Positions 1-64,000 are shown, counted from the stretch's first letter. The stretch: 64,000 nt of DNA from an uncultured Phascolarctobacterium sp. (GCA_949285135.1 CASDXO010000008.1:1-64000), one strand, 5' to 3'. Numbers and translations: made by a program. The notes: generated from the sequence alone by a model not told the origin.

Positions 1-92
<92 letters not shown>

Positions 93-98
93 TGGAAG

Positions 99-136
99 AA
101 GAACAGCACCTGTTTTACAGGTGCTGTTCTTTTTTT
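99..136 (+). terminator. rRNA operon terminator
   Basis: A 13-bp stem (AGAACAGCACCTG paired with CAGGTGCTGTTCT) closes a short TTTTA loop and runs into seven Ts. It is the expected intrinsic terminator after 5S rRNA. Confidence 0.93.
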
Positions 137-186
137 GTATTTGAAATTTATTATTCAATAATTTTATTTTAAAAATCTGCATTCCT

Positions 187-215
187 GCGTCTTTTGTTCA
201 TAAATATGTTATAAT
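187..215 (+). promoter_or_regulatory. probable promoter of trkA
   Basis: A perfect -10 TATAAT at 210-215 is preceded by TGT, giving an extended -10. No good -35 is seen at 17-bp spacing. It lies 47 bases upstream of the trkA start and is the only clear promoter between the rRNA terminator and trkA. Confidence 0.5.
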
Positions 216-262
216 ATTTACAAATTGTTTACATATTAATTGTTTGATAGGGAGATAATAAA

Positions 263-1606
263 ATGCGTATCGTTGTTGCCGGAGCAGGCAAGTTAGGTTA
301 TAGCATTGCTCAGTTGTTGGCAGAAGATCAATTTGATGTTGTGGTTATAGAAGCAGACCCTAAAAGAAAAGAAGTTGTGCAAAATTCACTTGATGTTCTT
401 GTTATTGAAGGCAGCTCCTGCAGTCCAACTATATTTAATGACCCTGATATCAGAGATGCAGATGTTTTGATTGCATGTACTGATAGTGATGAAGTAAATA
501 TGGTAACCTGCATGATGGCTAAAAAGAATGGTATTAAGCATACAGTTGCACGTATCCGCAACGTGGAATATGCAGTACATGCTTCTCAGATGCTTAATGA
601 TGAAATGCAGATTGACCTTATCCTTAATCCGGAACGTATTACGGCTGCAGAAATAGATCACATTCTTATGACACCGTCTGCTTTGAATGTAGATGAATTT
701 GCTGATGGCAAAGTACGTATGTTCGAAGCGAAAATTAAGGAAAATTCTCCTTATACTAATATTCCGCTGAAGGAATTAGGTATTCCAAAAGATATTTTGG
801 TGGCTATGCTATTTCGCAGGCATAAAATGATAATACCTCGTGGTGATGATATTTTGTTACCGGGTGATAATGTTTATTTTGTCGGTCGTCATGATATTAT
901 CAAAACCTTTGAAAATAATTTTTCTAATACTTATGAAAAAATTAAGCGTGCTCTTATTATCGGTGCTGGTAGAACTGGCAGATTTCTTGCTCCGATGCTC
1001 GAAAATCAAGGCTTATTTGTTAAAGTTATAGAAAAAGACAAGGATCGTTGTCAGTTACTTGCTTCCAAGTTAAATAAGGGATTAGTGCTTTGTGGTGATG
1101 GCACGGACATTGATTTATTAATGGAAGAGGGAGCTTCTGAAGCTGATGTTGTTATTTGTATAACTGAAGATGATAAGCTTAACTTGTTGCTTGCGCTCCT
1201 GGCTAAACATCTGGGTGCAAAAAAAACCATTGTGCGCGTTGCCCGTAATGAATATATAGAGCTTATGGAAAAGGTTGGTGTGGATGTTGTACTGTCATCA
1301 AGGCTCTTAAGTGCTGGTGAGGTATTACGTTTTGTGCGTAAAGGCGGTATAGTGTCTGTATCATTATTGGAAGGTGCGCAAGCTGAAGCATTAGAAATCA
1401 TTGTTGGTAAAAACAGTGAGGTAGATAGAAGAGCATTAAGGGAAATTGATTTCCCAAAGGAGTCTTTGATTTGCGCGATTGTGCGCGATGGTGAAGCATA
1501 TATTCCTAACGGTGATACCGTGTTGATGGAAAATGACCGTATCATATTGTTTATCAAGAGTGAGTTTGCTAAAAATACGGTTCCTTTGTTTGAGGGCAAG
1601 GAGTAA
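263..1606 (+). CDS. trkA: Trk potassium uptake regulatory subunit TrkA
   Basis: Cytoplasmic nucleotide-binding (RCK) subunit that gates the Trk potassium channel. The 447 residues form two tandem RCK units. Each starts with a Rossmann GxGxxG motif (GAGKLG at residues 7-12 and GAGRTG near 234-239) and ends in a TrkA_C domain (about 145-215 and 370-445). This duplicated form is the usual full-length TrkA. Start chosen at ATG 263 behind GGGAG. The gene is followed two bases later by the first trkH, so the three genes form one operon. Both nucleotide sites look intact. Confidence 0.97.
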   Translation: MRIVVAGAGKLGYSIAQLLAEDQFDVVVIEADPKRKEVVQNSLDVLVIEGSSCSPTIFNDPDIRDADVLIACTDSDEVNMVTCMMAKKNGIKHTVARIRNVEYAVHASQMLNDEMQIDLILNPERITAAEIDHILMTPSALNVDEFADGKVRMFEAKIKENSPYTNIPLKELGIPKDILVAMLFRRHKMIIPRGDDILLPGDNVYFVGRHDIIKTFENNFSNTYEKIKRALIIGAGRTGRFLAPMLENQGLFVKVIEKDKDRCQLLASKLNKGLVLCGDGTDIDLLMEEGASEADVVICITEDDKLNLLLALLAKHLGAKKTIVRVARNEYIELMEKVGVDVVLSSRLLSAGEVLRFVRKGGIVSVSLLEGAQAEALEIIVGKNSEVDRRALREIDFPKESLICAIVRDGEAYIPNGDTVLMENDRIILFIKSEFAKNTVPLFEGKE

Positions 1607-1608
1607 AT

Positions 1609-3066
1609 ATGGACTTTAAAGTAGTCTTACGATTACTGGGCAAGTTAATAATGGCTTTTTCAGGAATTGTTTTTATGCCGTTTCTTGCGGCTCTGGCTTT
1701 TGATCGTGCCAATATTTATGTTTTTGCCTGGACGCTGGCAATTTCTGTTATACTGGCCAAGGTAATGGCGTACTATGGTTCAAAAAAAAGTAATCAGCGG
1801 TTGCGGCTGCGTGAAGCAATTGCTGTAGTTGGTTGCGGCTGGTTGCTGGTATGTATTTTAGGGTCGTTGCCTTATTTTTTCAGTGGTAATCTCGATGTTG
1901 TTTCGTCAATGTTTGAAAGTGTTTCAGGGTTTACCACTACGGGTGTTACAACAGCAAGTTCTTTTAATGAATTTTCTAAAAGTATGCTTGTATGGCGCAG
2001 TCTGACACATTGGTGCGGTGGTATCGGCGTTATTATGCTTTTTATTATCATCATGCCGCAAATGAACAGTGGAACAAGTTATCTTTTTAATGCAGAGCTG
2101 CCAGGAGCGGTGGCGGAAAGAACTTTGCCAAAAATTAAGGAATCGGCAATGATGATTGTGTTGATTTACGTTGCGCTGACTGTATTAGAAATCATTTTAT
2201 TATTTGCTGCCGGAGTACCATTTCTGCAAGCGATTAATTTATCACTGGCAACTATGGCGACAGGTGGCTTTTCCTATTATCATGACAGTCTTATCAGATT
2301 TGATTCTGTGTTTGTAGAAGTAGTGGCAATTATTTTTATGCTTATTTCCAGCATGAACTTTTCTCTGTATTACAAAATAGGCCGTGGCGACTGGAAAGCA
2401 TTTCATGACGATATGGAACACAGGTACTATCTGTTAATGCTTGTGGGAGCAGCTGGACTTATAATATGTGATTTATATTTTTCAGGTTATATGTCATTTA
2501 ATGACAGTGTGCGACATGGTATTTTTCAGGCTGTATCTATTGGCAGTACTACTGGTTTTGCCTCGGATGACTTTAATAAATGGCCGGAGTTTAGTCGTTA
2601 TGTACTATTTATTCTGATGTTTGTTGGCGGCTGCAGCGGTTCAACAGCTGGCGGTATTAAGATTTCAAGAATAGTGATACTGTTAAAAGCAAGCTGGGCA
2701 GAACTTTTGCGTACTTTGCATCCACGCATTGTCTATTCGATTAAAATGGGCCATAAGGTGATTGATCCGGAAATCATTGCCAATATTACCAGATTTTTTT
2801 TCCTTTATATTTTGGTTTTTATGGTGTTAACCATACTTATTTCCCTGACAGGGCTGTCTATTATGGACTCCATGGGCCTTATAGCAGCATGTATGAGCAG
2901 TGTGGGGCCTGCGTTTGGTATCGTAGGGCCTACGGCAACTTATGGAGATATTTCTACTTTTGGCAAGATAATAAGTATTTGTGCAATGCTTTTGGGACGT
3001 TTAGAAATTTTTACATTACTGGTTATTTTACGTCCGGATTTTTGGCGCAATAAGCAAAATTGGTAA
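1609..3066 (+). CDS. trkH: Trk potassium transporter TrkH, first copy
   Basis: Membrane channel subunit for potassium uptake, 485 residues, the usual TrkH length. All four filter loops of the family are visible: TTTGVTT near residue 105, ATGGFS near 222, STTGFAS near 318 and SSVGPAFG near 436, each with its filter glycine. It begins two bases after trkA, so the two are translationally close. A second trkH of exactly the same length follows 18 bases downstream. Membrane location follows from the many hydrophobic segments. Confidence 0.96.
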   Translation: MDFKVVLRLLGKLIMAFSGIVFMPFLAALAFDRANIYVFAWTLAISVILAKVMAYYGSKKSNQRLRLREAIAVVGCGWLLVCILGSLPYFFSGNLDVVSSMFESVSGFTTTGVTTASSFNEFSKSMLVWRSLTHWCGGIGVIMLFIIIMPQMNSGTSYLFNAELPGAVAERTLPKIKESAMMIVLIYVALTVLEIILLFAAGVPFLQAINLSLATMATGGFSYYHDSLIRFDSVFVEVVAIIFMLISSMNFSLYYKIGRGDWKAFHDDMEHRYYLLMLVGAAGLIICDLYFSGYMSFNDSVRHGIFQAVSIGSTTGFASDDFNKWPEFSRYVLFILMFVGGCSGSTAGGIKISRIVILLKASWAELLRTLHPRIVYSIKMGHKVIDPEIIANITRFFFLYILVFMVLTILISLTGLSIMDSMGLIAACMSSVGPAFGIVGPTATYGDISTFGKIISICAMLLGRLEIFTLLVILRPDFWRNKQNW

Positions 3067-3084
3067 CTGACAGGTGGTATTACG

Positions 3085-4542
3085 ATGAATACGAAGATTA
3101 TTTTATATCTTTTAGGGCGATTGTGTGCCTGTCTGGCAGTTATCATGATATTTCCGTTAGGTGTAGCATTATATTATGGAGAAGAATGCTTTGTAGATTT
3201 TCTGATGTCCATAGGCATAGCTGCTTATCTTTCTTTTATGTTCGATCAATATGCATGGGATGCGGATAAGAAGGATATTTCCGTACGTGAGGGTATTGGA
3301 ACCGTATTTTTTTCGTGGGTATTGACGGCTGCATTAGCTTCCTTGCCCTATATTTTTTTTGGTGTGCTTGATCCGGTATCAGCATATTTTGAAAGTATGT
3401 CCGGCCTGACAACGACAGGGGCAACAGCAATTAAAGATTTGGAAATATTACCTAAATCTATACTGTTTTGGCGCAGTGCAACCCACTGGATTGGCGGTAT
3501 AGGTATTATTGTACTGTTCGTTGCTTTACTGCCGCAGATTGCAGGTGGAGCAGTATATCTGTTTAACGCGGAGGTAAGTGGATTTTCCAACAATCGTATT
3601 TTGCCGCGCATCAGATCGACAGCTATAGCATTATTTTATATTTATCTCTTGATGACTATCATACTTACCGGTATTTTGGTTATGCTGGGAATGTCGGAGT
3701 TTGATGCTGTTAATCATTCTTTTTCTGCCATAGCTACAGGTGGATTTTCTACCTATAATGCAAGTATAGGATATTTTAACAGTATGCCCATTGAAGTTGT
3801 AACAGGAATTTTCATGTTGTTTGCCGGAGGCAACTTTGCCTTGTATTATCATGTAACTCAGTCTGGGATTAAGGTATTATGGCATGATTTAGAATTTAAA
3901 GTATACATTTCCATTGCAGTGGTAATAACACTGCTTATCACAGCCAATATCGTATATGTAAATGGTTATAGCCTGCATGAAGGATTGCGGCATGCTTTTC
4001 TTCAAACAGCATCTTTTGCTTCAACTACAGGTTATGTATCGTGTAATTATGATGAATGGCCTTCTTTTGCCAAACTGCTTTTGGCAGTAATGTTCTTTAC
4101 TGGCGGCTGTGCAGGTTCTACTGCTGGTGGCATTAAAATTTGCCGTTTTGTTGTACTGATAAAGACTGTTGTAGCTGAACTTCGCCGTACATTGCATCCT
4201 CAGATGCTGCTGACCGTATATTATGATAAAAAAGTATTGCCTATGTCTACCATTATAAACATAAGCAGATTTTTCTTTATGTATGTATTGGTAGTTGTTG
4301 TGCTTTCGTTTGCTCTTTCTTCAACAGGATTGCCTATGGAGGAATCCATTTTTGGTGTAGCTTCCTGTATTAGCAGTGTGGGGCCTGCTTTTGGTTCATT
4401 GGGGGCGACCGGAAATTATGCTGACGTTACGCCTTTTGGCAAATTGATTCTCAGCTTGGCTATGTTGTTAGGCAGGTTGGAAATTTTTACAGTGTTGGCA
4501 TTGTTACGCAGCGAATACTGGCGAGTTAGTAAACGTTGGTAA
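3085..4542 (+). CDS. trkH: Trk potassium transporter TrkH, second copy
   Basis: Second TrkH-type channel subunit, also 485 residues and clearly homologous to its neighbour along its whole length. The filter loops are TTTGATA near 112, ATGGFS near 222, STTGYVS near 318 and SSVGPAFG near 436, so all four glycines are kept. Loop-edge residues differ from the first copy (SCNY instead of SDDF after the third filter). That fits divergence in gating or ion preference (sodium/potassium) rather than decay. It is the last gene of the trkA operon and ends before a terminator at 4577. Confidence 0.95.
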   Translation: MNTKIILYLLGRLCACLAVIMIFPLGVALYYGEECFVDFLMSIGIAAYLSFMFDQYAWDADKKDISVREGIGTVFFSWVLTAALASLPYIFFGVLDPVSAYFESMSGLTTTGATAIKDLEILPKSILFWRSATHWIGGIGIIVLFVALLPQIAGGAVYLFNAEVSGFSNNRILPRIRSTAIALFYIYLLMTIILTGILVMLGMSEFDAVNHSFSAIATGGFSTYNASIGYFNSMPIEVVTGIFMLFAGGNFALYYHVTQSGIKVLWHDLEFKVYISIAVVITLLITANIVYVNGYSLHEGLRHAFLQTASFASTTGYVSCNYDEWPSFAKLLLAVMFFTGGCAGSTAGGIKICRFVVLIKTVVAELRRTLHPQMLLTVYYDKKVLPMSTIINISRFFFMYVLVVVVLSFALSSTGLPMEESIFGVASCISSVGPAFGSLGATGNYADVTPFGKLILSLAMLLGRLEIFTVLALLRSEYWRVSKRW

Positions 4543-4576
4543 TATTTATGTGTAATATAGCTTACATTATTTACAG

Positions 4577-4608
4577 GAAGAACATTGCGGAGCAATGTTC
4601 TTCTTTTA
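4577..4608 (+). terminator. trk operon terminator
   Basis: Perfect 12-bp stem GAAGAACATTGC / GCAATGTTCTTC with a GGA loop followed by a T-rich tail. Confidence 0.88.
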
Positions 4609-4662
4609 TTTTCATAGAAAAAGATGTAAAATAAATTATATGTCTATTGGGGAGGTATACTG

Positions 4663-5970
4663 GTGAAAAAATTTGTTTTACCTATAGGCAAAAGAGAAGA
4701 AGAGGTCTTCCTGCCGGAAGATAGAATACTTTATGATATTCATGGCAATCCTGCGACTGAAAAAGAGAGTATTGCCGAAGCTGCTCTGGAGGCTATAAGA
4801 AATCCTGTCGGAACAAAACCTTTACGGGAAATAGTTAATAAAGGAGAAAAAGTAGCTGTCATCGTAAGTGATATTACACGTATGGTAGGTACTGCAGAGT
4901 TTCTGCCGGTAGTTATTAACGAACTGAATGATGCCGGTGTTGCTGACGAGGATATTACGATTATTATTGCTACAGGTACGCACAGAGCACATACTCCAGA
5001 AGAAGATATCGTGGTATGCGGAGAAGAAATAGTAAAAAGAATAAAAATCCATCAGCATGACTGCCGCAATAATGCAGAACTGGTAGATTTGGGTGAAACG
5101 AGTCGAGGTACACCTATTTTAATTGACAAGTATGCTGTAGAGGCTGATAAAGTCATTATTACCGGTTCCGTCAGTCTGCATCCAATGGCAGGATTTGGGG
5201 GTGGCCGCAAGGCAGTAATGCCCGGAATTTCCGGATACAGTACCATTATGCATAACCATGCTATGGCTTTATCTGAAACTGTAGGCGAGGGCTGCAATCC
5301 GGAATGTGAAACAAGCGTGCTGGAAAATAATCCGCTGCATGAAGATATGACGGAAGTTTGTGCAAAGCTGGCACCGGCTTTTTTGGTAAATACTGTATTT
5401 ACTCCAGATGGCAAACTGCATGAAGTTGTTGCTGGCCATTGGTATGATGCATGGGTTAAAGGATGTCAGGATCTGCTGAAAATGGCCGGAATACCTATTA
5501 AAGAGCAGGCTGATGTTGTTTTTGCTTCTGCAGGGGGATTTCCGAAAGATATGAATTTGTACCAGAGCTGCAAAAGCCACATGAATGCTGTCTTTGCCGT
5601 GAAAAAAGGTGGTATTTTAATTTTGACATTAGACTGTCCGGATATCAAAGAACCGGCAATTTTTACTGACTGGTTTGCCAAAGATGACATTCTGCAGTTT
5701 GAAAAAGACGTAAGGGCAGATTTTTCCATTCCGGCATTTGTGGCTTTTAAATCGCGCTGTATTGTCAATTCTTTGACTACTTATCTTGTAACTCGACCGG
5801 AAAATTTTGACTTTGTGCGTAAAACAGGACAGATTCCGGTAGCGACATTGGCGGAAGCATGGGAACTGGCTCAGCAAAAACTGGCGGAGCAGGGTAAGGA
5901 TGATTATACAATTACTATTATGAGTCATGCGCCATCTACGCTGCCTGTTTTAACTAAGGAAACGATATAA
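4663..5970 (+). CDS. LarA-type nickel-dependent 2-hydroxyacid racemase homologue (first copy)
   Basis: Member of the lactate racemase (LarA) superfamily, 435 residues, which uses a covalently bound nickel-pincer nucleotide to racemise or epimerise 2-hydroxyacids. The catalytic and cofactor residues of LarA line up: SDITR at 69-73, TGTHR with His107, LHPMAGFGGGRK with His173 and Lys183, and HNH with His199. It starts at GTG 4663 behind a strong GGGGAGGTA. A paralogue begins directly after its stop codon. Known homologues act on lactate, malate, phenyllactate or sugar acids, so the substrate is not settled. The cofactor genes larB, larC and larE are not in the window. Confidence 0.9.
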   Translation: MKKFVLPIGKREEEVFLPEDRILYDIHGNPATEKESIAEAALEAIRNPVGTKPLREIVNKGEKVAVIVSDITRMVGTAEFLPVVINELNDAGVADEDITIIIATGTHRAHTPEEDIVVCGEEIVKRIKIHQHDCRNNAELVDLGETSRGTPILIDKYAVEADKVIITGSVSLHPMAGFGGGRKAVMPGISGYSTIMHNHAMALSETVGEGCNPECETSVLENNPLHEDMTEVCAKLAPAFLVNTVFTPDGKLHEVVAGHWYDAWVKGCQDLLKMAGIPIKEQADVVFASAGGFPKDMNLYQSCKSHMNAVFAVKKGGILILTLDCPDIKEPAIFTDWFAKDDILQFEKDVRADFSIPAFVAFKSRCIVNSLTTYLVTRPENFDFVRKTGQIPVATLAEAWELAQQKLAEQGKDDYTITIMSHAPSTLPVLTKETI

Positions 5971-7281
5971 ATGACTATCAGAAATTTTGAACTGAAATAT
6001 GGTAAAGCTTCTAAAAGCATAGCGCTGGATGAGAACAAAGTATTGCAGGTGCTGGAAAGCAAGCAGCAGGAGCCAATAGGTGATATCAGACAGGCCGTTC
6101 TGGAGGCTGTCAGGAATCCTGTTGGTACTAAACCGCTGCGTGAGCTTGTCAATCCGGGAGATAAAGTATGCATCGTAGTAAGTGATATTACCAGAGCATG
6201 GTCAAAAACGTGTGAATATCTGCCACCCGTAATTGAAGAGCTTAATAATAATGGTATTCCTGATGCTGATATCTTTGTCATTGTGGCAGGAGGTACTCAT
6301 AGGAGTAATACTGATGAAGAAATAAAAATAATTCTTGGTAATGATTTGGCGCAGAGATTGCAGGTATATGCTCATGATGCTTACAGTGATGTTGATAATA
6401 TCTATCTTGGTACTACCAGTCGCGGTACGGAGGTATACCTTGATAAACGTGCTGTAGAGGCTGACAAGGTGATTTTAACAGGAGGGCTTACACCGCATTT
6501 GTTTGCCGGTTTTGGCGGCGGCAGAAAAAGTGTGATGCCTGGAATTGCAGGAGTTAAGACTATCAATCACAATCATCTGCTGGCTTTAGCTGATATTCAG
6601 GGTGAGGGAATCAATAAAGAAACCTGTCTGGGTCGCGTTGAAGGCAATAGAGTCAATGAAGATATGTGTGAAGTATGTGCTTTTCTTAATCCCTGTTTTT
6701 TGATCAATTCTGTTATGGATGCACAGGGAAATTTTGCTGCTATTTTTGCCGGACATTGGTACGACGCGTGGTATGCCGGTACGCAGTTTGTTATCAGGCA
6801 ACAGGGTGTTCCTGCCTGCGGTAAAAGCGATATTGTTATCGCTTCAGGCGGCGGTTTTCCAATGGACATGAATCTTTATCAGGGCATGAAAGCATATGTA
6901 CCTGCGGTGATGACCCTAAAAGAGCATGGGGTAATGATTGTTACTCTGGAATGTGAAGATATTGCCGAGCCACCGATATTTTTTGATTGCTTCCGTTATG
7001 ATGATTTAAAAGAAATGGAACAGGCTGTAAGGGATAATTTCAGCATTCCTTTTTATGTGGCTTTTTATATGTGCTGTTTGGCAGCTCAATATACGATAAT
7101 TTTAGTAACAAAAGAAGAAAATTTTACTCAGGCGGCAAAAACCGGTGCCATACCGGCAGCAAGCCTGGCAGAAGCCATGCAGATGGCTGAAGAGGTTTTA
7201 AGGCAGCAGGGTAAAGAGGATTATACGGTAACAGTTATTCCTTACGGCTTTACTACCATACCTTTGTTTGCTGATAAATAA
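5971..7281 (+). CDS. LarA-type nickel-dependent 2-hydroxyacid racemase homologue (second copy)
   Basis: Second LarA superfamily protein, 436 residues. It has the same signature residues as its neighbour: SDITR at 71-75, GGTHR with His110, LTPHLFAGFGGGRK with His176 and Lys186, and NHNH with His200/202. The start ATG directly abuts the TAA of the first copy, so the two are probably made in equal amounts and may form a complex. The copies differ in the residues around the substrate (for example MVGTAEF against AWSKTCEY after the SDITR motif). That suggests different substrates or a specialised heteromer. It is followed by a 2-hydroxyacid dehydrogenase. Confidence 0.9.
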   Translation: MTIRNFELKYGKASKSIALDENKVLQVLESKQQEPIGDIRQAVLEAVRNPVGTKPLRELVNPGDKVCIVVSDITRAWSKTCEYLPPVIEELNNNGIPDADIFVIVAGGTHRSNTDEEIKIILGNDLAQRLQVYAHDAYSDVDNIYLGTTSRGTEVYLDKRAVEADKVILTGGLTPHLFAGFGGGRKSVMPGIAGVKTINHNHLLALADIQGEGINKETCLGRVEGNRVNEDMCEVCAFLNPCFLINSVMDAQGNFAAIFAGHWYDAWYAGTQFVIRQQGVPACGKSDIVIASGGGFPMDMNLYQGMKAYVPAVMTLKEHGVMIVTLECEDIAEPPIFFDCFRYDDLKEMEQAVRDNFSIPFYVAFYMCCLAAQYTIILVTKEENFTQAAKTGAIPAASLAEAMQMAEEVLRQQGKEDYTVTVIPYGFTTIPLFADK

Positions 7282-7292
7282 AACTGGCGTTT

Positions 7293-7351
7293 AAAAGGAG
7301 GGGAATCTGCTGCGACGCCTGTATTTCAGAAAATAATTTTGCAGCAGAATG
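7293..7351 (+). promoter_or_regulatory. Shine-Dalgarno separated from AUG by an inverted repeat (RBS bridge)
   Basis: An exceptionally strong Shine-Dalgarno (AAAAGGAGGGG, 7293-7303) lies 45 bases upstream of the AUG at 7349, too far to work linearly. The gap is bracketed by a perfect 8-bp inverted repeat: TCTGCTGC at 7306-7313 and GCAGCAGA at 7341-7348. If the RNA folds, the SD ends two bases before the helix and the AUG starts directly after it, restoring short spacing. There is no T-run, so it is not a terminator. No start codon at normal spacing opens a long frame: the in-frame TAA at 7334 blocks an upstream start. Confidence 0.6.
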
Positions 7352-8311
7352 GAAGAAATGAATTATAAGACAAGAAGAGTTGCTATTATTGGTTTAGGGC
7401 ACGTTGGCGCCCATTGCGCTTACAGCCTGGCTATTCAGGGCATTGTTGACGAACTGGTTTTGATTGATAAAAACGCAGAAAAGGTTGTCAGTGAGTGTCA
7501 GGATTTACGTGATGCTGTAATGTACATGCCTCATAATGTAAAAATTTCCATCGGTGAATATAAAGATGTTGTAGACTGTGATATTATTGTCAACTGCATC
7601 GGTGATATCAGACTGGTTGCTACTGGTGACCGCAATGATGAAATGAATTATACCGTTTCCAATCTGAAAAAGTATATGGGCAAGCTGAAAGACAGCAGAT
7701 TTGACGGTGTAATTATCAATATTACCAATCCTTGTGATGTAATTACCGATTTAATGGCAAAATTAAGCGGACTGCCGGCAGGACGTGTATTCGGTACCGG
7801 TACCGGTCTTGATACATCCAGACTGGTATCCCAGCTTGCATTACAGACCGGTGTTGATCATCAGTCCATTTCTGCATATATGATTGGTGAACATGGCGCT
7901 TCTCAAATTGCGGCATGGTCTTGCGTAAACTTTGGTGGTGTACCGCTGGATGTTTTGACTGAAACTGACGACCGTTTTAAATTTGACCGGGACGATTTGC
8001 AGAAAAAGGCAATTGCTGGTGGTTGGGTTACCTATAAGGGTAAACAATGTACAGAATATGGCATTTGCTCCACATTGGCACGCATGGTAAAAGCAGTGCT
8101 GTGTGATGAAAAACATATTATGCCTGCCAGCGCCGGCCTGCACGGTGAGTATGGTGAGAGTGATGTCTTTGTAGGAGTTCCCTGCCTTATTGGTAAAAAT
8201 GGTGTGGAACAAGTTATTGAACTACCGCTTAGCGAAGATGAAAAAGCTGCTTTCCATAAATGCTGTGAAGATGTTCGTGCAAACATTAAGAAAGCAGAAG
8301 CTATCAACTGA
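7349..8311 (+). CDS. L-2-hydroxyacid dehydrogenase of the LDH/MDH family (L-2-hydroxyisocaproate dehydrogenase-like)
   Basis: NAD-dependent dehydrogenase, 320 residues, of the lactate/malate dehydrogenase fold. The N-terminal GLGHVG is followed by VLIDKN, whose Asp suggests NAD over NADP. Catalytic parts are present: NPCD (Asp), LDTSR (Arg) and GEHGAS with the proton-relay His, though GEHGDS is more usual. The substrate loop (IGDIRL...TGDR) lacks the canonical PG of lactate dehydrogenases. It resembles that of Lactobacillus L-2-hydroxyisocaproate dehydrogenase, so a bulkier 2-oxoacid than pyruvate is likely. It lies behind two LarA homologues, as expected for stereo-inversion coupled to oxidation. 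ATG 7358 is an alternative start. Confidence 0.85.
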   Translation: MEEMNYKTRRVAIIGLGHVGAHCAYSLAIQGIVDELVLIDKNAEKVVSECQDLRDAVMYMPHNVKISIGEYKDVVDCDIIVNCIGDIRLVATGDRNDEMNYTVSNLKKYMGKLKDSRFDGVIINITNPCDVITDLMAKLSGLPAGRVFGTGTGLDTSRLVSQLALQTGVDHQSISAYMIGEHGASQIAAWSCVNFGGVPLDVLTETDDRFKFDRDDLQKKAIAGGWVTYKGKQCTEYGICSTLARMVKAVLCDEKHIMPASAGLHGEYGESDVFVGVPCLIGKNGVEQVIELPLSEDEKAAFHKCCEDVRANIKKAEAIN

Positions 8312-8322
8312 TATAAACATGA

Positions 8323-8356
8323 ACCCGCAGATGCTTTAGCTTCTGCGGGTATATTA
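8323..8356 (+). terminator. terminator of the lar/dehydrogenase operon
   Basis: 9-bp stem ACCCGCAGA / TCTGCGGGT with a 10-base loop followed by ATATTATT. The tail is A/T-rich rather than a pure T-run. Confidence 0.7.
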
Positions 8357-8432
8357 TTAATAGCGAAGTAGCATAAAATAACTAAATAATAGTTGTTTTG
8401 TGTAAGATATTGAACAGTATCTGAAAAAATCC

Positions 8433-8461
8433 TTGTGTATTCAGATTTGATATGGTATAAT
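8433..8461 (+). promoter_or_regulatory. rpsB-tsf promoter
   Basis: TTGTGT at 8433-8438 and TATAAT at 8456-8461 with 17-bp spacing, about 100 bases upstream of the rpsB start. This is a strong vegetative promoter. Confidence 0.8.
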
Positions 8462-8469
8462 TCATGCTG

Positions 8470-8538
8470 GTGTAAAAATACACACGCAAAATAATCTGTC
8501 TGCTGTCCCTTGTGGTTAAGATGGAAATGAGTTTTGCG
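8470..8538 (+). promoter_or_regulatory. rpsB 5' leader with possible RNA structure
   Basis: The roughly 95-base leader holds a small hairpin (GTGTA at 8470-8474 with TACAC at 8479-8483). It also holds a perfect 7-bp inverted repeat CGCAAAA (8485-8491) / TTTTGCG (8532-8538) that encloses 40 bases and ends just before the rpsB Shine-Dalgarno. Ribosomal protein S2 represses its own mRNA in several bacteria, so this may be the S2 operator. That role is inference. Confidence 0.4.
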
Positions 8539-8563
8539 GAGGAAAAAACAGGAGGAAAGAAAA

Positions 8564-9301
8564 ATGGCAATTATCTCTATGAAACAATTACTTGAAGCTG
8601 GTGTACATTTTGGTCACCAAACCCGTCGCTGGAACCCGAAAATGGCTCCGTACATCTTTACTGAACGCAATGGTATCTATATCATTGATCTGCAAAAAAC
8701 TGTAAAAAAAGTTGACGAAGCTTATAACTTCATCCGTGAAGTTGCTGCTAACGGCGAAAGCATTCTGTTCGTTGGTACTAAAAAACAGGCTCAGGAAGCT
8801 ATGAAAGAAGAAGCTACCCGCTGCAACATGTTCTATGTAAACGAACGCTGGCTGGGCGGCATGCTCACTAATTTCAAAACTATCCAGACCCGTATTGCCC
8901 GTCTGCGTAAACTGGAAGCTATGGAAGCTGACGGAACCTTTGACGTACTGCCGAAAAAAGAAGTTATCGGTCTGCGCCATGAAATGGAAAAACTGACCAA
9001 ATATCTTGGCGGTATCAAAGACATGAAAAAACTGCCGGGCGCATTGTTCATCGTTGACCCCCGCAAAGAACACATCGCTGTTCTTGAAGCACACAAACTG
9101 AACATTCCTATCGTTGCAACTGTTGATACCAACTGCGATCCGGACGAAATCGATCATGTAATTCCGGCAAACGATGACGCTATCCGCGCTGTAAAACTGC
9201 TGACTGCTAAAATGGCAGACGCTGTTCTGGAAGGTCGTCAAGGTATGCAGACTGAAGAAACTGCTGCAGAAGAAGCAACTGTTGCTGAAGACGCTGAATA
9301 A
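8564..9301 (+). CDS. rpsB: 30S ribosomal protein S2
   Basis: Small-subunit ribosomal protein S2, 245 residues, the usual length. The family signature near the N-terminus ([19 protein letters not shown]) and the [10 protein letters not shown] and VDTNCDPD segments are clear. The start is ATG 8564 behind CAGGAGGAAAG. A longer frame from TTG 8534 would run over that ribosome-binding site and is rejected. Codon use is strongly biased (CTG, CGT, AAC), as expected for high expression. The C-terminal tail is acidic (EETAAEEA). It is cotranscribed with tsf. Confidence 0.98.
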
Positions 9302-9331
9302 TTTTTAATTATATCTTAGGAGGAATAACTG

Positions 9332-10210
9332 ATGGCTCAAATTACTGCTGCATTGGTTAAAGAACTGCGTGAACGTACCGGCGCAGGTATGATGGACTGC
9401 AAAAAAGCCTTGACTGCTGTTGAAGGCGATATGGATAAAGCAATCGACTTTCTGCGTGAAAAAGGTCTCGCTGCTGCTGCTAAAAAAGCAAGCCGCGTAG
9501 CTGCTGAAGGTGTTGTTGCTTCTTACGTAAGTGAAGACGGCAAAGTTGGCGTTATTGTTGAAATCAACTGTGAAACTGACTTTGTTGCTAAAACTGATAA
9601 TTTCAAAGATCTGGTAAGTGCTATTGCCGCTCATATCGCAGCAACCAACCCTGCTGATATGGACGCTCTTATGGCTTCCGAACTGGACGGTAAAACCGTT
9701 TCTGCACTGGTAACTGAAAGCATTGCTAAAATTGGTGAAAATATCTCCGTTCGTCGTTTCGCTCGTTATGAAGTAGCTGAAGGTGTTGTTGCTGCTTATA
9801 TTCATGGCGGCGGTAAAATTGGCGTACTGGTAAACATGAAAGGCGGCAATGCAGAACTGGGCAAAGACATTGCAATGCATGTTGCAGCTGCTAACCCCAG
9901 CTATCTGAACCGTGAACAAGTTCCTGCAAGCGAATTGGAACATGAAAAAGAAGTGTTGACCGAACAGGCTCGCAACGAAGGCAAACCTGAAAAAATCATT
10001 GAAAAAATGGTTATCGGCCGTATTCAAAAATACTACAAAGAAGTATGCCTGGTTGATCAGGAGTTCGTTAAAGATCCTGATCAGACCATCGCTAAACTTC
10101 TGAAAGCTAACGATGCTGACGTTGTTGAATTTGCTCGTTTCCAACTGGGCGAAGGCATTGAAAAGAAACAGGAAGACTTCGCTGCAGAAGTTATGAGCCA
10201 GATTAAATAA
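9332..10210 (+). CDS. tsf: translation elongation factor Ts
   Basis: Nucleotide exchange factor that recycles EF-Tu-GDP, 292 residues. It opens with the N-terminal UBA-like domain ([20 protein letters not shown]) and carries the core signature [15 protein letters not shown] near residue 73-87. The start ATG 9332 follows TTAGGAGGAATAACTG. It lies 30 bases after rpsB in the usual order and has the same strong codon bias. A terminator follows, so pyrH and frr, which commonly come next, are not part of this operon. Confidence 0.98.
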
Positions 10211-10220
10211 TCTTGCTTAC

Positions 10221-10250
10221 AAACCCCAGCTATGCTGGGGTTTTTCTTTT
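10221..10250 (+). terminator. rpsB-tsf terminator
   Basis: Stem AACCCCAGC / GCTGGGGTT around a TAT loop followed by TTTCTTTTT. Confidence 0.93.
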
Positions 10251-10388
10251 TATCTTTCATACAATTTTTTAGCAAAAATTGCATGATTTATGGTTTTTTT
10301 ACTTTAAAATGTGAAAATAAGGCAAAATATTTATGCTCAAGGCAGGATTATTGTGCCATATGTAGAATAATAGTAGACGGAAAATATC

Positions 10389-10543
10389 GACAGGTGCATT
10401 AACTGCGGTTAGTGCTTAAAAGGGAATACCGGTGAGAATCCGGAGCAGTCCCGCTACTGTAAGTGGAGTTCGCGCAAAATGTCACTGGCGTATGCCGGGA
10501 AGGCGCGTGGAACGATGAAGCTAAGCCAGGAGACCTGCCTGTC
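10389..10543 (+). promoter_or_regulatory. cobalamin (AdoCbl) riboswitch
   Basis: Class-typical elements are all readable. P1 pairs GACAGG (10389-10394) with CCTGTC (10538-10543). The conserved core GGTGAGAATCCGGAGCAGTC is followed by CCGCTACTGTA, and the B12 box AGCCAGGAGACCTGCC sits at 10524-10539. It lies directly upstream of the cobU-cobT-cobS operon, with a terminator as expression platform. Ligand-bound RNA is expected to switch the operon off. Confidence 0.95.
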
Positions 10544-10604
10544 ACGAAGCCATGTGGCCTACGGGAGATAGGTCGGTGTTCGTATATTATTAAGTATTTG
10601 TATG

Positions 10605-10634
10605 TCCTCCCATAGTATGTGGGAGGATTTTCTT
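10605..10634 (+). terminator. riboswitch-controlled terminator of the cob operon
   Basis: 8-bp stem TCCTCCCA (10605-10612) / TGGGAGGA (10620-10627) followed by TTTTCTTG, located between the riboswitch aptamer and the cobU ribosome-binding site. Its position makes it the likely expression platform. I did not work out the competing antiterminator. Confidence 0.82.
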
Positions 10635-10660
10635 GTTTAGAAGGGAGGTTATCAGAAACT

Positions 10661-11233
10661 ATGGAAAGTAAACTGGTATTAGTAACCGGCGGTTCCAGAA
10701 GCGGTAAAAGTGAATTTGCTGAAAAATATGTACTGCATTTTTCTCCCAAATGCGATTACATAGCTACGGCAGAAATATTAGACGATGAGATGGCAGAGAG
10801 GGTGCGCCTGCATCAGATACGGCGTGCTGACGGCAGATGGCTTAATCACGAAGCACCATATCATGCTGAAAAGGTTTTTGCACATCTGAGTGATGAAACT
10901 GATGCGGTGTTGTTTGACTGTCTGACTGTTTATATGGCTAATCTTATGTACGGGCAAGAGGCGCCGCAGGGCAGTTTTATCGAACGTTGTGAAGCTGTTT
11001 TTGCAGAAATAGATAAATTGCTGCTGGCGGCACGCAATAGCGGAAAGCTGGTAGTATTTGTTACCAATGAGGTAGGCGGTGGAATTGTGCCGGATAATAA
11101 AGCAGCACGTGAATACAGTGATTTGTCCGGCTGGGTAAATCAGAGAGTTGCTGCAGCTTGTGACAGCGTATTTTACTGTGTAGCAGGGCAGGCTGTAGAT
11201 GTAAGAAAACTTGCATACAAATTTGAAGATTAA
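10661..11233 (+). CDS. cobU: adenosylcobinamide kinase / adenosylcobinamide-phosphate guanylyltransferase
   Basis: Bifunctional enzyme of nucleotide loop assembly. It phosphorylates adenosylcobinamide and then transfers GMP to give AdoCbi-GDP. The 190 residues start with the P-loop GGSRSGKSEF (about 10-19). LHQIRRADGRW carries the histidine expected to be guanylylated, and VTNEVGGGIVP is the family C-terminal signature. The start is ATG 10661 with AAGGGAGG ten bases upstream. A GTG at 10619 lies inside the riboswitch terminator and is rejected. First gene of the B12-controlled operon. Confidence 0.96.
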   Translation: MESKLVLVTGGSRSGKSEFAEKYVLHFSPKCDYIATAEILDDEMAERVRLHQIRRADGRWLNHEAPYHAEKVFAHLSDETDAVLFDCLTVYMANLMYGQEAPQGSFIERCEAVFAEIDKLLLAARNSGKLVVFVTNEVGGGIVPDNKAAREYSDLSGWVNQRVAAACDSVFYCVAGQAVDVRKLAYKFED

Positions 11234-11243
11234 GGAGATCGTA

Positions 11244-12254
11244 ATGGAAAATATTATTATACCTGAGCTTGATAAAAATGCTGCTCGACTGATTAGAGAA
11301 GGATGGCAGAAAATGGATAAGCCTGCCGGGAGTTTGGGCAAATTGGAAGAAATGGTGGAACAATATGCTGCCATGACAGCCAAACAGCTGCCGGAAAAAA
11401 TAAAAACTGCCATGCTGTTAATGTGCGGTGACCATGGAATTGCTAAGTATGGCGTGAGTGCTTATCCGCAGGAAGTTACCATGCAGATGATTAACGGTTA
11501 TATGCGTGAGACTGCAGGAGCTAATGTTATGGCTAGACATGCAAATGCCGATGTTATCGTAGTAGATGTTGGTACAGCTTTTGACCTCAGCCATTTAGAA
11601 AAAGTACATCAGCTAAAGGTAGCCTGGGGTACGGAAGATTTTACGCAGGGACCGGCTATGACTAAAGAGCAGGCTTTACGGGCGCTGCAGGCAGGTATGC
11701 AGATGGCGGATGAATGCATAGACAAGGGTTATAACCTGCTGGCAACTGCGGAGATGGGTATTGGCAATACAACTTCTACTGCTGCCATTGTATCTGCCTT
11801 TTTGGGATTGCCGCCGGAACTGACGGTTGGACGTGGTACGGGTATTAATGATGAACGTATGAAGATTAAGCGTCAGGTGGTAAGTGACGGTTTAGCAAAG
11901 AATAAACCTGTTCAGGGAGATGCTCTGGACATTTTGTGCAAGGTTGGCGGATATGATCATGCCGGACTTGCCGGTATGATTATTGCCGGTGCCAAGCGAC
12001 GTGTTCCTACCATGGTAGACGGCGTTAATGCAACAGCAGCGGCGCTGCTGGCTTACGGACTTTATCCGGCCTGTGCCGATTACATGCTCTGTTCACACCT
12101 CAGCGCTGAAATTGCACATAAAAAAATGCTTGATGTACTTAAACTGACGCCGATAGTTGATGCCGGTATGCGCCTTGGCGAAGGTACTGGAGCAAGCCTT
12201 GCCATCGTCGTGCTGCAGGCTGCCATTGATGTTTATAATAAATTAAGCAGGTGA
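11244..12254 (+). CDS. cobT: nicotinate mononucleotide:base phosphoribosyltransferase CobT (full-length, ArsA-like candidate)
   Basis: Activates the cobamide lower-ligand base by transferring ribose phosphate from nicotinate mononucleotide. The 336 residues keep all family motifs: KPAGSLGKLE near 24, CGDHGIA then GVSAYPQEVT near 60-80, EMGIGNTTSTAA near 170 (nucleotide site) and RLGEGTGAS near 310, which holds the catalytic Glu equivalent to Glu317 of Salmonella CobT. The start is ATG 11244 behind AAGGAG, not the earlier ATG inside cobU. A second, shortened CobT homologue lies two genes downstream, which is the ArsA/ArsB pattern of Sporomusa ovata. The base used cannot be read from sequence alone. 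Confidence 0.93.
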   Translation: MENIIIPELDKNAARLIREGWQKMDKPAGSLGKLEEMVEQYAAMTAKQLPEKIKTAMLLMCGDHGIAKYGVSAYPQEVTMQMINGYMRETAGANVMARHANADVIVVDVGTAFDLSHLEKVHQLKVAWGTEDFTQGPAMTKEQALRALQAGMQMADECIDKGYNLLATAEMGIGNTTSTAAIVSAFLGLPPELTVGRGTGINDERMKIKRQVVSDGLAKNKPVQGDALDILCKVGGYDHAGLAGMIIAGAKRRVPTMVDGVNATAAALLAYGLYPACADYMLCSHLSAEIAHKKMLDVLKLTPIVDAGMRLGEGTGASLAIVVLQAAIDVYNKLSR

Positions 12255-12255
12255 A

Positions 12256-12996
12256 ATGATGCGTGATTTTATAACCTGTCTTGAATTTTTAACAAGAATA
12301 CGATTTTCTCATCGTACTGACTGGCACGATGATGATTTTTCTCGCAGTGTACCGTATTTTCCGCTTGTAGGTCTTGTCATCGGTCTGTTTTTAGGTGGGG
12401 TCAATTATGCTCTTGTATATGCAGATACACCGCTTTTTATGCGTGGTGTTATGTTGATATTGGCAGAAATGATTGTGATCGGGGCGTTAATGTATGATGG
12501 CTTTATGGATACATCAGATGGCGTTTTTAGTGCCCGTAACAGGGAACGAATGCTGGAGATAATGAAAGACAGCCATGTTGGTTCTAATGCGGTTATTGCA
12601 CTTGTATGTCTGGTATTACTCAAAGTTGCTGCCTATACTTCCATTGACAGCATAAAACTGTCTTATGCTCTTATAGCAATGTCAGTTGCTACGAGGACAT
12701 TTATGGTAAATTATATTGTTAATTTCAAATATGCTCGCAAAACAGGTATTGGGCATATGTTTACTCAGTATGCAAAACCCATATATTCATATATTGCTTT
12801 TGCTGTGGGTACAGTTTTAATTTGTCTGTGCGGGCTTAATTATCTGTATGCGGCTATTGTGGCTTTTGTTCTCAGTCTGCTGCTGGCGCGTTTTCTGAGC
12901 AGTCAGCTGGGAGGCCTTACCGGTGATACCTATGGATTTCTTACGGAATGTGGTAATGTTATATACTTAATGGCGGCAGTTTATCTGCTGCGTTGA
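12256..12996 (+). CDS. cobS: adenosylcobinamide-GDP ribazoletransferase
   Basis: Integral membrane cobalamin synthase that joins AdoCbi-GDP to the activated lower-ligand riboside. The 246 residues are largely hydrophobic, with about six membrane segments. The metal-binding signature DGFMDTSDGVFSARNRERML sits near 82-101 and LTGDTYG near the C-terminus. It starts one base after cobT (ATGATG, either codon possible), so translation is coupled. The active site should face the cytoplasm. It lies between the two CobT homologues. Confidence 0.95.
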   Translation: MMRDFITCLEFLTRIRFSHRTDWHDDDFSRSVPYFPLVGLVIGLFLGGVNYALVYADTPLFMRGVMLILAEMIVIGALMYDGFMDTSDGVFSARNRERMLEIMKDSHVGSNAVIALVCLVLLKVAAYTSIDSIKLSYALIAMSVATRTFMVNYIVNFKYARKTGIGHMFTQYAKPIYSYIAFAVGTVLICLCGLNYLYAAIVAFVLSLLLARFLSSQLGGLTGDTYGFLTECGNVIYLMAAVYLLR

Positions 12997-13010
12997 CCAA
13001 GGAGGAAAAA

Positions 13011-13808
13011 ATGCAAATAGAAGAAGTTATTTCTCAGATTACAGCAGTTGATGCCGATTGTGCGGCAAAAGCACAGGAACGTTTTGATAATCTGATAAAA
13101 CCGGTTGGCTCATTGGCAAAACTGGAAAGCATGATTACTCAATATGCAGCGATTACAGGCCGATATGAAAAAGACAAGCTTGACTATCCTAAAAGAGCCC
13201 TTCTGGTTTGGGGTAATATTACACATGCGGAGCAGGCAGAGAAAATTATGCTTGGGAAATGGCCTGTCAATATCTTGGCGGCAGAAACGGGAGCGCAGGC
13301 TGTACCGCTGCTGGTAATGGCTGACAATGAAACTGACGCCATGGCAGAAGGTGCAATACTCGTCAAAGAGCATGTTGCTAAAGATAAACTCCAGATGCTT
13401 GGCTTTGGTTGTCTGGAAGATAAAGATAATCTGGTGATAGCAGCAATGACAGGGGCAATTTTGCAAGCAGCGGCACTAAAGGTGCCTGTAATGCTTGATG
13501 GGGCTGCTACCTGCCGCGCATTGCTCAAAGCAATGCAATATAATACACTTGTAAAAGAATATTGCTTTGCCGGACATGTATCGCTGGAAAATGATATGGA
13601 AGATTTATTGGCAGAATTACAGCTGTCGGCACCTTTGCGTCTCAATATAACTGATGGCAGCGGTGAAGGTGCGGCTATTGCTTTTACGCTTTTTGATGCC
13701 GGCCTTAAAGCTTATAAGGAAATGGAGACTTTTGCCGAGGCTGGTGTACATGCTGAAATGAAAGAATTTTCTCATGCCGAACAGGTAAAAGGAGAACAAA
13801 GGAAGTAA
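13011..13808 (+). CDS. shortened CobT-like protein (ArsB-like candidate)
   Basis: 265 residues, about 70 fewer than the upstream CobT. The N-terminal KPVGSLAKLE and C-terminal LDGAATCRAL...TDGSGEGAAIAFTLFDAGLKAY regions align with CobT. The CGDHGIA/GVSAYPQEVT base-binding stretch is replaced by unrelated sequence, and EMGIGNTTSTAA, part of the nucleotide site, is absent. It is therefore unlikely to be an active transferase alone. In Sporomusa ovata two CobT homologues, ArsA and ArsB, form a heterodimer that activates phenol and p-cresol, with only ArsA catalytic. This gene fits the non-catalytic role by inference. Start ATG 13011 behind AAGGAGGA. The frame is intact, so it is not a decaying gene. 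Confidence 0.8.
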   Translation: MQIEEVISQITAVDADCAAKAQERFDNLIKPVGSLAKLESMITQYAAITGRYEKDKLDYPKRALLVWGNITHAEQAEKIMLGKWPVNILAAETGAQAVPLLVMADNETDAMAEGAILVKEHVAKDKLQMLGFGCLEDKDNLVIAAMTGAILQAAALKVPVMLDGAATCRALLKAMQYNTLVKEYCFAGHVSLENDMEDLLAELQLSAPLRLNITDGSGEGAAIAFTLFDAGLKAYKEMETFAEAGVHAEMKEFSHAEQVKGEQRK

Positions 13809-13812
13809 TATT

Positions 13813-14418
13813 ATGGGTAAGCTCTATCTTATCCGCCATGGTCAGACGGATTCTAACACAGTCAGAAGATTCCAGGGACGTATAAATACCGGACTTAATG
13901 CAGTCGGAATTGAGCAGGCACAAAAGCTGGCTGAATATTTTCGTGACAAACCTTTGCAGGCAATTTATTGCAGTCCTTTAAAGCGTGCGCAGTCTACTGC
14001 AGAAGCGTTGGCTGCGATAAAAAATTTGCCTGTTTATTCTATGGAAATGCTGCAGGAAATAAGTTTTGGCGGTTGGGAAGGATTGTGTTACAGCGAAATT
14101 GCCGAAAAATGGCCGGAAGAAATAAAGCTTTTTTATGAAAATCCGGAGTTGTGTTTGCCGCCTGACGGAGAAACATTTGGCAAAGTACAGGAAAGGGCAA
14201 TCAAGGCATTGAGACAGATATTGCAGGAACAGGGAGAAGATAAGGATATAGCCGTGGTATCACACGGTGGTGTTATCAGGACACAAATATGCGCTTTGCT
14301 TGATATACCTTTGTCTAATTTTTGGCGCCTAAATATTCATAATGCATCTACTACGTGTTTTAGCGTTTGGGACGGTCATTTTACGGCAGAAGTTATCAAT
14401 GACTGCCATTATTTGTAA
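13813..14418 (+). CDS. cobC: alpha-ribazole phosphatase (histidine phosphatase family)
   Basis: Removes the 5' phosphate of the cobamide or of alpha-ribazole phosphate, the last step of nucleotide loop assembly. The 201 residues start with the phosphohistidine motif LIRHGQTDSN (residues 5-14). A second His lies in VVSHGGVIRT near 155, and E/GGWEG near 85-90 is typical for the family. The histidine phosphatase family is broad. The assignment to CobC rests on its place as last gene of the cob operon, four bases after the shortened CobT. Confidence 0.88.
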   Translation: MGKLYLIRHGQTDSNTVRRFQGRINTGLNAVGIEQAQKLAEYFRDKPLQAIYCSPLKRAQSTAEALAAIKNLPVYSMEMLQEISFGGWEGLCYSEIAEKWPEEIKLFYENPELCLPPDGETFGKVQERAIKALRQILQEQGEDKDIAVVSHGGVIRTQICALLDIPLSNFWRLNIHNASTTCFSVWDGHFTAEVINDCHYL

Positions 14419-14430
14419 TACAGGATGTGT

Positions 14431-14459
14431 AAAAATTTTACAGCTTGGTAAAATTTTTT
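14431..14459 (+). terminator. cob operon terminator
   Basis: AT-rich 11-bp stem AAAAATTTTAC / GTAAAATTTTT with loop AGCTTG ending in a T-run. Confidence 0.7.
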
Positions 14460-14488
14460 AAAGGATAAGTAAAATTATTTAACATATA

Positions 14489-14517
14489 TTGACTTCTGTA
14501 TATTGCTCCTTTATACT
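14489..14517 (+). promoter_or_regulatory. strong promoter of the zinc-ribbon gene
   Basis: TTGACT at 14489-14494 and TATACT at 14512-14517 with exactly 17-bp spacing. Transcription would start near 14524, leaving a leader of about 128 bases. Confidence 0.82.
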
Positions 14518-14526
14518 GATAGTAGT

Positions 14527-14634
14527 GTATCTCAGTGGTCCGGTTAGGGTTCCTAACTTCTTCTGTATCATAGATAAACTGGGGAAGCCGTGGTAACATC
14601 TATAAGTTCTTTTTGAGGTATGTTTTATCTATGA
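14527..14634 (+). promoter_or_regulatory. structured 5' leader RNA of unknown class
   Basis: The leader shows a GTTAGG / CCTAAC hairpin with a GTT loop (14543-14557). It also has a perfect 11-bp long-range helix, TCATAGATAAA (14568-14578) with TTTATCTATGA (14624-14634), enclosing 45 bases. The 3' strand of the helix ends three bases before the AGGAG ribosome-binding site at 14637-14641. It matches no riboswitch class I can recognise. A cold- or metal-responsive leader is possible but not shown. Confidence 0.55.
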
Positions 14635-14651
14635 TTAGGAGTGATCAGATT

Positions 14652-14942
14652 ATGAAAGAAGACAAAACTTTAACTTGCTGCGAATGCGGCGCTGAATTCG
14701 TGTTTACCGCTTCCGAACAGGAATTCTATGAAGAAAAAGGCTTTACTAACGAACCTCGCCGCTGCCCTGCATGCCGTCAGGCTCGCAAACAACGCATGGG
14801 CGTTGCAACTGAACGTCCGCAGCGTGAAATGTTCCCGGCTGTATGTGCTGAATGCGGTAAAGAAACCATGGTTCCGTTCCGTCCGTCCATGGATCGTCCG
14901 GTTTACTGCCGCGAATGCTTCAATGCTCGCAAAGAACAATAA
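14652..14942 (+). CDS. CxxC zinc-ribbon domain protein
   Basis: Small protein of 96 residues with two zinc-ribbon units, each built from two CxxC pairs: CCECG with CPACR in the first half, and CAECG with CRECF in the second. It is a known family of zinc-ribbon proteins without established function. Binding to RNA, DNA or ribosomes is a guess from the basic linker (RQARKQR). Codon use is as biased as in rpsB and tsf, implying high expression. The start is ATG 14652 behind AGGAG, and the longer TTG frame from 14613 is rejected. Single-gene unit with its own promoter, structured leader and terminator. Confidence 0.85.
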   Translation: MKEDKTLTCCECGAEFVFTASEQEFYEEKGFTNEPRRCPACRQARKQRMGVATERPQREMFPAVCAECGKETMVPFRPSMDRPVYCRECFNARKEQ

Positions 14943-14960
14943 TATCAATTTAAATTTATA

Positions 14961-14998
14961 AAAAAACACCGAATCGTATAGATTCGGTGTTTTTGTTT
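14961..14998. terminator. bidirectional terminator between zinc-ribbon gene and glycosylase gene
   Basis: Long stem AAAACACCGAATC / GATTCGGTGTTTT with A-run on the left and T-run on the right, between convergent genes. It can stop transcription from both sides. Confidence 0.9.
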
Positions 14999-15005
14999 AT
15001 ATAGA

Positions 15006-15632
15006 TTATTTTTTTGCTTTGGCATCAGCATTCTGCCAAAGATACCATACAGCAAGAGACCGCCAGGGACGCCAGTGTTCAGTAATTTTATTTATTTGTC
15101 CGCGTTTAGGGATTTCATTCAGGTTCATTAAGGACTGCAGCTCTTTTTTAAAGATAAAATCAGCAGAAGGCACAATGTCGGTACGGCAGAGAGCCAACAA
15201 TAAGAACATTTCGATTGTCCATTGACCAAGACCACGTATTTGCAGCAGTTGTTTGGAAATCTGAGTATCGCTCATATCTTTAAATTTTTCGATGGTAATC
15301 TGCCCGCATACTATGGATTGTGCAAAATTTTTCATGTAGTCTATTTTCTGCGGTGCCAGTCCAAGTGCGGCAAAATCTTCTGCGTTTGCATTCAAAACAG
15401 CCTGCGGTGTAACAGGTTTTCCAAGAAGCAGCTCAAGCTTCTGCATTAATGCCTGACTGACATCAGGTGGAAGCTGTTGAGCCACGATACCGGTCAGCAG
15501 AATTTCAAAATATTCCTTTTCATTTTTTGGTTGCAGCGTACAGGGAGAAAACTTCTCAATCAACGGAGCAAGCTCGGTGGCGTTTTCACGCAGATACTGG
15601 TCGCCAGAAGACCAATCTGGGGTTTGGCACAT
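15006..15632 (-). CDS. DNA-3-methyladenine glycosylase-like HhH-GPD protein
   Basis: Base-excision repair glycosylase of the AlkA/HhH-GPD superfamily, 208 residues. The helix-hairpin-helix IRGLGQWTIEMFLL is followed by the expected catalytic Asp in VPSADFIF, as in AlkA-type enzymes. There is no C-terminal FeS cluster Cys motif, which separates it from endonuclease III and MutY. The start is placed at the ATG whose complement ends at 15632, because it has AAAGGAGGG upstream. A longer frame to 15698 is less likely. Probable role: removal of alkylated purines. Confidence 0.85.
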   Translation of the reverse strand: MCQTPDWSSGDQYLRENATELAPLIEKFSPCTLQPKNEKEYFEILLTGIVAQQLPPDVSQALMQKLELLLGKPVTPQAVLNANAEDFAALGLAPQKIDYMKNFAQSIVCGQITIEKFKDMSDTQISKQLLQIRGLGQWTIEMFLLLALCRTDIVPSADFIFKKELQSLMNLNEIPKRGQINKITEHWRPWRSLAVWYLWQNADAKAKK

Positions 15633-15668
15633 AAGCACCCTCCTTTTATTATGATAATAATTTATTAT

Positions 15669-15698
15669 ATTATAATACGGAGAGACGATATTTGACAA
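15669..15698 (-). promoter_or_regulatory. promoter of the glycosylase gene
   Basis: On the - strand, TTGTCA (complement of 15693-15698) and TATAAT (complement of 15669-15674) with 18-bp spacing, about 37 bases upstream of the start codon. Confidence 0.6.
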
Positions 15699-15781
15699 TC
15701 AGCAGAGTCCATGCTTTGACAGACTTGCAGAATAATGTTGGGAATATTTTCGAGATTTTCTATAAATAGAGATAAAAACAC

Positions 15782-15810
15782 TTGCTTTTCTTTTGATTAT
15801 ATGGTATTAT
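15782..15810 (+). promoter_or_regulatory. tRNA cluster promoter
   Basis: TTGCTT at 15782-15787 and TATTAT at 15805-15810 with 17-bp spacing, 25 bases before the first tRNA. Confidence 0.65.
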
Positions 15811-15835
15811 CTATATCTGTCAGGCAACTGATAAT

Positions 15836-15912
15836 GGCCCGGTGGTTCAGTTGGTTAGAATGCCGCCCTGTCACGGCGGAGGTCGTGGGTTCGAGTCCCA
15901 TCCGGGTCGCCA
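15836..15912 (+). tRNA. tRNA-Asp (GTC)
   Basis: Cloverleaf with acceptor GGCCCGG / CCGGGTC (one G-T pair), discriminator G, encoded CCA, anticodon stem CCGCC/GGCGG around CTGTCAC (anticodon GTC) and T-loop TTCGAGT. Confidence 0.97.
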
Positions 15913-15916
15913 TTAT

Positions 15917-15991
<75 letters not shown>

Positions 15992-15992
15992 C

Positions 15993-16068
15993 AGGGGTAT
16001 AGCTCAACTGGTAGAGTAGCGGTCTCCAAAACCGTTGGTTGTGGGTTCGATTCCTACTGCCCCTGCCA
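15993..16068 (+). tRNA. tRNA-Trp (CCA)
   Basis: Acceptor AGGGGTA / TGCCCCT, discriminator G, encoded CCA, anticodon loop CTCCAAA (anticodon CCA), T-loop TTCGATT. It begins one base after the CCA of tRNA-Gly is completed. Confidence 0.97.
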
Positions 16069-16079
16069 CTAAAAAAGTA

Positions 16080-16109
16080 AGGCTCAGACTTATGTCTGAG
16101 CCTTTTTTG
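16080..16109 (+). terminator. tRNA cluster terminator
   Basis: Stem AGGCTCAGA / TCTGAGCCT with loop CTTATG, followed by TTTTTTG. Confidence 0.92.
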
Positions 16110-16184
16110 TTATCGTGTCCTTAACAAAAATGACTGTCAGATGTATCAATTGGTTTGATATTATTATAAGAGAGGGTGAATATA

Positions 16185-16412
16185 ATGCGTGAAATATTAA
16201 CAGGCAGGATTTACAGACATTTTAAAGGTAAATTGTACAGAGTTATTTTAATAGCAATACATTCTGAAACAAGGGAAAGATACGTAGTGTATGAAGCTTT
16301 GTATGGAGATTTTGGTTATTTTGTCAGACCGTATGATATGTTTGCATCAGAAGTTGACCACCAAAAATATCCTGAAGTAAAGCAACAATATCGGTTTGAA
16401 TTGCAGGACTAG
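16185..16412 (+). CDS. DUF1653 family protein
   Basis: Small protein of 75 residues matching the DUF1653 pattern: [14 protein letters not shown] near the start, then [17 protein letters not shown] and VRPYDMF. Its function is unknown. The compact, aromatic- and basic-rich sheet-like pattern suggests a single small domain. The start is ATG 16185 behind AGAGGGTGA, not the GTG nine bases earlier that lies in the ribosome-binding site. It is a stand-alone gene between the tRNA terminator and a new promoter. Confidence 0.85.
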
Positions 16413-16479
16413 TGAGAAAGAAAGTGTAAAATTATAGTGATACGGCAGGATTTTTGTTGCCAATCAACGAATATTTTAT

Positions 16480-16488
16480 TGTTATAAT
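16480..16488 (+). promoter_or_regulatory. extended -10 promoter upstream of lapA-recJ
   Basis: TGT followed by TATAAT (16483-16488), 22 bases before the lapA start. TTGTTG and TTGCCA lie upstream but at poor spacing (23 and 20 bases), so promoter strength would rest on the extended -10. Confidence 0.45.
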
Positions 16489-16510
16489 GTTAATTTCAGG
16501 AGATGATAAT

Positions 16511-16864
16511 ATGCCCTATTTATTATTCACGGTTTTGGTAAGTATTGTTGTTGCGTTGTTTGCGGTACAGAATGCTGTTAGTGTCGCTCTGAACTTCTTT
16601 TTCTGGAGTTTTCAAAGTTCTCTTGTTATGGTAATTTTAGGCTCTTTCCTCCTGGGTATCCTTGTTGCCGCCTGCTATTTGCTAATGGTGAAGGCAAAAC
16701 ATTATATGCTGGCAAAGAAGCTTAATGATGATATAGCAAAGCTGCAAAAAGAAAAAAAGACTTTGGAAGAGCAGGTTGCTATGCTGATGCATAACCAGAA
16801 GCTGCGTGATGATGCAGCAAAAAACAGCACGGCTGAAAAAAATACTGCTTCGGAGCAGCCGTAA
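16511..16864 (+). CDS. LapA-domain (DUF1049) inner membrane protein
   Basis: 117 residues: two membrane segments (about 3-20 and 36-58), then a cytoplasmic coiled-coil helix (KKLNDDIAKLQKEKKTLEEQ, about 72-91) and a polar tail. This is the layout of LapA/YciS, linked to control of lipopolysaccharide synthesis in Gram-negative bacteria. Its presence agrees with a diderm cell. The start is ATG 16511 behind AGGAGATG. An upstream ATG at 16454 lies before the promoter -10 and is rejected. Its TAA overlaps the recJ ATG by one base. Confidence 0.8.
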   Translation: MPYLLFTVLVSIVVALFAVQNAVSVALNFFFWSFQSSLVMVILGSFLLGILVAACYLLMVKAKHYMLAKKLNDDIAKLQKEKKTLEEQVAMLMHNQKLRDDAAKNSTAEKNTASEQP

Positions 16865-19182
16865 TGATTGGCAAGAGAAAAATTTGGCATGTTAAAGAGT
16901 GCAACAGGGAAAAAGCCGGAGGACTGGCAGCAGAACTTGATGTTTCTCCTATTGTTACAGGTATACTTTTAGAACGTGGTTTTACTACTGCCGAAGCTAT
17001 GCGTGAGTTTTTATATGCAAGCAGCAAGCCTTTTCATAATCCGTTTTTAATGAAAGATATGCAAAAGGCTGTACAGCGTATATGTATGGCAGTGCAGAAC
17101 GGCGAAAAGATAACTGTATACGGCGATTATGATGTGGACGGCATTACGGCATCTTCTTTATTATATACATATCTGAAGAGTGCCGGGGCTTGTGTAGATA
17201 CATATATTCCGAAACGGGAAAATGAAGGTTATGGATTAAATGATGCGGCACTCACATTTCTGGAGGAAAACGGTACTGGTCTTGTAGTTACTGTAGACTG
17301 TGGCATAAGCGGCGTACATGAAGTTGAACAGGCTCCGGACAGTCTGGATATTATTATAACTGATCACCATACGGTGCCGGAAGTGCTGCCTCCAGCATTT
17401 GCTGTCGTCAATCCCAAACAGCCTGGCTGTACTTATCCGTTTAAGGATTTAAGCGGAGTGGGAGTAGCTTTTAAACTTTGTCAGGCATTAGATTTTAATA
17501 AAGGGTCTTCTGAATACTGGAGCGGGTTGACGGAGCTGGCAGCTTTGGGAACTGTGGCTGATATTGTGCCGCTTGTGGGAGAAAACAGGGAAATTGTGCG
17601 TCGTGGTTTGGCTGCGATGAAAAATACCAAGCTGCCTGGGCTGCAGGCGCTGATTGAAGCAAGCGGCTGTTGTCAGGAAAGTATAACTTCTGAGAATATC
17701 GGCTTTATGCTGGCTCCACGGCTTAATGCAGTAGGAAGACTTGAGCATGCTCAGTCTGCAGTGGAGTTGCTGACGAGTGATAACAGGGAAAAGGCTGCTG
17801 CCATTGCGGAAAAGCTGAACAGAGAAAACGCATTGCGGCAGGAAATAAGCCGTGAAATTATGCAAGATGCAGAGGCCATGCTGGCTGAGCAGGAGCATAT
17901 TGATACGGCAATCGTACTGGCATCTGAAAACTGGCATCAGGGAGTAATAGGTATTGTTGCTTCACGGCTGGTAGATAAATATCATCTCCCTGTAATTTTA
18001 TTAAGTGTTTGCGGAGATATTGCTAAAGGAAGCTGCCGCAGTATACCTGCGCTTAATCTTTATGAAGCTATTAATGCTGAAAGTGATATTCTGCTGCAGT
18101 TTGGCGGTCATCACCAGGCAGCGGGCTTAACGTTGCCGACAGATAAAATAGAGGAATTTCGTTGCAGGTTCAGAGCGTACGTGCAAGAACATTTGCTGGC
18201 AGACGATTATTATCCTCAGCTTGAAGTAGATTGCGTTTTAAGTGATAACGGTAGCATTACTGTACGTGACTTGGAGCAGCTGACTTTATTGGAACCGTTT
18301 GGATGTAATAATCCGGCTCCGGTATTTGCCTTTACTAATGCCATACTGGGAAATCACAGGGCCATTGGTAAAGACAGAAGCCACCTGCAGTTTAGTGTCA
18401 GTAAAGGAGACAATAGTTATAAAGCAGTGATGTGGAATCAGGCAGGAATGCTGCCGGTATTATATGATGGCATGCTTGCAGATATTGCTTTTATGCCTCG
18501 TATTAACGTGTGGAATGGAGAAAGCTCTGTGCAGCTGCAAGCTTTATCTATTCGTCAGAAAATGGAAATTTGTGATTTAAGATACAGTGCGGATGATAAA
18601 ACCAGAGTAATTGAAATGTTTCTGCGTACGGCAGAAAAAATGACTGTACTGCTCAATAAGCAGCGCCAGATTGACGGATTGCAGGCAAATAATCATTTAC
18701 AGCTAAAGACATATGACAGTGATGTCAGTGATAAACTGGTTGTACTGTATGATTTGCCGCAGCAGCCTTTGAAAGAGGTAATGGTGCGTTTGCGGAAAGC
18801 AGGCGTCAAACTGGCAGTACTGGCTTTTAACCGTGCAGATCGGGATGCTGCCGAAGCAGAAGTACGTTTTCAGTATCCTGACAGGGAAGCAATGGCAATT
18901 GGCTATAAAAAACTTATGGAGCGATTGCAGCAGCAACGTGCAATAGACAGAGTTATGCTTGTAAAAGAAGATAACAGGATGATTTCTGAAAATATCCTGC
19001 TCATATTGCAGGAACTGGGATTGATTGTCTGCGAAGGGGATATGCTGCGGGTGGGAACAATCCGCAAATGCAGTCTGGAAGATTCACCTTTATATGTTTC
19101 GTTGCAGCAGCAGAGGGCGGTGCTTCTGCAAAGCTGTATGGAAAATATGAGGATATCGCAGTATGAGCTTTTACGGGCATGA
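16864..19182 (+). CDS. recJ: single-stranded-DNA-specific exonuclease RecJ
   Basis: 5'-3' single-strand exonuclease of recombination and mismatch/base repair, 772 residues. DHH-family metal motifs are present: DYDVDG near 83, DCGIS near 148, DHHT near 170. The DHHA1 motif GGHHQAAGLT lies near 420. An extension of about 200 residues after the OB region is typical of Firmicutes RecJ. It begins at the ATG that overlaps the lapA stop (TAATG) and is followed directly by rel. Confidence 0.96.
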   Translation: MIGKRKIWHVKECNREKAGGLAAELDVSPIVTGILLERGFTTAEAMREFLYASSKPFHNPFLMKDMQKAVQRICMAVQNGEKITVYGDYDVDGITASSLLYTYLKSAGACVDTYIPKRENEGYGLNDAALTFLEENGTGLVVTVDCGISGVHEVEQAPDSLDIIITDHHTVPEVLPPAFAVVNPKQPGCTYPFKDLSGVGVAFKLCQALDFNKGSSEYWSGLTELAALGTVADIVPLVGENREIVRRGLAAMKNTKLPGLQALIEASGCCQESITSENIGFMLAPRLNAVGRLEHAQSAVELLTSDNREKAAAIAEKLNRENALRQEISREIMQDAEAMLAEQEHIDTAIVLASENWHQGVIGIVASRLVDKYHLPVILLSVCGDIAKGSCRSIPALNLYEAINAESDILLQFGGHHQAAGLTLPTDKIEEFRCRFRAYVQEHLLADDYYPQLEVDCVLSDNGSITVRDLEQLTLLEPFGCNNPAPVFAFTNAILGNHRAIGKDRSHLQFSVSKGDNSYKAVMWNQAGMLPVLYDGMLADIAFMPRINVWNGESSVQLQALSIRQKMEICDLRYSADDKTRVIEMFLRTAEKMTVLLNKQRQIDGLQANNHLQLKTYDSDVSDKLVVLYDLPQQPLKEVMVRLRKAGVKLAVLAFNRADRDAAEAEVRFQYPDREAMAIGYKKLMERLQQQRAIDRVMLVKEDNRMISENILLILQELGLIVCEGDMLRVGTIRKCSLEDSPLYVSLQQQRAVLLQSCMENMRISQYELLRA

Positions 19183-19208
19183 AATAGTTTTAGATGGGAG
19201 TGGGAAGT

Positions 19209-21458
19209 ATGCCTACTACAAATGATGTTGTAAATATTGAGGAATTTTTTGACAAAGTAAGCAAGTATTTAAATAAAGACCAGGTAGCTTTTGTGCGAAA
19301 GGCGTATGATTTGGCAGCAGAAGCTCATTCGGTGCAGCGCAGAAAATCCGGTGAACCATACATTATCCATCCTATTGGCGTAGCAGGTATTCTGGCACAG
19401 CTGCAGATGGATGATAAGACTCTGGCAGCAGCTTTTTTGCATGATGTTGTTGAGGATACTGATTATACTCTGGAGGATATCAAAGGACGTTTTGGTGTTG
19501 TTGTTGCCAATCTGGTAGATGGTGTGACCAAACTGGGCAAAATTGAATATATATCCAAAGAAGACCGTCAGATAGAAAATTATCGTAAAATGTTTCTGGC
19601 TATGGCAAGGGATATCCGTGTCGTATTGATAAAGCTTGCGGACAGACTGCACAACATGCGTACCATGAAATATATGCCTGTGCATAAGCAGCAGTCTATT
19701 TCCCGCGAGACATTGGAGATTTATGCTCCGTTGGCTCACAGACTCGGTATCTATACTATCAAATGGGAGTTGGAGGATCTGGCTTTCAGATATATGGAGC
19801 CGGATATCTACTACAATTTGGTAGAGCAGGTTAAAATTAAACGTCGTGAACGCGAAGCCATGATTAATGAAGCCATGGCAGAAATGAAAGAGAGCCTTGA
19901 AAAAGCAAATATCAAATGTGAGATTCAGGGACGTCCGAAGAATTTTTACAGCATCCATAAAAAAATGCTGCGTGATCATAAGGAACTGAATGAAATTTAT
20001 GACCTGCTTGCTATCCGTGTGCTGGTGGATACCGTTAAGGATTGTTATGGAACTTTAGGCATTGTACACAGCATGTGGCGGCCGATACCGGGACGCTTTA
20101 AAGATTATGTGGCTGTGCCTAAATCCAATATGTATCAGTCCCTGCATACAACAGTGCTGTCTACAGGTGGGCAGCCGCTGGAAATTCAGATTCGTACCTT
20201 TGAAATGCACCGTATTTCTGAATACGGTATTGCGGCGCATTGGCGCTATAAAGAAAGCGGCGGCAGTAAGCCGGCTTCCCAAAGCAGTACTGATAAAGGT
20301 TTTGATGCCAAGCTGTCCTGGCTGCGCCAGCTGCTTGAATGGCATCAGGACATGAATGATTCCCGTGATTTTGTCAATACGGTTAAGATGGACATCTTTG
20401 CTGATGAAGTATTTGTATTTACTCCCCGCGGGGATGTTATCGACCTTCCTGTTGGCAGTGTGCCCATAGATTTTGCGTATAGGATCCATACCGATGTTGG
20501 TAATCGCTGTGTCGGTGCTAAAGTCAACGGGCGCATTGTGCCTCTTGATTTTAAACTAAGCAATGGCGATATTGTGGAAGTCATTACCTCCAAGCAGTCC
20601 AGTGGTCCAAGTCGTGACTGGATCAATATTGTCGGCTCGTCTGATACACGTAATAAGATTAAGAGCTGGTTCAAAAAAGAGCGGCGTGAAGAAAATATTG
20701 TTAAAGGCCGTGAAATGCTGGATAAAGAAGCCAAAAGATTGGGGTATGACCCCAAAGTTTTGGCACGTCCGGAAAAACTTAAAGAAGCAGGAGCCAAGCT
20801 GCGTATCGACAGCGATGATAATTTGCTGGCAGCATTGGGCTATGGCGGTGTTACGCTGAATACCGTTATTTCTAAGCTTGTTGAGATTTATAAAAAAGAT
20901 CAGAAGTTAAATACAACTAAGGATCTGTCTGAACTGCTGGCAGAACTGAAACCAAGAAAATCCAAGGCGAAAGCAAGCCATGGTATCCTCGTAAAAGGCG
21001 AGGAAGGCATTATGGTTAAGTTGGCTCGCTGCTGTAATCCTATACCGGGTGATCCTGTTATCGGCTATATTACACGTGGCAGCGGCGTGTCTGTACACAG
21101 AGCTGACTGTCCTAACGTACTGAGTAATAATCCTGATGAGCAGAGCAGGCTGATAGAGGTTGCCTGGGATGTTGGCATTGATTCAGTTTATAAGGTAAAT
21201 ATTGTTATAACTTCAGTAAATCGACCAGGTATGATGGCAGATATTATGATGGCAACGAGTGAAGCTAAACTGAACATTTTCTCACTGAATTGCCGTACGG
21301 ATAAAAATAAAGTGGCAACTACGCATATTGGGCTTGATATCAGCAGCTTGGAACAGTTAGAATATATTATGAACCGCATACGTCGCATGAAGGGTGTATA
21401 CAGTGTAGAACGTGTGGTTGCAAGTTTCAGCGGCAGTAACGGCGGAGGTAAAAAATGA
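19209..21458 (+). CDS. rel: bifunctional (p)ppGpp synthetase/hydrolase Rel
   Basis: Stringent response enzyme, 749 residues, full length. The hydrolase HD domain contains [10 protein letters not shown] near 85-94, so hydrolysis should work. The synthetase domain carries [13 protein letters not shown] near 240-252. TGS (about 395-455), then a Zn-finger/CC region with [10 protein letters not shown] near 610, then an ACT domain follow. It is therefore a bifunctional long RSH rather than a synthetase-only RelA. The start is ATG 19209, with GGGAG eight bases upstream, rather than ATG 19194, which lacks a ribosome-binding site. Confidence 0.96.
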
Positions 21459-21904
21459 GGGCTGTAGTACAGCGTGTTGATCATGCCAGAGTAACCGTTG
21501 AGGGTCATGTTGTCGGAGAAATTGGCAAAGGACTCCTTGTTCTTGTCGGTGTGGTGGAAGGTGATATGGACAAGGATGTCCAGTACCTTGCCGATAAGGT
21601 TACGGGCCTGCGTATTTTTGAAGACGAAGCAGGTAAAATGAATTTATCTGTCAAAGACGTTGGCGGTGAAATTTTGAGCGTATCGCAGTTTACGTTATAT
21701 GGTGATTGCCGTAAAGGCAAACGACCTTCGTTTGATAAAGCTGCCAGACCTGAAACTGCTACCGTATTGTATGAAAAGTTCAATGATTTATGTCGTCAGC
21801 AGGGTTTGAATGTTGCGACAGGAGTATTTGGTGCACATATGTTGGTAGATTTGGTCAATAACGGACCGGTTACCATTCTGCTGGACAGCAGCAGAATATT
21901 GTAG
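21455..21904 (+). CDS. dtd: D-aminoacyl-tRNA deacylase
   Basis: Proofreading enzyme that removes D-amino acids from mischarged tRNA, 149 residues. The family motifs [17 protein letters not shown] near 77-93 and the C-terminal [11 protein letters not shown] (cross-subunit Gly-cisPro element as NGPVT) are present. Its ATG overlaps the rel stop codon (ATGA), a translational coupling seen in many Firmicutes. It acts as a homodimer in the cytoplasm. Confidence 0.96.
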
Positions 21905-21916
21905 TGAGGAGGATTT

Positions 21917-22537
21917 ATGAAAATATACAGATTGGAAGTAGGCATGCTGGCTACTAACTGCTATATTGCCGTTAACGAGGAGTTGAAAGAAGGCGTTATT
22001 GTTGATCCTGGTGGGGATGCAGATAAAATTCTGGCTGCTGTAGATAAATTAGGTATTACCGTAAAAGCTATTTTTATTACCCATGGACACAGTGATCATA
22101 TTATGGCGCTTAATGAGGTAAGAAAAGCTACCGGTGCGCCGGTTTATATTAGCAGCGAAGATGCTGACATGCTGACCAGAGCAGAGCGTAATCTGTCCAT
22201 TTATATTACAAATGGACTGGAATGTGCTGCAGCAGAAAAAATTTTTCAGGACGGCGATGTAATAGAAGCTGCAGGAATGATGTTTAAGGTTTACGCTACT
22301 CCGGGACATACTAAGGGCGGTGTCTGCCTGCAGGTAGAGGATACTGTGTTCTGCGGTGACACTGTGTTTTGTGAATCTATCGGTCGTACTGATCTGCCTG
22401 GAGGCAGTTACAAGGAAATACTGCAGTCGATTAAAAATAAAATTCTTGTATTGGATGATGAGACAAAGCTCCTGCCGGGGCATGGGCCTGCTACTACTGT
22501 AGGCTGGGAACGTCGCAGAAATCCCTTTTTGCAATAG
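21917..22537 (+). CDS. metallo-beta-lactamase fold hydrolase (glyoxalase II-like)
   Basis: 206 residues with the zinc ligands of the MBL fold: THGHSDH near 55-61, a His in PGHTKGG near 131, Asp in FCGDTVF and His in LPGHGP near 193. It is short, lacking the C-terminal substrate domain of true glyoxalase II, and resembles the YqgX-type proteins found in this location in Firmicutes. Thioester or lactoylthiol hydrolysis is plausible; the substrate is unknown. Confidence 0.88.
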   Translation: MKIYRLEVGMLATNCYIAVNEELKEGVIVDPGGDADKILAAVDKLGITVKAIFITHGHSDHIMALNEVRKATGAPVYISSEDADMLTRAERNLSIYITNGLECAAAEKIFQDGDVIEAAGMMFKVYATPGHTKGGVCLQVEDTVFCGDTVFCESIGRTDLPGGSYKEILQSIKNKILVLDDETKLLPGHGPATTVGWERRRNPFLQ

Positions 22538-22540
22538 ATC

Positions 22541-23614
22541 ATGCTGAAATACTGGCCTTATATAAAAACAAGTACTTTTTTTAAATTACTGGTAACTGCT
22601 GCTGTTTCCTTTATACTTTACGAAATGGCAGTTTTTCTGCTGCCTCTTTTATTGGCGATAGGTATGGCATTCGCTTTATATCCCATTGTTAATTTAATCT
22701 CCAAGGTTAAGGTTGGGCAGGGAACAATACATCTTTCACGTGTAGTAGCTATTGCTTTGGCTTTTGTTACCTTTGGGGTTTTTGTCCTGGTTACTATAGG
22801 GTTTATTATTCTGCCGCTGTTCGGACAGATCAACGAATTATTAGTCAAGCTGCCTGATTTCTTGCAGAAAGCAGAAACCAATAATTTGAATATATTTTTT
22901 GATGGCAATGGTAAATATCCTCAGCTGCCTTCAACCTTTGGAATGTTACTTGATGAAATCATTAACTGGGCAATGATTTTTGTCAGCAATATTTTAAAGA
23001 ATTTGCTGCATTCCAGTATTGATATTATCAGAAATCTTGTGGGTCTGGTTGTTGTGCCGTTCCTGTCATTCTATTTTCTTAAAGACTGGCGTGACCTCAG
23101 ACTCATGGTAATTAACCTGTTTAATTATGATGCTCAGGAAAAGGCTGCACATGTTATTGATGAAATAGGTCGTACGTTAAGTGCTTATATCCAAGGCCTT
23201 GGCAAGTTAAGCTTGATTGCCGGCATCAGCATTACTTTAGGGACGCTCAGTCTCGGCGTGGATTTTCCTCTTGTTTTGGGATTTCTGGCCATGCTTGCAG
23301 AAACAGTGCCTGTGGTAGGGCCCATGGTGGGTGCTGTGCCTGCGATTTTTATTGCTTACGGTCAGTCAAGCACCAATGCGTTTTATGTAGCATTGTTTTA
23401 TTTGATTTTTTATCAGTTTGATGCTAATTTTATCATGCCTAAAGTGATGGGTCAGAAAATTGATCTGCATCCGGTAGTACTTATTATCAGCCTTCTGATT
23501 GGTGCAAAATTATTCGGTATTTTGGGTATGCTGTTTGCAGTGCCTGTCGCAGCAGTATATCGTGTTTTGTATAAAGAGTTATGGCATGATGGCGAACGGG
23601 CAGTGAAAAAATGA
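22541..23614 (+). CDS. AI-2E family (PerM-like) transporter
   Basis: Integral membrane protein of 357 residues. Hydrophobic segments lie near 10-40, 68-92, 150-175 and 205-335, with the family-typical C-terminal block (VPVVGPMVGAVPA, then FDANFIMPKVMG...HPVVLIISLLIGAKLFG). The family includes putative exporters of AI-2 and Na+/H+ antiporters, so the substrate cannot be named. It starts three bases after the hydrolase stop, and its end overlaps the start of hemZ by four bases. Confidence 0.88.
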   Translation: MLKYWPYIKTSTFFKLLVTAAVSFILYEMAVFLLPLLLAIGMAFALYPIVNLISKVKVGQGTIHLSRVVAIALAFVTFGVFVLVTIGFIILPLFGQINELLVKLPDFLQKAETNNLNIFFDGNGKYPQLPSTFGMLLDEIINWAMIFVSNILKNLLHSSIDIIRNLVGLVVVPFLSFYFLKDWRDLRLMVINLFNYDAQEKAAHVIDEIGRTLSAYIQGLGKLSLIAGISITLGTLSLGVDFPLVLGFLAMLAETVPVVGPMVGAVPAIFIAYGQSSTNAFYVALFYLIFYQFDANFIMPKVMGQKIDLHPVVLIISLLIGAKLFGILGMLFAVPVAAVYRVLYKELWHDGERAVKK

Positions 23615-25032
23615 AGACTTTCAGGCTTATTCATAATCTTGCTTTTGATGTGACGCGGTCAGTAAATGACATGGCCGCGTTATTTGCTTATTATCCGAAT
23701 AGTGAAAGCAGCGTAGTGCTGACTGTGATATGTGATGGCAGAGGTTGTCAGGCTGCATTGAAAACTGATAACTTGTCGCTACAAAGCAGTGTTATAATGT
23801 GTGATGCTTTGATTAGTGGTGAAATCAGCAGGTGTGTTAAGCTGGCTGTATTGGATGTGTTTATTAAGTTTACCGGGGCAAAACTTGAATTGCCATGGGG
23901 GATTTTGACCGGTGTAAGGCCTGGTAAGCTCACGCATAAATTATTGAGTGCAGGTATAAGTGCTGAACAGCTGCCGCAGTACCTGCAGCAGAAGTATCTT
24001 TTACCCTTGCAGCAGGCAGAATTGCTGAGAGATATCTGCATGCTGCAGGAAAGAGTGCTGCCTGACAGTAAGGCTGCAGGTGTTTATATCGGGATACCGT
24101 ACTGTCCCAGTAAATGTGCTTATTGTTCTTTCCCTTCCGGCATTGTGCCTGCGGATGAAGAAAGTCAGCAAAAGTTTTTAAATTACATTGAACAAGATAT
24201 AGAAAATGTGGTAAAATTAATAAGTATGTATGGTTTAAATATTTCTTCTTTATACGTTGGCGGCGGTACACCGACGAGTTTGCAAGAAAAAGTATTTGCC
24301 AGACTTATGCATATCATATCAGCAAAGCTGCTTGTGCCGACTGTAAAAGAATTTACTGTAGAGGCAGGCAGACCGGACTGTTTCAGTCAGGATAAGCTGC
24401 ATGCCATGGAGGCTGCTGGTGTAAACCGCATCAGTGTAAATCCTCAGACGCTGCATGATAGAACTTTGCAGCTGATAGGCAGGCGGCATACCGTAAGTGA
24501 ATTTTACAGGGCTTATGAAATGGCGGTAAAAAGTTCCATACCGGTGATAAATACAGACCTGATAGTGGGATTGCCAGGTGAAACAGAAGCTGATATTGAA
24601 TATTCTTTTACAGAAACTGCAAGGCTGTGTCCGCAAAATCTTACCGTGCATACGCTTACACTGAAAAAAGGTGCAGAACTGTTTGGCAGCCAGCCGTCGC
24701 TTTCTGCTGAGCAGGCGGAAAGAATGCTGGCTAAAGGGTCAGAAATTGCTGCTTCTTTAGGGATGCGGCCATATTATCTGTACAGGCAGCATTATATGTT
24801 GGGGAACCTGGCTAATATAGGTTATGCGCTTGCAGGGACTGAAAGTATTTACAATATACAGATGATGGAAGAAAGACATACGGTTATCGGCATTGGACCT
24901 TCTTCTGCAACCAAAGTACCTTTATCAGACGGGCATCATCTGCATAAGCTTAATATGCCTAAGAATATTTCAACTTATACAGAAAATTTGCAGCAGCTTT
25001 CGGAAAAACGTCAGATGCTGTTTGAAAAATAA
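23611..25032 (+). CDS. hemZ: coproporphyrinogen III dehydrogenase-like radical SAM protein (HemZ type)
   Basis: 473-residue radical SAM enzyme. The FeS motif CPSKCAYC is near residue 165-172, after an N-terminal extension of about 155 residues that distinguishes HemZ from HemW. The YVGGGTPTSL and GLPGETEAD segments are typical of the HemN/HemW group. It may act in heme synthesis or heme handling; true coproporphyrinogen oxidase activity is not certain for this subfamily. The ATG overlaps the preceding stop, and hisS follows 12 bases later. Confidence 0.86.
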   Translation: MKTFRLIHNLAFDVTRSVNDMAALFAYYPNSESSVVLTVICDGRGCQAALKTDNLSLQSSVIMCDALISGEISRCVKLAVLDVFIKFTGAKLELPWGILTGVRPGKLTHKLLSAGISAEQLPQYLQQKYLLPLQQAELLRDICMLQERVLPDSKAAGVYIGIPYCPSKCAYCSFPSGIVPADEESQQKFLNYIEQDIENVVKLISMYGLNISSLYVGGGTPTSLQEKVFARLMHIISAKLLVPTVKEFTVEAGRPDCFSQDKLHAMEAAGVNRISVNPQTLHDRTLQLIGRRHTVSEFYRAYEMAVKSSIPVINTDLIVGLPGETEADIEYSFTETARLCPQNLTVHTLTLKKGAELFGSQPSLSAEQAERMLAKGSEIAASLGMRPYYLYRQHYMLGNLANIGYALAGTESIYNIQMMEERHTVIGIGPSSATKVPLSDGHHLHKLNMPKNISTYTENLQQLSEKRQMLFEK

Positions 25033-25044
25033 GGAGGATGAAGC

Positions 25045-26304
25045 ATGCTGACAACTGCGCCGAGAGGCACAAAGGATATTATGCCCGCAGATGTTAAAGC
25101 GTGGCGTTATCTGGAAGAAACCATGCGCAGGATATGTGCGCAATATGGATACAAGGAAATCCGTACCCCGGTTTTTGAACATACGGAATTGTTTCTGCGC
25201 GGTATTGGTGAAACTACGGATGTAGTAGAAAAAGAAATGTATACCTTTACTGACCGCGGTAACAGAAGTATTACCCTGCGCCCGGAGAATACGGCTTCTG
25301 CAGTACGTGCTTATATAGAACATAAGCTGTATGCAGAGCCAGCACCGACCAAACTTTTCTATATCGGGCCAATGTTCAGATATGACAGGCCGCAGGCAGG
25401 TCGTTATCGTCAGTTCCATCAGTTTGGCATTGAAGCGCTTGGTATTCAGGGGCCGAATATTGATGCAGAGATTATTTTACTTGCAGTACAAATTCTGCAG
25501 AGCTTGGGACTGAAAGATTTAAAACTTAAAATCAACTCTGTTGGTTGTCCCAAATGCAGGCCGCTGCATCGTGAAAAACTGCAGGCATTCTTTAAACCGC
25601 ATTTTGATGAGCTGTGCAAAGATTGCCAGTCTCGTTATGCTCGTAATCCCCTGCGACTGCTGGATTGTAAAAATCCCCATTGCCATGAGCTGGGAGACGG
25701 GGCTCCAAGTTTGGAAGAATGTCTGTGTGATGAGTGCAGGGAACATTTTGAAGGATTAAAGAAGCTTTTGACAGCTGCAGGCATAGAATATGAAATAGAC
25801 CATAATCTTGTACGCGGACTTGACTACTATACAAAAACTGCTTTTGAAATTCAGTATCAGCCGCTGGGGGCTCAGAGCGCTGTCTGTGGTGGTGGGCGCT
25901 ATGATGGCTTGATAGAAGAAGTAGGCGGTCCGGCAACGCCTGGTATAGGTTTTGCTATGGGTATGGAGCGGGTACTGCTTGCTTTGGAAAGTCAGAATCT
26001 GCTGCCGGCTGAGATGGAAAGCATGGATGTATTTGCAGTATGCCCTAATCAGGAATATTTCCCGACAGTGTTTAAGACTGTTATTGATTTAAGGCGTGCT
26101 GGCCTGAAAGCTGAATTTGATTTTCAGGGGCGCAGTATGAAGGCGCAAATGAAACAGGCTAATAAAGTTAATGCCAGAAATGTGCTGATTTTCGGTGAGG
26201 ATGAATTTGCCCGCGGTCAGGTAGTACTGCGTAATATGGCTACCAGCGAGCAAAAAGAAATCGCCATTACAGATATAATTACAAATTTACAAGCAGAGGT
26301 GTAA
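25045..26304 (+). CDS. hisS: histidyl-tRNA synthetase
   Basis: Class II aminoacyl-tRNA synthetase, 419 residues. Motif 1 region (GTKDIMP...Y.EIRTPVFE), motif 2 (MFRYDRPQAGRYRQFHQFG near 110-128) and the His-specific LVRGLDYYT near 255-263 with GGGRYDGL are plain, and the C-terminal anticodon domain follows. The start ATG 25045 has AAGGAGGATG upstream. No T-box is visible: only 12 bases separate it from hemZ. It is followed by aspS in the common Firmicutes order. Confidence 0.98.
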   Translation: MLTTAPRGTKDIMPADVKAWRYLEETMRRICAQYGYKEIRTPVFEHTELFLRGIGETTDVVEKEMYTFTDRGNRSITLRPENTASAVRAYIEHKLYAEPAPTKLFYIGPMFRYDRPQAGRYRQFHQFGIEALGIQGPNIDAEIILLAVQILQSLGLKDLKLKINSVGCPKCRPLHREKLQAFFKPHFDELCKDCQSRYARNPLRLLDCKNPHCHELGDGAPSLEECLCDECREHFEGLKKLLTAAGIEYEIDHNLVRGLDYYTKTAFEIQYQPLGAQSAVCGGGRYDGLIEEVGGPATPGIGFAMGMERVLLALESQNLLPAEMESMDVFAVCPNQEYFPTVFKTVIDLRRAGLKAEFDFQGRSMKAQMKQANKVNARNVLIFGEDEFARGQVVLRNMATSEQKEIAITDIITNLQAEV

Positions 26305-26308
26305 AAAC

Positions 26309-28099
26309 ATGATTAATCAAAAACGCAGCCATCACTGCGGAGTACTTGGCAAAGACATGGCCGGCCAGCATGTAATACTGTGCGGCTGGGTTTCCAAACG
26401 CCGCGATCACGGCGGACTGATTTTTATTGATCTGCGCGATCGCAGCGGCATCGTTCAGATTGTTGTCGATCCTGATACTGCAGGCAGCAGCTTTAAAACA
26501 GCAGAAGATATCCGTAACGAGTACGTTATCAAAGTAAGCGGTAATGTACGTCTGCGTGATGCTGAAACTGTTAATGCCAATATTGCTACCGGCATGATTG
26601 AAGTAATGGCAGATGAAATTGAAGTACTGAATTCTGCTAAAACTCCTCCGTTCTATATTCAGGATAATATTGATACGGATGAGAATCTGCGTTTGAAATA
26701 TCGTTATCTTGACTTGCGTCGTCCTGAAATGCAGCGCAATCTGATTCTCCGTCACAAAGTTACCAAACTGATGCGCGATTATTTGGACAGCAGAGATTTT
26801 CTGGAAATTGAAACTCCGATGCTTACTAAGAGTACACCGGAAGGCGCGCGTGACTATCTTGTTCCGAGTCGTGTAAATCCTGGAAAATTTTATGCACTGC
26901 CGCAATCTCCGCAGATTTTCAAACAACTGCTGATGGTTGCCGGCATGGAAAGATACTTCCAGATTGCCCGCTGCTTCCGCGATGAAGATTTGCGTGCAGA
27001 CCGTCAGCCCGAATTTACCCAGCTGGATATGGAAATGTCCTTTATGGAAGTTGATGAAATTCTGGAACTGATGGAAGGTCTTATCGCCTATATCTTTGAA
27101 GGTGCTCTTGGTAAAAAGATTCAGGTTCCGTTCCAGCGTCTGACCTGGGATGAAGCTATGGATCGTTATGGCAGTGATAAACCTGATCTGCGGTTTGGTA
27201 TGGAACTTATCAATATGGTTGACGCTGTTAAAGGTTCTGACTTCAAAGTATTCAATACCATTATCGAAAATGGCGGTATTGTCAAAGCTATCAACGTTAA
27301 AGGCTACGCAGCCATTCCGCGTCGTGAGCTGGACGGACTTGTTGACTTTGTCGGTATTTATGGTGCGAAAGGTCTTGCCTGGATGCAGATTCAGGAAGAT
27401 GGCAGCGTAAAATCTCCTATTGCTAAATTCTTCAGCGAAGCACATCTGGCAAATATTCTGAAAACTGCAGCTGCTGAACCGGGAGATTTACTGCTGTTTG
27501 TAGCTGACAAGCCTGCTGTTGTTGCTCAGGCTCTGGGTGCACTGCGTATTGAAATGGCAAAACGTCGTAATCTCATTGACCATGATGCTCTGGCATTTAC
27601 CTGGGTTGTGGACTTCCCGATGTTTGAATATGACGAAGAAGAAAAACGCTATGTTGCTATGCACCATCCGTTTACTGCTCCTCGTGACGAAGATTTGCCG
27701 CTGCTTGCTACCGATCCCGGCAAGGTTTATGCCAAAGCATACGATATGGTGCTCAATGGTACTGAAATTGGCGGCGGTTCCATCCGTATTCATCGTCGCG
27801 ATGTGCAAAAACAGGTATTTTCTGCAATCGGCCTTACCGATGAACAGGCTGCAGAAAAATTTGGCTTCATGATGAATGCGTTTGAATATGGTGCTCCGCC
27901 TCATGGAGGGCTGGCTTTTGGTCTGGACAGATTGATTATGATTATGGCTCAGCGTGATTCTATTCGTGATGTTATTGCATTCCCGAAAACTCAGAGTGCT
28001 GCCTGCCTTATGACTCAGGCTCCTAATGATGTTGATGAGAAACAACTGCGCGAGCTGCATATCAAAACCAGCCTGCTGATGAAGAAAGAAAACAAATAA
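26309..28099 (+). CDS. aspS: aspartyl-tRNA synthetase
   Basis: Class II synthetase of 596 residues, the bacterial type. It has an N-terminal OB anticodon domain (about 1-105), a catalytic core with FLEIETPMLTKSTPEGARDY near 168-187 and RCFRDEDLRADRQPEFTQLD near 215-234, an inserted GAD domain (about 290-420) and the C-terminal motif 3 (GLAFGLDRLIMI). The length and GAD insert are standard. It is the last gene before a terminator and the 6S RNA gene. Confidence 0.98.
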   Translation: MINQKRSHHCGVLGKDMAGQHVILCGWVSKRRDHGGLIFIDLRDRSGIVQIVVDPDTAGSSFKTAEDIRNEYVIKVSGNVRLRDAETVNANIATGMIEVMADEIEVLNSAKTPPFYIQDNIDTDENLRLKYRYLDLRRPEMQRNLILRHKVTKLMRDYLDSRDFLEIETPMLTKSTPEGARDYLVPSRVNPGKFYALPQSPQIFKQLLMVAGMERYFQIARCFRDEDLRADRQPEFTQLDMEMSFMEVDEILELMEGLIAYIFEGALGKKIQVPFQRLTWDEAMDRYGSDKPDLRFGMELINMVDAVKGSDFKVFNTIIENGGIVKAINVKGYAAIPRRELDGLVDFVGIYGAKGLAWMQIQEDGSVKSPIAKFFSEAHLANILKTAAAEPGDLLLFVADKPAVVAQALGALRIEMAKRRNLIDHDALAFTWVVDFPMFEYDEEEKRYVAMHHPFTAPRDEDLPLLATDPGKVYAKAYDMVLNGTEIGGGSIRIHRRDVQKQVFSAIGLTDEQAAEKFGFMMNAFEYGAPPHGGLAFGLDRLIMIMAQRDSIRDVIAFPKTQSAACLMTQAPNDVDEKQLRELHIKTSLLMKKENK

Positions 28100-28114
28100 T
28101 TTTGAAAAATTAAG

Positions 28115-28147
28115 ACGGAAGCGTTGAAAAACGCTTCCGTTTTTGTT
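28115..28147 (+). terminator. hisS-aspS operon terminator
   Basis: Perfect 11-bp stem ACGGAAGCGTT / AACGCTTCCGT closed by a GAAA tetraloop, followed by TTTTTG. Confidence 0.94.
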
Positions 28148-28172
28148 ATTATAAGAATGTCAAATAAAGCTT

Positions 28173-28366
28173 AAACTATCGCCCTGCGATGTACGTTACT
28201 TTGCTCCACAGGTTTTGAGCCAACACTCTTACCTAGGGAGCCTGATACTCTTCCTGTTTGAAAACACGCCTCCATTGAGTGGACGTTTGAGAGAGGAAGG
28301 AAGGCACCCACCTGCACATGCAGGTTCAAAACATGGAGCTGGACGGCATTGTGGGGATTAGTTTTT
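28173..28366 (+). ncRNA. ssrS: 6S RNA
   Basis: RNA that binds RNA polymerase holoenzyme and mimics an open promoter. The 5' arm (GCCCTGCGATGTACGTTA, then TTTTGAGCCAACACTC) and the 3' GGCACCCACCTG region resemble 6S RNAs. The ends pair: AAACTA (28173-28178) with TAGTTT (28359-28364), continued by TCGCCC with GGGGAT and GCGATG with CATTGT-type pairs. It lies between aspS and tcdA, the same place as bsrA in Bacillus subtilis. The T-run at 28362-28367 is the probable 3' end. Exact ends and the promoter are not resolved. Confidence 0.87.
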
Positions 28367-28377
28367 TAGGAGAAAAA

Positions 28378-29064
28378 ATGGATTTATCCAGAGTTAATTA
28401 TGTAATAGGTGCAGAGGCGATTGAAGTATTGCGGCAGGCACATGTTGCCGTGACTGGTCTTGGTGGTGTAGGCTCTTATGTCGCTGAAGCACTTGCAAGA
28501 AGCGGCATTGGCAGACTGACGCTGATTGATGCCGATATTGTTGAAGCAAGTAATATCAACAGGCAGCTTCCGGCACTGCAGTCAACGATGGGCAGATATA
28601 AGACTGAGGTCATGGCTGATAGAATTAAAGATATCAATCCAGATTGTCAGATAGATATGTACAGTGATTTTTATCAGCCGGGCAGTTTTGAAAAATTTTT
28701 TCCTGTCAAAGTTGATTTTATAGCGGATGCAATCGATTCTACTGCATCAAAAATAGATTTGCTGTGTGAATGTTATAAACGCAATATACCTGTTATATCT
28801 TCAATGGGGACGGGAAACAAACTGGAGCCGGACAAACTGCAGCTTACAGATATAAGCAGGACGCATACGTGCCCGCTTGCTAAAAGCGTACGGAAGCAGC
28901 TGCGTCAGGAAGGGATAGAAAAAGGCATTACCGTAGTTTTTTCGCAGGAAAACCCTGTTTATGCCAATAAGTCCGCAGTACCTGGAAGTATGGTCTTTGT
29001 ACCAGCCAGTGCAGGACTTTTGATGGCATCGTATATTGTACGCAGACTGATTGGCATAGCCTGA
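28378..29064 (+). CDS. tcdA: tRNA threonylcarbamoyladenosine dehydratase
   Basis: E1-like enzyme of the ThiF/MoeB superfamily, 228 residues, that cyclises t6A37 in tRNA to ct6A. The ATP-binding GLGGVGSYVAEAL near 22-34, LIDADIVEASNINRQLPA near 45-62 and DAIDS near 113 are typical of TcdA. The start is ATG 28378 with AGGAG six bases before it. A longer frame from 28318 runs through the 6S RNA and is rejected. There is no room for a promoter between the 6S end and this gene, so it probably depends on read-through. Confidence 0.92.
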   Translation: MDLSRVNYVIGAEAIEVLRQAHVAVTGLGGVGSYVAEALARSGIGRLTLIDADIVEASNINRQLPALQSTMGRYKTEVMADRIKDINPDCQIDMYSDFYQPGSFEKFFPVKVDFIADAIDSTASKIDLLCECYKRNIPVISSMGTGNKLEPDKLQLTDISRTHTCPLAKSVRKQLRQEGIEKGITVVFSQENPVYANKSAVPGSMVFVPASAGLLMASYIVRRLIGIA

Positions 29065-29081
29065 TTATGATAGAAAAGATT

Positions 29082-29107
29082 AAACCGTCTGTAAAGGCGG
29101 TTTTTTT
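29082..29107 (+). terminator. tcdA terminator
   Basis: Short stem AAACCGTC / GGCGGTTT (one G-T pair) with loop TGTAAA, followed by six Ts. Confidence 0.8.
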
Positions 29108-29145
29108 ATACCAGAATATGATTAGCAATATATTATGGAGGAAGT

Positions 29146-30435
29146 ATGGAAAGCTTATTTAGCGGCGGTGGTTGTGTTCATAAGCCTTTAGCTGACAGAA
29201 TGCGTCCGGAAAAACTTGGTGATTTTGTTGGGCAGGAAAATGCAGTCGGCAGCAGCAGCCCACTGCGCCGGATGATTGAAAAGGATATGCTGCAGTCAGT
29301 TTTGTTTTATGGGCCGCCCGGAACAGGAAAAACAACTCTGGCAAGGGTGATTGCTCATATGACAGGAGATCAGTTTGTATCAATTAACGCTGTTTCGTCC
29401 GGTGTACCTGAATTAAGAAAACTGATTGCCAAAGCACAGGAGATGCAGCGCAGCGGTTTAGGCAGAACGATTGTGTTTATTGATGAAATTCATCGCTTTA
29501 ATAAAGGGCAACAGGATGTACTGCTGCCTTATGTAGAAAATGGCACAATTATTTTGATTGGTGCTACAACAGAAAATCCTTTTTTTGAAATTAATTCGCC
29601 ACTACTTTCAAGAATGAAGGTCATCAGGTTGGAAAAACTGCAGCCTGCTCATATTAAAAAAATTTTACAGCATGCAGTAAGTGACTGTGAAAGAGGCTAT
29701 GGGGGAAGTTTTACTGTCGATGATGAAGTGCTGGATATACTCTCAGATTTTGCGGCAGGAGATGCCAGAAGTGCTTTGAATCTGTTGGAGCAGGCTGAAT
29801 TTATGTTGCCGGAGAGTGGAGAGCGACATCTGACCGTTGATATTTTACGCAGCGTTATTGGCACTGCTATGCAGCGGTATGATAAAAAAGGCGATCAGCA
29901 TTATGATATTATTTCTGCATTTATCAAAAGTATGCGTGGCAGTGATGTAGATGCTGCACTGCACTATCTGGCACGAATGATTGCCGGTGGCGAAGAATTG
30001 CGTTTTATTGCCAGGCGTATCGTTATCTGTGCGGCAGAAGATGTTGGATTAGCTGATCCTAATGCCCTTGTAGTAGCTAATGCTGCTGCACAGGCTGCAG
30101 ATTTTGTTGGTTTTCCGGAGGCACAGATACCGCTTGCTGAGGCAGTATGTTATATTGCTAAGGCGCCTAAGAGCAATACGGCTTATATGGGTATTGCAAA
30201 GGCCATGAATGATGTGAAAAACAAAAACTGCGGCAGTGTACCCAGGCATTTGCGTGATGCTCATTATCCCGGTGCCAGGGCGTTGGGGCATGGCCTTGAC
30301 TATAAATATCCGCACAGCTATCCAGGGGGCTGGGTAAGCCAGCAATATCTGCCGGATGAGTTAAGTGATGCTTGTTATTATTGCCCCTCTGGCAATGGTC
30401 AGGACGTAGGAAAGAGTAAAAATCAGAATAAATGA
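29146..30435 (+). CDS. rarA: replication-associated recombination ATPase RarA (MgsA)
   Basis: AAA+ ATPase of the clamp-loader-like RarA/WRNIP1 family, acting at stalled replication forks; 429 residues. Walker A GPPGTGKTTLA near 51-61, Walker B with IDEIHRFNKGQQDVLLP near 107-123, sensor GATTENPFFEIN near 135 and the C-terminal tetramerisation region with ARALGHGLDYKYPHSYPGG are all present. The start is ATG 29146 behind GGAGG. It has the same neighbourhood (tcdA-rarA) as in Bacillus. Confidence 0.96.
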   Translation: MESLFSGGGCVHKPLADRMRPEKLGDFVGQENAVGSSSPLRRMIEKDMLQSVLFYGPPGTGKTTLARVIAHMTGDQFVSINAVSSGVPELRKLIAKAQEMQRSGLGRTIVFIDEIHRFNKGQQDVLLPYVENGTIILIGATTENPFFEINSPLLSRMKVIRLEKLQPAHIKKILQHAVSDCERGYGGSFTVDDEVLDILSDFAAGDARSALNLLEQAEFMLPESGERHLTVDILRSVIGTAMQRYDKKGDQHYDIISAFIKSMRGSDVDAALHYLARMIAGGEELRFIARRIVICAAEDVGLADPNALVVANAAAQAADFVGFPEAQIPLAEAVCYIAKAPKSNTAYMGIAKAMNDVKNKNCGSVPRHLRDAHYPGARALGHGLDYKYPHSYPGGWVSQQYLPDELSDACYYCPSGNGQDVGKSKNQNK

Positions 30436-30460
30436 AATTATGAGAAACATCTGCGTGTAT

Positions 30461-30489
30461 TTGACTTTCAGGTGTAAAAATTATATAAT
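30461..30489 (+). promoter_or_regulatory. alaS promoter
   Basis: TTGACT (30461-30466) and TATAAT (30484-30489) with 17-bp spacing. The leader holds only a 7-bp hairpin (GGAAAGC / GCTTTCC, 30516-30534). It is too short for a T-box. Confidence 0.85.
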
Positions 30490-30567
30490 TTTTTTATATG
30501 TAATCAGAATATTTAGGAAAGCAAAATGCTTTCCAAATAAATTTCTTTGAAGGAGCGAATGAGAATT

Positions 30568-33192
30568 ATGAAATATATGACCGGTAATGAGATCCGGGAA
30601 AAATTTCTTAAATTTTTTCAGGAACGGGGACATTTAAGGCTTCCCAGTGCCTCTCTTATTCCGCAGGATGATCCTACACTTTTGATTATCGGTGCCGGCA
30701 TGGCGCCTTTTAAACCATTTTTTACAGGCAAAATGAAGCCGCCTTCTCCGCGTATTACTACTTGTCAGAAGTGTGTGCGCACAGGTGATATTGAAAATGT
30801 TGGCCGTACTGCGCGTCATCATACCTACTTTGAAATGCTTGGCAACTTCTCTTTTGGTGATTACTTTAAAAAAGAGGTAATTCCCTGGAGCTGGGAATTT
30901 ATTACTAAAGAGCTGGGGATTCCTGCAGAAAAACTGTGGATTACCATTCATACCGAAGATGACGAAGCATTTGATATCTGGCATAATGTTGTCGGTGTTC
31001 CGGCAGAACGTATCGTACGTCTTGAAGAAAACTTCTGGGAGATTGGCAGCGGTCCCTGCGGCCCGTGTTCTGAAATCCACGTTGATTTAGGTGAAGAACG
31101 CGGCTGCGGTAAGCCGACCTGTGCTGTTGGCTGTGACTGTGACCGTTTTCTGGAAATTTGGAATCTGGTATTTACGCAGTATAACCAAAATGAAGACGGT
31201 ACTTATTCTCCGCTGAAAAATAAAAATATTGATACCGGTGCCGGTCTGGAACGTCTTGCTTCCGTTATTCAAGGCAAGCCTTCCAATTTTGAAACTGACC
31301 TTATTTTCCCGATTATCGAATATGCTGCTCAGGTTGCCGGTGTTGAATACGGTAAAGATAAAAAGACAGATGTTTCTTTGAAGGTTATTGCAGACCATGC
31401 CCGCAGCATGACTTTTATGATCGGTGATGGTATTCTGCCTTCCAATGAAGGCCGTGGCTATGTACTGCGCCGCATTTTGCGTCGTGCCGTACGTCATGGA
31501 CGTCTGATTGGTATCAACAGCATGTTCCTTGCGGGTGCTGTTGATGTAGTAATTAAGATGTTTGGTCATATCTATACAAATCTGGCTGAAAAACGTGAAT
31601 ATATCCAAAAAGTTATTGAAATGGAAGAAACCAGTTTCCTGCGTACCTTAAAACAGGGCAGTGAACTGCTGAACGAAGAAATTGCCAAGCTGAAAGCATC
31701 CGGTGAAACCGTATTAGACGGTGCTACTGCTTTTAAACTGAATGATACCTTTGGTTTCCCGTGGGAACTGACTGCAGAAATTCTGGAAGAACAGGGCCTG
31801 ACCATGGATAAGGCAGGCTTTGATGCAGCATTGGAAGTACAGCGCAAAATGGCCCGTGATGCCCGTGATGATAAGACCGGCCGTCCGGTTATTTACAATA
31901 CCCGCGGCATTGATATTGCCGGACTCAAAGTAGATGAAACAGCCAAGAACGGTACTGTTGTTAAATTATATCCTGCCCATGATGCACAGCCGATTGAAAA
32001 TGCCGTTGATGGACAGGAAGTTGCAGTTATCTGTGATGTTACCGCTTTCCATGCTGAAGGCGGCGGACAGCTTGGTGACGTAGGTCGCATTATTGCTCCT
32101 ACCGGCGTTATTGATGTCACCGTGACAAAGAAACTGCCTGACGGTGCTACTATCATGGTGGGTACTGTTGCAGAAGGTACTGTTGCAGCAGGTGAAGCAG
32201 TTAGCTTTGAAGTGGCAATGAATCGTAAAAATGATATTGCCCGTAATCATACTGCAACTCATTTGCTGCATGCAGCCCTGAAACAGGTATTGGGTGCACA
32301 CGTAAATCAGGCTGGCAGCTATGTTGGACCTGACCGTCTGCGTTTTGACTTCTCACATTTCTCTCAGGTAACTGAAGAAGAGCTGCAGCAGGTAGAAGCT
32401 ATAGTAAACGAGCAGATTTTGGCAGCCAAAGATGTTCAAATTGAAGAATTGCCCATTGAGGAAGCTAAAAAACGTGGTGCAACTGCCTTGTTTGGTGAAA
32501 AATATGGTAACATTGTACGCGTAGTAACAGTTCCGTCTTTCTCTATGGAATTCTGCGGTGGTAGCCATGTTACTAATACTGCACAGATAGGCATGTTCAA
32601 GATTATTTCTGAAGCCAGCAGCGGTGCGGGAGTGCGTCGTATTGAAGCTGTAACCGGTCATGGTGCGGTTGCTTATGTAAATGAAACAGAAGCTATGCTT
32701 AAAGGTCTGGCTGCAGAACTGAAATGCCGTGTACATGATGTGCCTGCACGTCTGGAGGCGTTACAGGCAGAACTTAAAGCTGCACAAAAGAAGGCTGACG
32801 AGTTGGCTGGAGAAATTGCCAGGGCTCAGGTGAGCGATGTTTCAGATAAGGTACGTGAGCTCAAAGGCGTACCGGCACTGGTACAGCAGGTAAGCGTTGA
32901 CAGCATTGATGCATTGAGAAACCTTGGTGACCAGATGCGTGACAAGATTGGCGGCGTAGTTGTACTGGCTGCTCTTATGGATGGCGGCAAAATCAGTATT
33001 TTGACCATGGCAACTAAAGATGCAGTAGCCAAAGGCGCTCATGCAGGCAATATTGTTAAAGCAGTCGCAAAAATCTGCGGCGGCGGCGGTGGTGGTCGTC
33101 CTGATATGGCACAGGCTGGCGGCAAGGATGCTTCTAAACTTGCAGAGGCACTTGATGCAGCATGGGGGATTATTGAAGAGCAAATAAAATAA
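30568..33192 (+). CDS. alaS: alanyl-tRNA synthetase
   Basis: Class II synthetase of 874 residues, the standard bacterial length. The catalytic core (TGNEIREKFLKFF, RTARHHTYFEMLGNFSFGDY) comes first, then the editing domain with the zinc-binding HTATHLLHAAL near 565 and FCGGSHV near 667, then the C-Ala domain ending in the glycine-rich GGGGGGRPDMAQAGG. The start is ATG 30568, 12 bases after AAGGAG. ATG 30559 is too close to the ribosome-binding site. It is transcribed alone between a strong promoter and a terminator. Confidence 0.97.
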   Translation: MKYMTGNEIREKFLKFFQERGHLRLPSASLIPQDDPTLLIIGAGMAPFKPFFTGKMKPPSPRITTCQKCVRTGDIENVGRTARHHTYFEMLGNFSFGDYFKKEVIPWSWEFITKELGIPAEKLWITIHTEDDEAFDIWHNVVGVPAERIVRLEENFWEIGSGPCGPCSEIHVDLGEERGCGKPTCAVGCDCDRFLEIWNLVFTQYNQNEDGTYSPLKNKNIDTGAGLERLASVIQGKPSNFETDLIFPIIEYAAQVAGVEYGKDKKTDVSLKVIADHARSMTFMIGDGILPSNEGRGYVLRRILRRAVRHGRLIGINSMFLAGAVDVVIKMFGHIYTNLAEKREYIQKVIEMEETSFLRTLKQGSELLNEEIAKLKASGETVLDGATAFKLNDTFGFPWELTAEILEEQGLTMDKAGFDAALEVQRKMARDARDDKTGRPVIYNTRGIDIAGLKVDETAKNGTVVKLYPAHDAQPIENAVDGQEVAVICDVTAFHAEGGGQLGDVGRIIAPTGVIDVTVTKKLPDGATIMVGTVAEGTVAAGEAVSFEVAMNRKNDIARNHTATHLLHAALKQVLGAHVNQAGSYVGPDRLRFDFSHFSQVTEEELQQVEAIVNEQILAAKDVQIEELPIEEAKKRGATALFGEKYGNIVRVVTVPSFSMEFCGGSHVTNTAQIGMFKIISEASSGAGVRRIEAVTGHGAVAYVNETEAMLKGLAAELKCRVHDVPARLEALQAELKAAQKKADELAGEIARAQVSDVSDKVRELKGVPALVQQVSVDSIDALRNLGDQMRDKIGGVVVLAALMDGGKISILTMATKDAVAKGAHAGNIVKAVAKICGGGGGGRPDMAQAGGKDASKLAEALDAAWGIIEEQIK

Positions 33193-33201
33193 GCGTGTGA
33201 T

Positions 33202-33232
33202 AAAAGGCACTCTCATGAGTGCCTTTTATTGT
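33202..33232 (+). terminator. alaS terminator
   Basis: Stem AAAAGGCACT / AGTGCCTTTT with loop CTCATG, followed by a T-rich tail. Confidence 0.9.
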
Positions 33233-33344
33233 CATAATTTTAAAAGTTAATAATTTGTGAGGGAATCTGCATTTTGACTTTTTTTATGTTACAATAAGCT
33301 TAAAAGTATATGTATGAATCTTTTCTTAAAAGGGGGTTTTTTAT

Positions 33345-33605
33345 ATGGCAGAAATATCGCAGGAAACAATGATGTTCAGACGTCAGCCCGAGAAAAAAGA
33401 GGTAGCGGAAACTATTAAGGAAGTATATGCAGCACTGGAAACCAAAGGTTATAATCCGGTTGATCAGCTGGCAGGATATCTTCTCAGCGGCGATCCGACC
33501 TATATTACCAGTTATGACGATGCAAGAACAAAGCTGCGCCGTCATGAACGCTATGAACTTATTGAAGAGCTGGTTATCAGTTATCTGAAAAATATTAAAA
33601 AGTAA
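33345..33605 (+). CDS. IreB family regulatory protein (DUF965)
   Basis: 86-residue protein matching the IreB/YrzL family across its length ([25 protein letters not shown] near 46-70 is the signature). In Enterococcus faecalis IreB is a target of the Ser/Thr kinase IreK and affects cephalosporin tolerance. The role here is assumed, and no IreK-type kinase is in the window. It starts behind AAAAGGGGG and is followed by ruvX and a DUF1292 gene, the conserved yrzL-yrrK-yrzB order of Firmicutes. Confidence 0.92.
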
Positions 33606-33616
33606 GGAGCAGATTT

Positions 33617-34039
33617 ATGCGAGCAATGTCGTTAGACGTTGGAACAAAAACAATTGGTGTGGCAACAAGCGATTTGCTGATGATGATTGCCGGCGGGGTA
33701 GAAACTATCCGAAGGACGAATCTGCAAAAGGATTTTGAGCGTATTGCTCAACTTATTAAGGAGCATGAAGTTGATACGATAGTAGTAGGTTATCCTAAGA
33801 ATATGAATGGTTCTGTGGGTGAACGTGCGCAAATGTGCGAAGAGTTTGCTGAAGAATTACGGCAGCGTTTTCCTGATTTAAAAGTAGTATTATGGGATGA
33901 AAGACTATCTACCGTAGCAGCAGAAAAGGTGCTTGTAGATGCGGATATGCGTCGTAAAAAACGCCGTCAGGTTATTGATATGATGGCAGCAGTTGTAATT
34001 TTACAAAATTATTTGGACAGCAGGCAGATGCGTTCCTGA
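33617..34039 (+). CDS. ruvX: Holliday junction resolvase-like protein RuvX (YqgF)
   Basis: 140-residue RNase H-fold nuclease family protein. It carries the N-terminal SLDVGTKTIGVATSD (first catalytic Asp), VVGYPKNMNGS near 58-68 and WDERLSTVAAEK near 95-106 (second acidic site), and ends with the D/A-rich helix containing the last Asp (VIDMMAAVVIL). The family has been linked to pre-16S rRNA 5' end maturation and to junction resolution. Twelve bases after ireB, with SD AAGGAG. Confidence 0.95.
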   Translation: MRAMSLDVGTKTIGVATSDLLMMIAGGVETIRRTNLQKDFERIAQLIKEHEVDTIVVGYPKNMNGSVGERAQMCEEFAEELRQRFPDLKVVLWDERLSTVAAEKVLVDADMRRKKRRQVIDMMAAVVILQNYLDSRQMRS

Positions 34040-34077
34040 GTGAGTTACAGTCAAAATGCTTCTGTTCTGTAAATAAA

Positions 34078-34105
34078 TTGACAGAAACTGCAGGCATATT
34101 ATAAA
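34078..34105 (+). promoter_or_regulatory. promoter of the DUF1292 gene
   Basis: Consensus -35 TTGACA (34078-34083) with TATAAA (34100-34105) at 16 bp, or TAAAAT (34102-34107) at 18 bp. Confidence 0.65.
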
Positions 34106-34141
34106 ATAAGACATATTAAAAAGTTATAAAGGGGTGCCGTA

Positions 34142-34498
34142 ATGGAAAAAGACATTCAGAATAAAGATATCGAAGCTATGGCTGACGAAGAAATGCTGGA
34201 TAATGTTGTTGTTATTACTGACGAGGAGGGTAACGAATCTTATTTCGTAGAGGAAATGGTTATTCCCGTAGGTAATAAAAATTTTGCTATCCTTGTAGAA
34301 ATAAATGAAGACGAATGTGGCTGTGAGGATGAAGCATGCCATTGTCATGAACATGAGGACGAAGATGAAAATGTAATCATTGCCCGTATTGATTTTGATG
34401 AAAATGGTGAACCTGTATATCTCGGACCTACTGACGAAGAATTTGAAGCAGTTAAAGCCGAATATGAAAAAATAGCTGAATCCTGGGATGAAGAATAA
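34142..34498 (+). CDS. DUF1292 family acidic protein
   Basis: 118 residues, very acidic. The DUF1292 core (VVVITDEEGNESYFVEEMVI ... YFV/FAILVE ... IIARID..ENGEPVYLGPTDEEFEAV) is clear. The middle holds a Cys/His/acid-rich insert (ECGCEDEACHCHEHEDEDE, about 60-78) that could bind metal, which is inference from composition. Function unknown. It is placed after ruvX as in many Firmicutes but here has its own promoter. Confidence 0.88.
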   Translation: MEKDIQNKDIEAMADEEMLDNVVVITDEEGNESYFVEEMVIPVGNKNFAILVEINEDECGCEDEACHCHEHEDEDENVIIARIDFDENGEPVYLGPTDEEFEAVKAEYEKIAESWDEE

Positions 34499-34501
34499 AA
34501 A

Positions 34502-34530
34502 ATGCCGGACTTAGGTCCGGTATTTTTTTG
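34502..34530 (+). terminator. terminator between DUF1292 gene and mltG
   Basis: Stem ATGCCGGAC / GTCCGGTAT (one G-T pair) with loop TTAG, followed by TTTTTTTG. It ends only nine bases before the mltG start codon. Confidence 0.9.
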
Positions 34531-34538
34531 CTGGGCAG

Positions 34539-35591
34539 ATGAATATGAAAAATAATTTAATTAAGCTTATTGAAAAGATAAAGGCAAATCCGCGTACTTC
34601 TGTCGTTGTTGCTGTATTGGCGGCTATAGTGATTTTTATTAATGTACTGAGCATAATGGGGAATAATAAAAATTTTGCAGGGCAGGGAAATAAGCTTATA
34701 ACAGTACGCCAAGGAATGACAGCAGGAGAAATTGCTGCACTGCTGCATGAGGAAAAACTGGTACATCATCCTGATATATTCCTCATTGAGGCTCGTATAA
34801 AAGGATTAGGCAGTAAAATGCAGGCCGGAACCTATAAAATAGAGTGTGGTTCCAGTAACGGTGAAATAGTATCGGTTCTGGCCAGTGGTAAGATAGTGCA
34901 GAGTGTTTTTGCAGTTCCGGAAGGTTATAATGTTGTCAAAACTGCAAGAAAGCTGGAAGCAGAAGGTTTGGGAAATGCAGAAAAGTTTATGGCTGCTGCC
35001 AAAAATTATGCTCCCTATGATTATATGCAGACTGATAATCCATATGTTGTTTTTAAGGCAGAAGGCTTTTTATTTCCTGCTACATATGAGTTTCCTGCCA
35101 AAGCTTCAGAAGAAGAAATTTTGCGGCTGATGGTAGAGCAGTTTGATAAAGAGATGCGCAGAAACGGCATTATTCAGGAGACAGAGAAGAGCGGACTGCA
35201 GCTGCGTGATGTAGTCAATCTTGCAGCCATGGTGGAGCTGGAAGCAGTATTTCCAGAAGAACAGCCGCGTATTGCCGGGGTGTTTTTAAAACGTCTTGAG
35301 ATTGGTATGCCTATCCAATCGGATACTACTATCCAGTATATTTTGGGGGCACAGAAAGAAGTAATCACTTTTAAAGATACGGAGATAGAAAACCCTTATA
35401 ATACTTATCAAAATATGGGACTGCCTCCCGGGCCTATTGCCAGTCCTGGCATAGGTGCTGTCAAGGCAGTACTGTCACCGGAAAAAACGGATTATCTGTA
35501 TTTTGTGGCAGAAAAAGATGGACATCATTATTTTTCCAAAACTTATGATGAGCATTTGCAGGCAATTGAGAAGATACATGGAGAAAATTAA
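34539..35591 (+). CDS. mltG: endolytic murein transglycosylase MltG (YceG-like)
   Basis: Membrane-anchored lytic transglycosylase that cuts nascent glycan strands, 350 residues. A single membrane segment lies near 20-40. A LysM-like region follows, then the YceG domain with the catalytic Glu in AAMVELEAVFPEEQPRIAGVF near 228-248 and the family end motif GLPPGPIASPG near 294-304. No good ribosome-binding site is seen before ATG 34539 (CTGGGCAG), and ATG 34545 is an alternative. The U32 peptidase gene starts directly after its stop. Confidence 0.94.
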   Translation: MNMKNNLIKLIEKIKANPRTSVVVAVLAAIVIFINVLSIMGNNKNFAGQGNKLITVRQGMTAGEIAALLHEEKLVHHPDIFLIEARIKGLGSKMQAGTYKIECGSSNGEIVSVLASGKIVQSVFAVPEGYNVVKTARKLEAEGLGNAEKFMAAAKNYAPYDYMQTDNPYVVFKAEGFLFPATYEFPAKASEEEILRLMVEQFDKEMRRNGIIQETEKSGLQLRDVVNLAAMVELEAVFPEEQPRIAGVFLKRLEIGMPIQSDTTIQYILGAQKEVITFKDTEIENPYNTYQNMGLPPGPIASPGIGAVKAVLSPEKTDYLYFVAEKDGHHYFSKTYDEHLQAIEKIHGEN

Positions 35592-36824
35592 ATGACAAAA
35601 CTGATGAAAAAACCTGAGCTGCTTGCTCCGGCAGGTAATATGGAAAAGGGAAAAATGGCGCTTTTGTACGGAGCTGATGCTATTTATCTTGGTGGTAAAA
35701 TGTTTGGGTTACGTGCCTTTGCCAACAATTTTTCCTTGGAGGAAATTGCTGAGATAACTGCTTTTGCGCACAGCATGCAGAAAAAGGTATATGTAACAGT
35801 AAATATATTTGCGCATAATGAAGATATAGATAAATTACCGGCGTATCTTTTAGAGCTGGATAAGGCTGGCGTAGATGCTCTGCTGATTTCCGACCTGGGG
35901 GTTTGGCAGACAGCAAGGCAGACAGTACCTGACATGGAACTGCATGTAAGTACGCAGGCCAATACTACAAATTATGCGGCTGTTAATGCCTGGCAACAGC
36001 TGGGAGCTGCCAGAGTAGTTTTGGCAAGGGAACTTTCTCTGCAGGAAATAAATGCCATAGGAAAGAAGGCAGAGGTTGAGCTGGAAGCGTTTGTTCATGG
36101 TGCTATGTGCATTTCTTATTCCGGACGCTGTCTGCTGAGCAGCTATCTGACCGGCAGGGACGGTAACCGTGGCGCCTGTGCTCAGGCCTGTCGCTGGGAA
36201 TATACATTGCAGGAAAAAAACAGACCTGGCGAACAGTTTGATATTCAGGAAGATGAACGGGGAACTTATATTATGAATTCCCGTGACCTGTGTCTGATTG
36301 ATTATCTGCCGGAGCTGATGCGTGCCGGAGTCAACAGCTTTAAAATTGAAGGACGCATGAAAAGTGTGCATTATGTGGCAACGGTAGTAAGCGTTTACAG
36401 AAAAGCTATTGATATGTGCTATGATGATATGGATAATTATCATGTATCTGATAAATGGCGTGAAGAGCTGGAAAAGGTTTCCCATCGTCCTTATACTACA
36501 GGTTTTGCAGTGCAAAAGCCCGATGATAAGGGACAGATATATACTACCTCCAGTTATGAACAGACCCATGATTTTATAGGTCTTGTACTTGATTATGATA
36601 CAGAAACTTGCCGGGCTTATATAGAGCAGCGTAATAATGTCAAGGAAGGCGAACAGATGGAAGTATTGATGCCGAATGGTATGCTTTTTGAGATAGTATT
36701 GCAGGATATGCGCAATCAGGACGGCGAAACAATCAGCAGTGCTCCCCATGCGCAGCAGAAATTTTCAGTGCATACTGACTGCAGACTGATGCCTTATTCT
36801 CTGTTGCGGAGAAAGATACAATGA
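35592..36824 (+). CDS. U32 family peptidase / tRNA hydroxylation protein (TrhP-like)
   Basis: 410 residues of the U32 family. It has the N-terminal TIM-barrel start ELLAPAGNMEKGKMALLYGA near 9-28 and the signature EAFVHGAMCISYSGRCLLS near 165-183. The Cys-rich GACAQACRW and IEGRMKS complete the pattern. Members of this family next to mltG in Bacillus are TrhP proteins needed for 5-hydroxyuridine at tRNA position 34; older annotation is collagenase-like protease. Its end overlaps the DUF4911 gene by four bases. Confidence 0.88.
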   Translation: MTKLMKKPELLAPAGNMEKGKMALLYGADAIYLGGKMFGLRAFANNFSLEEIAEITAFAHSMQKKVYVTVNIFAHNEDIDKLPAYLLELDKAGVDALLISDLGVWQTARQTVPDMELHVSTQANTTNYAAVNAWQQLGAARVVLARELSLQEINAIGKKAEVELEAFVHGAMCISYSGRCLLSSYLTGRDGNRGACAQACRWEYTLQEKNRPGEQFDIQEDERGTYIMNSRDLCLIDYLPELMRAGVNSFKIEGRMKSVHYVATVVSVYRKAIDMCYDDMDNYHVSDKWREELEKVSHRPYTTGFAVQKPDDKGQIYTTSSYEQTHDFIGLVLDYDTETCRAYIEQRNNVKEGEQMEVLMPNGMLFEIVLQDMRNQDGETISSAPHAQQKFSVHTDCRLMPYSLLRRKIQ

Positions 36825-37051
36825 ATGAAGGCAAAAGCATAATCTATGCCAAAGTAGAGCCAATAAGGATTGCAGATGTTAACTGGATTATGGAGGGTTA
36901 TGAACATCTTGGCCAGGTTGGCACAATAGACGGTAAGGCAGGTATAATAAAATTATATGTAACACCTGATACTTATGCAGATGTTATGGATATTTTAGAA
37001 AATATGCCCTTCCAGGTAGAAATTCTTGAAAGTTTTACAGATGAGTGGTAA
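36821..37051 (+). CDS. DUF4911 family protein
   Basis: 76-residue protein of the DUF4911 type, with an alternating strand-helix pattern (IIYAKVEPIRIADVNWIMEGYEHLG, then GIIKLYVTPDTYADVMDIL) that suggests a small ferredoxin-like or ACT-like fold. Function unknown. Its ATG overlaps the stop of the U32 gene (ATGA), so it is translationally coupled, and it is often a companion of U32 peptidase genes in anaerobic Firmicutes. That neighbour statement is from memory of the family. Confidence 0.8.
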   Translation: MNEGKSIIYAKVEPIRIADVNWIMEGYEHLGQVGTIDGKAGIIKLYVTPDTYADVMDILENMPFQVEILESFTDEW

Positions 37052-37103
37052 AATAGGGAAGGAATTTATAGCTTTTATAACAGTTTGAATCGGGGTAATG
37101 GGT

Positions 37104-38159
37104 ATGACGCGTATCAATAAAGTCTGGGAAGTCATGGTAAAAGAGCAGCTGGACTGCGTCATTATTAAGGATATTACGACCATCCGTTATCTGACAGGCT
37201 TTAGTGGTGACTCAAGTTTACTGTATATCGACCGTATTAAAGGGGTACTGATTACGGACGGACGTTATACAGAACAGGCCAGGAGCGAGATGAAGCTGTT
37301 TCAGGTTTTGGAATATACCGGAAGTATCTGGGCTGCAGCTGCAGAACTGGCCAGGAATGCCGAGGTTGTAGGCTTTGATGGCAGTTGCTTTACTTATAAT
37401 GATTATACGGAACTGGAAGCGCTTTTGGAAGGTAAATATTTGCGCAGCGTTGATTTCAGTAATATACGTATGATTAAAGATAAGAAAGAATTGGATTTAA
37501 TGCTGAAAGCAGCAAGTATTGCTGATGAAGCATTTATCAAACTGCTGGATGATATTAAACCGGGACGTACAGAACGTTCACTGGCTGGCAGGCTGGAATA
37601 CTATATGCGTGCGTTAGGCAGTGAAAAAACTTCTTTTGACACCATTATAGCTTCGGGCAGCCGCAGTGCGCTGCCACATGGGATGGCTTCCGATAAGCCT
37701 GTGGAAATAGGTGATTTTATTACTTTTGATTTTGGTGCTGTATATGGTGGCTATCATTCTGATATGACAAGGACAGTTGTGCTTGGCATGGCAAATTCCT
37801 GGCATAAGGAGATATACACTGTTGTAGAGGAAGCACAGCATAAAGGACTGAAAGCTGCTCGTGTCGGTATGACTGGCAGAGAGCTGGACGCCGTGGTGCG
37901 TGACTGCATAGTTTCCTGTGGGTATGGCGATTATTTTGTGCATGGACTTGGGCATGGTGTAGGTCTTGAAATTCATGAAATGCCTAACATCAATAAGCGG
38001 GGAAATACCCTGCTGAGCACAGGTATGGTTTTTACCATTGAACCTGGTATATACATTCCCGGCAAAGGCGGGGTTCGTATAGAAGATACTGTTGTTCTGA
38101 CTGAGGAAGGGGCAAAAGCCTTGAACGGTGTCAAAAAACAGCTCATTGAAATTGTTTAA
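37104..38159 (+). CDS. pepP: Xaa-Pro aminopeptidase (M24 family)
   Basis: Cytoplasmic dimetal peptidase releasing N-terminal residues before proline, 351 residues. A creatinase-like N-terminal domain (1-125) is followed by the pita-bread domain with all five metal ligands: Asp in TFDFGAVYGG, Asp in YHSDMTRTV, His in HGLGHGVGLEIHE, Glu in TIEPGIYIPG, Glu in VRIEDTVVL. The start is ATG 37104 with CGGGGT seven bases before it. ATG 37098 is too close to that site. efp follows 24 bases downstream, a common Firmicutes pairing. Confidence 0.93.
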   Translation: MTRINKVWEVMVKEQLDCVIIKDITTIRYLTGFSGDSSLLYIDRIKGVLITDGRYTEQARSEMKLFQVLEYTGSIWAAAAELARNAEVVGFDGSCFTYNDYTELEALLEGKYLRSVDFSNIRMIKDKKELDLMLKAASIADEAFIKLLDDIKPGRTERSLAGRLEYYMRALGSEKTSFDTIIASGSRSALPHGMASDKPVEIGDFITFDFGAVYGGYHSDMTRTVVLGMANSWHKEIYTVVEEAQHKGLKAARVGMTGRELDAVVRDCIVSCGYGDYFVHGLGHGVGLEIHEMPNINKRGNTLLSTGMVFTIEPGIYIPGKGGVRIEDTVVLTEEGAKALNGVKKQLIEIV

Positions 38160-38183
38160 GACAAAGTAATAGGAGGGTTAATA

Positions 38184-38741
38184 ATGATTTCTACCAATGA
38201 ATTCAAAACAAACGTAACCGTTACCATTGATGGTGATGCTTGGCAGGTTGTTGAATTCCAGCATGTAAAACCTGGTAAAGGTGCAGCTTTCGTTCGTGCT
38301 AAAATGCGTAATCTGTGCACTGGTGCTGTAGTTGAACGTACTTTCAACGCAGGTGAACGTATGCCTAAAGCGCGTATCGACCGTCGTGAAATGCAATATC
38401 TGTATGAAAGCGATGGTATGTATGTATTCATGGATAATGAAACATACGAACAAACTGAACTGAGCAAAGAACAGCTTGGTACTGCACTTAACTTCCTGAA
38501 AGAAAACATGGATGTTAAAATTATGATTTACGAAGGCCGCGTACTTGGCGTTGATCTGCCGAATACTGTTGAACTGACTGTTGTTGAAACAGATCCTGGT
38601 ATCCGTGGTGATACCGCAACCGGCGGCAGCAAACCTGCAAAAATGGATACCGGTTATGTAGTAAAAGTTCCTCTGTTCATTAATGAAGGTGACGTACTTC
38701 GTATTGATACCAGAACCGGCGACTATATTGAACGTGCTTAA
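38184..38741 (+). CDS. efp: translation elongation factor P
   Basis: Rescues ribosomes stalled at polyproline, 185 residues with three beta-barrel domains. The loop carrying the modified or tip residue reads [17 protein letters not shown], with Lys at the tip (about residue 32). GDYIERA closes the protein. Codon bias is strong, as in other abundant translation factors. Start ATG 38184 behind AGGAGGGT. Its co-location with a Pro-specific peptidase is usual in Firmicutes. Confidence 0.97.
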
Positions 38742-38749
38742 TGAAGCAG

Positions 38750-38779
38750 ACAGCAGCGATTTATCGCTGCTGTTTTTTT
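38750..38779 (+). terminator. efp terminator
   Basis: Stem ACAGCAGCGAT / ATCGCTGCTGT with minimal loop, followed by TTTTTTTA. Confidence 0.92.
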
Positions 38780-38792
38780 ATACATTTTTACA

Positions 38793-38821
38793 TGGAAGAA
38801 AAAATTAGAATGTGCTATAAT
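38793..38821 (+). promoter_or_regulatory. promoter of the asp23 operon
   Basis: TGC followed by TATAAT (38816-38821) forms an extended -10. The -35 position at 17 bp reads TGGAAG, weak. It lies 60 bases before asp23. Confidence 0.55.
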
Positions 38822-38880
38822 TATAAGATAAAAATCATAGAAAATGTTTAATTTCATTAAATGCACAGGAGGTGTCTGTT

Positions 38881-39372
38881 ATGGACGAAGAAAAAGTGCA
38901 GATGAATAAAAATACTGCCGATGACGAACAGCAGGATGTTCCTGAAGAAGTTGGCGATATCAGAGTTGCCGATGAGGTAATTTCCATAGTGGCAAGTTTG
39001 GCAGCTCAGGAAGTACCAGGAGTACTGAGCATGAGTGGTGGCATTACCGACGGAATCAATCATTTTTTGGGGAAGGAAAACGCATCCAAGGGTGTAAGAT
39101 TAAGTTTTGAAGGCAAACTGGTTAATGCCAGTGTATTTGTCAATATTGAATATGGAACTTGTATTCCGGAGGTAGCTTTGGAAATACAGGAAAAAGTAAA
39201 GGATGCTATTGAAAAAATGACTGGGTACGAAGTGCAGTTTGTTGATGTACATGTGCAGGGAGTAGCCAAGAGAGAAAAAACTGATTTTGAAAAAGTAGCT
39301 GAAGAAATTAAAGCCGAAATAAATGAAGAATCTGCTGAAGACAGACATAAAAAATTCTTTGAGGAGGATTAA
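38881..39372 (+). CDS. Asp23/Gls24 family envelope stress protein
   Basis: 163 residues. The central Asp23 domain (VADEVISIVASLAAQEVPGVLSM near 30-52 and FVNIEYGTCIPEVALEIQEKV near 85-105) lies between acidic or charged ends. Family members are abundant cytoplasmic proteins tethered under the membrane by AmaP, which is the next gene. The start is ATG 38881 behind AGGAGGTG; a GTG nine bases earlier lies inside that site. First gene of asp23-amaP-DUF2273-nusB. Confidence 0.93.
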   Translation: MDEEKVQMNKNTADDEQQDVPEEVGDIRVADEVISIVASLAAQEVPGVLSMSGGITDGINHFLGKENASKGVRLSFEGKLVNASVFVNIEYGTCIPEVALEIQEKVKDAIEKMTGYEVQFVDVHVQGVAKREKTDFEKVAEEIKAEINEESAEDRHKKFFEED

Positions 39373-39377
39373 ACACT

Positions 39378-39899
39378 ATGGGTATTCCTGACAGAATAAT
39401 TTTAACATTGTATACTTTTCTGATGACTGTGGTATCCGTATTTCTGATTTTGTGTAGTTTGAATGTATTTCCGCAACGTGTAATAATAGCTTTTATTGAA
39501 AGTATACCCGGTAGCTGGTGGTACGCTGTAGGCGGTGTTATCATGCTGTCGGTAAGTATCAGGCTTTTGTTTGCCGGCATCGGTTTTACTGGGGATAATT
39601 CCTTAAAGATAAGCGAAGGTCCCAATGGTAAAGTTCATGTTGGCAAAGGCGCTATTGAAAATTATATTGCTGAGCTGGCACAGGAAATCTATGGCATTTA
39701 TCACGTTAAAGTTATTGCCAAGCTGGAAGATGAAGGAATATATGTAAGAATAAATGCTTCCATTGAACCTGGTATAAATATTCCTGAAACCACAGGAGAA
39801 ATAAAGGTCAATGTTAAAGACAGCATCAAGAAAGTTACCGGTATTGAAGTAAAGGATATCGAAATTTTCTTTAAACAGATTAAATCTAAGGAAGAATAG
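39378..39899 (+). CDS. amaP: alkaline shock response membrane anchor protein AmaP
   Basis: 173 residues. Two hydrophobic segments (about 6-28 and 48-70) are followed by a cytoplasmic Asp23-like domain (AIENYIAELAQEIYGIYHVKV, VRINASIEPGINIPE). This is the AmaP layout, which recruits Asp23 to the membrane. It starts five bases after asp23 with GAGGAGGA as ribosome-binding site. Its soluble domain is homologous to the Asp23 protein itself, consistent with mixed assembly. Confidence 0.9.
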   Translation: MGIPDRIILTLYTFLMTVVSVFLILCSLNVFPQRVIIAFIESIPGSWWYAVGGVIMLSVSIRLLFAGIGFTGDNSLKISEGPNGKVHVGKGAIENYIAELAQEIYGIYHVKVIAKLEDEGIYVRINASIEPGINIPETTGEIKVNVKDSIKKVTGIEVKDIEIFFKQIKSKEE

Positions 39900-39911
39900 G
39901 AGTGATGTCTC

Positions 39912-40139
39912 ATGTTAAATGAAATATTGGCAGATATTTGGAAAAATTATCGTGGACGTCTGTTATGCTCCTTATTCGGACTGTTTGTTGGTGTTATGTT
40001 TTTATGGCTGGGATTTTTTAGGGCGTTATTCCTTATCATCTGTATTGCGGCAGGGTTCTTTCTGGGTAATAAGCTGGACAGAAAAGAAGATTTGCTGGAA
40101 TGGTTAGACAGATTGCTGCCTCCTGGATATCACAGATAA
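39912..40139 (+). CDS. DUF2273 small membrane protein
   Basis: 75 residues with two close hydrophobic helices (about 18-34 and 38-55) and a charged end (GNKLDRKEDLLEWLDRLLPPGYHR). DUF2273 proteins regularly accompany Asp23 and AmaP and are thought to belong to the same envelope stress complex; the exact role is unknown. SD AGGAGTGATG. The nusB gene follows 27 bases later. Confidence 0.88.
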   Translation: MLNEILADIWKNYRGRLLCSLFGLFVGVMFLWLGFFRALFLIICIAAGFFLGNKLDRKEDLLEWLDRLLPPGYHR

Positions 40140-40166
40140 TATTTTAATAGAGAAAGAGGAAGATTC

Positions 40167-40568
40167 ATGATTCGAAGAATTGCCAGAGAAATTGTTTTAC
40201 AAAGTTTGTTTCAGATAGATTTTTCCGGATGTGACGCGGAAAGTGCGCTTGAGGCATCGTTGGCTGAGCATGAAGAAAAAGATGCTGCAAAAGCAAAAGA
40301 TTATGCACAAAAGACGCTTCATGGCGTATTGGATAATCTGGCTGCGGTTGATGCCCGTATTGGTGAGTATGCCATCGACTGGACTGTAGAAAGAATGTCT
40401 GCTACTGATCGTAATATTCTGCGGGTGGCTGTTTATGAAATGTTATTTGCAGAAGAAAAAATTGTTCCTGGTGTTGCCATCAATGAAGCAGTGGAAATTG
40501 CCAAACGTTATGGTACGGAAGAATCTCCACGCTTTATTAATGGCATATTGGGTAAAATGGTACGATAA
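40167..40568 (+). CDS. nusB: transcription antitermination factor NusB
   Basis: All-helical RNA-binding factor that works with S10 in rRNA antitermination, 133 residues. The N-terminal RRIAREIVLQSLFQIDFSG and the C-terminal block (VPGVAINEAVEIAKRYGTEESPRFINGILG) are diagnostic. The start ATG 40167 follows AGAGGAAG. It heads the isoprenoid/xse part of the cluster, as in many Firmicutes. Confidence 0.97.
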   Translation: MIRRIAREIVLQSLFQIDFSGCDAESALEASLAEHEEKDAAKAKDYAQKTLHGVLDNLAAVDARIGEYAIDWTVERMSATDRNILRVAVYEMLFAEEKIVPGVAINEAVEIAKRYGTEESPRFINGILGKMVR

Positions 40569-40570
40569 TT

Positions 40571-41527
40571 ATGAAGCAGAAAGGCTTTCTGGGCATTGAT
40601 ACCAGCTGCTATACGACATCGGTTGCTGTTATTGGTGCTGATGGTAACTTGCTTAGCGAGGCAAGACAGATACTGGCTGTAAGACCTGGGCGCTGCGGGC
40701 TGCAGCAGTCAGAAATGGTATTTCAGCATACCAGAAACCTGCCGATACTATTGGAGCAGGCACTGCAGAAAATAAATGCAGAAATCTGCGGTATAGGTGT
40801 TTCTGGTTATCCGCGGCCGATTGAAGATTCGTATATGCCGGCTTTCCTTGCCGGTGTATCTGCAGCAAGAGCTATTGCAGCAGTCAGTAAGGTTCCTTTG
40901 CATATTATCAGCCATCAGGAAAACCATATGGAAGCAGGAATGTGGTCTGCACAGGGTCCTGTTGCCGAAAAATTTCTGATGTTGCATGCTTCTGGCGGTA
41001 CCACTGATATGCTTTTGGTACAGCTGGGTGAAAACGGGCGTTATTTGCTGCAGCAGGCAGGCGACAGTATGGACCTCCACGCGGGTCAGTTTATTGACAG
41101 GGTAGGCGTTGCTTTGGGACTGCAGTTTCCTACAGGACCGCAGCTGGAAAGTCTTGCTGAAACGGCAAAGTACAGAACAGAACTGCCTGTTTCCGTGCGT
41201 AAGCTGAATGTAAGCCTGTCAGGTCCGGCAACAGCGGCACTGCGTAAACTGCAGGCAGGTGAAGATAAGGCGGCGCTTGCTTTAGGTGTTGAATATGCAC
41301 TTGCAGAAACTTTTGTCAGAATGCTGCGTAATGGTGCGGCTGCCTTTGATATAAAAGATGTACTGCTTGTCGGTGGTGTGGCTTCGAATAAATTTATTCG
41401 TACGCATTTGGAAAGCAAGCTGAAACAGAAAGGTGTCAAATTGTGGATACCGGAGGCCCGTTTCAGCTGCGATAATGCCAGTGGCTGTGCGGCATATGCA
41501 AGACGCATGGGGAATATTTATGGATGA
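40571..41527 (+). CDS. TsaD/Kae1-like ASKHA protein lacking one metal ligand
   Basis: 318 residues homologous to TsaD, the t6A transferase formerly called O-sialoglycoprotein endopeptidase. It shows LGIDTSCYTTSVAVI at the start, the HISHQENHMEAG segment near 114-125, SGGTTDM near 145 and SCDNASGCAAYA at the end. In true TsaD the metal site reads HMEGH; here the second His is Gly (HMEAG), so the active-site metal is probably bound differently or not at all. It is therefore a paralogue of unknown function. It overlaps the xseA start by eight bases. Confidence 0.8.
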   Translation: MKQKGFLGIDTSCYTTSVAVIGADGNLLSEARQILAVRPGRCGLQQSEMVFQHTRNLPILLEQALQKINAEICGIGVSGYPRPIEDSYMPAFLAGVSAARAIAAVSKVPLHIISHQENHMEAGMWSAQGPVAEKFLMLHASGGTTDMLLVQLGENGRYLLQQAGDSMDLHAGQFIDRVGVALGLQFPTGPQLESLAETAKYRTELPVSVRKLNVSLSGPATAALRKLQAGEDKAALALGVEYALAETFVRMLRNGAAAFDIKDVLLVGGVASNKFIRTHLESKLKQKGVKLWIPEARFSCDNASGCAAYARRMGNIYG

Positions 41528-42725
41528 AAAGATTTATTCTGTAAGTGAAATAAACGCTTTTATCAGTGATATTTTTGATAAAAATAAAATATTACGTAAT
41601 ATACAGATTACAGGTGAAATTTCAAATTTCAAGCGTTATCCTTCTGGACATTGTTATTTTACGCTGAAGGATAAAGGCGGTGTCCTTAAAGCCGTAATGT
41701 TCCGCTCTCGTGCAGCCTCATTGCGTTTTGAACCGCGAAATGGCGATACGGTAGTGGCAGTAGGTCGCATAGGTGTTTTTGCACGTGATGGTGTATATCA
41801 GCTGTATGCAGATCTTTTACTGCAGCAGGGCGCAGGCAATTTAATGCTTGCTTTTGAGCAGCTGAAAAGAAAATTGGAAGCAGAAGGACTTTTTGCGGAT
41901 GAAAGAAAAAAGCAGCTTCCTCTTAATCCTCGTTGTGTGGGTATTGTTACTTCTTCTGCAGGAGCAGCAGTGAGGGATATTATTACTGTTTCCCGAAGAA
42001 GGAATGAAGGTGTCAAACTCCTACTGTATCCAGTAAAAGTTCAGGGTGACGGAGCGGCAGAAGAAATTGCCGAGGCCGTTGCCTTTTTTAACAGAAACAG
42101 ACTGGCAGATGTGCTTATTGTGGGCAGAGGTGGCGGCTCTATTGAAGAATTATGGGCTTTTAATGAAGAAGCCGCGGTGCGTGCTGTAGCTGGGTCAGAA
42201 ATTCCTGTTATCAGTGCAGTAGGCCATGAAACAGATTTCACATTGTGTGATTTTGCTGCAGATAAGAGGGCGGCAACACCTTCACAGGCTGCTGAGATAG
42301 CAGTAACTGATGCCGGAGAGTATAAGCATAAAATTACAGTATATAGGGAACGTTGCTTTGCTGCAGTACAGAAACTGATTTCTGAGCAAGATCATAAACT
42401 GGAAAAGTTAAATAATTCATGGACTTTTCTGGATCCGGAAAGATTATTTTCAGATAAATCGCTGCGTACTGACGCAGCATTGAAGAGTCTGCTTATGTCA
42501 ATGGAGCAGATTATGCGCCATAGCCGTCACAGGTTTGAGGTGCAAACGGCGAGATTAGATAGCCTTAGCCCGCTTGCAGTGCTGCAGCGCGGCTATACTG
42601 TTACTCAAAACAGTGATTTTAAGGTTGTAACGTCAGCTGAACAGGTGCGCTGGGGTGATGAACTTATTACTACAGTTGCTGATGGAAGAATAATTTCTAT
42701 TGTACAGTCTGCAGAAAGGCGGTAA
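41520..42725 (+). CDS. xseA: exodeoxyribonuclease VII large subunit
   Basis: Large catalytic subunit of ExoVII, degrading single-stranded DNA, 401 residues. The OB domain (IYSVSEINAFISDIF, then GEISNFKRYPSGHCYFTLKD) comes first. The nuclease domain has VGRGGGSIEELWAFNEEAAVRAV near 200-222 and SAVGHETDFTLCDFAADKRAATPSQAAE. The start is ATG 41520 with GGGGAA upstream, inside the end of the TsaD-like gene; the frame extends further up but has no site there. The small subunit gene follows three bases later. Confidence 0.96.
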   Translation: MDEKIYSVSEINAFISDIFDKNKILRNIQITGEISNFKRYPSGHCYFTLKDKGGVLKAVMFRSRAASLRFEPRNGDTVVAVGRIGVFARDGVYQLYADLLLQQGAGNLMLAFEQLKRKLEAEGLFADERKKQLPLNPRCVGIVTSSAGAAVRDIITVSRRRNEGVKLLLYPVKVQGDGAAEEIAEAVAFFNRNRLADVLIVGRGGGSIEELWAFNEEAAVRAVAGSEIPVISAVGHETDFTLCDFAADKRAATPSQAAEIAVTDAGEYKHKITVYRERCFAAVQKLISEQDHKLEKLNNSWTFLDPERLFSDKSLRTDAALKSLLMSMEQIMRHSRHRFEVQTARLDSLSPLAVLQRGYTVTQNSDFKVVTSAEQVRWGDELITTVADGRIISIVQSAERR

Positions 42726-42728
42726 GCA

Positions 42729-42983
42729 ATGGCTGGCAGAAAAATAGCAAAAAATATTAAATTTGAAGATGCATTGAACGAGCTGGAAGAACAGGTAAAG
42801 CTGCTGGAAAGTGGTGAACTTTCTCTGGAAGAATCGCTGGATGTTTTTAAACACGGTATAGAGCTCAGTAAAATTTGTATGGGTAAACTTGATACAGTAA
42901 AACAGGAAGTTGAAAAAATAGTTACTGCCAATGATGGCAGTGATAAATATAAGTTAGAAACATTCCATGATTTGGAGGAATAA
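42729..42983 (+). CDS. xseB: exodeoxyribonuclease VII small subunit
   Basis: 84-residue helical partner of XseA. The family pattern is complete: FEDALNELEEQVKLLESGELSLEESLDVFKHG near 13-44, then a second helix rich in Lys/Glu. The start ATG 42729 lies three bases after xseA, giving coupled synthesis, and the prenyl transferase gene follows four bases later. Confidence 0.96.
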   Translation: MAGRKIAKNIKFEDALNELEEQVKLLESGELSLEESLDVFKHGIELSKICMGKLDTVKQEVEKIVTANDGSDKYKLETFHDLEE

Positions 42984-42987
42984 ATAA

Positions 42988-43863
42988 ATGGATTTTACCA
43001 CATATTATAATAACCAGAAAAAACTCGTGGAGGCCTTTTTAGAAAACAGACTGGCTAAAAAAGGTATTTCCAAAGTAGATGATGCTATGGCATACAGTCT
43101 GCTGGCAGGCGGTAAACGTATCCGTCCTGTTTTGCTCATGGCTACTGCGGAAGCTCTGGGAGTTAAGGGGTATAATTATCTGCCTGTTGCCTGTGGTTTG
43201 GAGATGATTCATACTTATTCACTTATCCACGATGATCTTCCCTGTATGGATAATGATGATTATCGTCGTGGACGATTGACAAACCACAAGGTTTTTGGAG
43301 AGGCAATGGCAGTGCTTGCCGGAGATGGTCTGCTGACACTGGCATTTGAAGTAATGCTGGAGCAGAAGAATGTTGATGCTAAAGCGCTGATAGAAACTGT
43401 AAGAGAAATGGCAATGTGTGCCGGTAATTTTGGTATGGTTGGCGGACAGGGTCTTGATCTGGAAAATGAAGGGAAATCCATTACAGCCGAGGAACTGCGG
43501 AAAATGCATGCCGGCAAGACGGGCGCTCTGTTTATTGCGGCAGTAAGAGGCGGTGCACATTTGGCTGGTGCTAATGAAAAGGAATTACTGGCTCTGACAA
43601 AGTTTGCTGATTTGCTGGGTCTTGCTTTTCAAATTACCGATGACATCCTTGATGTTGAAGGAACAACGGAAGAATTGGGTAAGCCGGCAGGAAGCGATGA
43701 AAAAAATCATAAATCTACCTATGTAAGTTTATATGGTTTGGATGCTGCAAAAGCGCTGGCTGAAAAAACTGTTGCAGAAGCGTTGGAATGTCTGGAAATG
43801 TTCGGCGAAAACGCGGAAGCATTGCGCGAAATTACCAGACTTATGTGCAGCCGTAAAAATTAA
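42988..43863 (+). CDS. ispA: (2E,6E)-farnesyl diphosphate synthase
   Basis: Short-chain trans-prenyltransferase condensing DMAPP/GPP with IPP, 291 residues. The first Asp-rich motif reads DDLPCMDNDD near 75-84, the FPP-synthase-type DDxxxxD form, and the second QITDDILD is near 210-217. GGKRIRP near 37-43 binds diphosphate. The product is taken as FPP from family and context, next to dxs of the MEP pathway, not measured. Confidence 0.93.
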   Translation: MDFTTYYNNQKKLVEAFLENRLAKKGISKVDDAMAYSLLAGGKRIRPVLLMATAEALGVKGYNYLPVACGLEMIHTYSLIHDDLPCMDNDDYRRGRLTNHKVFGEAMAVLAGDGLLTLAFEVMLEQKNVDAKALIETVREMAMCAGNFGMVGGQGLDLENEGKSITAEELRKMHAGKTGALFIAAVRGGAHLAGANEKELLALTKFADLLGLAFQITDDILDVEGTTEELGKPAGSDEKNHKSTYVSLYGLDAAKALAEKTVAEALECLEMFGENAEALREITRLMCSRKN

Positions 43864-43886
43864 ATGACGGTGAAAGGCGAAAAATA

Positions 43887-45779
43887 ATGGGCGAAAATCA
43901 TTTACTTGATACGATAAATTCACCTGAAGATATAAAAAAACTGACGCTAAAAGAGCTTGGTGATTTGGCAGCAGAAATACGCAATTATATGATTGATGTG
44001 CTTTCCCGCAATGGAGGCCATTTGGCTCCTAATCTTGGGGTTGTTGAGCTTACGCTTGCTTTGCATAAAGTTTTTTCGACTCCCAACGATAAGATTATTT
44101 TTGATGTAGGACACCAGTCATATATACATAAAATTATTACGGGCAGGCGTGAACAGTTCAAAACTATCAGACAATATGGCGGTCTTTCCGGTTTTCCTAA
44201 AAGAAATGAAAGTGAACATGATGCTTTTGGCACGGGTCATTCCAGTACTTCTATTTCAGCGGCGCTCGGTATGGCAGTTGCAAGAGATATAAAGCATGAA
44301 GATTATAATGTTGTAGCTGTCATCGGCGATGGCTCAATGACGGGCGGCATGGCTTTTGAAGCTTTGAACAATGCTGGAGACCTGCATAAGAAAATGGTCG
44401 TTGTTTTAAACGACAATGAAATGTCGATTTCCAAAAATGTAGGCGCAATGTCTGATTATCTTTATCATCTGCGTACGGGTGAAACTTATAATAAAATTAA
44501 AAACGATATAGAAGCCTGGCTTAAAAATATGGAATTTGGTACAGATGTGCTGAAAGCCATCAGACGCCTGAAAGGCAGTGTAAAATACCTTATGGTTCCG
44601 ACTTCTGTATTTGAAGAACTGGGGTTTACCTATCTTGGACCGGTAGATGGTCATGATCTTAAAAGCCTTATCGAGGTTATGGAAGCAGCCAAACATATTG
44701 ACGGACCCGTATTGGTACATGTACTGACTAAGAAGGGAAAAGGTTATAAGCCGGCAGAAGAACATCCTAATACTTTCCACGGGACTGGCCCCTTTGAGAT
44801 TGGTACCGGGAAAAAGATAACGACACCGGGGGCACCTGTAACCTATACCAAGGTTTTTGGTGACACGCTGGTGCAGTTGGCTGCTGCGGATAAAGATATT
44901 GTTGGTATTACTGCCGCTATGCCGGATGGTACTGGTCTTACTGCTTTTGCACAAAAATATCCGGAGAGATTTTTTGATGTCGGTATTGCTGAGCAGCATG
45001 CAGTTACTGCTGCAGCCGGTATGGCTGCAGCCGGTTTGAAGCCTGTAGCCGTAGTTTACTCGACTTTTATGCAGCGCGCCTATGATTCGGTACTCCATGA
45101 TATATGTATGCAGAACCTGCATGTTACGCTCTGCCTTGACAGAGCTGGTCTGGTTGGAGATGATGGGTATACGCATCACGGCGTTTTTGACTATGCTTAT
45201 CTTCGCAGTATGCCTAATATGACAATTATGGCACCAAAGGATGAAGATGAACTGCGCCATATGCTGAATACTGCTTTGCAGATGCACACACCTGTGGCTG
45301 TTCGCTATCCGCGCGGCAGCGGCAGAGGTGTTGATACAAGCAGTTCGCTGACGATATTGCCTTCGGGTAAGGCCGAAGTTTTACGCCAGGGAAGTGATGT
45401 ATGCTTCTGGGCTATAGGCAGTATGGTAGAAACTGCTGAAAAGGCAGCAGGATTACTGCATGAATGCGGTATTGAAGCCGGAGTTGTCAATATGCGTTTT
45501 GCTAAGCCTTTAGATGAAGCTCTTTTGGCTGAGCATGCGCGGCAGTATAAATATATTGTAACTATTGAAGAAGGTGTACTGAGCGGCGGTGTCGGCAGCG
45601 CTGTGCTGGAGAGTTTGAATCAGCGCAGACTGCTGCAGGAGTGTCGGGTACTGAATCTTGGTATTCCGGATGCATTTGTGCCTCAGGGAGATAAAAAATA
45701 TCTTCTGCGAGATCTCTTGCTGGATGCTGCCTCCGTTGCGGAGCAGACAAAACGATTTATAAAGGGTGAAAAACTTTGA
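43887..45779 (+). CDS. dxs: 1-deoxy-D-xylulose-5-phosphate synthase
   Basis: First enzyme of the MEP isoprenoid pathway, TPP-dependent, 630 residues. GHQSYIHKI near 74-82, the TPP site GDGSMTGGMAFEALNN near 146-161 with its conserved Asn later, and AEQHAVTAAAGMA near 368-380 (catalytic Glu of the transketolase fold) are intact. Start ATG 43887 behind AAAGGCG. The tlyA start overlaps its stop by four bases. Confidence 0.97.
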   Translation: MGENHLLDTINSPEDIKKLTLKELGDLAAEIRNYMIDVLSRNGGHLAPNLGVVELTLALHKVFSTPNDKIIFDVGHQSYIHKIITGRREQFKTIRQYGGLSGFPKRNESEHDAFGTGHSSTSISAALGMAVARDIKHEDYNVVAVIGDGSMTGGMAFEALNNAGDLHKKMVVVLNDNEMSISKNVGAMSDYLYHLRTGETYNKIKNDIEAWLKNMEFGTDVLKAIRRLKGSVKYLMVPTSVFEELGFTYLGPVDGHDLKSLIEVMEAAKHIDGPVLVHVLTKKGKGYKPAEEHPNTFHGTGPFEIGTGKKITTPGAPVTYTKVFGDTLVQLAAADKDIVGITAAMPDGTGLTAFAQKYPERFFDVGIAEQHAVTAAAGMAAAGLKPVAVVYSTFMQRAYDSVLHDICMQNLHVTLCLDRAGLVGDDGYTHHGVFDYAYLRSMPNMTIMAPKDEDELRHMLNTALQMHTPVAVRYPRGSGRGVDTSSSLTILPSGKAEVLRQGSDVCFWAIGSMVETAEKAAGLLHECGIEAGVVNMRFAKPLDEALLAEHARQYKYIVTIEEGVLSGGVGSAVLESLNQRRLLQECRVLNLGIPDAFVPQGDKKYLLRDLLLDAASVAEQTKRFIKGEKL

Positions 45780-46576
45780 AAAAAGAACGTTTAGATGCTT
45801 TGCTGGCCAACAGAGGACTTTTTGAAAGCAGAGCCAAAGCCCAGGCTGCTATTATGGCAGGACAGATATTGGTTAACGATCAGAAGATTGACAAGCCTGG
45901 TACTCAGGTACCTGAGGATGCGGCAATACGTATTCTTGGTGATAAATTGCCGTATGTAAGTCGTGGCGGGTTGAAACTGGAAAAAGCACTGAAGATTTTT
46001 CCGATTTCTGTACAGGGCAAAATTGTTGCTGATATTGGTGCATCTACCGGAGGTTTTACGGACTGTGCGCTGCAAAATGGTGCAGCAAAGGTTTATGCTA
46101 TTGATGTTGGTTATGGACAGCTGGCATGGAAACTGCGCAGTGATGAACGCGTGGTAAATATGGAACGTACAAATGTCAGATATCTGGAAAGAGAGCAGCT
46201 GGCCGAAATGGTTGATGCTGTTACTATTGATGTAGCTTTTATTTCTCTTGATAAGGTATTGCCAGCTGTTCGTAAAATACTTAAGGATGACGGTTTTGTC
46301 ATTGCTCTGATTAAGCCGCAATTTGAAGCCGGCAAGGAAAATGTAGGCAAAAAAGGAGTCGTACGTGACCCCAAAATACATGAAGCAGTAATAAATAATG
46401 TTATAGCATTTGCTAAAAATGAAGGCTTTGGTATAGCCGGATTGGAATTTTCACCTATTAAAGGACCTGAGGGTAATATAGAATATTTACTTTATCTTAC
46501 GCTGCAGGATGACGATGCCATTGACGTAGTATTTGTAAACGAGTTAGTCAGAAAAAGTCATGGTGATTTGGACTGA
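45776..46576 (+). CDS. tlyA: TlyA family rRNA (cytidine-2'-O)-methyltransferase
   Basis: 266 residues: an S4 RNA-binding domain (1-60; ERLDALLANRGLFESRAKAQAAI) plus an FtsJ-type methyltransferase with SAM motif VADIGASTGGFTDCALQ near 83-99 and a later GKKGVVRDP. Homologues 2'-O-methylate 16S/23S rRNA and affect capreomycin sensitivity. It starts at TTG 45776, whose TTGA overlaps the dxs stop, with AAAGGG upstream. The order dxs-tlyA-nadK-argR-recN is typical for Firmicutes. Confidence 0.92.
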   Translation: MKKERLDALLANRGLFESRAKAQAAIMAGQILVNDQKIDKPGTQVPEDAAIRILGDKLPYVSRGGLKLEKALKIFPISVQGKIVADIGASTGGFTDCALQNGAAKVYAIDVGYGQLAWKLRSDERVVNMERTNVRYLEREQLAEMVDAVTIDVAFISLDKVLPAVRKILKDDGFVIALIKPQFEAGKENVGKKGVVRDPKIHEAVINNVIAFAKNEGFGIAGLEFSPIKGPEGNIEYLLYLTLQDDDAIDVVFVNELVRKSHGDLD

Positions 46577-46592
46577 TATGCATGGGAGAAAA

Positions 46593-47453
46593 ATGAGTGT
46601 AAACAGATTAGGTATATTTCCCAATATGGGGAAGGAAAAAGTTTGCGAAGCTTTACCGGAATTTCTGAAAATGTGTGAGAGTTATGATATTGAGCCTGTT
46701 TTGCCGCTGCATATTGCTTCCCAGTATGGCCGTGCCGCCTATGATGCAAAAAATAATCAAGATTTGCGTAACTTGGATGTCGGAGTTTCTCTTGGCGGTG
46801 ATGGGACTTTGCTTAAAATGGCACGTTACCTTGCTCCGGTACAGGTACCTGTATTTGGAATAAATTTTGGTAAGCTTGGTTTTTTGGCAGAGATAGATTC
46901 AGGAAGCATACATAAAGCTATTGCAAAACTTGGACAGGGGGCATTTACTTCAGAAAGCAGAAGTTTACTGCGGGCTGAGGTAATCAAATGTGGCCAATGT
47001 ATCAGGACTGTAGATGCTTTAAATGATCTTGTACTGGCAAAGGGAACTTTCAGTAAGCTGGCGCATTTGCAGATGTATATTAATGGCAAGGTTTCCGGCA
47101 GCTATGCTGCTGATGGGATAATTGTTGCTACTGCTACAGGTTCTACGGCCTATTCTCTGTCTGCAGGCGGTCCGTTGGTTCAGCCGGAACTTGACATAAG
47201 CGTTATTACTCCGGTATGTGCTCATTCATTGACTGCAAGAGCACTGGTAATTCCCATGACAGAAGTCATAGAATTTAAGGCTATGCCGGGAAGTGAAGAA
47301 TTGCTGCTGTCGGCGGATGGTGAAAATGTCGTAACTGTTACTGACGATATGTGTGTTCGGATACTTAAAAGTCCGTACATGATGAAGTTTATCCGACTGA
47401 CAAGCAGAGATTATTATCAGACATGGCAGCAGAAATTAATGCGGAATATCTGA
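46593..47453 (+). CDS. nadK: NAD kinase
   Basis: ATP/polyphosphate-dependent NAD phosphorylation to NADP, 286 residues. The GGDGT motif (SLGGDGTLLKMAR near 68), NFGKLGFLAE near 96-105 and the nucleotide site TATGSTAYSLSAGGP near 182-196 are complete. The start ATG 46593 follows GGGAG at four bases. The frame stays open upstream to ATG 46560 inside tlyA, which has no good ribosome-binding site. Confidence 0.95.
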   Translation: MSVNRLGIFPNMGKEKVCEALPEFLKMCESYDIEPVLPLHIASQYGRAAYDAKNNQDLRNLDVGVSLGGDGTLLKMARYLAPVQVPVFGINFGKLGFLAEIDSGSIHKAIAKLGQGAFTSESRSLLRAEVIKCGQCIRTVDALNDLVLAKGTFSKLAHLQMYINGKVSGSYAADGIIVATATGSTAYSLSAGGPLVQPELDISVITPVCAHSLTARALVIPMTEVIEFKAMPGSEELLLSADGENVVTVTDDMCVRILKSPYMMKFIRLTSRDYYQTWQQKLMRNI

Positions 47454-47484
47454 TGAAGTGCATTTTATTTTGAGGTGAACTATT

Positions 47485-47934
47485 ATGAAGATGACCAGGC
47501 ATGCAAAAATTAAAGAGATTATCGACAAGAATAAGATTGAAACCCAGGAAGATTTGGCCGCTGCATTGCGCAATGAGGGTATTGAAGTAACTCAGGCGAC
47601 TGTTTCCAGAGATATCAAGGAATTGATGCTGGTTAAAGTCCCTGATGCGAATGGCCATTATCATTATGCCTATCCGAAAGAGCATAATATGCTGCTGACT
47701 CCTGGCAGACTGGAAAGAACTTTTCAGGATTCTATTGTCAGTGTCAAGTCCACAGACAATATGGTGGTGGTGCGTACTCTTCCAGGAACAGCTCAGGCGG
47801 TAGCGTATGCCATTGATTATATGAAATGGCCGGAAATTTTGGGAACGATTGCGGGAGATGATACTGTATTTATTGCTGTTGCCAATAAAGAAGGGATCGG
47901 TATCCTGATGCATCGTTTTAAAGATCATATCTAA
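47485..47934 (+). CDS. argR: arginine repressor/AhrC-type regulator
   Basis: Arginine-responsive DNA-binding regulator, 149 residues. The N-terminal winged helix (RHAKIKEIIDKNKIETQEDLA; recognition helix TQATVSRDIKEL near 37-48) precedes the oligomerisation and arginine-binding domain with GTIAGDDTVFIA near 122-133. No clear target ARG box was looked for successfully in this window. It sits between nadK and recN as usual. Confidence 0.95.
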   Translation: MKMTRHAKIKEIIDKNKIETQEDLAAALRNEGIEVTQATVSRDIKELMLVKVPDANGHYHYAYPKEHNMLLTPGRLERTFQDSIVSVKSTDNMVVVRTLPGTAQAVAYAIDYMKWPEILGTIAGDDTVFIAVANKEGIGILMHRFKDHI

Positions 47935-47949
47935 TCCGAGGTAAAGAAA

Positions 47950-49641
47950 ATGCTGCAGTCTTTGCATGTTCATAATTTTGCCTTACTGGAAGACGTCAGG
48001 GTAGATTTTCTTCCCGGGTTTAATGTATTTACCGGTGAAACGGGTGCCGGTAAATCAATTTTAATTGATGCATTTGGTCTTGTTCTTGGCGGACGTGCTT
48101 CTGTGAATTACCTGCGCAGTGGCTGCGACAGTTTCTGGGTGCAGGCTGTTTTCGATATCAGTGATGCTGTTGCCGTTAAGGAACTGCTGGAGGAGCAAGG
48201 GATAGAAACAGAAGATGAGCTGCTTTTTATCAGAAGGCAGGTTAATGCTGCAGGAAAGAGCAGAGCGTATCTAAACAGTATGCAGGTGCCGGTTGCTGTT
48301 GTTAAAAAGGTAGCTGGTCTTTTGGTAGATATTCATGGACAACATGAATATCAGGCTCTTTTACAGGCAGACGCTCCACGGAAGCTGATAGACTCATTTG
48401 GCAGCAGAGAAATTGGCACTGCTCTTGACGCTTATCAGTCGATTTATAAAGAATATCTGCAGGCTGAAAAATCTCTGTCAGAGCTGCAAAATGACAGTAT
48501 GCAGCAGGAACTGCTTCTTGACAGGTATGAGTGGGAGATAAAGGAAATCAGTCGTGCATCTTTGCTTCCTGATGAGGAAACAGCATTAGAAGAAGAAGCA
48601 CGTGTTCTTCAAAACAGTGAGAAAATAATTTCATCTGTTAGTGCAGCACATGGCTTGCTTGGTGATGATGATGCTGTTTTAAACCTTTTGGCCAGAGCAA
48701 AAAACAGTTTGCAGGTTGCCTGTCGCTATGATGGCAAACTGGATGCTGTTTTCGAGAGACTTGACAGTGCCTGGATAAATATTGATGACTGCTGTCAGGC
48801 ATTGGCCGAATATCTTGATGACAGCAACTTTAATGGAGACCGTGCTGCTGAAGTACAGGAACGTCTGGATCTTATTTACAGATTACAGAAAAAATACGGT
48901 GGCAGTACGCAAGCAGTATTGGAATATCTGCAGCAGGCTGAAGAAAAGTATAATGAACTGCAGAATATTGCTGCTGCGGTAGAAAAGGCAGAAAAGAAGC
49001 TGCGTGAGTGTAAAAATCGTCTTGCTGTTGCTGCAGGCAAGCTTTCTGCTGTGCGCAGGACATATGCTGATAAACTGGCACAACTTATAACAAGTCATAT
49101 ACATGATTTGGCCATGCCGGAAGGAAAGTTTCTCTTTGATATTCAGCAAAACGATAAATTTACCATATATGGCTGTGATGAAATAAGAATTATGTTCAGT
49201 GCCAATGCAGGAGAGCCTGTAAACGTTCTGGAGAAGGTAGCTTCCGGAGGCGAGCTGTCACGTATTGCATTGGCAGTAAAAACAGTGATGCGCAAGATGA
49301 ATGAGATACCGACAATGGTCTTTGATGAGATTGATACTGGTGTCGGTGGCGTTACGGCACGCAGAATGGCAGAAAAAATTGCTGCAATTTCTGCGCAGGG
49401 ACAGGTGTTGTGCATAACCCATCTGCCGCAGATAGCCGCATTTGCTGACAGACATATCTATATTCAGAAACAAAGTGAAAATGGTAGAACTGCAACAGAA
49501 TTGACTGTTCTTGAACAGCAGCAGCGTATAAATGAGCTGATGCGCATGGCTTCCGGCAGCAGCGGCAAGGCAGCATATGACAGTGCTGCGGAGTTGTTTG
49601 CAGAGGTGCAGGAGTTAAAAAAAACGGAGTTGTTTAAATAA
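47950..49641 (+). CDS. recN: DNA repair protein RecN
   Basis: SMC-like ATPase of double-strand break repair, 563 residues. Walker A is TGETGAGKSIL near 29-39, a coiled-coil region spans about 150-370, the signature ASGGELSRIALAVK is near 427-440 and Walker B MVFDEIDTGVGG near 455-466. The start ATG 47950 follows GAGGTAAAG. The nudix gene starts one base after the stop codon. Confidence 0.97.
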   Translation: MLQSLHVHNFALLEDVRVDFLPGFNVFTGETGAGKSILIDAFGLVLGGRASVNYLRSGCDSFWVQAVFDISDAVAVKELLEEQGIETEDELLFIRRQVNAAGKSRAYLNSMQVPVAVVKKVAGLLVDIHGQHEYQALLQADAPRKLIDSFGSREIGTALDAYQSIYKEYLQAEKSLSELQNDSMQQELLLDRYEWEIKEISRASLLPDEETALEEEARVLQNSEKIISSVSAAHGLLGDDDAVLNLLARAKNSLQVACRYDGKLDAVFERLDSAWINIDDCCQALAEYLDDSNFNGDRAAEVQERLDLIYRLQKKYGGSTQAVLEYLQQAEEKYNELQNIAAAVEKAEKKLRECKNRLAVAAGKLSAVRRTYADKLAQLITSHIHDLAMPEGKFLFDIQQNDKFTIYGCDEIRIMFSANAGEPVNVLEKVASGGELSRIALAVKTVMRKMNEIPTMVFDEIDTGVGGVTARRMAEKIAAISAQGQVLCITHLPQIAAFADRHIYIQKQSENGRTATELTVLEQQQRINELMRMASGSSGKAAYDSAAELFAEVQELKKTELFK

Positions 49642-49642
49642 G

Positions 49643-50197
49643 ATGATAAAAAGATTTCATGAAACGGGTCTTGATGAAAAATTTATAAGCAATAAAAAAG
49701 TATATGATGGGCGTTTATTAAAAGTGGAAGTTGATACTGTTCTTTTGCCTAATGATACTGAAACAACTCGCGAATTTATTCGCCATCCCGGAGCAGTGGC
49801 GATTGTACCTGTACAGGACGATGGCAGAATAGTCCTGGTGAAGCAGTACCGCTATCCTATGCAAACAGTTATGTGGGAAATACCGGCCGGCAAGCTTGAT
49901 CATGGTAATGAAAATCCTGATGCTTGTGCAGTTCGCGAGCTGAGCGAGGAAACTGGCTATACAGCGAAAAGTTGGCAGCGGCTGATCAGTATTGCTACTA
50001 CACCTGCTTTTACAGATGAGGTCATCTATCTATATAAAGCCAGCGGTTTGGAAAAACATGGTCAGCATACTGACGAAGATGAGTTTATCGGAGTAAAGGC
50101 TTTCACTGTAGAAGAAATAAAAAAAATGATTACTGAAGGCGAGTTGTTCGACGCCAAAACATTGTGTGCATTATTTGCCTGTGATTTAATTAAATAG
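49643..50197 (+). CDS. Nudix hydrolase, ADP-ribose pyrophosphatase-like
   Basis: 184 residues, probably hydrolysing ADP-ribose or related nucleoside diphosphate derivatives. The IPAGKLDHGNENPDAC... segment leads into the Nudix core AVRELSEETGY near 93-103. The spacing between the first Gly and the first Glu is one residue longer than the usual Nudix box, a small oddity. VWEIPAGK and the TPAFTDEVIYLY segment are typical for NudF. Last gene of the operon before a terminator. Confidence 0.88.
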   Translation: MIKRFHETGLDEKFISNKKVYDGRLLKVEVDTVLLPNDTETTREFIRHPGAVAIVPVQDDGRIVLVKQYRYPMQTVMWEIPAGKLDHGNENPDACAVRELSEETGYTAKSWQRLISIATTPAFTDEVIYLYKASGLEKHGQHTDEDEFIGVKAFTVEEIKKMITEGELFDAKTLCALFACDLIK

Positions 50198-50205
50198 TTC
50201 AAATC

Positions 50206-50233
50206 AGGAGCAGCGAAAGCTGCTCCTTTTTGT
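50206..50233 (+). terminator. terminator after the recN-nudix genes
   Basis: Perfect 9-bp stem AGGAGCAGC / GCTGCTCCT with GAAA tetraloop, followed by TTTTTG. Confidence 0.93.
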
Positions 50234-50359
50234 TAATAGTTTTACATTTTTTATGCTTTTTTTTATGCTTTTTTAAGTTTTAAGCAAAAAGCAGGAATAG
50301 TTGAGTAAACTATAGAATTCTTTGGCAATTATTTCCTGACAATAAAGGGGGAAGAAGTT

Positions 50360-52420
50360 ATGAAAGAATATACTGGTGACAAAATTAGAAATGTGGCTAT
50401 TGTGGGTCATGGTGGAGCTGGAACTACGTCTGTAACTGAAGCATTGCTGTATCGTTCCGGCGCAATCAGCAGAATGTGCAAGGTTGAAGACGGTGCTACC
50501 ACCACTGATTATGAACCTGAAGAAATCAAACGTAAAGTTTCCGTAAATGCTACGCTGGCGCCCGTTGAATGGCGTGATACCAAAATCAATTTTATTGATA
50601 CTCCGGGTTTTGCGGACTTTGTGGCAGAGGTCAAGGGTGCTTTCAGAGCAGTAGACAGTGCGTTAATCGTTGTCTGCGCAACTTCCGGTGTACAGGTTGG
50701 CACGGAGCAATGTTGGAAACTTGCGGAAGAAGCTAACCTTCCCCGTATTATTTTTGTAAATAAAATGGATCGTGAGAATGCTGATTTTGACAGTATTCTT
50801 GATAATCTGCGTGCAAAATTTGGCAAACATGTATTGCCGCTGCAGCTGCCTTTGGGTAAGGAAGATAAGTTTGAAGGTTTGATTGATCTGTATAAAATGA
50901 AAGCTTATCGTGCCCGCGGTAATGATTCTGATGAAATAGAAATTCCGGAAGAATATATGGAAGCTGCCAAAGCGGCACGTGAAAAAATGATCGAAGCCGC
51001 TGTTGAAGCTGATGATGACTGCATGATGCGTTATCTGGACGGTGAAACCATCAGTGATGAAGAAATTATGAAATGCCTCATCAAAGGTATTCGCCAGGCA
51101 GTAATTTATCCGATGCTTTGCGGCAGTGCTTATAAAGATATCGGCCTTGGCCGTTTGATGAATGCTATTATTGACTTTACTTATCCGGCTATTTTGAATG
51201 ACTTTATTGTAACTGATAAAGAGAGCGGAGAAGAAGAAATCTGTGATGCCAACGCTCCTATGTCGGCATTGGTATTCAAAACAACATCTGACCCGTTTGT
51301 AGGCCGTCTGAGCTATTTCCGTGTGTTCTCCGGCAGCATCAAGAGCGACAGTGTTGTGTATAATTCCAGACGTGAAGAAGATGAACGTATCGGTAATATC
51401 TTTACCATGCGCGGCAAAACTCAGATTCCCATGAAAGAAGTAGTTGCCGGCGATATCGGTGTTGTTGCCAAATTGCAGTACACTTCTACGGGCGATACTT
51501 TGTGCGATAAAAATCATCCTGTTGAATTTGCTCCGATTGATTTTCCGTTGCCGATGTATACCAGGGCTATTTATCCTAAGAAAAAAGGCGACGAAGAAAA
51601 AATCATGTCTGCACTTAACCGCCTGATGGATGAAGACCCCACAATTATCGTAACCAAGAATTCCGTTACTAAGGAAACTCTTATCAGCGGCATGGGTGAC
51701 CAGCATATTGAAATTATTATGGAACGTATGCAGCGCAAATTTGGTGTAGAAGCTATTTTAAAAGCTCCTATCATCGAATATCGTGAAACTATTCGTGGCA
51801 GTGCTGAAGTAGAAGGCAAGCATAAGAAACAATCCGGCGGCCATGGTCAATATGGTCATGTCGTTATTAAGATGGAACCTTTGGCTCCTGGCAGCGGATT
51901 TGAATTTGTTGATAAGATTTTTGGCGGTGCTGTTCCGCGCCAGTACATCCCTGCTGTTGAAAAAGGTATGCGCGAAGCTATGGAAAAAGGCGTTCTTGCC
52001 GGTTATCCTGTTGTGGATATGCGCATAACCTTGCTTGACGGTTCTTATCATACTGTCGATTCTTCTGAAATGGCATTCAAAACTGCTTCCAATATTGCTT
52101 TCAAAAAAGCTATGGAACAGTGCAAACCGGTATTGCTTGAGCCTGTATATTCACTGGAAGTTACCTGTGCTGACTCCATGATGGGCGACGTAATTGGTGA
52201 TTTGAACTCCAAACGCGGCCGTATTCTTGGTATGCAGAGCGTAGAAGACGGTATGAGCGTAGTTTCTGCTCAGGTTCCGTATGCTGAAATCACTGAGTAT
52301 GCAGTTGATTTACGTGCTTTGACTCAGGGCTTGGGTACTTTTGAAATGAAATTCGATCACTATGAAGATGTTCCGCCTAAACTGGCAGAAAAAATTGTTG
52401 CCGAACGCAAAGAGGCATAG
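50360..52420 (+). CDS. elongation factor G paralogue with altered P-loop
   Basis: 686-residue protein with the complete EF-G domain order: G domain (1-about 280), domain II, III, IV (GGHGQYGHVVIKMEPL near 496) and V. DTPGF (G3) near 77 and NKMD (G4) near 134 are normal. The P-loop reads GHGGAGTTS (about 17-25), where GxxxxGK[ST] is expected, so the GTP-phosphate-binding Lys is Thr. Switch I also reads KRKVSVNA where EF-G2 proteins have RGIS/TI. It is probably not the housekeeping fusA. Strongly biased codons suggest high expression. It stands alone between two terminators. Confidence 0.88.
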   Translation: MKEYTGDKIRNVAIVGHGGAGTTSVTEALLYRSGAISRMCKVEDGATTTDYEPEEIKRKVSVNATLAPVEWRDTKINFIDTPGFADFVAEVKGAFRAVDSALIVVCATSGVQVGTEQCWKLAEEANLPRIIFVNKMDRENADFDSILDNLRAKFGKHVLPLQLPLGKEDKFEGLIDLYKMKAYRARGNDSDEIEIPEEYMEAAKAAREKMIEAAVEADDDCMMRYLDGETISDEEIMKCLIKGIRQAVIYPMLCGSAYKDIGLGRLMNAIIDFTYPAILNDFIVTDKESGEEEICDANAPMSALVFKTTSDPFVGRLSYFRVFSGSIKSDSVVYNSRREEDERIGNIFTMRGKTQIPMKEVVAGDIGVVAKLQYTSTGDTLCDKNHPVEFAPIDFPLPMYTRAIYPKKKGDEEKIMSALNRLMDEDPTIIVTKNSVTKETLISGMGDQHIEIIMERMQRKFGVEAILKAPIIEYRETIRGSAEVEGKHKKQSGGHGQYGHVVIKMEPLAPGSGFEFVDKIFGGAVPRQYIPAVEKGMREAMEKGVLAGYPVVDMRITLLDGSYHTVDSSEMAFKTASNIAFKKAMEQCKPVLLEPVYSLEVTCADSMMGDVIGDLNSKRGRILGMQSVEDGMSVVSAQVPYAEITEYAVDLRALTQGLGTFEMKFDHYEDVPPKLAEKIVAERKEA

Positions 52421-52423
52421 AAA

Positions 52424-52456
52424 AAATGCAGTCAGCTATTTGCTGGCTGCATTTTT
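52424..52456 (+). terminator. terminator after the EF-G paralogue
   Basis: Stem AAATGCAGTCAGC / GCTGGCTGCATTT (one G-T pair) with loop TATTT, T-run following. Confidence 0.9.
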
Positions 52457-52506
52457 AATAGTGTAAAAAATATTACGGATCCGACAAAAAAAGTAAAGCA
52501 TAATCT

Positions 52507-52534
52507 TTGCATGATTAAACAGTTATGTTATAAT
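52507..52534 (+). promoter_or_regulatory. tkt promoter
   Basis: TTGCAT (52507-52512) and TATAAT (52529-52534) at 16 bp, with TGT directly before the -10 (extended -10). It lies 39 bases before the tkt start. Confidence 0.75.
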
Positions 52535-52572
52535 AATTACAAAATATAGTACAATATTGGAGGTTTTCCATA

Positions 52573-54558
52573 ATGCAGAAGATGGACCAGGCTTGTGTAA
52601 ATACTTTGCGTTTTTTGGCAGCTGATCAAGTAGAAAAGGCTAAATCCGGGCATCCGGGTTTTCCTTTGGGTACAGCACCGTTGATGTATACTATTTGGGA
52701 CCGCTTTATGAATTATAATCCTGCTGATCCGCAATGGTTCAACAGAGATCGTTTTATTCTTTCTCCCGGTCATGGCAGTGCGTTATTATATGCAATGCTT
52801 CATCTTGCAGGTTTTGATCTGCCTATGGAGGAACTGAAAAATTTCCGTCAATGGGGCAGCAGGACTCCAGGACATCCTGAGTATGGTCATACTGTCGGTG
52901 TTGATGCATCTACCGGTCCGCTGGGTCATGGCTTTGCCATGGGCGTAGGTTTTGCCATTGCTGAAGCCATGCTGGCAGCAAAATATAATAAACCGGATTT
53001 TGCTGTAGTAAATCATTATACCTATGGCCTGACTTCTGACGGCGACCTGATGGAAGGTGTATCCTGTGAGGCTGCTTCTTTGGCGGGTACTCTTGGTCTT
53101 GGCAAACTGATTTATCTTTATGATGATAATAAAATTACCATTGAAGGCAGCACTGATATTGCCTTTACTGAAGATGTGGAAATGCGCTTTAAAGCTTACG
53201 GCTGGCAGGTACTGCGCGTAGCAGATTCTGAAGATATTGAGGCCATGGAGGCTGCAATCAAAGAAGCGCAGGCTGATACCATGCATCCGTCTCTGATTAT
53301 TGTACGCACTCATATCGGTTTTGGCAGTCCGAAACAGGACAGCCCCTCCTGCCACGGTGAGCCTTTGGGCGGCGAAGCTTTGACTGCTACAAAAGAAAAA
53401 GCAGGCTGGCCTGCAGATAAGATGTTCTATGTTCCGGAAGAAGTAAGCACTTATTTTGCTGATAAAAAACCTGCCTGCGCAGAAGCACAAAAAGCATGGG
53501 AAGCTTTAATGGCTGATTATAAAGTAGTATATCCTGAACTTGCTGCTGAACTGGAAGCCCGCATTAATGGTACTACTTTGGTAAATCTGGCAGCACTGGA
53601 AGCTATTTTTGCTGATACTGCCAAGACTGCTACCCGCGAAGCTTCCGGCGAAATCATCCAGAAACTGGCGATGCAGCTGCCGAGCCTTGTCGGAGGCAGT
53701 GCTGACCTTGGACCGTCTAATAAGACGATTATGAAAAACGAAGGCTTCTTCAGTCGTGTTGACCGTAAAGGCAGAAATATTCATTTTGGTGTGCGCGAAC
53801 ATGCTATGGGTACTGTGGTAAACGGTATTTCTCTGCATGGTGGCTTTATTCCGTTTGGCGGTACCTTCCTGGTATTTGCGGACTTTATGCGTCCTGCTAT
53901 CAGAATGGCTGCACTTATGGGTATCAGAGCTATTTTTGTGCTGACTCATGACAGTATTGCTCTTGGTGAAGATGGACCTACCCATCAACCCATTGAAACT
54001 ACCATGGCTCTGCGCATGATTCCGAACGTAAGCGTATTCCGTCCTGCAGATGCGCTGGAAACCGCTGCAGCATGGCAGCAGGCATGCATGAATCTGCATA
54101 AACCTACCTGCTTGCTGCTGAGTCGTCAAAAATTACCGGTACTGCATCAATATGCACAGCTGGTACATGACAATGCCTATAAAGGTGCTTATGTATTAAG
54201 TCCGGCTAAAGAAAAAGCTGCTGCAGTTTTGATGGGTACTGGCAGTGAGGTACATTTGGCTTTGGCTGCACAGGAAAAACTTGCTGCTGAAGGTATTGAT
54301 GTAAGCGTTGTATCCATGCCCAGCTGGGATGCTTTTGAAAATCAAAGCGCAGAATATAAGGAAAGTGTATTACCGCATGATGCAGTTAAGATCGCTGTAG
54401 AAGCTGGCGTACCTTACGGCTGGAGCCGTTATACCGGCAGTGATAATAATGTTATCGGTATAACCCAGTTTGGCGCTTCTGCACCTGGCGATGTACTGAT
54501 GGAGAAATACGGTTTTACCGTAGAAAACGTTGTTGCAAAAGTAAAAGAAGTTCTGTAA
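52573..54558 (+). CDS. tkt: transketolase
   Basis: TPP-dependent ketol transfer in the pentose phosphate pathway, 661 residues, full-length single-chain enzyme. It has HGSALLYAMLHLAG near 64-77, the TPP-binding GDGDLMEGVSCEAASLAG near 155-172, GVREHAMGTVVNGISLHGG near 405 with the catalytic Glu, and a C-terminal domain. ATG 52573 is preceded by TTGGAGG. The following genes salvage thiamine, the precursor of its cofactor. Confidence 0.97.
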   Translation: MQKMDQACVNTLRFLAADQVEKAKSGHPGFPLGTAPLMYTIWDRFMNYNPADPQWFNRDRFILSPGHGSALLYAMLHLAGFDLPMEELKNFRQWGSRTPGHPEYGHTVGVDASTGPLGHGFAMGVGFAIAEAMLAAKYNKPDFAVVNHYTYGLTSDGDLMEGVSCEAASLAGTLGLGKLIYLYDDNKITIEGSTDIAFTEDVEMRFKAYGWQVLRVADSEDIEAMEAAIKEAQADTMHPSLIIVRTHIGFGSPKQDSPSCHGEPLGGEALTATKEKAGWPADKMFYVPEEVSTYFADKKPACAEAQKAWEALMADYKVVYPELAAELEARINGTTLVNLAALEAIFADTAKTATREASGEIIQKLAMQLPSLVGGSADLGPSNKTIMKNEGFFSRVDRKGRNIHFGVREHAMGTVVNGISLHGGFIPFGGTFLVFADFMRPAIRMAALMGIRAIFVLTHDSIALGEDGPTHQPIETTMALRMIPNVSVFRPADALETAAAWQQACMNLHKPTCLLLSRQKLPVLHQYAQLVHDNAYKGAYVLSPAKEKAAAVLMGTGSEVHLALAAQEKLAAEGIDVSVVSMPSWDAFENQSAEYKESVLPHDAVKIAVEAGVPYGWSRYTGSDNNVIGITQFGASAPGDVLMEKYGFTVENVVAKVKEVL

Positions 54559-54568
54559 TATATAATAT

Positions 54569-54616
54569 GCAGGCGCAGGCATAGTGCTTATGAAGATAAG
54601 CCTGTGCCTGCTTTTT
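54569..54616 (+). terminator. terminator between tkt and thiD
   Basis: Outer stem GCAGGCGCAGGC / GCCTGTGCCTGC (one G-T pair), inner stem CTTAT / ATAAG with GAAG loop, then TTTTTC. The thiD start follows 25 bases later, with a ribosome-binding site (AAAGGAG) but no visible promoter. Confidence 0.85.
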
Positions 54617-54641
54617 CATTGGAATAAAGGAGTACGTTAAT

Positions 54642-55445
54642 ATGAAACATTTGCTTACTATTGCCGGCAGTGACAGCAGTGGCGGTGCCGGTATTCAGGC
54701 AGATTTAAAGACCTTTGCTGCGCATGGAACCTTTGGCATGAGTGTGATAACGGCGGTAACAGCTCAAAATACCTGCGGAGTAACCATGGTACAGGACATA
54801 GATTGTGCAGTTGTGCAGGCACAGATAGAAGCAGTATTTGATGATATAAGAGTAGATGCAGTGAAAATAGGTATGGTTTCCAAACCAGAAATTATTGAAA
54901 CTATTGCTGATTGTCTTGTGAAATATAAACCTAAGATAATTGTAGTTGATCCGGTGATGATTTCTAAAAGCGGCTATCCGCTTTTGGCTCCGGAAGCATG
55001 TGAGACATTGATCAGGAGATTATTGCCACTGGCGACGCTTTTGACACCTAATCTGCCGGAAACTGAAGCTATTACAGGAATGCAGGTTAAGGATAAAGCA
55101 TCTATGGTGGAAGCTGCAAAAAAGATTATCACTCTTGGGGCACAGGCGGTACTGGTTAAAGGAGGTCATCTGAAAGTACAGGCTGATGATTTACTGTACG
55201 ATGGCAGGCAGGAATTATGGTTTGGTGGAGAGAGGATAGCAACAAAGCATACTCACGGAACTGGCTGTACTTTGTCAAGTTCACTGGCGGCCAATCTGGC
55301 ACGAGGCATGAGTATGGCAGAGGCTGTTGCTGCTTCTAAAAAATATGTGACAGAAGCGATTCTCCATGGGCTTGCTATAGGCAGTGGTTGCGGGCCAACG
55401 CATCATTTTGTTGATTTATACAGAAAGGCAGGAATTTTGGAATAA
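54642..55445 (+). CDS. thiD: hydroxymethylpyrimidine (phosphate) kinase
   Basis: Phosphorylates HMP and HMP-P for thiamine synthesis, 267 residues. The ribokinase-fold N-terminus GSDSSGGAGIQADLKTFAAHG near 7-27 and the anion-hole/catalytic motif HTHGTGCTLSSSLA near 205-218 are complete. Its TAA shares the A with the ATG of thiM. It heads thiD-thiM-thiE, which takes up pyrimidine and thiazole precursors. No TPP riboswitch is seen in front. Confidence 0.95.
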   Translation: MKHLLTIAGSDSSGGAGIQADLKTFAAHGTFGMSVITAVTAQNTCGVTMVQDIDCAVVQAQIEAVFDDIRVDAVKIGMVSKPEIIETIADCLVKYKPKIIVVDPVMISKSGYPLLAPEACETLIRRLLPLATLLTPNLPETEAITGMQVKDKASMVEAAKKIITLGAQAVLVKGGHLKVQADDLLYDGRQELWFGGERIATKHTHGTGCTLSSSLAANLARGMSMAEAVAASKKYVTEAILHGLAIGSGCGPTHHFVDLYRKAGILE

Positions 55446-56266
55446 TGGATTTAAAGGCTCAATTTGGAGAAATAGTTGAAAAGCTGCGTAAGCAGAGACC
55501 TGTGATACATCATATAACCAATTATGTTACGGCAGAAAGTTGTGCCGATATGACACTGGCTGCAGGGGCGTCTCCGGTGATGGCCGATGAGCCGGAAGAA
55601 ATCGAAGAAATAACTGCAGGTGCAGATGCACTGCTGCTTAACCTTGGCACCTTAAATTTTAATAAGATGATTGCCATGGAAAAAGCAGTTGCTGCAGCAC
55701 AGGCTAAAGGAATACCGGTTATTCTTGATCCGGTAGGGGTAATGACTTCTTCCATGCGGCTTGCTTTTGCTGTTAAACTGCTGGAAAAGGGCTGCATCAG
55801 TATCGTACGCGGCAATCATAGTGAGTGTGCAGCACTGCTGGAAAATAAGACAGGCGGTTGCGGCATTGATAATATTGGTGGTACAGAAGAGGGAGATGCC
55901 CTGAAAACTGCACAGGAAGCAGCTAAAAAGTATAACTGCGTTTTTGCAGTTACCGGTGAAATAGATAATATCAGCAATGGACATCAGGCAGTAGTCCTCA
56001 ACAACGGTCATCCTCTGCTGCAGGATATAACCGGAAGTGGCTGTATGGCATCAACATTGTGTGCCTGCTGTGCTGCTGTTACCAAAGATATGCTGGCAGC
56101 AGCGGCATTAGGTATTGTCATTATGGGGCAGGGCGCAGAGCTTGCGGCAAATTTTCTGGAGAAAAAAGATGGTCCTGGTATGTTCAAAGTACGTTTGCTG
56201 GACTGCGTTTATCACGTTACAACTAAATGGAATGTAATCAATCTTAATCCGGAAAGAAAGAACTAA
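55445..56266 (+). CDS. thiM: hydroxyethylthiazole kinase
   Basis: Salvage kinase for the thiazole half of thiamine, 273 residues. PVIHHITNYVTAESCADMTLAAGASPVM near 19-46 and the catalytic DITGSGCMASTL near 196-207 are family signatures. ThiM is found where the thiazole is salvaged, and no thiG or thiC gene lies in the window. It overlaps thiD by one base and is followed one base later by thiE. Confidence 0.96.
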   Translation: MDLKAQFGEIVEKLRKQRPVIHHITNYVTAESCADMTLAAGASPVMADEPEEIEEITAGADALLLNLGTLNFNKMIAMEKAVAAAQAKGIPVILDPVGVMTSSMRLAFAVKLLEKGCISIVRGNHSECAALLENKTGGCGIDNIGGTEEGDALKTAQEAAKKYNCVFAVTGEIDNISNGHQAVVLNNGHPLLQDITGSGCMASTLCACCAAVTKDMLAAAALGIVIMGQGAELAANFLEKKDGPGMFKVRLLDCVYHVTTKWNVINLNPERKN

Positions 56267-56267
56267 A

Positions 56268-56909
56268 ATGAAGCCGTCAATAAATTACAGTATCTATTTG
56301 GTTACTGATGAGAAATGTCTGCATGGGTACAGTCTGCTGGAAGCTGTGGAAGCAGCACTTCAAGGTGGCATTACCTTGCTGCAATATCGTGGCAAGGATA
56401 AAAGCAGTGCGGAAATGTATACACAGGCTGTTGCTTTAAAAGCACTGGCAGACAAATATAAGGTGCCGCTTATTATCAATGACAGATTGGATATTGCACT
56501 GGCAGTAGGTGCAGCTGGGGTACATCTTGGACAGGATGATTTGCCATGTAAGGTTGCCCGCAGTATTTGTGGTGATGATTTTATCATCGGTGTGTCTGCG
56601 CATAATACGGAAGAAGCCAAACAAGCGCTTGCTGATGGTGCTGATTATTTGGGCAGCGGTGCAGTGTTTGGCAGTAATACCAAGCTGGATGCAGGCATGC
56701 TGGGAGTTGCAAACCTGGCTGCAATTTGCAGCTCGGTGACCATACCTGTAGTAGGTATAGGAGGTATTAATGCCGTCAATTACAGAGAAGTACTGGCGGC
56801 AGGAGCCAATGGAGCGGCTATTGTCAGCAGTATTTTAGGTGCTGATAATATCAAAGCCGCTACTGCTGCATTTCGTTGTATTTATGATGCTTTTCAGCAG
56901 AAAAACTGA
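56268..56909 (+). CDS. thiE: thiamine phosphate synthase
   Basis: Joins HMP-PP and HET-P to thiamine phosphate, 213 residues, TIM barrel. LLQYRGKDKSS near 37-47, VHLGQDDLP near 85-93 and GSGAVFGSNTKLDA near 128-141 match the family; the middle motif normally reads GPIFPTKTK-like, here VFGSNTK. The last gene of the salvage unit, with its terminator 40 bases downstream. Confidence 0.95.
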   Translation: MKPSINYSIYLVTDEKCLHGYSLLEAVEAALQGGITLLQYRGKDKSSAEMYTQAVALKALADKYKVPLIINDRLDIALAVGAAGVHLGQDDLPCKVARSICGDDFIIGVSAHNTEEAKQALADGADYLGSGAVFGSNTKLDAGMLGVANLAAICSSVTIPVVGIGGINAVNYREVLAAGANGAAIVSSILGADNIKAATAAFRCIYDAFQQKN

Positions 56910-56947
56910 ATATTCTGCTAAGAAGTCTAAATAGAATATTGCCATGC

Positions 56948-56976
56948 AAAAAGCCCCTTTTCAGGGGCTTTTTTGT
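56948..56976 (+). terminator. thiDME terminator
   Basis: Stem AAAAAGCCCC / GGGGCTTTTT followed by TTG, between convergent genes. Confidence 0.9.
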
Positions 56977-57002
56977 TTAGACAACCGATATTTTGAACAT
57001 GA

Positions 57003-57038
57003 AAAAAGACTTAACATGGATAAGGCCTCCATGTTAAG
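57003..57038 (-). terminator. terminator of the pilP-secretin operon
   Basis: Read on the - strand: perfect 10-bp stem CTTAACATGG / CCATGTTAAG followed by TCTTTTTTC. It ends the leftward operon. Confidence 0.88.
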
Positions 57039-57063
57039 CCACTTAAATTACGTTTTCTGTTAT

Positions 57064-58326
57064 TTAGTCATGTGTATTTGCTGGTTCAGCAGCGCCATCC
57101 TGCAGTAACTGTTCATTATAGATTGCAGGAGAAACACCAGCAGTAGTGATATGGGGAGTAAGCAGCATGAGAACTTCTGTTTTTGTTTTGCGACTGGTTC
57201 GATTTTTAAACAGTTCACCTAATAAGGGAATACTGGACAGCAGGGGTATCTTCTGTATACTTTTTTGTTCTTCTTCATTTATCAGTCCCCCTATGACCAA
57301 AGTTTCACCACTGCACATGCGAACGTTGGTATCGGCTGTGCGGCTGGTAATTTTATAGTTACGTATTTCGCTGACCAGAGTAGGGGTGCTAACTTCTGTA
57401 TGCACACTGGCTGTAATCATTTTTCCGTCGCTGCTGACGATGGGGGTATAGGTGAGCTTGATACCTGCGTCAAGATATTCTGTCGCTGTATAGGTACCGC
57501 TGCTGTCATGTTTTTCGGTCTGGACAGGAATATGATCACCAATAAAGATGCTGGCTTCTTTGCCTGGGACGGTTATAATACGTGGAGTAGCCAGTATTTT
57601 TGCTTTACCATCGGCAAAAAGAGCGTTTAATGTAGCGTTAAAATTGAAGGAATAGCCATGCAAGAATTTAAAATTACCGCCGTAATAATCATTGTTATTA
57701 GCAGAATCAGTGTTGGTATTTCTATCCTCCTTTTGTGGGATAGTATCCCAGTTCCAGCCAATACCAAGATTTTCCGTCTGCTCACGATTGACAGCAATAA
57801 TCCTGGCTTCCAGCGTAACCTGCCGGGATGGAATATCTAAAGCAGCGATGGCACTGCGCAGGCGTTGTTCTTCAGAGCTGCTGCCGACAAAAAGAACAGT
57901 ATTGGTCATAGAATCGACAGTAAGCTTACCATTACTGAAAAGACTTTTCAGTGTTTCAGCAATATCAGCTGCCGGAACATAATTTAATTTATAGGAAGCA
58001 ACGCTGTTGTTATAATGTGACATATTTTCCAGGGAAGATACTACGATTACATCGTCAATACTGCGATATCCCAGACCTTTGGCACAGGTAATAATATCCA
58101 GTGCTGATGTGAGCGGTAAGTCGTGAAAGGAAACACTAATTTTACCGTTGACACTGCTGTCGGTTATAATGTTTTTTCCGGTTATGGATGCTGCTGCCTG
58201 CAGAACATCTTTTATTTCGGCATTTTGTACGGTAAGAGAAATGGTTTCTGCTGTTGCAGCAGAAAGAGGATGCATAAAAAATGCTGCTATTAATAAAAAT
58301 ACTGTCAGGGTTTTATTAAATTTCAT
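57064..58326 (-). CDS. secretin (PilQ/GspD-like)
   Basis: Outer-membrane ring protein of a type IV pilus or type II-like system, 420 residues. There is a signal peptide (about 1-28, ending near ATAET). N0-like and N1-like domains follow (TGKNIITDSSVNGKISVSF near 50; KSLFSNGKLTVDSMTNTVLF near 126). The secretin domain has ILATPRIITVPGKEASIFIGD and the diagnostic VxKIPLLSSIPLLGELF-type motif near 365-385. It is compact, with one N1 domain only. Its presence shows an outer membrane. It follows the PilP-like gene by three bases. Confidence 0.92.
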   Translation of the reverse strand: MKFNKTLTVFLLIAAFFMHPLSAATAETISLTVQNAEIKDVLQAAASITGKNIITDSSVNGKISVSFHDLPLTSALDIITCAKGLGYRSIDDVIVVSSLENMSHYNNSVASYKLNYVPAADIAETLKSLFSNGKLTVDSMTNTVLFVGSSSEEQRLRSAIAALDIPSRQVTLEARIIAVNREQTENLGIGWNWDTIPQKEDRNTNTDSANNNDYYGGNFKFLHGYSFNFNATLNALFADGKAKILATPRIITVPGKEASIFIGDHIPVQTEKHDSSGTYTATEYLDAGIKLTYTPIVSSDGKMITASVHTEVSTPTLVSEIRNYKITSRTADTNVRMCSGETLVIGGLINEEEQKSIQKIPLLSSIPLLGELFKNRTSRKTKTEVLMLLTPHITTAGVSPAIYNEQLLQDGAAEPANTHD

Positions 58327-58329
58327 TGT

Positions 58330-58758
58330 TTACCTTTCTAATTGCAATGTAATTTGCTGCTTTGAATTTGAGAGTACGGCAGCGTGCTCTGTCAGGGATG
58401 TTATGGTATAGGGGCCAAGCAGTTCTCCTGCAGTATGATAGGTGCTTTGACCTGCATATTCAAAAATACCAATTCTTCTGTTATTATTCGTAATAATACC
58501 ACGCAGAACAGGTACCGAGGAGTATGCGTTTACTGTATCAGCAGGTGAATTTTTTGTGCCGCTGCGACAGGCAAGAAAAGGATTTTTCAGTGGGGCAGGA
58601 GACTTGACAGGTTTGTATGCAGCTGCAGATATTGACTGCACTGCTTTTGCTGCAGCTGTGTCCCGTGATTCGGCGATATAACCGATGCTGATTACCGAAA
58701 TAAGGATAAAACTAAATTTCAGTACGGAAATTTTTGAATGTGCGAAATGTGCTATCAT
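58330..58758 (-). CDS. PilP/GspC-like periplasmic protein
   Basis: 142 residues: one membrane segment near 12-31, a proline-rich linker (about 46-60), and a small C-terminal domain (VLRGIITNNNRRIGIFEYAGQ...YHTAGELLGPYTITSL near 83-122) that resembles the HR/PilP domain contacting the secretin. It would link the inner-membrane part to the secretin it precedes. The family assignment rests on this pattern and on the context, so it is moderate. Confidence 0.7.
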   Translation of the reverse strand: MIAHFAHSKISVLKFSFILISVISIGYIAESRDTAAAKAVQSISAAAYKPVKSPAPLKNPFLACRSGTKNSPADTVNAYSSVPVLRGIITNNNRRIGIFEYAGQSTYHTAGELLGPYTITSLTEHAAVLSNSKQQITLQLER

Positions 58759-58873
58759 AATGTTTCTCCGATACAGTAAAAATAAAAAGCTTTTTCATTC
58801 TAATACAAATTAACTGCTTTGGCAATTATTTGTTGAGAAAATATTGAAAAATCAGTAAATTTAAACAATTTTG

Positions 58874-58901
58874 TTGTTTTATTTTGCAAATGTGTTAAAA
58901 T
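58874..58901 (+). promoter_or_regulatory. probable promoter of pilB-pilT
   Basis: TTGTTT (58874-58879) and TAAAAT (58896-58901) at 16 bp with TGT before the -10. It lies in the 188-base divergent region between the two pilus gene pairs. No clear - strand promoter was found in it. Confidence 0.45.
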
Positions 58902-58946
58902 AATGCGTATTGCAGTGCATTTTTTATGGAAAACGGAGAAAATAAA

Positions 58947-60155
58947 GTGGACAAAAGTTATTTTGGCATAGAAAAAGTTGTGATAGGCAGTGGCAGTAAT
59001 GAAAGGCAGACTGCCGATATTGTGGATAATATGCTGACGCAGGCAGTACAGCAACGTGCCAGCGACATACATATCGAACCGTTGGATATGGAATCACGAG
59101 TGAGGTTTAGAATTGACGGCTTACTCCATACTGTTGAAAAGATTTCTGCGTCAAGGCACAATTCAGTTATCTCACGAATCAAGGTGCTTTGTGGTATGGA
59201 TATTGCGGAAAAAAGAGTACCACAGGATGGAAGACTGGAGATCGAGCGCCAGGGAAGGAAAATAGATTTGCGTATATCAACGCTGCCCACAATTCGAGGT
59301 GAAAAGGCAGTGATAAGGATATTGGACAAAGAGGGGTTTTTCCTCTCCCTGGCACAGTTACACTTTTCTGAAAGCAATCTGCGTTTGTATCAGGATATGT
59401 ATGCTTCAGCACATGGCATAATACTGATAACAGGCCCGACAGGGAGCGGAAAATCTACTACATTGTACGCTACTTTAAGCGAATTAAATACACAGGAAAA
59501 GAATATTATTACTATAGAAGATCCGGTTGAATATAAGATTGCCGGCATAAATCAGGTAGCAGTGAACCAGAAAACGGGTTTGACTTTTGCCAGAGGATTG
59601 CGCTCTATTGTAAGGCAGGATCCCAATATAATTATGATTGGTGAGATACGTGATGCTGAAACAGCCCAAATAGCCATTCAGTCGGCACTTACAGGACATT
59701 TGGTGCTAAGTACGCTGCATACAGCAAGTGCAGCGGGTGCAGTAGCACGGCTGCTGGATATGGGGATTGAACCGTTTTTGCTGGCTTCGTCCATACGAGG
59801 GGTGGTAGCACAAAGATTGGTACGTCGCATATGTCCGTATTGCGTAGAAAAATATGAGGCTAATGCGTGGGAAAAAGCCTGCTTGCATCTTCCTGCAGAT
59901 GAACCTTATATGCTTGAACGGGGAGCTGGATGTGCCCAATGTGGCTTTACAGGTTATAGAGGACGCATGGCCGTACAGGAAGTTTTATCGCTTGCAGGCA
60001 AAGTTGCAGAGCTGGTATTACGGCAGGCAGATACAGCTGCTTTACAGAATGCGGCTAAACAAGATGGATTTACAGATTTACGCCGAGATGGTGCTGCCAA
60101 AGTACTGTCAGGACTGACTACAGTTGATGAACTGATGCGCTGCGTATGCTGCTGA
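58947..60155 (+). CDS. pilB: type IV pilus extension ATPase PilB-like (short form)
   Basis: Secretion ATPase of the GspE/PilB family, 402 residues. Walker A GPTGSGKST is near 160, the Asp box IITIEDPVEY near 186-195, Walker B region PNIIMIGEIRDAETA near 228 and the His box STLHT near 258. The zinc site CPYC...CAQCG is near 297-336. It lacks the N-terminal MshEN domain, so it is about 150 residues shorter than typical PilB. The GTG 58947 start has GGAG eight bases before it. ATG 58926, seven codons upstream, has no ribosome-binding site but cannot be excluded. Confidence 0.9.
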   Translation: MDKSYFGIEKVVIGSGSNERQTADIVDNMLTQAVQQRASDIHIEPLDMESRVRFRIDGLLHTVEKISASRHNSVISRIKVLCGMDIAEKRVPQDGRLEIERQGRKIDLRISTLPTIRGEKAVIRILDKEGFFLSLAQLHFSESNLRLYQDMYASAHGIILITGPTGSGKSTTLYATLSELNTQEKNIITIEDPVEYKIAGINQVAVNQKTGLTFARGLRSIVRQDPNIIMIGEIRDAETAQIAIQSALTGHLVLSTLHTASAAGAVARLLDMGIEPFLLASSIRGVVAQRLVRRICPYCVEKYEANAWEKACLHLPADEPYMLERGAGCAQCGFTGYRGRMAVQEVLSLAGKVAELVLRQADTAALQNAAKQDGFTDLRRDGAAKVLSGLTTVDELMRCVCC

Positions 60156-60167
60156 GGAGGCAAAGAA

Positions 60168-61160
60168 ATGTTTGCGTTGATTGAAAAAGCAAGAACTGCT
60201 GGAGCTTCAGATATACATCTGACTGTAGACTGCAGGCCTTTAATGCGCTGCTGCGGCGAGCTTATTACTCTTGACGAGCATCTTGTAACAGATGAAGAAA
60301 TGGCAGAATTTACTGCTTCCACTCTGACTCATGATCAAGAGGAATATTTAAACACGATGGGAGAGATTGATTTTTCCTGCAATATGCCGGATAAAAGTCG
60401 TTGCCGGATAAATTTTTTCCGTCAATGTGGGCATTTGGCTGCTGCCATACGCCTTATAGCTGATCAAATTCCTGATTGTACTGAAATAGGACTGCCGGAC
60501 AGTGTCTGCCGGTTAGTATATTGTACGCACGGGATGGTTCTGATTACCGGAGCTACAGGGAGCGGTAAATCCACGACTTTGTCAGCACTTATAAATAAAT
60601 TAAATAATGAAAAGAGCCTGCACATATTGACATTGGAAGATCCTGTGGAATACAGGCACCAACACGCTAAGAGTATTATAAATCAGCGGGAGATAGGTAC
60701 TGATACAAAATCATTTGCTGCCGGACTGCGTAGTGCTCTGCGAGAAGATCCTGATGTTATTATGGTTGGAGAGTTAAGAGACCGTGAAACAGTGGCGACA
60801 GCTCTAAAAGCGGCGGAAACAGGACACCTTGTATTATCTACATTGCATACAAGTAATGCAGTTTCAACCATCAGCAGGATTATAGATTTTTTTCCCGAAA
60901 ATCAGCAGCAGGTTCGGAGTCAGTTGGCAGAATGTCTGCAGGGTATAGTGTGTCAGGAACTGCTGATGAATGCTGCCGGTAATGGCAGGGTTGCTGCTTT
61001 TGAAGTCATGACATTAACTCCTGCGTTGCGTAATCTTATTCGCGAAGGAAAGATGCACCAGATAGAATCATTCATTCAAACAGGTATGCAACATGGAATG
61101 ATTACCAAAGCTGATTATATAAAAAAACTGGTACGGGAAGGTAAAATAAAATTGCAATAG
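60168..61160 (+). CDS. pilT: twitching motility (retraction) ATPase PilT
   Basis: Retraction ATPase of type IV pili, 330 residues. Walker A TGATGSGKSTTLSAL near 128-142, Asp box ILTLEDPVEYRH, Walker B DPDVIMVGELRDRETV near 195-210 and the His box are present. The AIRLI hinge and the C-terminal helices are as in PilT, and there is no zinc site, unlike PilB. Start ATG 60168 behind GAGGAGG. The presence of PilT argues for a retractable pilus or DNA uptake rather than type II secretion. Confidence 0.92.
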   Translation: MFALIEKARTAGASDIHLTVDCRPLMRCCGELITLDEHLVTDEEMAEFTASTLTHDQEEYLNTMGEIDFSCNMPDKSRCRINFFRQCGHLAAAIRLIADQIPDCTEIGLPDSVCRLVYCTHGMVLITGATGSGKSTTLSALINKLNNEKSLHILTLEDPVEYRHQHAKSIINQREIGTDTKSFAAGLRSALREDPDVIMVGELRDRETVATALKAAETGHLVLSTLHTSNAVSTISRIIDFFPENQQQVRSQLAECLQGIVCQELLMNAAGNGRVAAFEVMTLTPALRNLIREGKMHQIESFIQTGMQHGMITKADYIKKLVREGKIKLQ

Positions 61161-61200
61161 AAAACAGACGGAATTCAGCTGAATTCCGTCTGTTGATTTT
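61160..61200. terminator. bidirectional terminator between pilT and the antiporter gene
   Basis: Perfect 14-bp stem AACAGACGGAATTC / GAATTCCGTCTGTT with AGCT loop, A-run left and GATTTT right. The two genes converge here. Confidence 0.9.
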
Positions 61201-63511
61201 ATAGTATTTCTTCACGTACCAGAGTATTTATCATTTTTTGCTTGCCCAAAACCCAGAGTAAATCGCCTTTTTCAAAAACTAACGAAACATTTGGATTGGT
61301 GATGATGTAAGCACCTCGTTCCAGACCGATAACAAGACAATGCCATGTTTCTCGGAGATTGGCAGCTTTCAATGATTTTCCGAGGATGGGTGAATGGCGG
61401 TCAATACTGATTGCACAGGAAAGGAAATGATCCTTTTCCGTACTGGAGCTTTGCAGCATAAAATCTTTCAGACTGACTGGTTCGCTGACCGTCTCCAGCT
61501 CAATTTTTTTGCTGTCAATAGCGGTACGCAGCAGTCGTAGCTGAGATGAAGTTCCAATCATAAGCAGTTCAGAATTTTTTTCCAGTACATGTGAACCGCC
61601 CGGCATGTCATATGAATGCTGTGGCGTGGTAATCTGCAGAATATTGCATCCATACAGTTCACGAAAAGACAGCTGGTTCAGAGATTGCCCAATTAAGGAA
61701 GATGTTTGCGCTACCTTGCAGCTGATAAGCTGAAAATCTTCGTCAAAGCAGTTTAGACAGGCATTATCAGCTGCAGCAGAGTTCTCGCGGTGACGGCGCA
61801 TATGTTTTTCGTTGAGATTAACCAGAAAGCGTGATTCAATACGCAGATATTCGCTGAGCAGCCAGTCAGAGGAATAGATGACATAAGAAACTGCTACCAG
61901 TGCCAGAACAGAGAACATGGACTGCAGCCCGATAATAGTATTGAAAACAAAGTAAAGAGCAAAGGCAGAAGTAAGTATTTTGAAGATAATAAGAATCATC
62001 AGCGGCAGGTGATTGGAACGTTTTTTCAGCCAGAGAACAGAAAATAGTTCTGCATTGCCGGTTCTGTTCAGCAGCAGTGCCCTCAGAATAGGAGCCATAA
62101 TTATTAAGGTAATACCTCCGGCGATAATATTGGCAAAAGGCAGCTGCAGTGTATCATTCAGATAGGGTAAAAGGTAGAAAACAGAGCCTAAAGCAATGGC
62201 TACCAGCAAAGTTATAAAGATAAGCATACGGATAAAATAAGCACGCAGTAATTTGGGCCAGTCGGCATCTTCTTTGGTGCTGTCGCTGTTATTGCTTGTA
62301 TAACGGTTAAGTAAATTTAAAATCTTATCAGGCAAGAGTTTGCTGACATAATTATAAGCTGGTTCAGAAGCCATAATGCAGAAGGGAGTGGTAAATGTAG
62401 TTGTTACAGATACTGCAACGATGATAGGGTAAAGAAAATCACTGGTAAGTCCCAGCGAACTGCCCAAAGAAGCAAGGATAAAAGAAAATTCTCCTACCTG
62501 AGTAAGACTGAAACCGCAGCGCATGGCGGTTTTCAAATCCTGTCCGGAGGCCAGTACACCGGAAGTCGAAAAAATAATTTGGCCGACAATGGTAACAATG
62601 ATTATACACAGTATCGGCAGGGCATATTCTATCAACAAGGAGGGGTTAACCAACATGCCTACAGATACGAAGAAAACAGCGCCGAAAAGGTCTTTGAGAG
62701 GCTGAATCAGATGCTCGATATGTTCCGCATTAGGTGCTTCAGCAATCAAAGAGCCCATAATAAACGCACCCAGCGCAGAAGAAAAACCCATATGAGTAGC
62801 CAGTACAACCATACCAAGACATAGACCTGTGGAAGCAACTATCAGTGTTTCGTCATTGACAAGATTTCTGGTCTTTTTGAAAAAAGTAGGAACAAGATAC
62901 ATGCCAAGTACGAACCAAAGAACCAGAAAAAATATTAGCCGCAAGATACTCTGCAAAAGGTCAATAGTGGAGATGCCTGCGGTGGCGGCAGCAAGTGTAC
63001 TTACCATTACCATCATAACAATGGCGGCAATATCCTCAATAATCAGGATGCCAAGAACGATGGAAGCAAAGCGTTCATTTTTCACTTTCAGATCGTCGTA
63101 GGCCTTAATAATAATGATGGTTGAAGACATTGTAAGCATGCAGCCAAGAAACAGGCTGTCGGTCTGACTCCAGCCAAGGAGGCTGCCGCACATAAAACCT
63201 GAAGCGAACATACCGCCGAGAATAATGGTTACGGCAATAAAAGCGGTACTGCCAACACTTTTCAGTTTATAAAAACTGAATTCGAGACCAAGGGCAAACA
63301 GCAGAAAAATAACGCCGATTTCGGACCAGGTCTGAATATTTGCAGCATCAGAAATGGTTGGGAAAAAATTAAAATGCGGGCCGGTGATAAAACCTGCAAT
63401 GATGTAACCGAGTACTACGGGTTGATTGATTTTTTTAAAAAGGATGGTGGTGAATCCAGCGACCAGCAAAATCATTGCCAGATCAATAATAATCTGCGGT
63501 AAATGAGACAT
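61199..63511 (-). CDS. CPA2 family cation:proton antiporter (Kef-like) with tandem RCK_C domains
   Basis: 770-residue inner-membrane protein. Residues 1-385 form the Na+/H+ exchanger core (NQPVVLGYIIAGFITGP near 29-45, LLFALGLEFSF near 68-78, LGILIIEDIAAI near 152-163). A further group of membrane segments spans about 415-560. Two RCK_C (TrkA_C)-like domains follow near 605-680 and 700-765. No Rossmann GxGxxG RCK_N domain is visible, unlike KefB/KefC, so gating by nucleotide or glutathione is unlikely. Potassium or sodium export is the family role; the ion is not determinable. Confidence 0.88.
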   Translation of the reverse strand: MSHLPQIIIDLAMILLVAGFTTILFKKINQPVVLGYIIAGFITGPHFNFFPTISDAANIQTWSEIGVIFLLFALGLEFSFYKLKSVGSTAFIAVTIILGGMFASGFMCGSLLGWSQTDSLFLGCMLTMSSTIIIIKAYDDLKVKNERFASIVLGILIIEDIAAIVMMVMVSTLAAATAGISTIDLLQSILRLIFFLVLWFVLGMYLVPTFFKKTRNLVNDETLIVASTGLCLGMVVLATHMGFSSALGAFIMGSLIAEAPNAEHIEHLIQPLKDLFGAVFFVSVGMLVNPSLLIEYALPILCIIIVTIVGQIIFSTSGVLASGQDLKTAMRCGFSLTQVGEFSFILASLGSSLGLTSDFLYPIIVAVSVTTTFTTPFCIMASEPAYNYVSKLLPDKILNLLNRYTSNNSDSTKEDADWPKLLRAYFIRMLIFITLLVAIALGSVFYLLPYLNDTLQLPFANIIAGGITLIIMAPILRALLLNRTGNAELFSVLWLKKRSNHLPLMILIIFKILTSAFALYFVFNTIIGLQSMFSVLALVAVSYVIYSSDWLLSEYLRIESRFLVNLNEKHMRRHRENSAAADNACLNCFDEDFQLISCKVAQTSSLIGQSLNQLSFRELYGCNILQITTPQHSYDMPGGSHVLEKNSELLMIGTSSQLRLLRTAIDSKKIELETVSEPVSLKDFMLQSSSTEKDHFLSCAISIDRHSPILGKSLKAANLRETWHCLVIGLERGAYIITNPNVSLVFEKGDLLWVLGKQKMINTLVREEIL

Positions 63512-63695
63512 AAATTTGGTTCCTGCTTTCTTAAAATTTTACGTATAATGCAGTATGACGATTAATTAAAGACAAAAACAAGGAAATGTTGTATAATAAT
63601 TATCTGCATATGATATTATACAGTATTTTGCGTGAAGAAAATATGAATTTTATTTGGAATGATGTATTTTTAATAATAATTTGGAGGTATAAAGA

Positions 63696-64000
63696 ATGGC
63701 AGAAGAACTGGTTTTAATTAATGGTGAAATAATGCCTAAGCAGGAAGCCTATGTTGATGTTGATGATCGCGGACATAATTTTGGCGATGGTGTTTTTGAA
63801 ATTGTTCCGGTATATAACGGACGCTGCTTTGCGTTGTTGCCGCACATGAATAATCTGTTTGAATCCGTTATTCACAGCAAAATTCCTGGAGTATATATGA
63901 TTGAAGAGCTGGTAGAGTTCCATGAAAATCTTTTGCAGGCTGCAGGTGTAAGTGAATGTGAAGTTTATACCCAGGTAACCCGTGGCAGCGGTGCCTATGG
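63696..64000 (+). CDS. dat: D-amino-acid aminotransferase, class IV (5' part)
   Basis: The window ends inside this gene; 101 complete codons are present. The translation starts MAEELVLINGEIMPKQ and has the fold-type IV hallmark YVDVDDRGHNFGDGVFE near 21-37, followed by a conserved basic/acceptor segment and YTQVTRGSGA. It resembles D-alanine aminotransferase (Dat) more than the branched-chain type. Start ATG 63696 behind GGAGG. A weak promoter may be TATAAT at 63592-63597. The catalytic Lys lies beyond the window, so function is by similarity only. Confidence 0.85.
   Translation, partial: MAEELVLINGEIMPKQEAYVDVDDRGHNFGDGVFEIVPVYNGRCFALLPHMNNLFESVIHSKIPGVYMIEELVEFHENLLQAAGVSECEVYTQVTRGSGAY

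Follow-up and report, generated by a model that had tools for sequence, protein, structure and literature searches.

The locus considered here raises the question of why a cobamide-assembly operon should carry two homologues of CobT, one full-length and one shortened, and how the two might work. It lies in an uncultured Phascolarctobacterium sp., within a window of 64,000 nucleotides (the whole stretch of DNA that was analyzed), where a cobalamin riboswitch, cobU, cobT1, cobS, cobT2, and cobC follow one another on the plus strand (Table 1). The original prediction had placed two CobT homologues on either side of cobS in the order cobU-cobT-cobS-cobT2-cobC, and both genes were found there. It had further described the two as an assembly of the ArsAB type. 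ArsAB of Sporomusa ovata, a NaMN:phenol/p-cresol phosphoribosyltransferase, is represented by the structures PDB 4HDK, 4HDM, 4HDN, 4HDR, and 4HDS, and of its two subunits only ArsA is said to be active, an observation reportedly made by Newmister in 2012. ArsAB is established as an enzyme that uses phenol and p-cresol not only in S. ovata but also in V. parvula (PMC8123684).

Table 1. Features of the cobamide-assembly operon, in positions of the window.
Feature	Position	Strand	Evidence
Cobalamin riboswitch aptamer (RF00174), operon head	10375..10556	+	114.4 bits, gathering 31.5
Terminator-like hairpin between riboswitch and cobU	10604..10628	+	weak, possible expression platform
cobU, adenosylcobinamide kinase/guanylyltransferase	10661..11233	+	PF02283, 1.8e-52
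cobT1, full-length putatively catalytic CobT homologue, 336 aa	11244..12254	+	TIGR03160 371.5 bits, cut-off 319.3
CobT1 Glu170, equivalent of Salmonella CobT Glu174 (EMGIGNTT)	11751..11753	+	alignment
CobT1 Glu313, equivalent of Salmonella CobT Glu317 (RLGEGTGAS)	12180..12182	+	alignment
cobS, adenosylcobinamide-GDP ribazoletransferase	12256..12996	+	PF02654 6.7e-49; TIGR00317 120.5, cut-off 110
cobT2, shortened, putatively non-catalytic CobT homologue, 265 aa	13011..13808	+	PF02277 128.5 bits, cut-off 22.6
CobT2 Ser217, where CobT has the general base Glu317	13659..13661	+	alignment
CobT2 conserved C-terminal tail, residues 238-254, METFAEAGVHAEMKEFS	13722..13772	+	near-invariant in 14 relatives
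cobC, alpha-ribazole phosphatase	13813..14418	+	TIGR03162 168 bits, cut-off 162.9

Both proteins matched PF02277, with E-values of 3.7e-118 for CobT1 and 4.3e-37 for CobT2. The TIGR03160 score of CobT2 was 113, under the curated whole-protein cut-off of 319.3, and BLASTP comparison of CobT1 with CobT2 gave an alignment confined to the ends of the proteins. An RF00174-type element was likewise found at the operon of two relatives. The hairpin that follows the riboswitch is a weak candidate, since the region contains five such sites against 3.9 expected, which is near chance. Elsewhere in the window, two tandem lactate racemase (LarA-type) paralogues (4663-7281) are followed by a gene of the lactate/malate dehydrogenase family (7349-8311).

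Near relatives of CobT2 were found in Phascolarctobacterium and other Acidaminococcaceae. A CobT homologue was present in 47 of the 59 genomes of the family; all 47 encoded CobT1, and 46 also encoded the shortened second copy, the lone genome without it (G038) being fragmented and readable just up to the contig end. The order cobU-cobT1-cobS-cobT2-cobC was invariable in the family wherever the contigs permitted. A search of the nine genomes of genus g2 (G001-G009) found no CobT homologue, and HydG-like matches were present in them. In genus g16 (G040-G042, loci L074-L077), CobT1 was about 266-302 aa and CobT2 114-221 aa long, some of the CobT2 sequences being cut by contig ends; no ThiC-type gene was found in the genomes of this genus, which are possibly reduced. 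The sampled Bacillota outside the Negativicutes mostly had one full-length CobT per locus, and within the Negativicutes two CobT copies or one long fused frame were usual. A literature search found no paper linking Phascolarctobacterium by name with CobT.

CobT1 and CobT2 were aligned with E. coli CobT, with ArsA and ArsB of S. ovata as given in PDB alignments, and with 200-odd relatives. In Salmonella CobT, Glu317 is the general base and Glu174 holds the ribose (PMC9561151). CobT1 was complete in the alignment, and the equivalents of these two residues were invariant in 43/43 CobT1 proteins of the family. All the CobT1 motifs named by the original prediction (CGDHG, GVSAYPQEVT, EMGIGNTT, and RLGEGTGAS) were found, as were the end motifs of CobT2, and the alignment with ArsA, ArsB, and CobT showed the catalytic residues to be kept in CobT1 and lost or degenerate in CobT2. 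The "middle" that CobT2 was said to have lost does comprise the active-site parts, but these are several separate loops rather than a single block: little remains of the DHG-YPQEVT loop, the GTxDFTxGPAM segment and the GRGTG loop are missing, and the EMGIGNTT motif is gone. Nor can SGEGAAIA be counted as a kept motif in the catalytic sense, as Ser217 stands at the Glu317 position. Among 42 CobT2 proteins of the family, the Glu174 position was occupied mostly by Cys, Ser, Thr, Ala, or Val; just 10 retained Glu317, and the CobT2 of the window has neither Glu. The NTT and GRGTG motifs are likewise missing from the ArsB of S. ovata, which is nevertheless nearly full length (350 aa), so that CobT2 represents a further-reduced form. 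This pattern of residues suggests that activity is confined to CobT1 and that CobT2 is catalytically dead.

The motif account given in the original prediction overlooked the C-terminal tail, which is absent from CobT1 and present in CobT2. The tail of ordinary CobT, with the consensus MATFEEAGV, was found in 34/35 proteins, which comprised outgroup CobT and the ordinary CobT of Negativicutes. In the family it was found in none of the 43 CobT1 proteins as against 39/42 CobT2 proteins; the corresponding counts were 6/27 for ArsA and 26/28 for ArsB, whose tail reads MKTFGEAEVAVA. The relation between the tail and the active site was examined in 81 A/B pairs from Negativicutes, in which five active-site motifs were scored in the B copy. 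The A copy kept its tail in 7/8 pairs with an intact B active site and in 0/73 pairs with a degraded one; read the other way, B was intact in 7/7 pairs in which the A tail was kept and in 1/74 in which it was lost. The sole exception to this rule (L097:4546-6746) has a degraded A tail (MISYEDSAG) and a B copy with all five active-site motifs. The association gave a Fisher value of 2e-9, uncorrected for kinship; the kinship-aware comparison left just 3-5 independent contrasts, nearly all agreeing, with a non-significant sign test. A tail that served its own subunit would be expected to leave the opposite pattern, so the observed one fits a tail that acts on the other subunit.

The structure of CobT2 was predicted with AF2 using 13 relatives (pLDDT 86.6, pTM 0.84). 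The model has the CobT fold, and the predicted fold is that of CobT minus the active-site loops; its closest solved structures were ArsB (Z 29.7), ArsA (28.0), and CobT (about 27). In this monomer model, residues 245-258 and 261-265 had pLDDT below 50, although residues 238-254 are nearly invariant. A segment so conserved and so poorly placed in the monomer would fit folding onto a partner, and together with the distribution of the tail it suggests that the tail of CobT2 may complete the active site of CobT1 in trans.

Proteins whose genes are naturally fused are classically taken to associate physically, and fused CobT-CobT proteins of 578-715 aa were found in several families of Negativicutes, with a front half in the ArsA clade and a back half in the ArsB clade (L099:3773-5779, L101:1876-3873, L105:3001-4890, L124-L127, L162, L164, and L169). 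At least 39 genomes had CobT in an open frame of this kind (578-843 aa). Ten fusions were split into halves and examined; the tail motif was present in 0/10 front halves and 9/10 back halves. Like CobT1 and CobT2, the fused proteins combine a catalytic front with a degenerate, tail-bearing back half; they differ from them in being one polypeptide and in falling within the ArsA and ArsB clades, and are predicted to be single-chain ArsAB.

Owing to the tail/active-site pattern and the fusions, comparison lends good support to a heterodimer in which one partner is dead. The claim that two CobT homologues act together, with activity only in the first, gains from catalytic residues, conserved pairing, fusions, and tail pattern alike, and the pair is a real and conserved one that most likely forms a heterodimer with CobT2 as its dead member. 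In the mechanism proposed here, CobT1 and CobT2 would be obligate partners in a heterodimeric nicotinate-mononucleotide:base phosphoribosyltransferase built like ArsAB, with its sole active site in CobT1. The dead, loop-stripped CobT2 would supply the dimer interface, and its C-terminal tail (METFAEAGVH) would close or complete the active site of CobT1 in trans. The product would be the alpha-riboside phosphate of the lower-ligand base, which CobS would join to adenosylcobinamide-GDP and CobC would dephosphorylate, the whole being controlled by the cobalamin riboswitch.

Whether this pair descends from ArsAB was addressed in a tree of 84 sequences, in which the bootstrap was not fully settled at the supports given here. 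The ArsA clade, which includes S. ovata ArsA, had a support of 100/100. The CobT1 proteins of the family and three relatives of the same gene order formed a clade of their own (99/97) outside the ArsA clade and sister to it, with a joint support of 97/94. The ArsB clade was likewise supported at 100/100, and CobT2 fell outside it in a separate clade (96/91). The trees of the CobT1 and CobT2 clades matched in branching order. Behind cobS, the place of cobT2 is occupied in L100, L102, and L110 by an intact ordinary cobT, and L110 has, in addition, a CobT1-clade gene ahead of cobS. Gene order therefore favours a closer kinship of CobT2 with ordinary CobT than with ArsB. Together with the shared branching order, it speaks for an origin of CobT2 from an ordinary CobT that decayed and was recruited, separately from ArsB, into a parallel pair of a catalytic and a dead subunit. 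On the other side, the AU tests rejected neither CobT2 with ArsB (p 0.41) nor CobT2 with ordinary CobT (p 0.41), the CobT2 branches being long, and ArsB is a slightly closer fit to the CobT2 model than CobT is. The chances of such an independent recruitment are put just short of even.

CobT1 itself has features of both relatives. Among PDB entries it matched S. ovata ArsA best, at 292 bits, T. thermophilus CobT scoring 241, and of the 41 alignment columns that best separate ArsA from CobT, 14 were ArsA-like and 15 CobT-like. The base loop of CobT1, YPQEVTMQMI, is of the ordinary CobT type, the ArsA type being YP[VI]ETTxxMT. With ordinary CobT (Salmonella, E. coli, Thermus; NaMN:DMB phosphoribosyltransferase), CobT1 shares a passing TIGR03160 score, every catalytic residue, and the usual base loop; it differs from it in that ordinary CobT is encoded by a single gene and forms a homodimer with its own tail, whereas CobT1 is tailless and paired with CobT2. 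With ArsAB, the pair shares two CobT homologues of which one has an intact active site and the other has degenerated loops and keeps the tail; CobT1 is sister to ArsA, and the CobT2 model best matches ArsB. The differences from ArsAB are that the ArsAB genes are tandem whereas cobT1 and cobT2 are split by cobS, that CobT2 has 265 aa against 350 in S. ovata ArsB, that CobT1 has a CobT-like base loop, and that the two proteins lie outside the ArsA and ArsB clades. The ArsAB label of the original prediction thus held for the pairing of a catalytic with a seemingly dead homologue, but not for the clade of CobT1 or its base loop.

Base supply bears on whether the pair is nevertheless a genuine ArsAB with phenol or p-cresol as its base, the organism then making phenolyl or p-cresolyl cobamides. 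HydG, like ThiH, releases p-cresol, and the genome encodes both ThiH (508.7 bits) and HydG (716 bits). For ThiH this activity has been described (PMC9046217). The genome also carries the anaerobic corrin-ring genes (CbiD, CbiL, CbiF, CbiH, CbiET, CbiA, CbiB, CobD, and cobyric acid synthase). A genome search for BluB gave a best score of 57.8 bits against a cut-off of 150, so none passes, and a search for Bza gave a single ThiC-type gene, over the ThiC cut-off and under that of BzaB. With ThiH and HydG present, p-cresol would be available, and DMB would not be made by a known route; purines are always present. The genome has methylmalonyl-CoA mutase homologues, and the methylmalonyl-CoA mutase of S. 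meliloti binds phenolyl cobamides well in vitro (PMC6759758). These points and the sister relation of CobT1 to ArsA agree with phenolic use. Against it stand the position of both proteins outside the ArsAB clades, the evenly split columns with the CobT-like loop, and the finding that a ThiH- or HydG-level match was present in 28 of the 47 CobT-bearing genomes and absent in 19, one of them rated 100% complete. Furthermore, the CobT1-CobT2 operon (L078) is accompanied in one genome (G043) by an ArsAB pair at another locus (L079), whose ArsB is shortened; both loci are headed by a cobalamin riboswitch of their own. A protein search with the ArsAB contig of this genome found no close relative within the order; its tetranucleotide composition scored 0.78-0.92 against most contigs of the genome and 0.74 against the CobT1-CobT2 stretch, and the contig is probably native to the genome. 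A true phenolic ArsAB is accordingly regarded as possible but on balance doubtful, and p-cresol or phenol is proposed as the base with similarly limited confidence; a purine or a salvaged benzimidazole is the alternative.

A residue signature of phenol use was also considered. According to the PDB titles, the S80Y/Q88M/L175M variant of Salmonella CobT was crystallised with p-cresol, but the set Y80/M88/M175 was discarded as non-diagnostic, since almost every Bacillota CobT examined has Met at 88 and 175 and either Tyr or Phe at 80. Two further observations were made on other contigs of the genome. A ZMP/ZTP riboswitch (L193:2941-3022) lies some 2 kb away from thiH. In the cluster of corrin-ring genes, cobD and the gene for cobyric acid synthase stand on either side of an apgM-like gene (L207:2973-4100), whose product is of the phosphoglycerate mutase family (223 bits, below the family cut-off) and may be a phosphatase or kinase of the cobamide pathway.

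Because CobT1 has every known catalytic residue, it might also work alone as a homodimer. CobT2, encoded between cobS and cobC, would then have another role, such as regulating, carrying alpha-ribazole phosphate, or serving as a scaffold for CobS and CobC. Such a role is unlikely, as CobT1 has lost its tail exactly where a tail-bearing partner exists and both halves are fused in other lineages. That CobT2, shortened and stripped of catalytic residues, is a functionless pseudogene or an annotation remnant is highly improbable and was rejected: it is retained in the same place in 46/47 CobT-bearing genomes and is under purifying selection, with dN/dS of about 0.06-0.2 in ten comparisons, mostly slightly above that of CobT1.

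The preferred reading of CobT1 and CobT2 as a heterodimer with a dead partner can be set against the published record. Phenolyl-type assembly has been thought rare, as ArsAB was found in 27 species in a survey that took tandem genes of 300-800 aa as its criterion (PMC6461909). The present pair, with cobS between its genes and a CobT2 of 265 aa, falls outside that definition. Since such a filter would miss the pairs of the Acidaminococcaceae and all fusions, split CobT is seemingly far commoner in Negativicutes than recorded. It is also conceivable, though we hold this tentatively, that the locus represents a second, independently evolved split CobT, made of an ArsA-sister subunit and a decayed ordinary CobT, with a trans-acting tail and a base preference other than that of ArsAB. 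If this is true, the Negativicutes would have divided CobT into a catalytic and a dead subunit more than once, and the trade-off between tail and active site would be the signature of that division. The trade-off offers a concrete mechanism and an example of a homodimer split into a worker and a helper, in an enzyme of consequence for the gut community, where the choice of cobamide lower ligand determines which microbes can use the cobamide.
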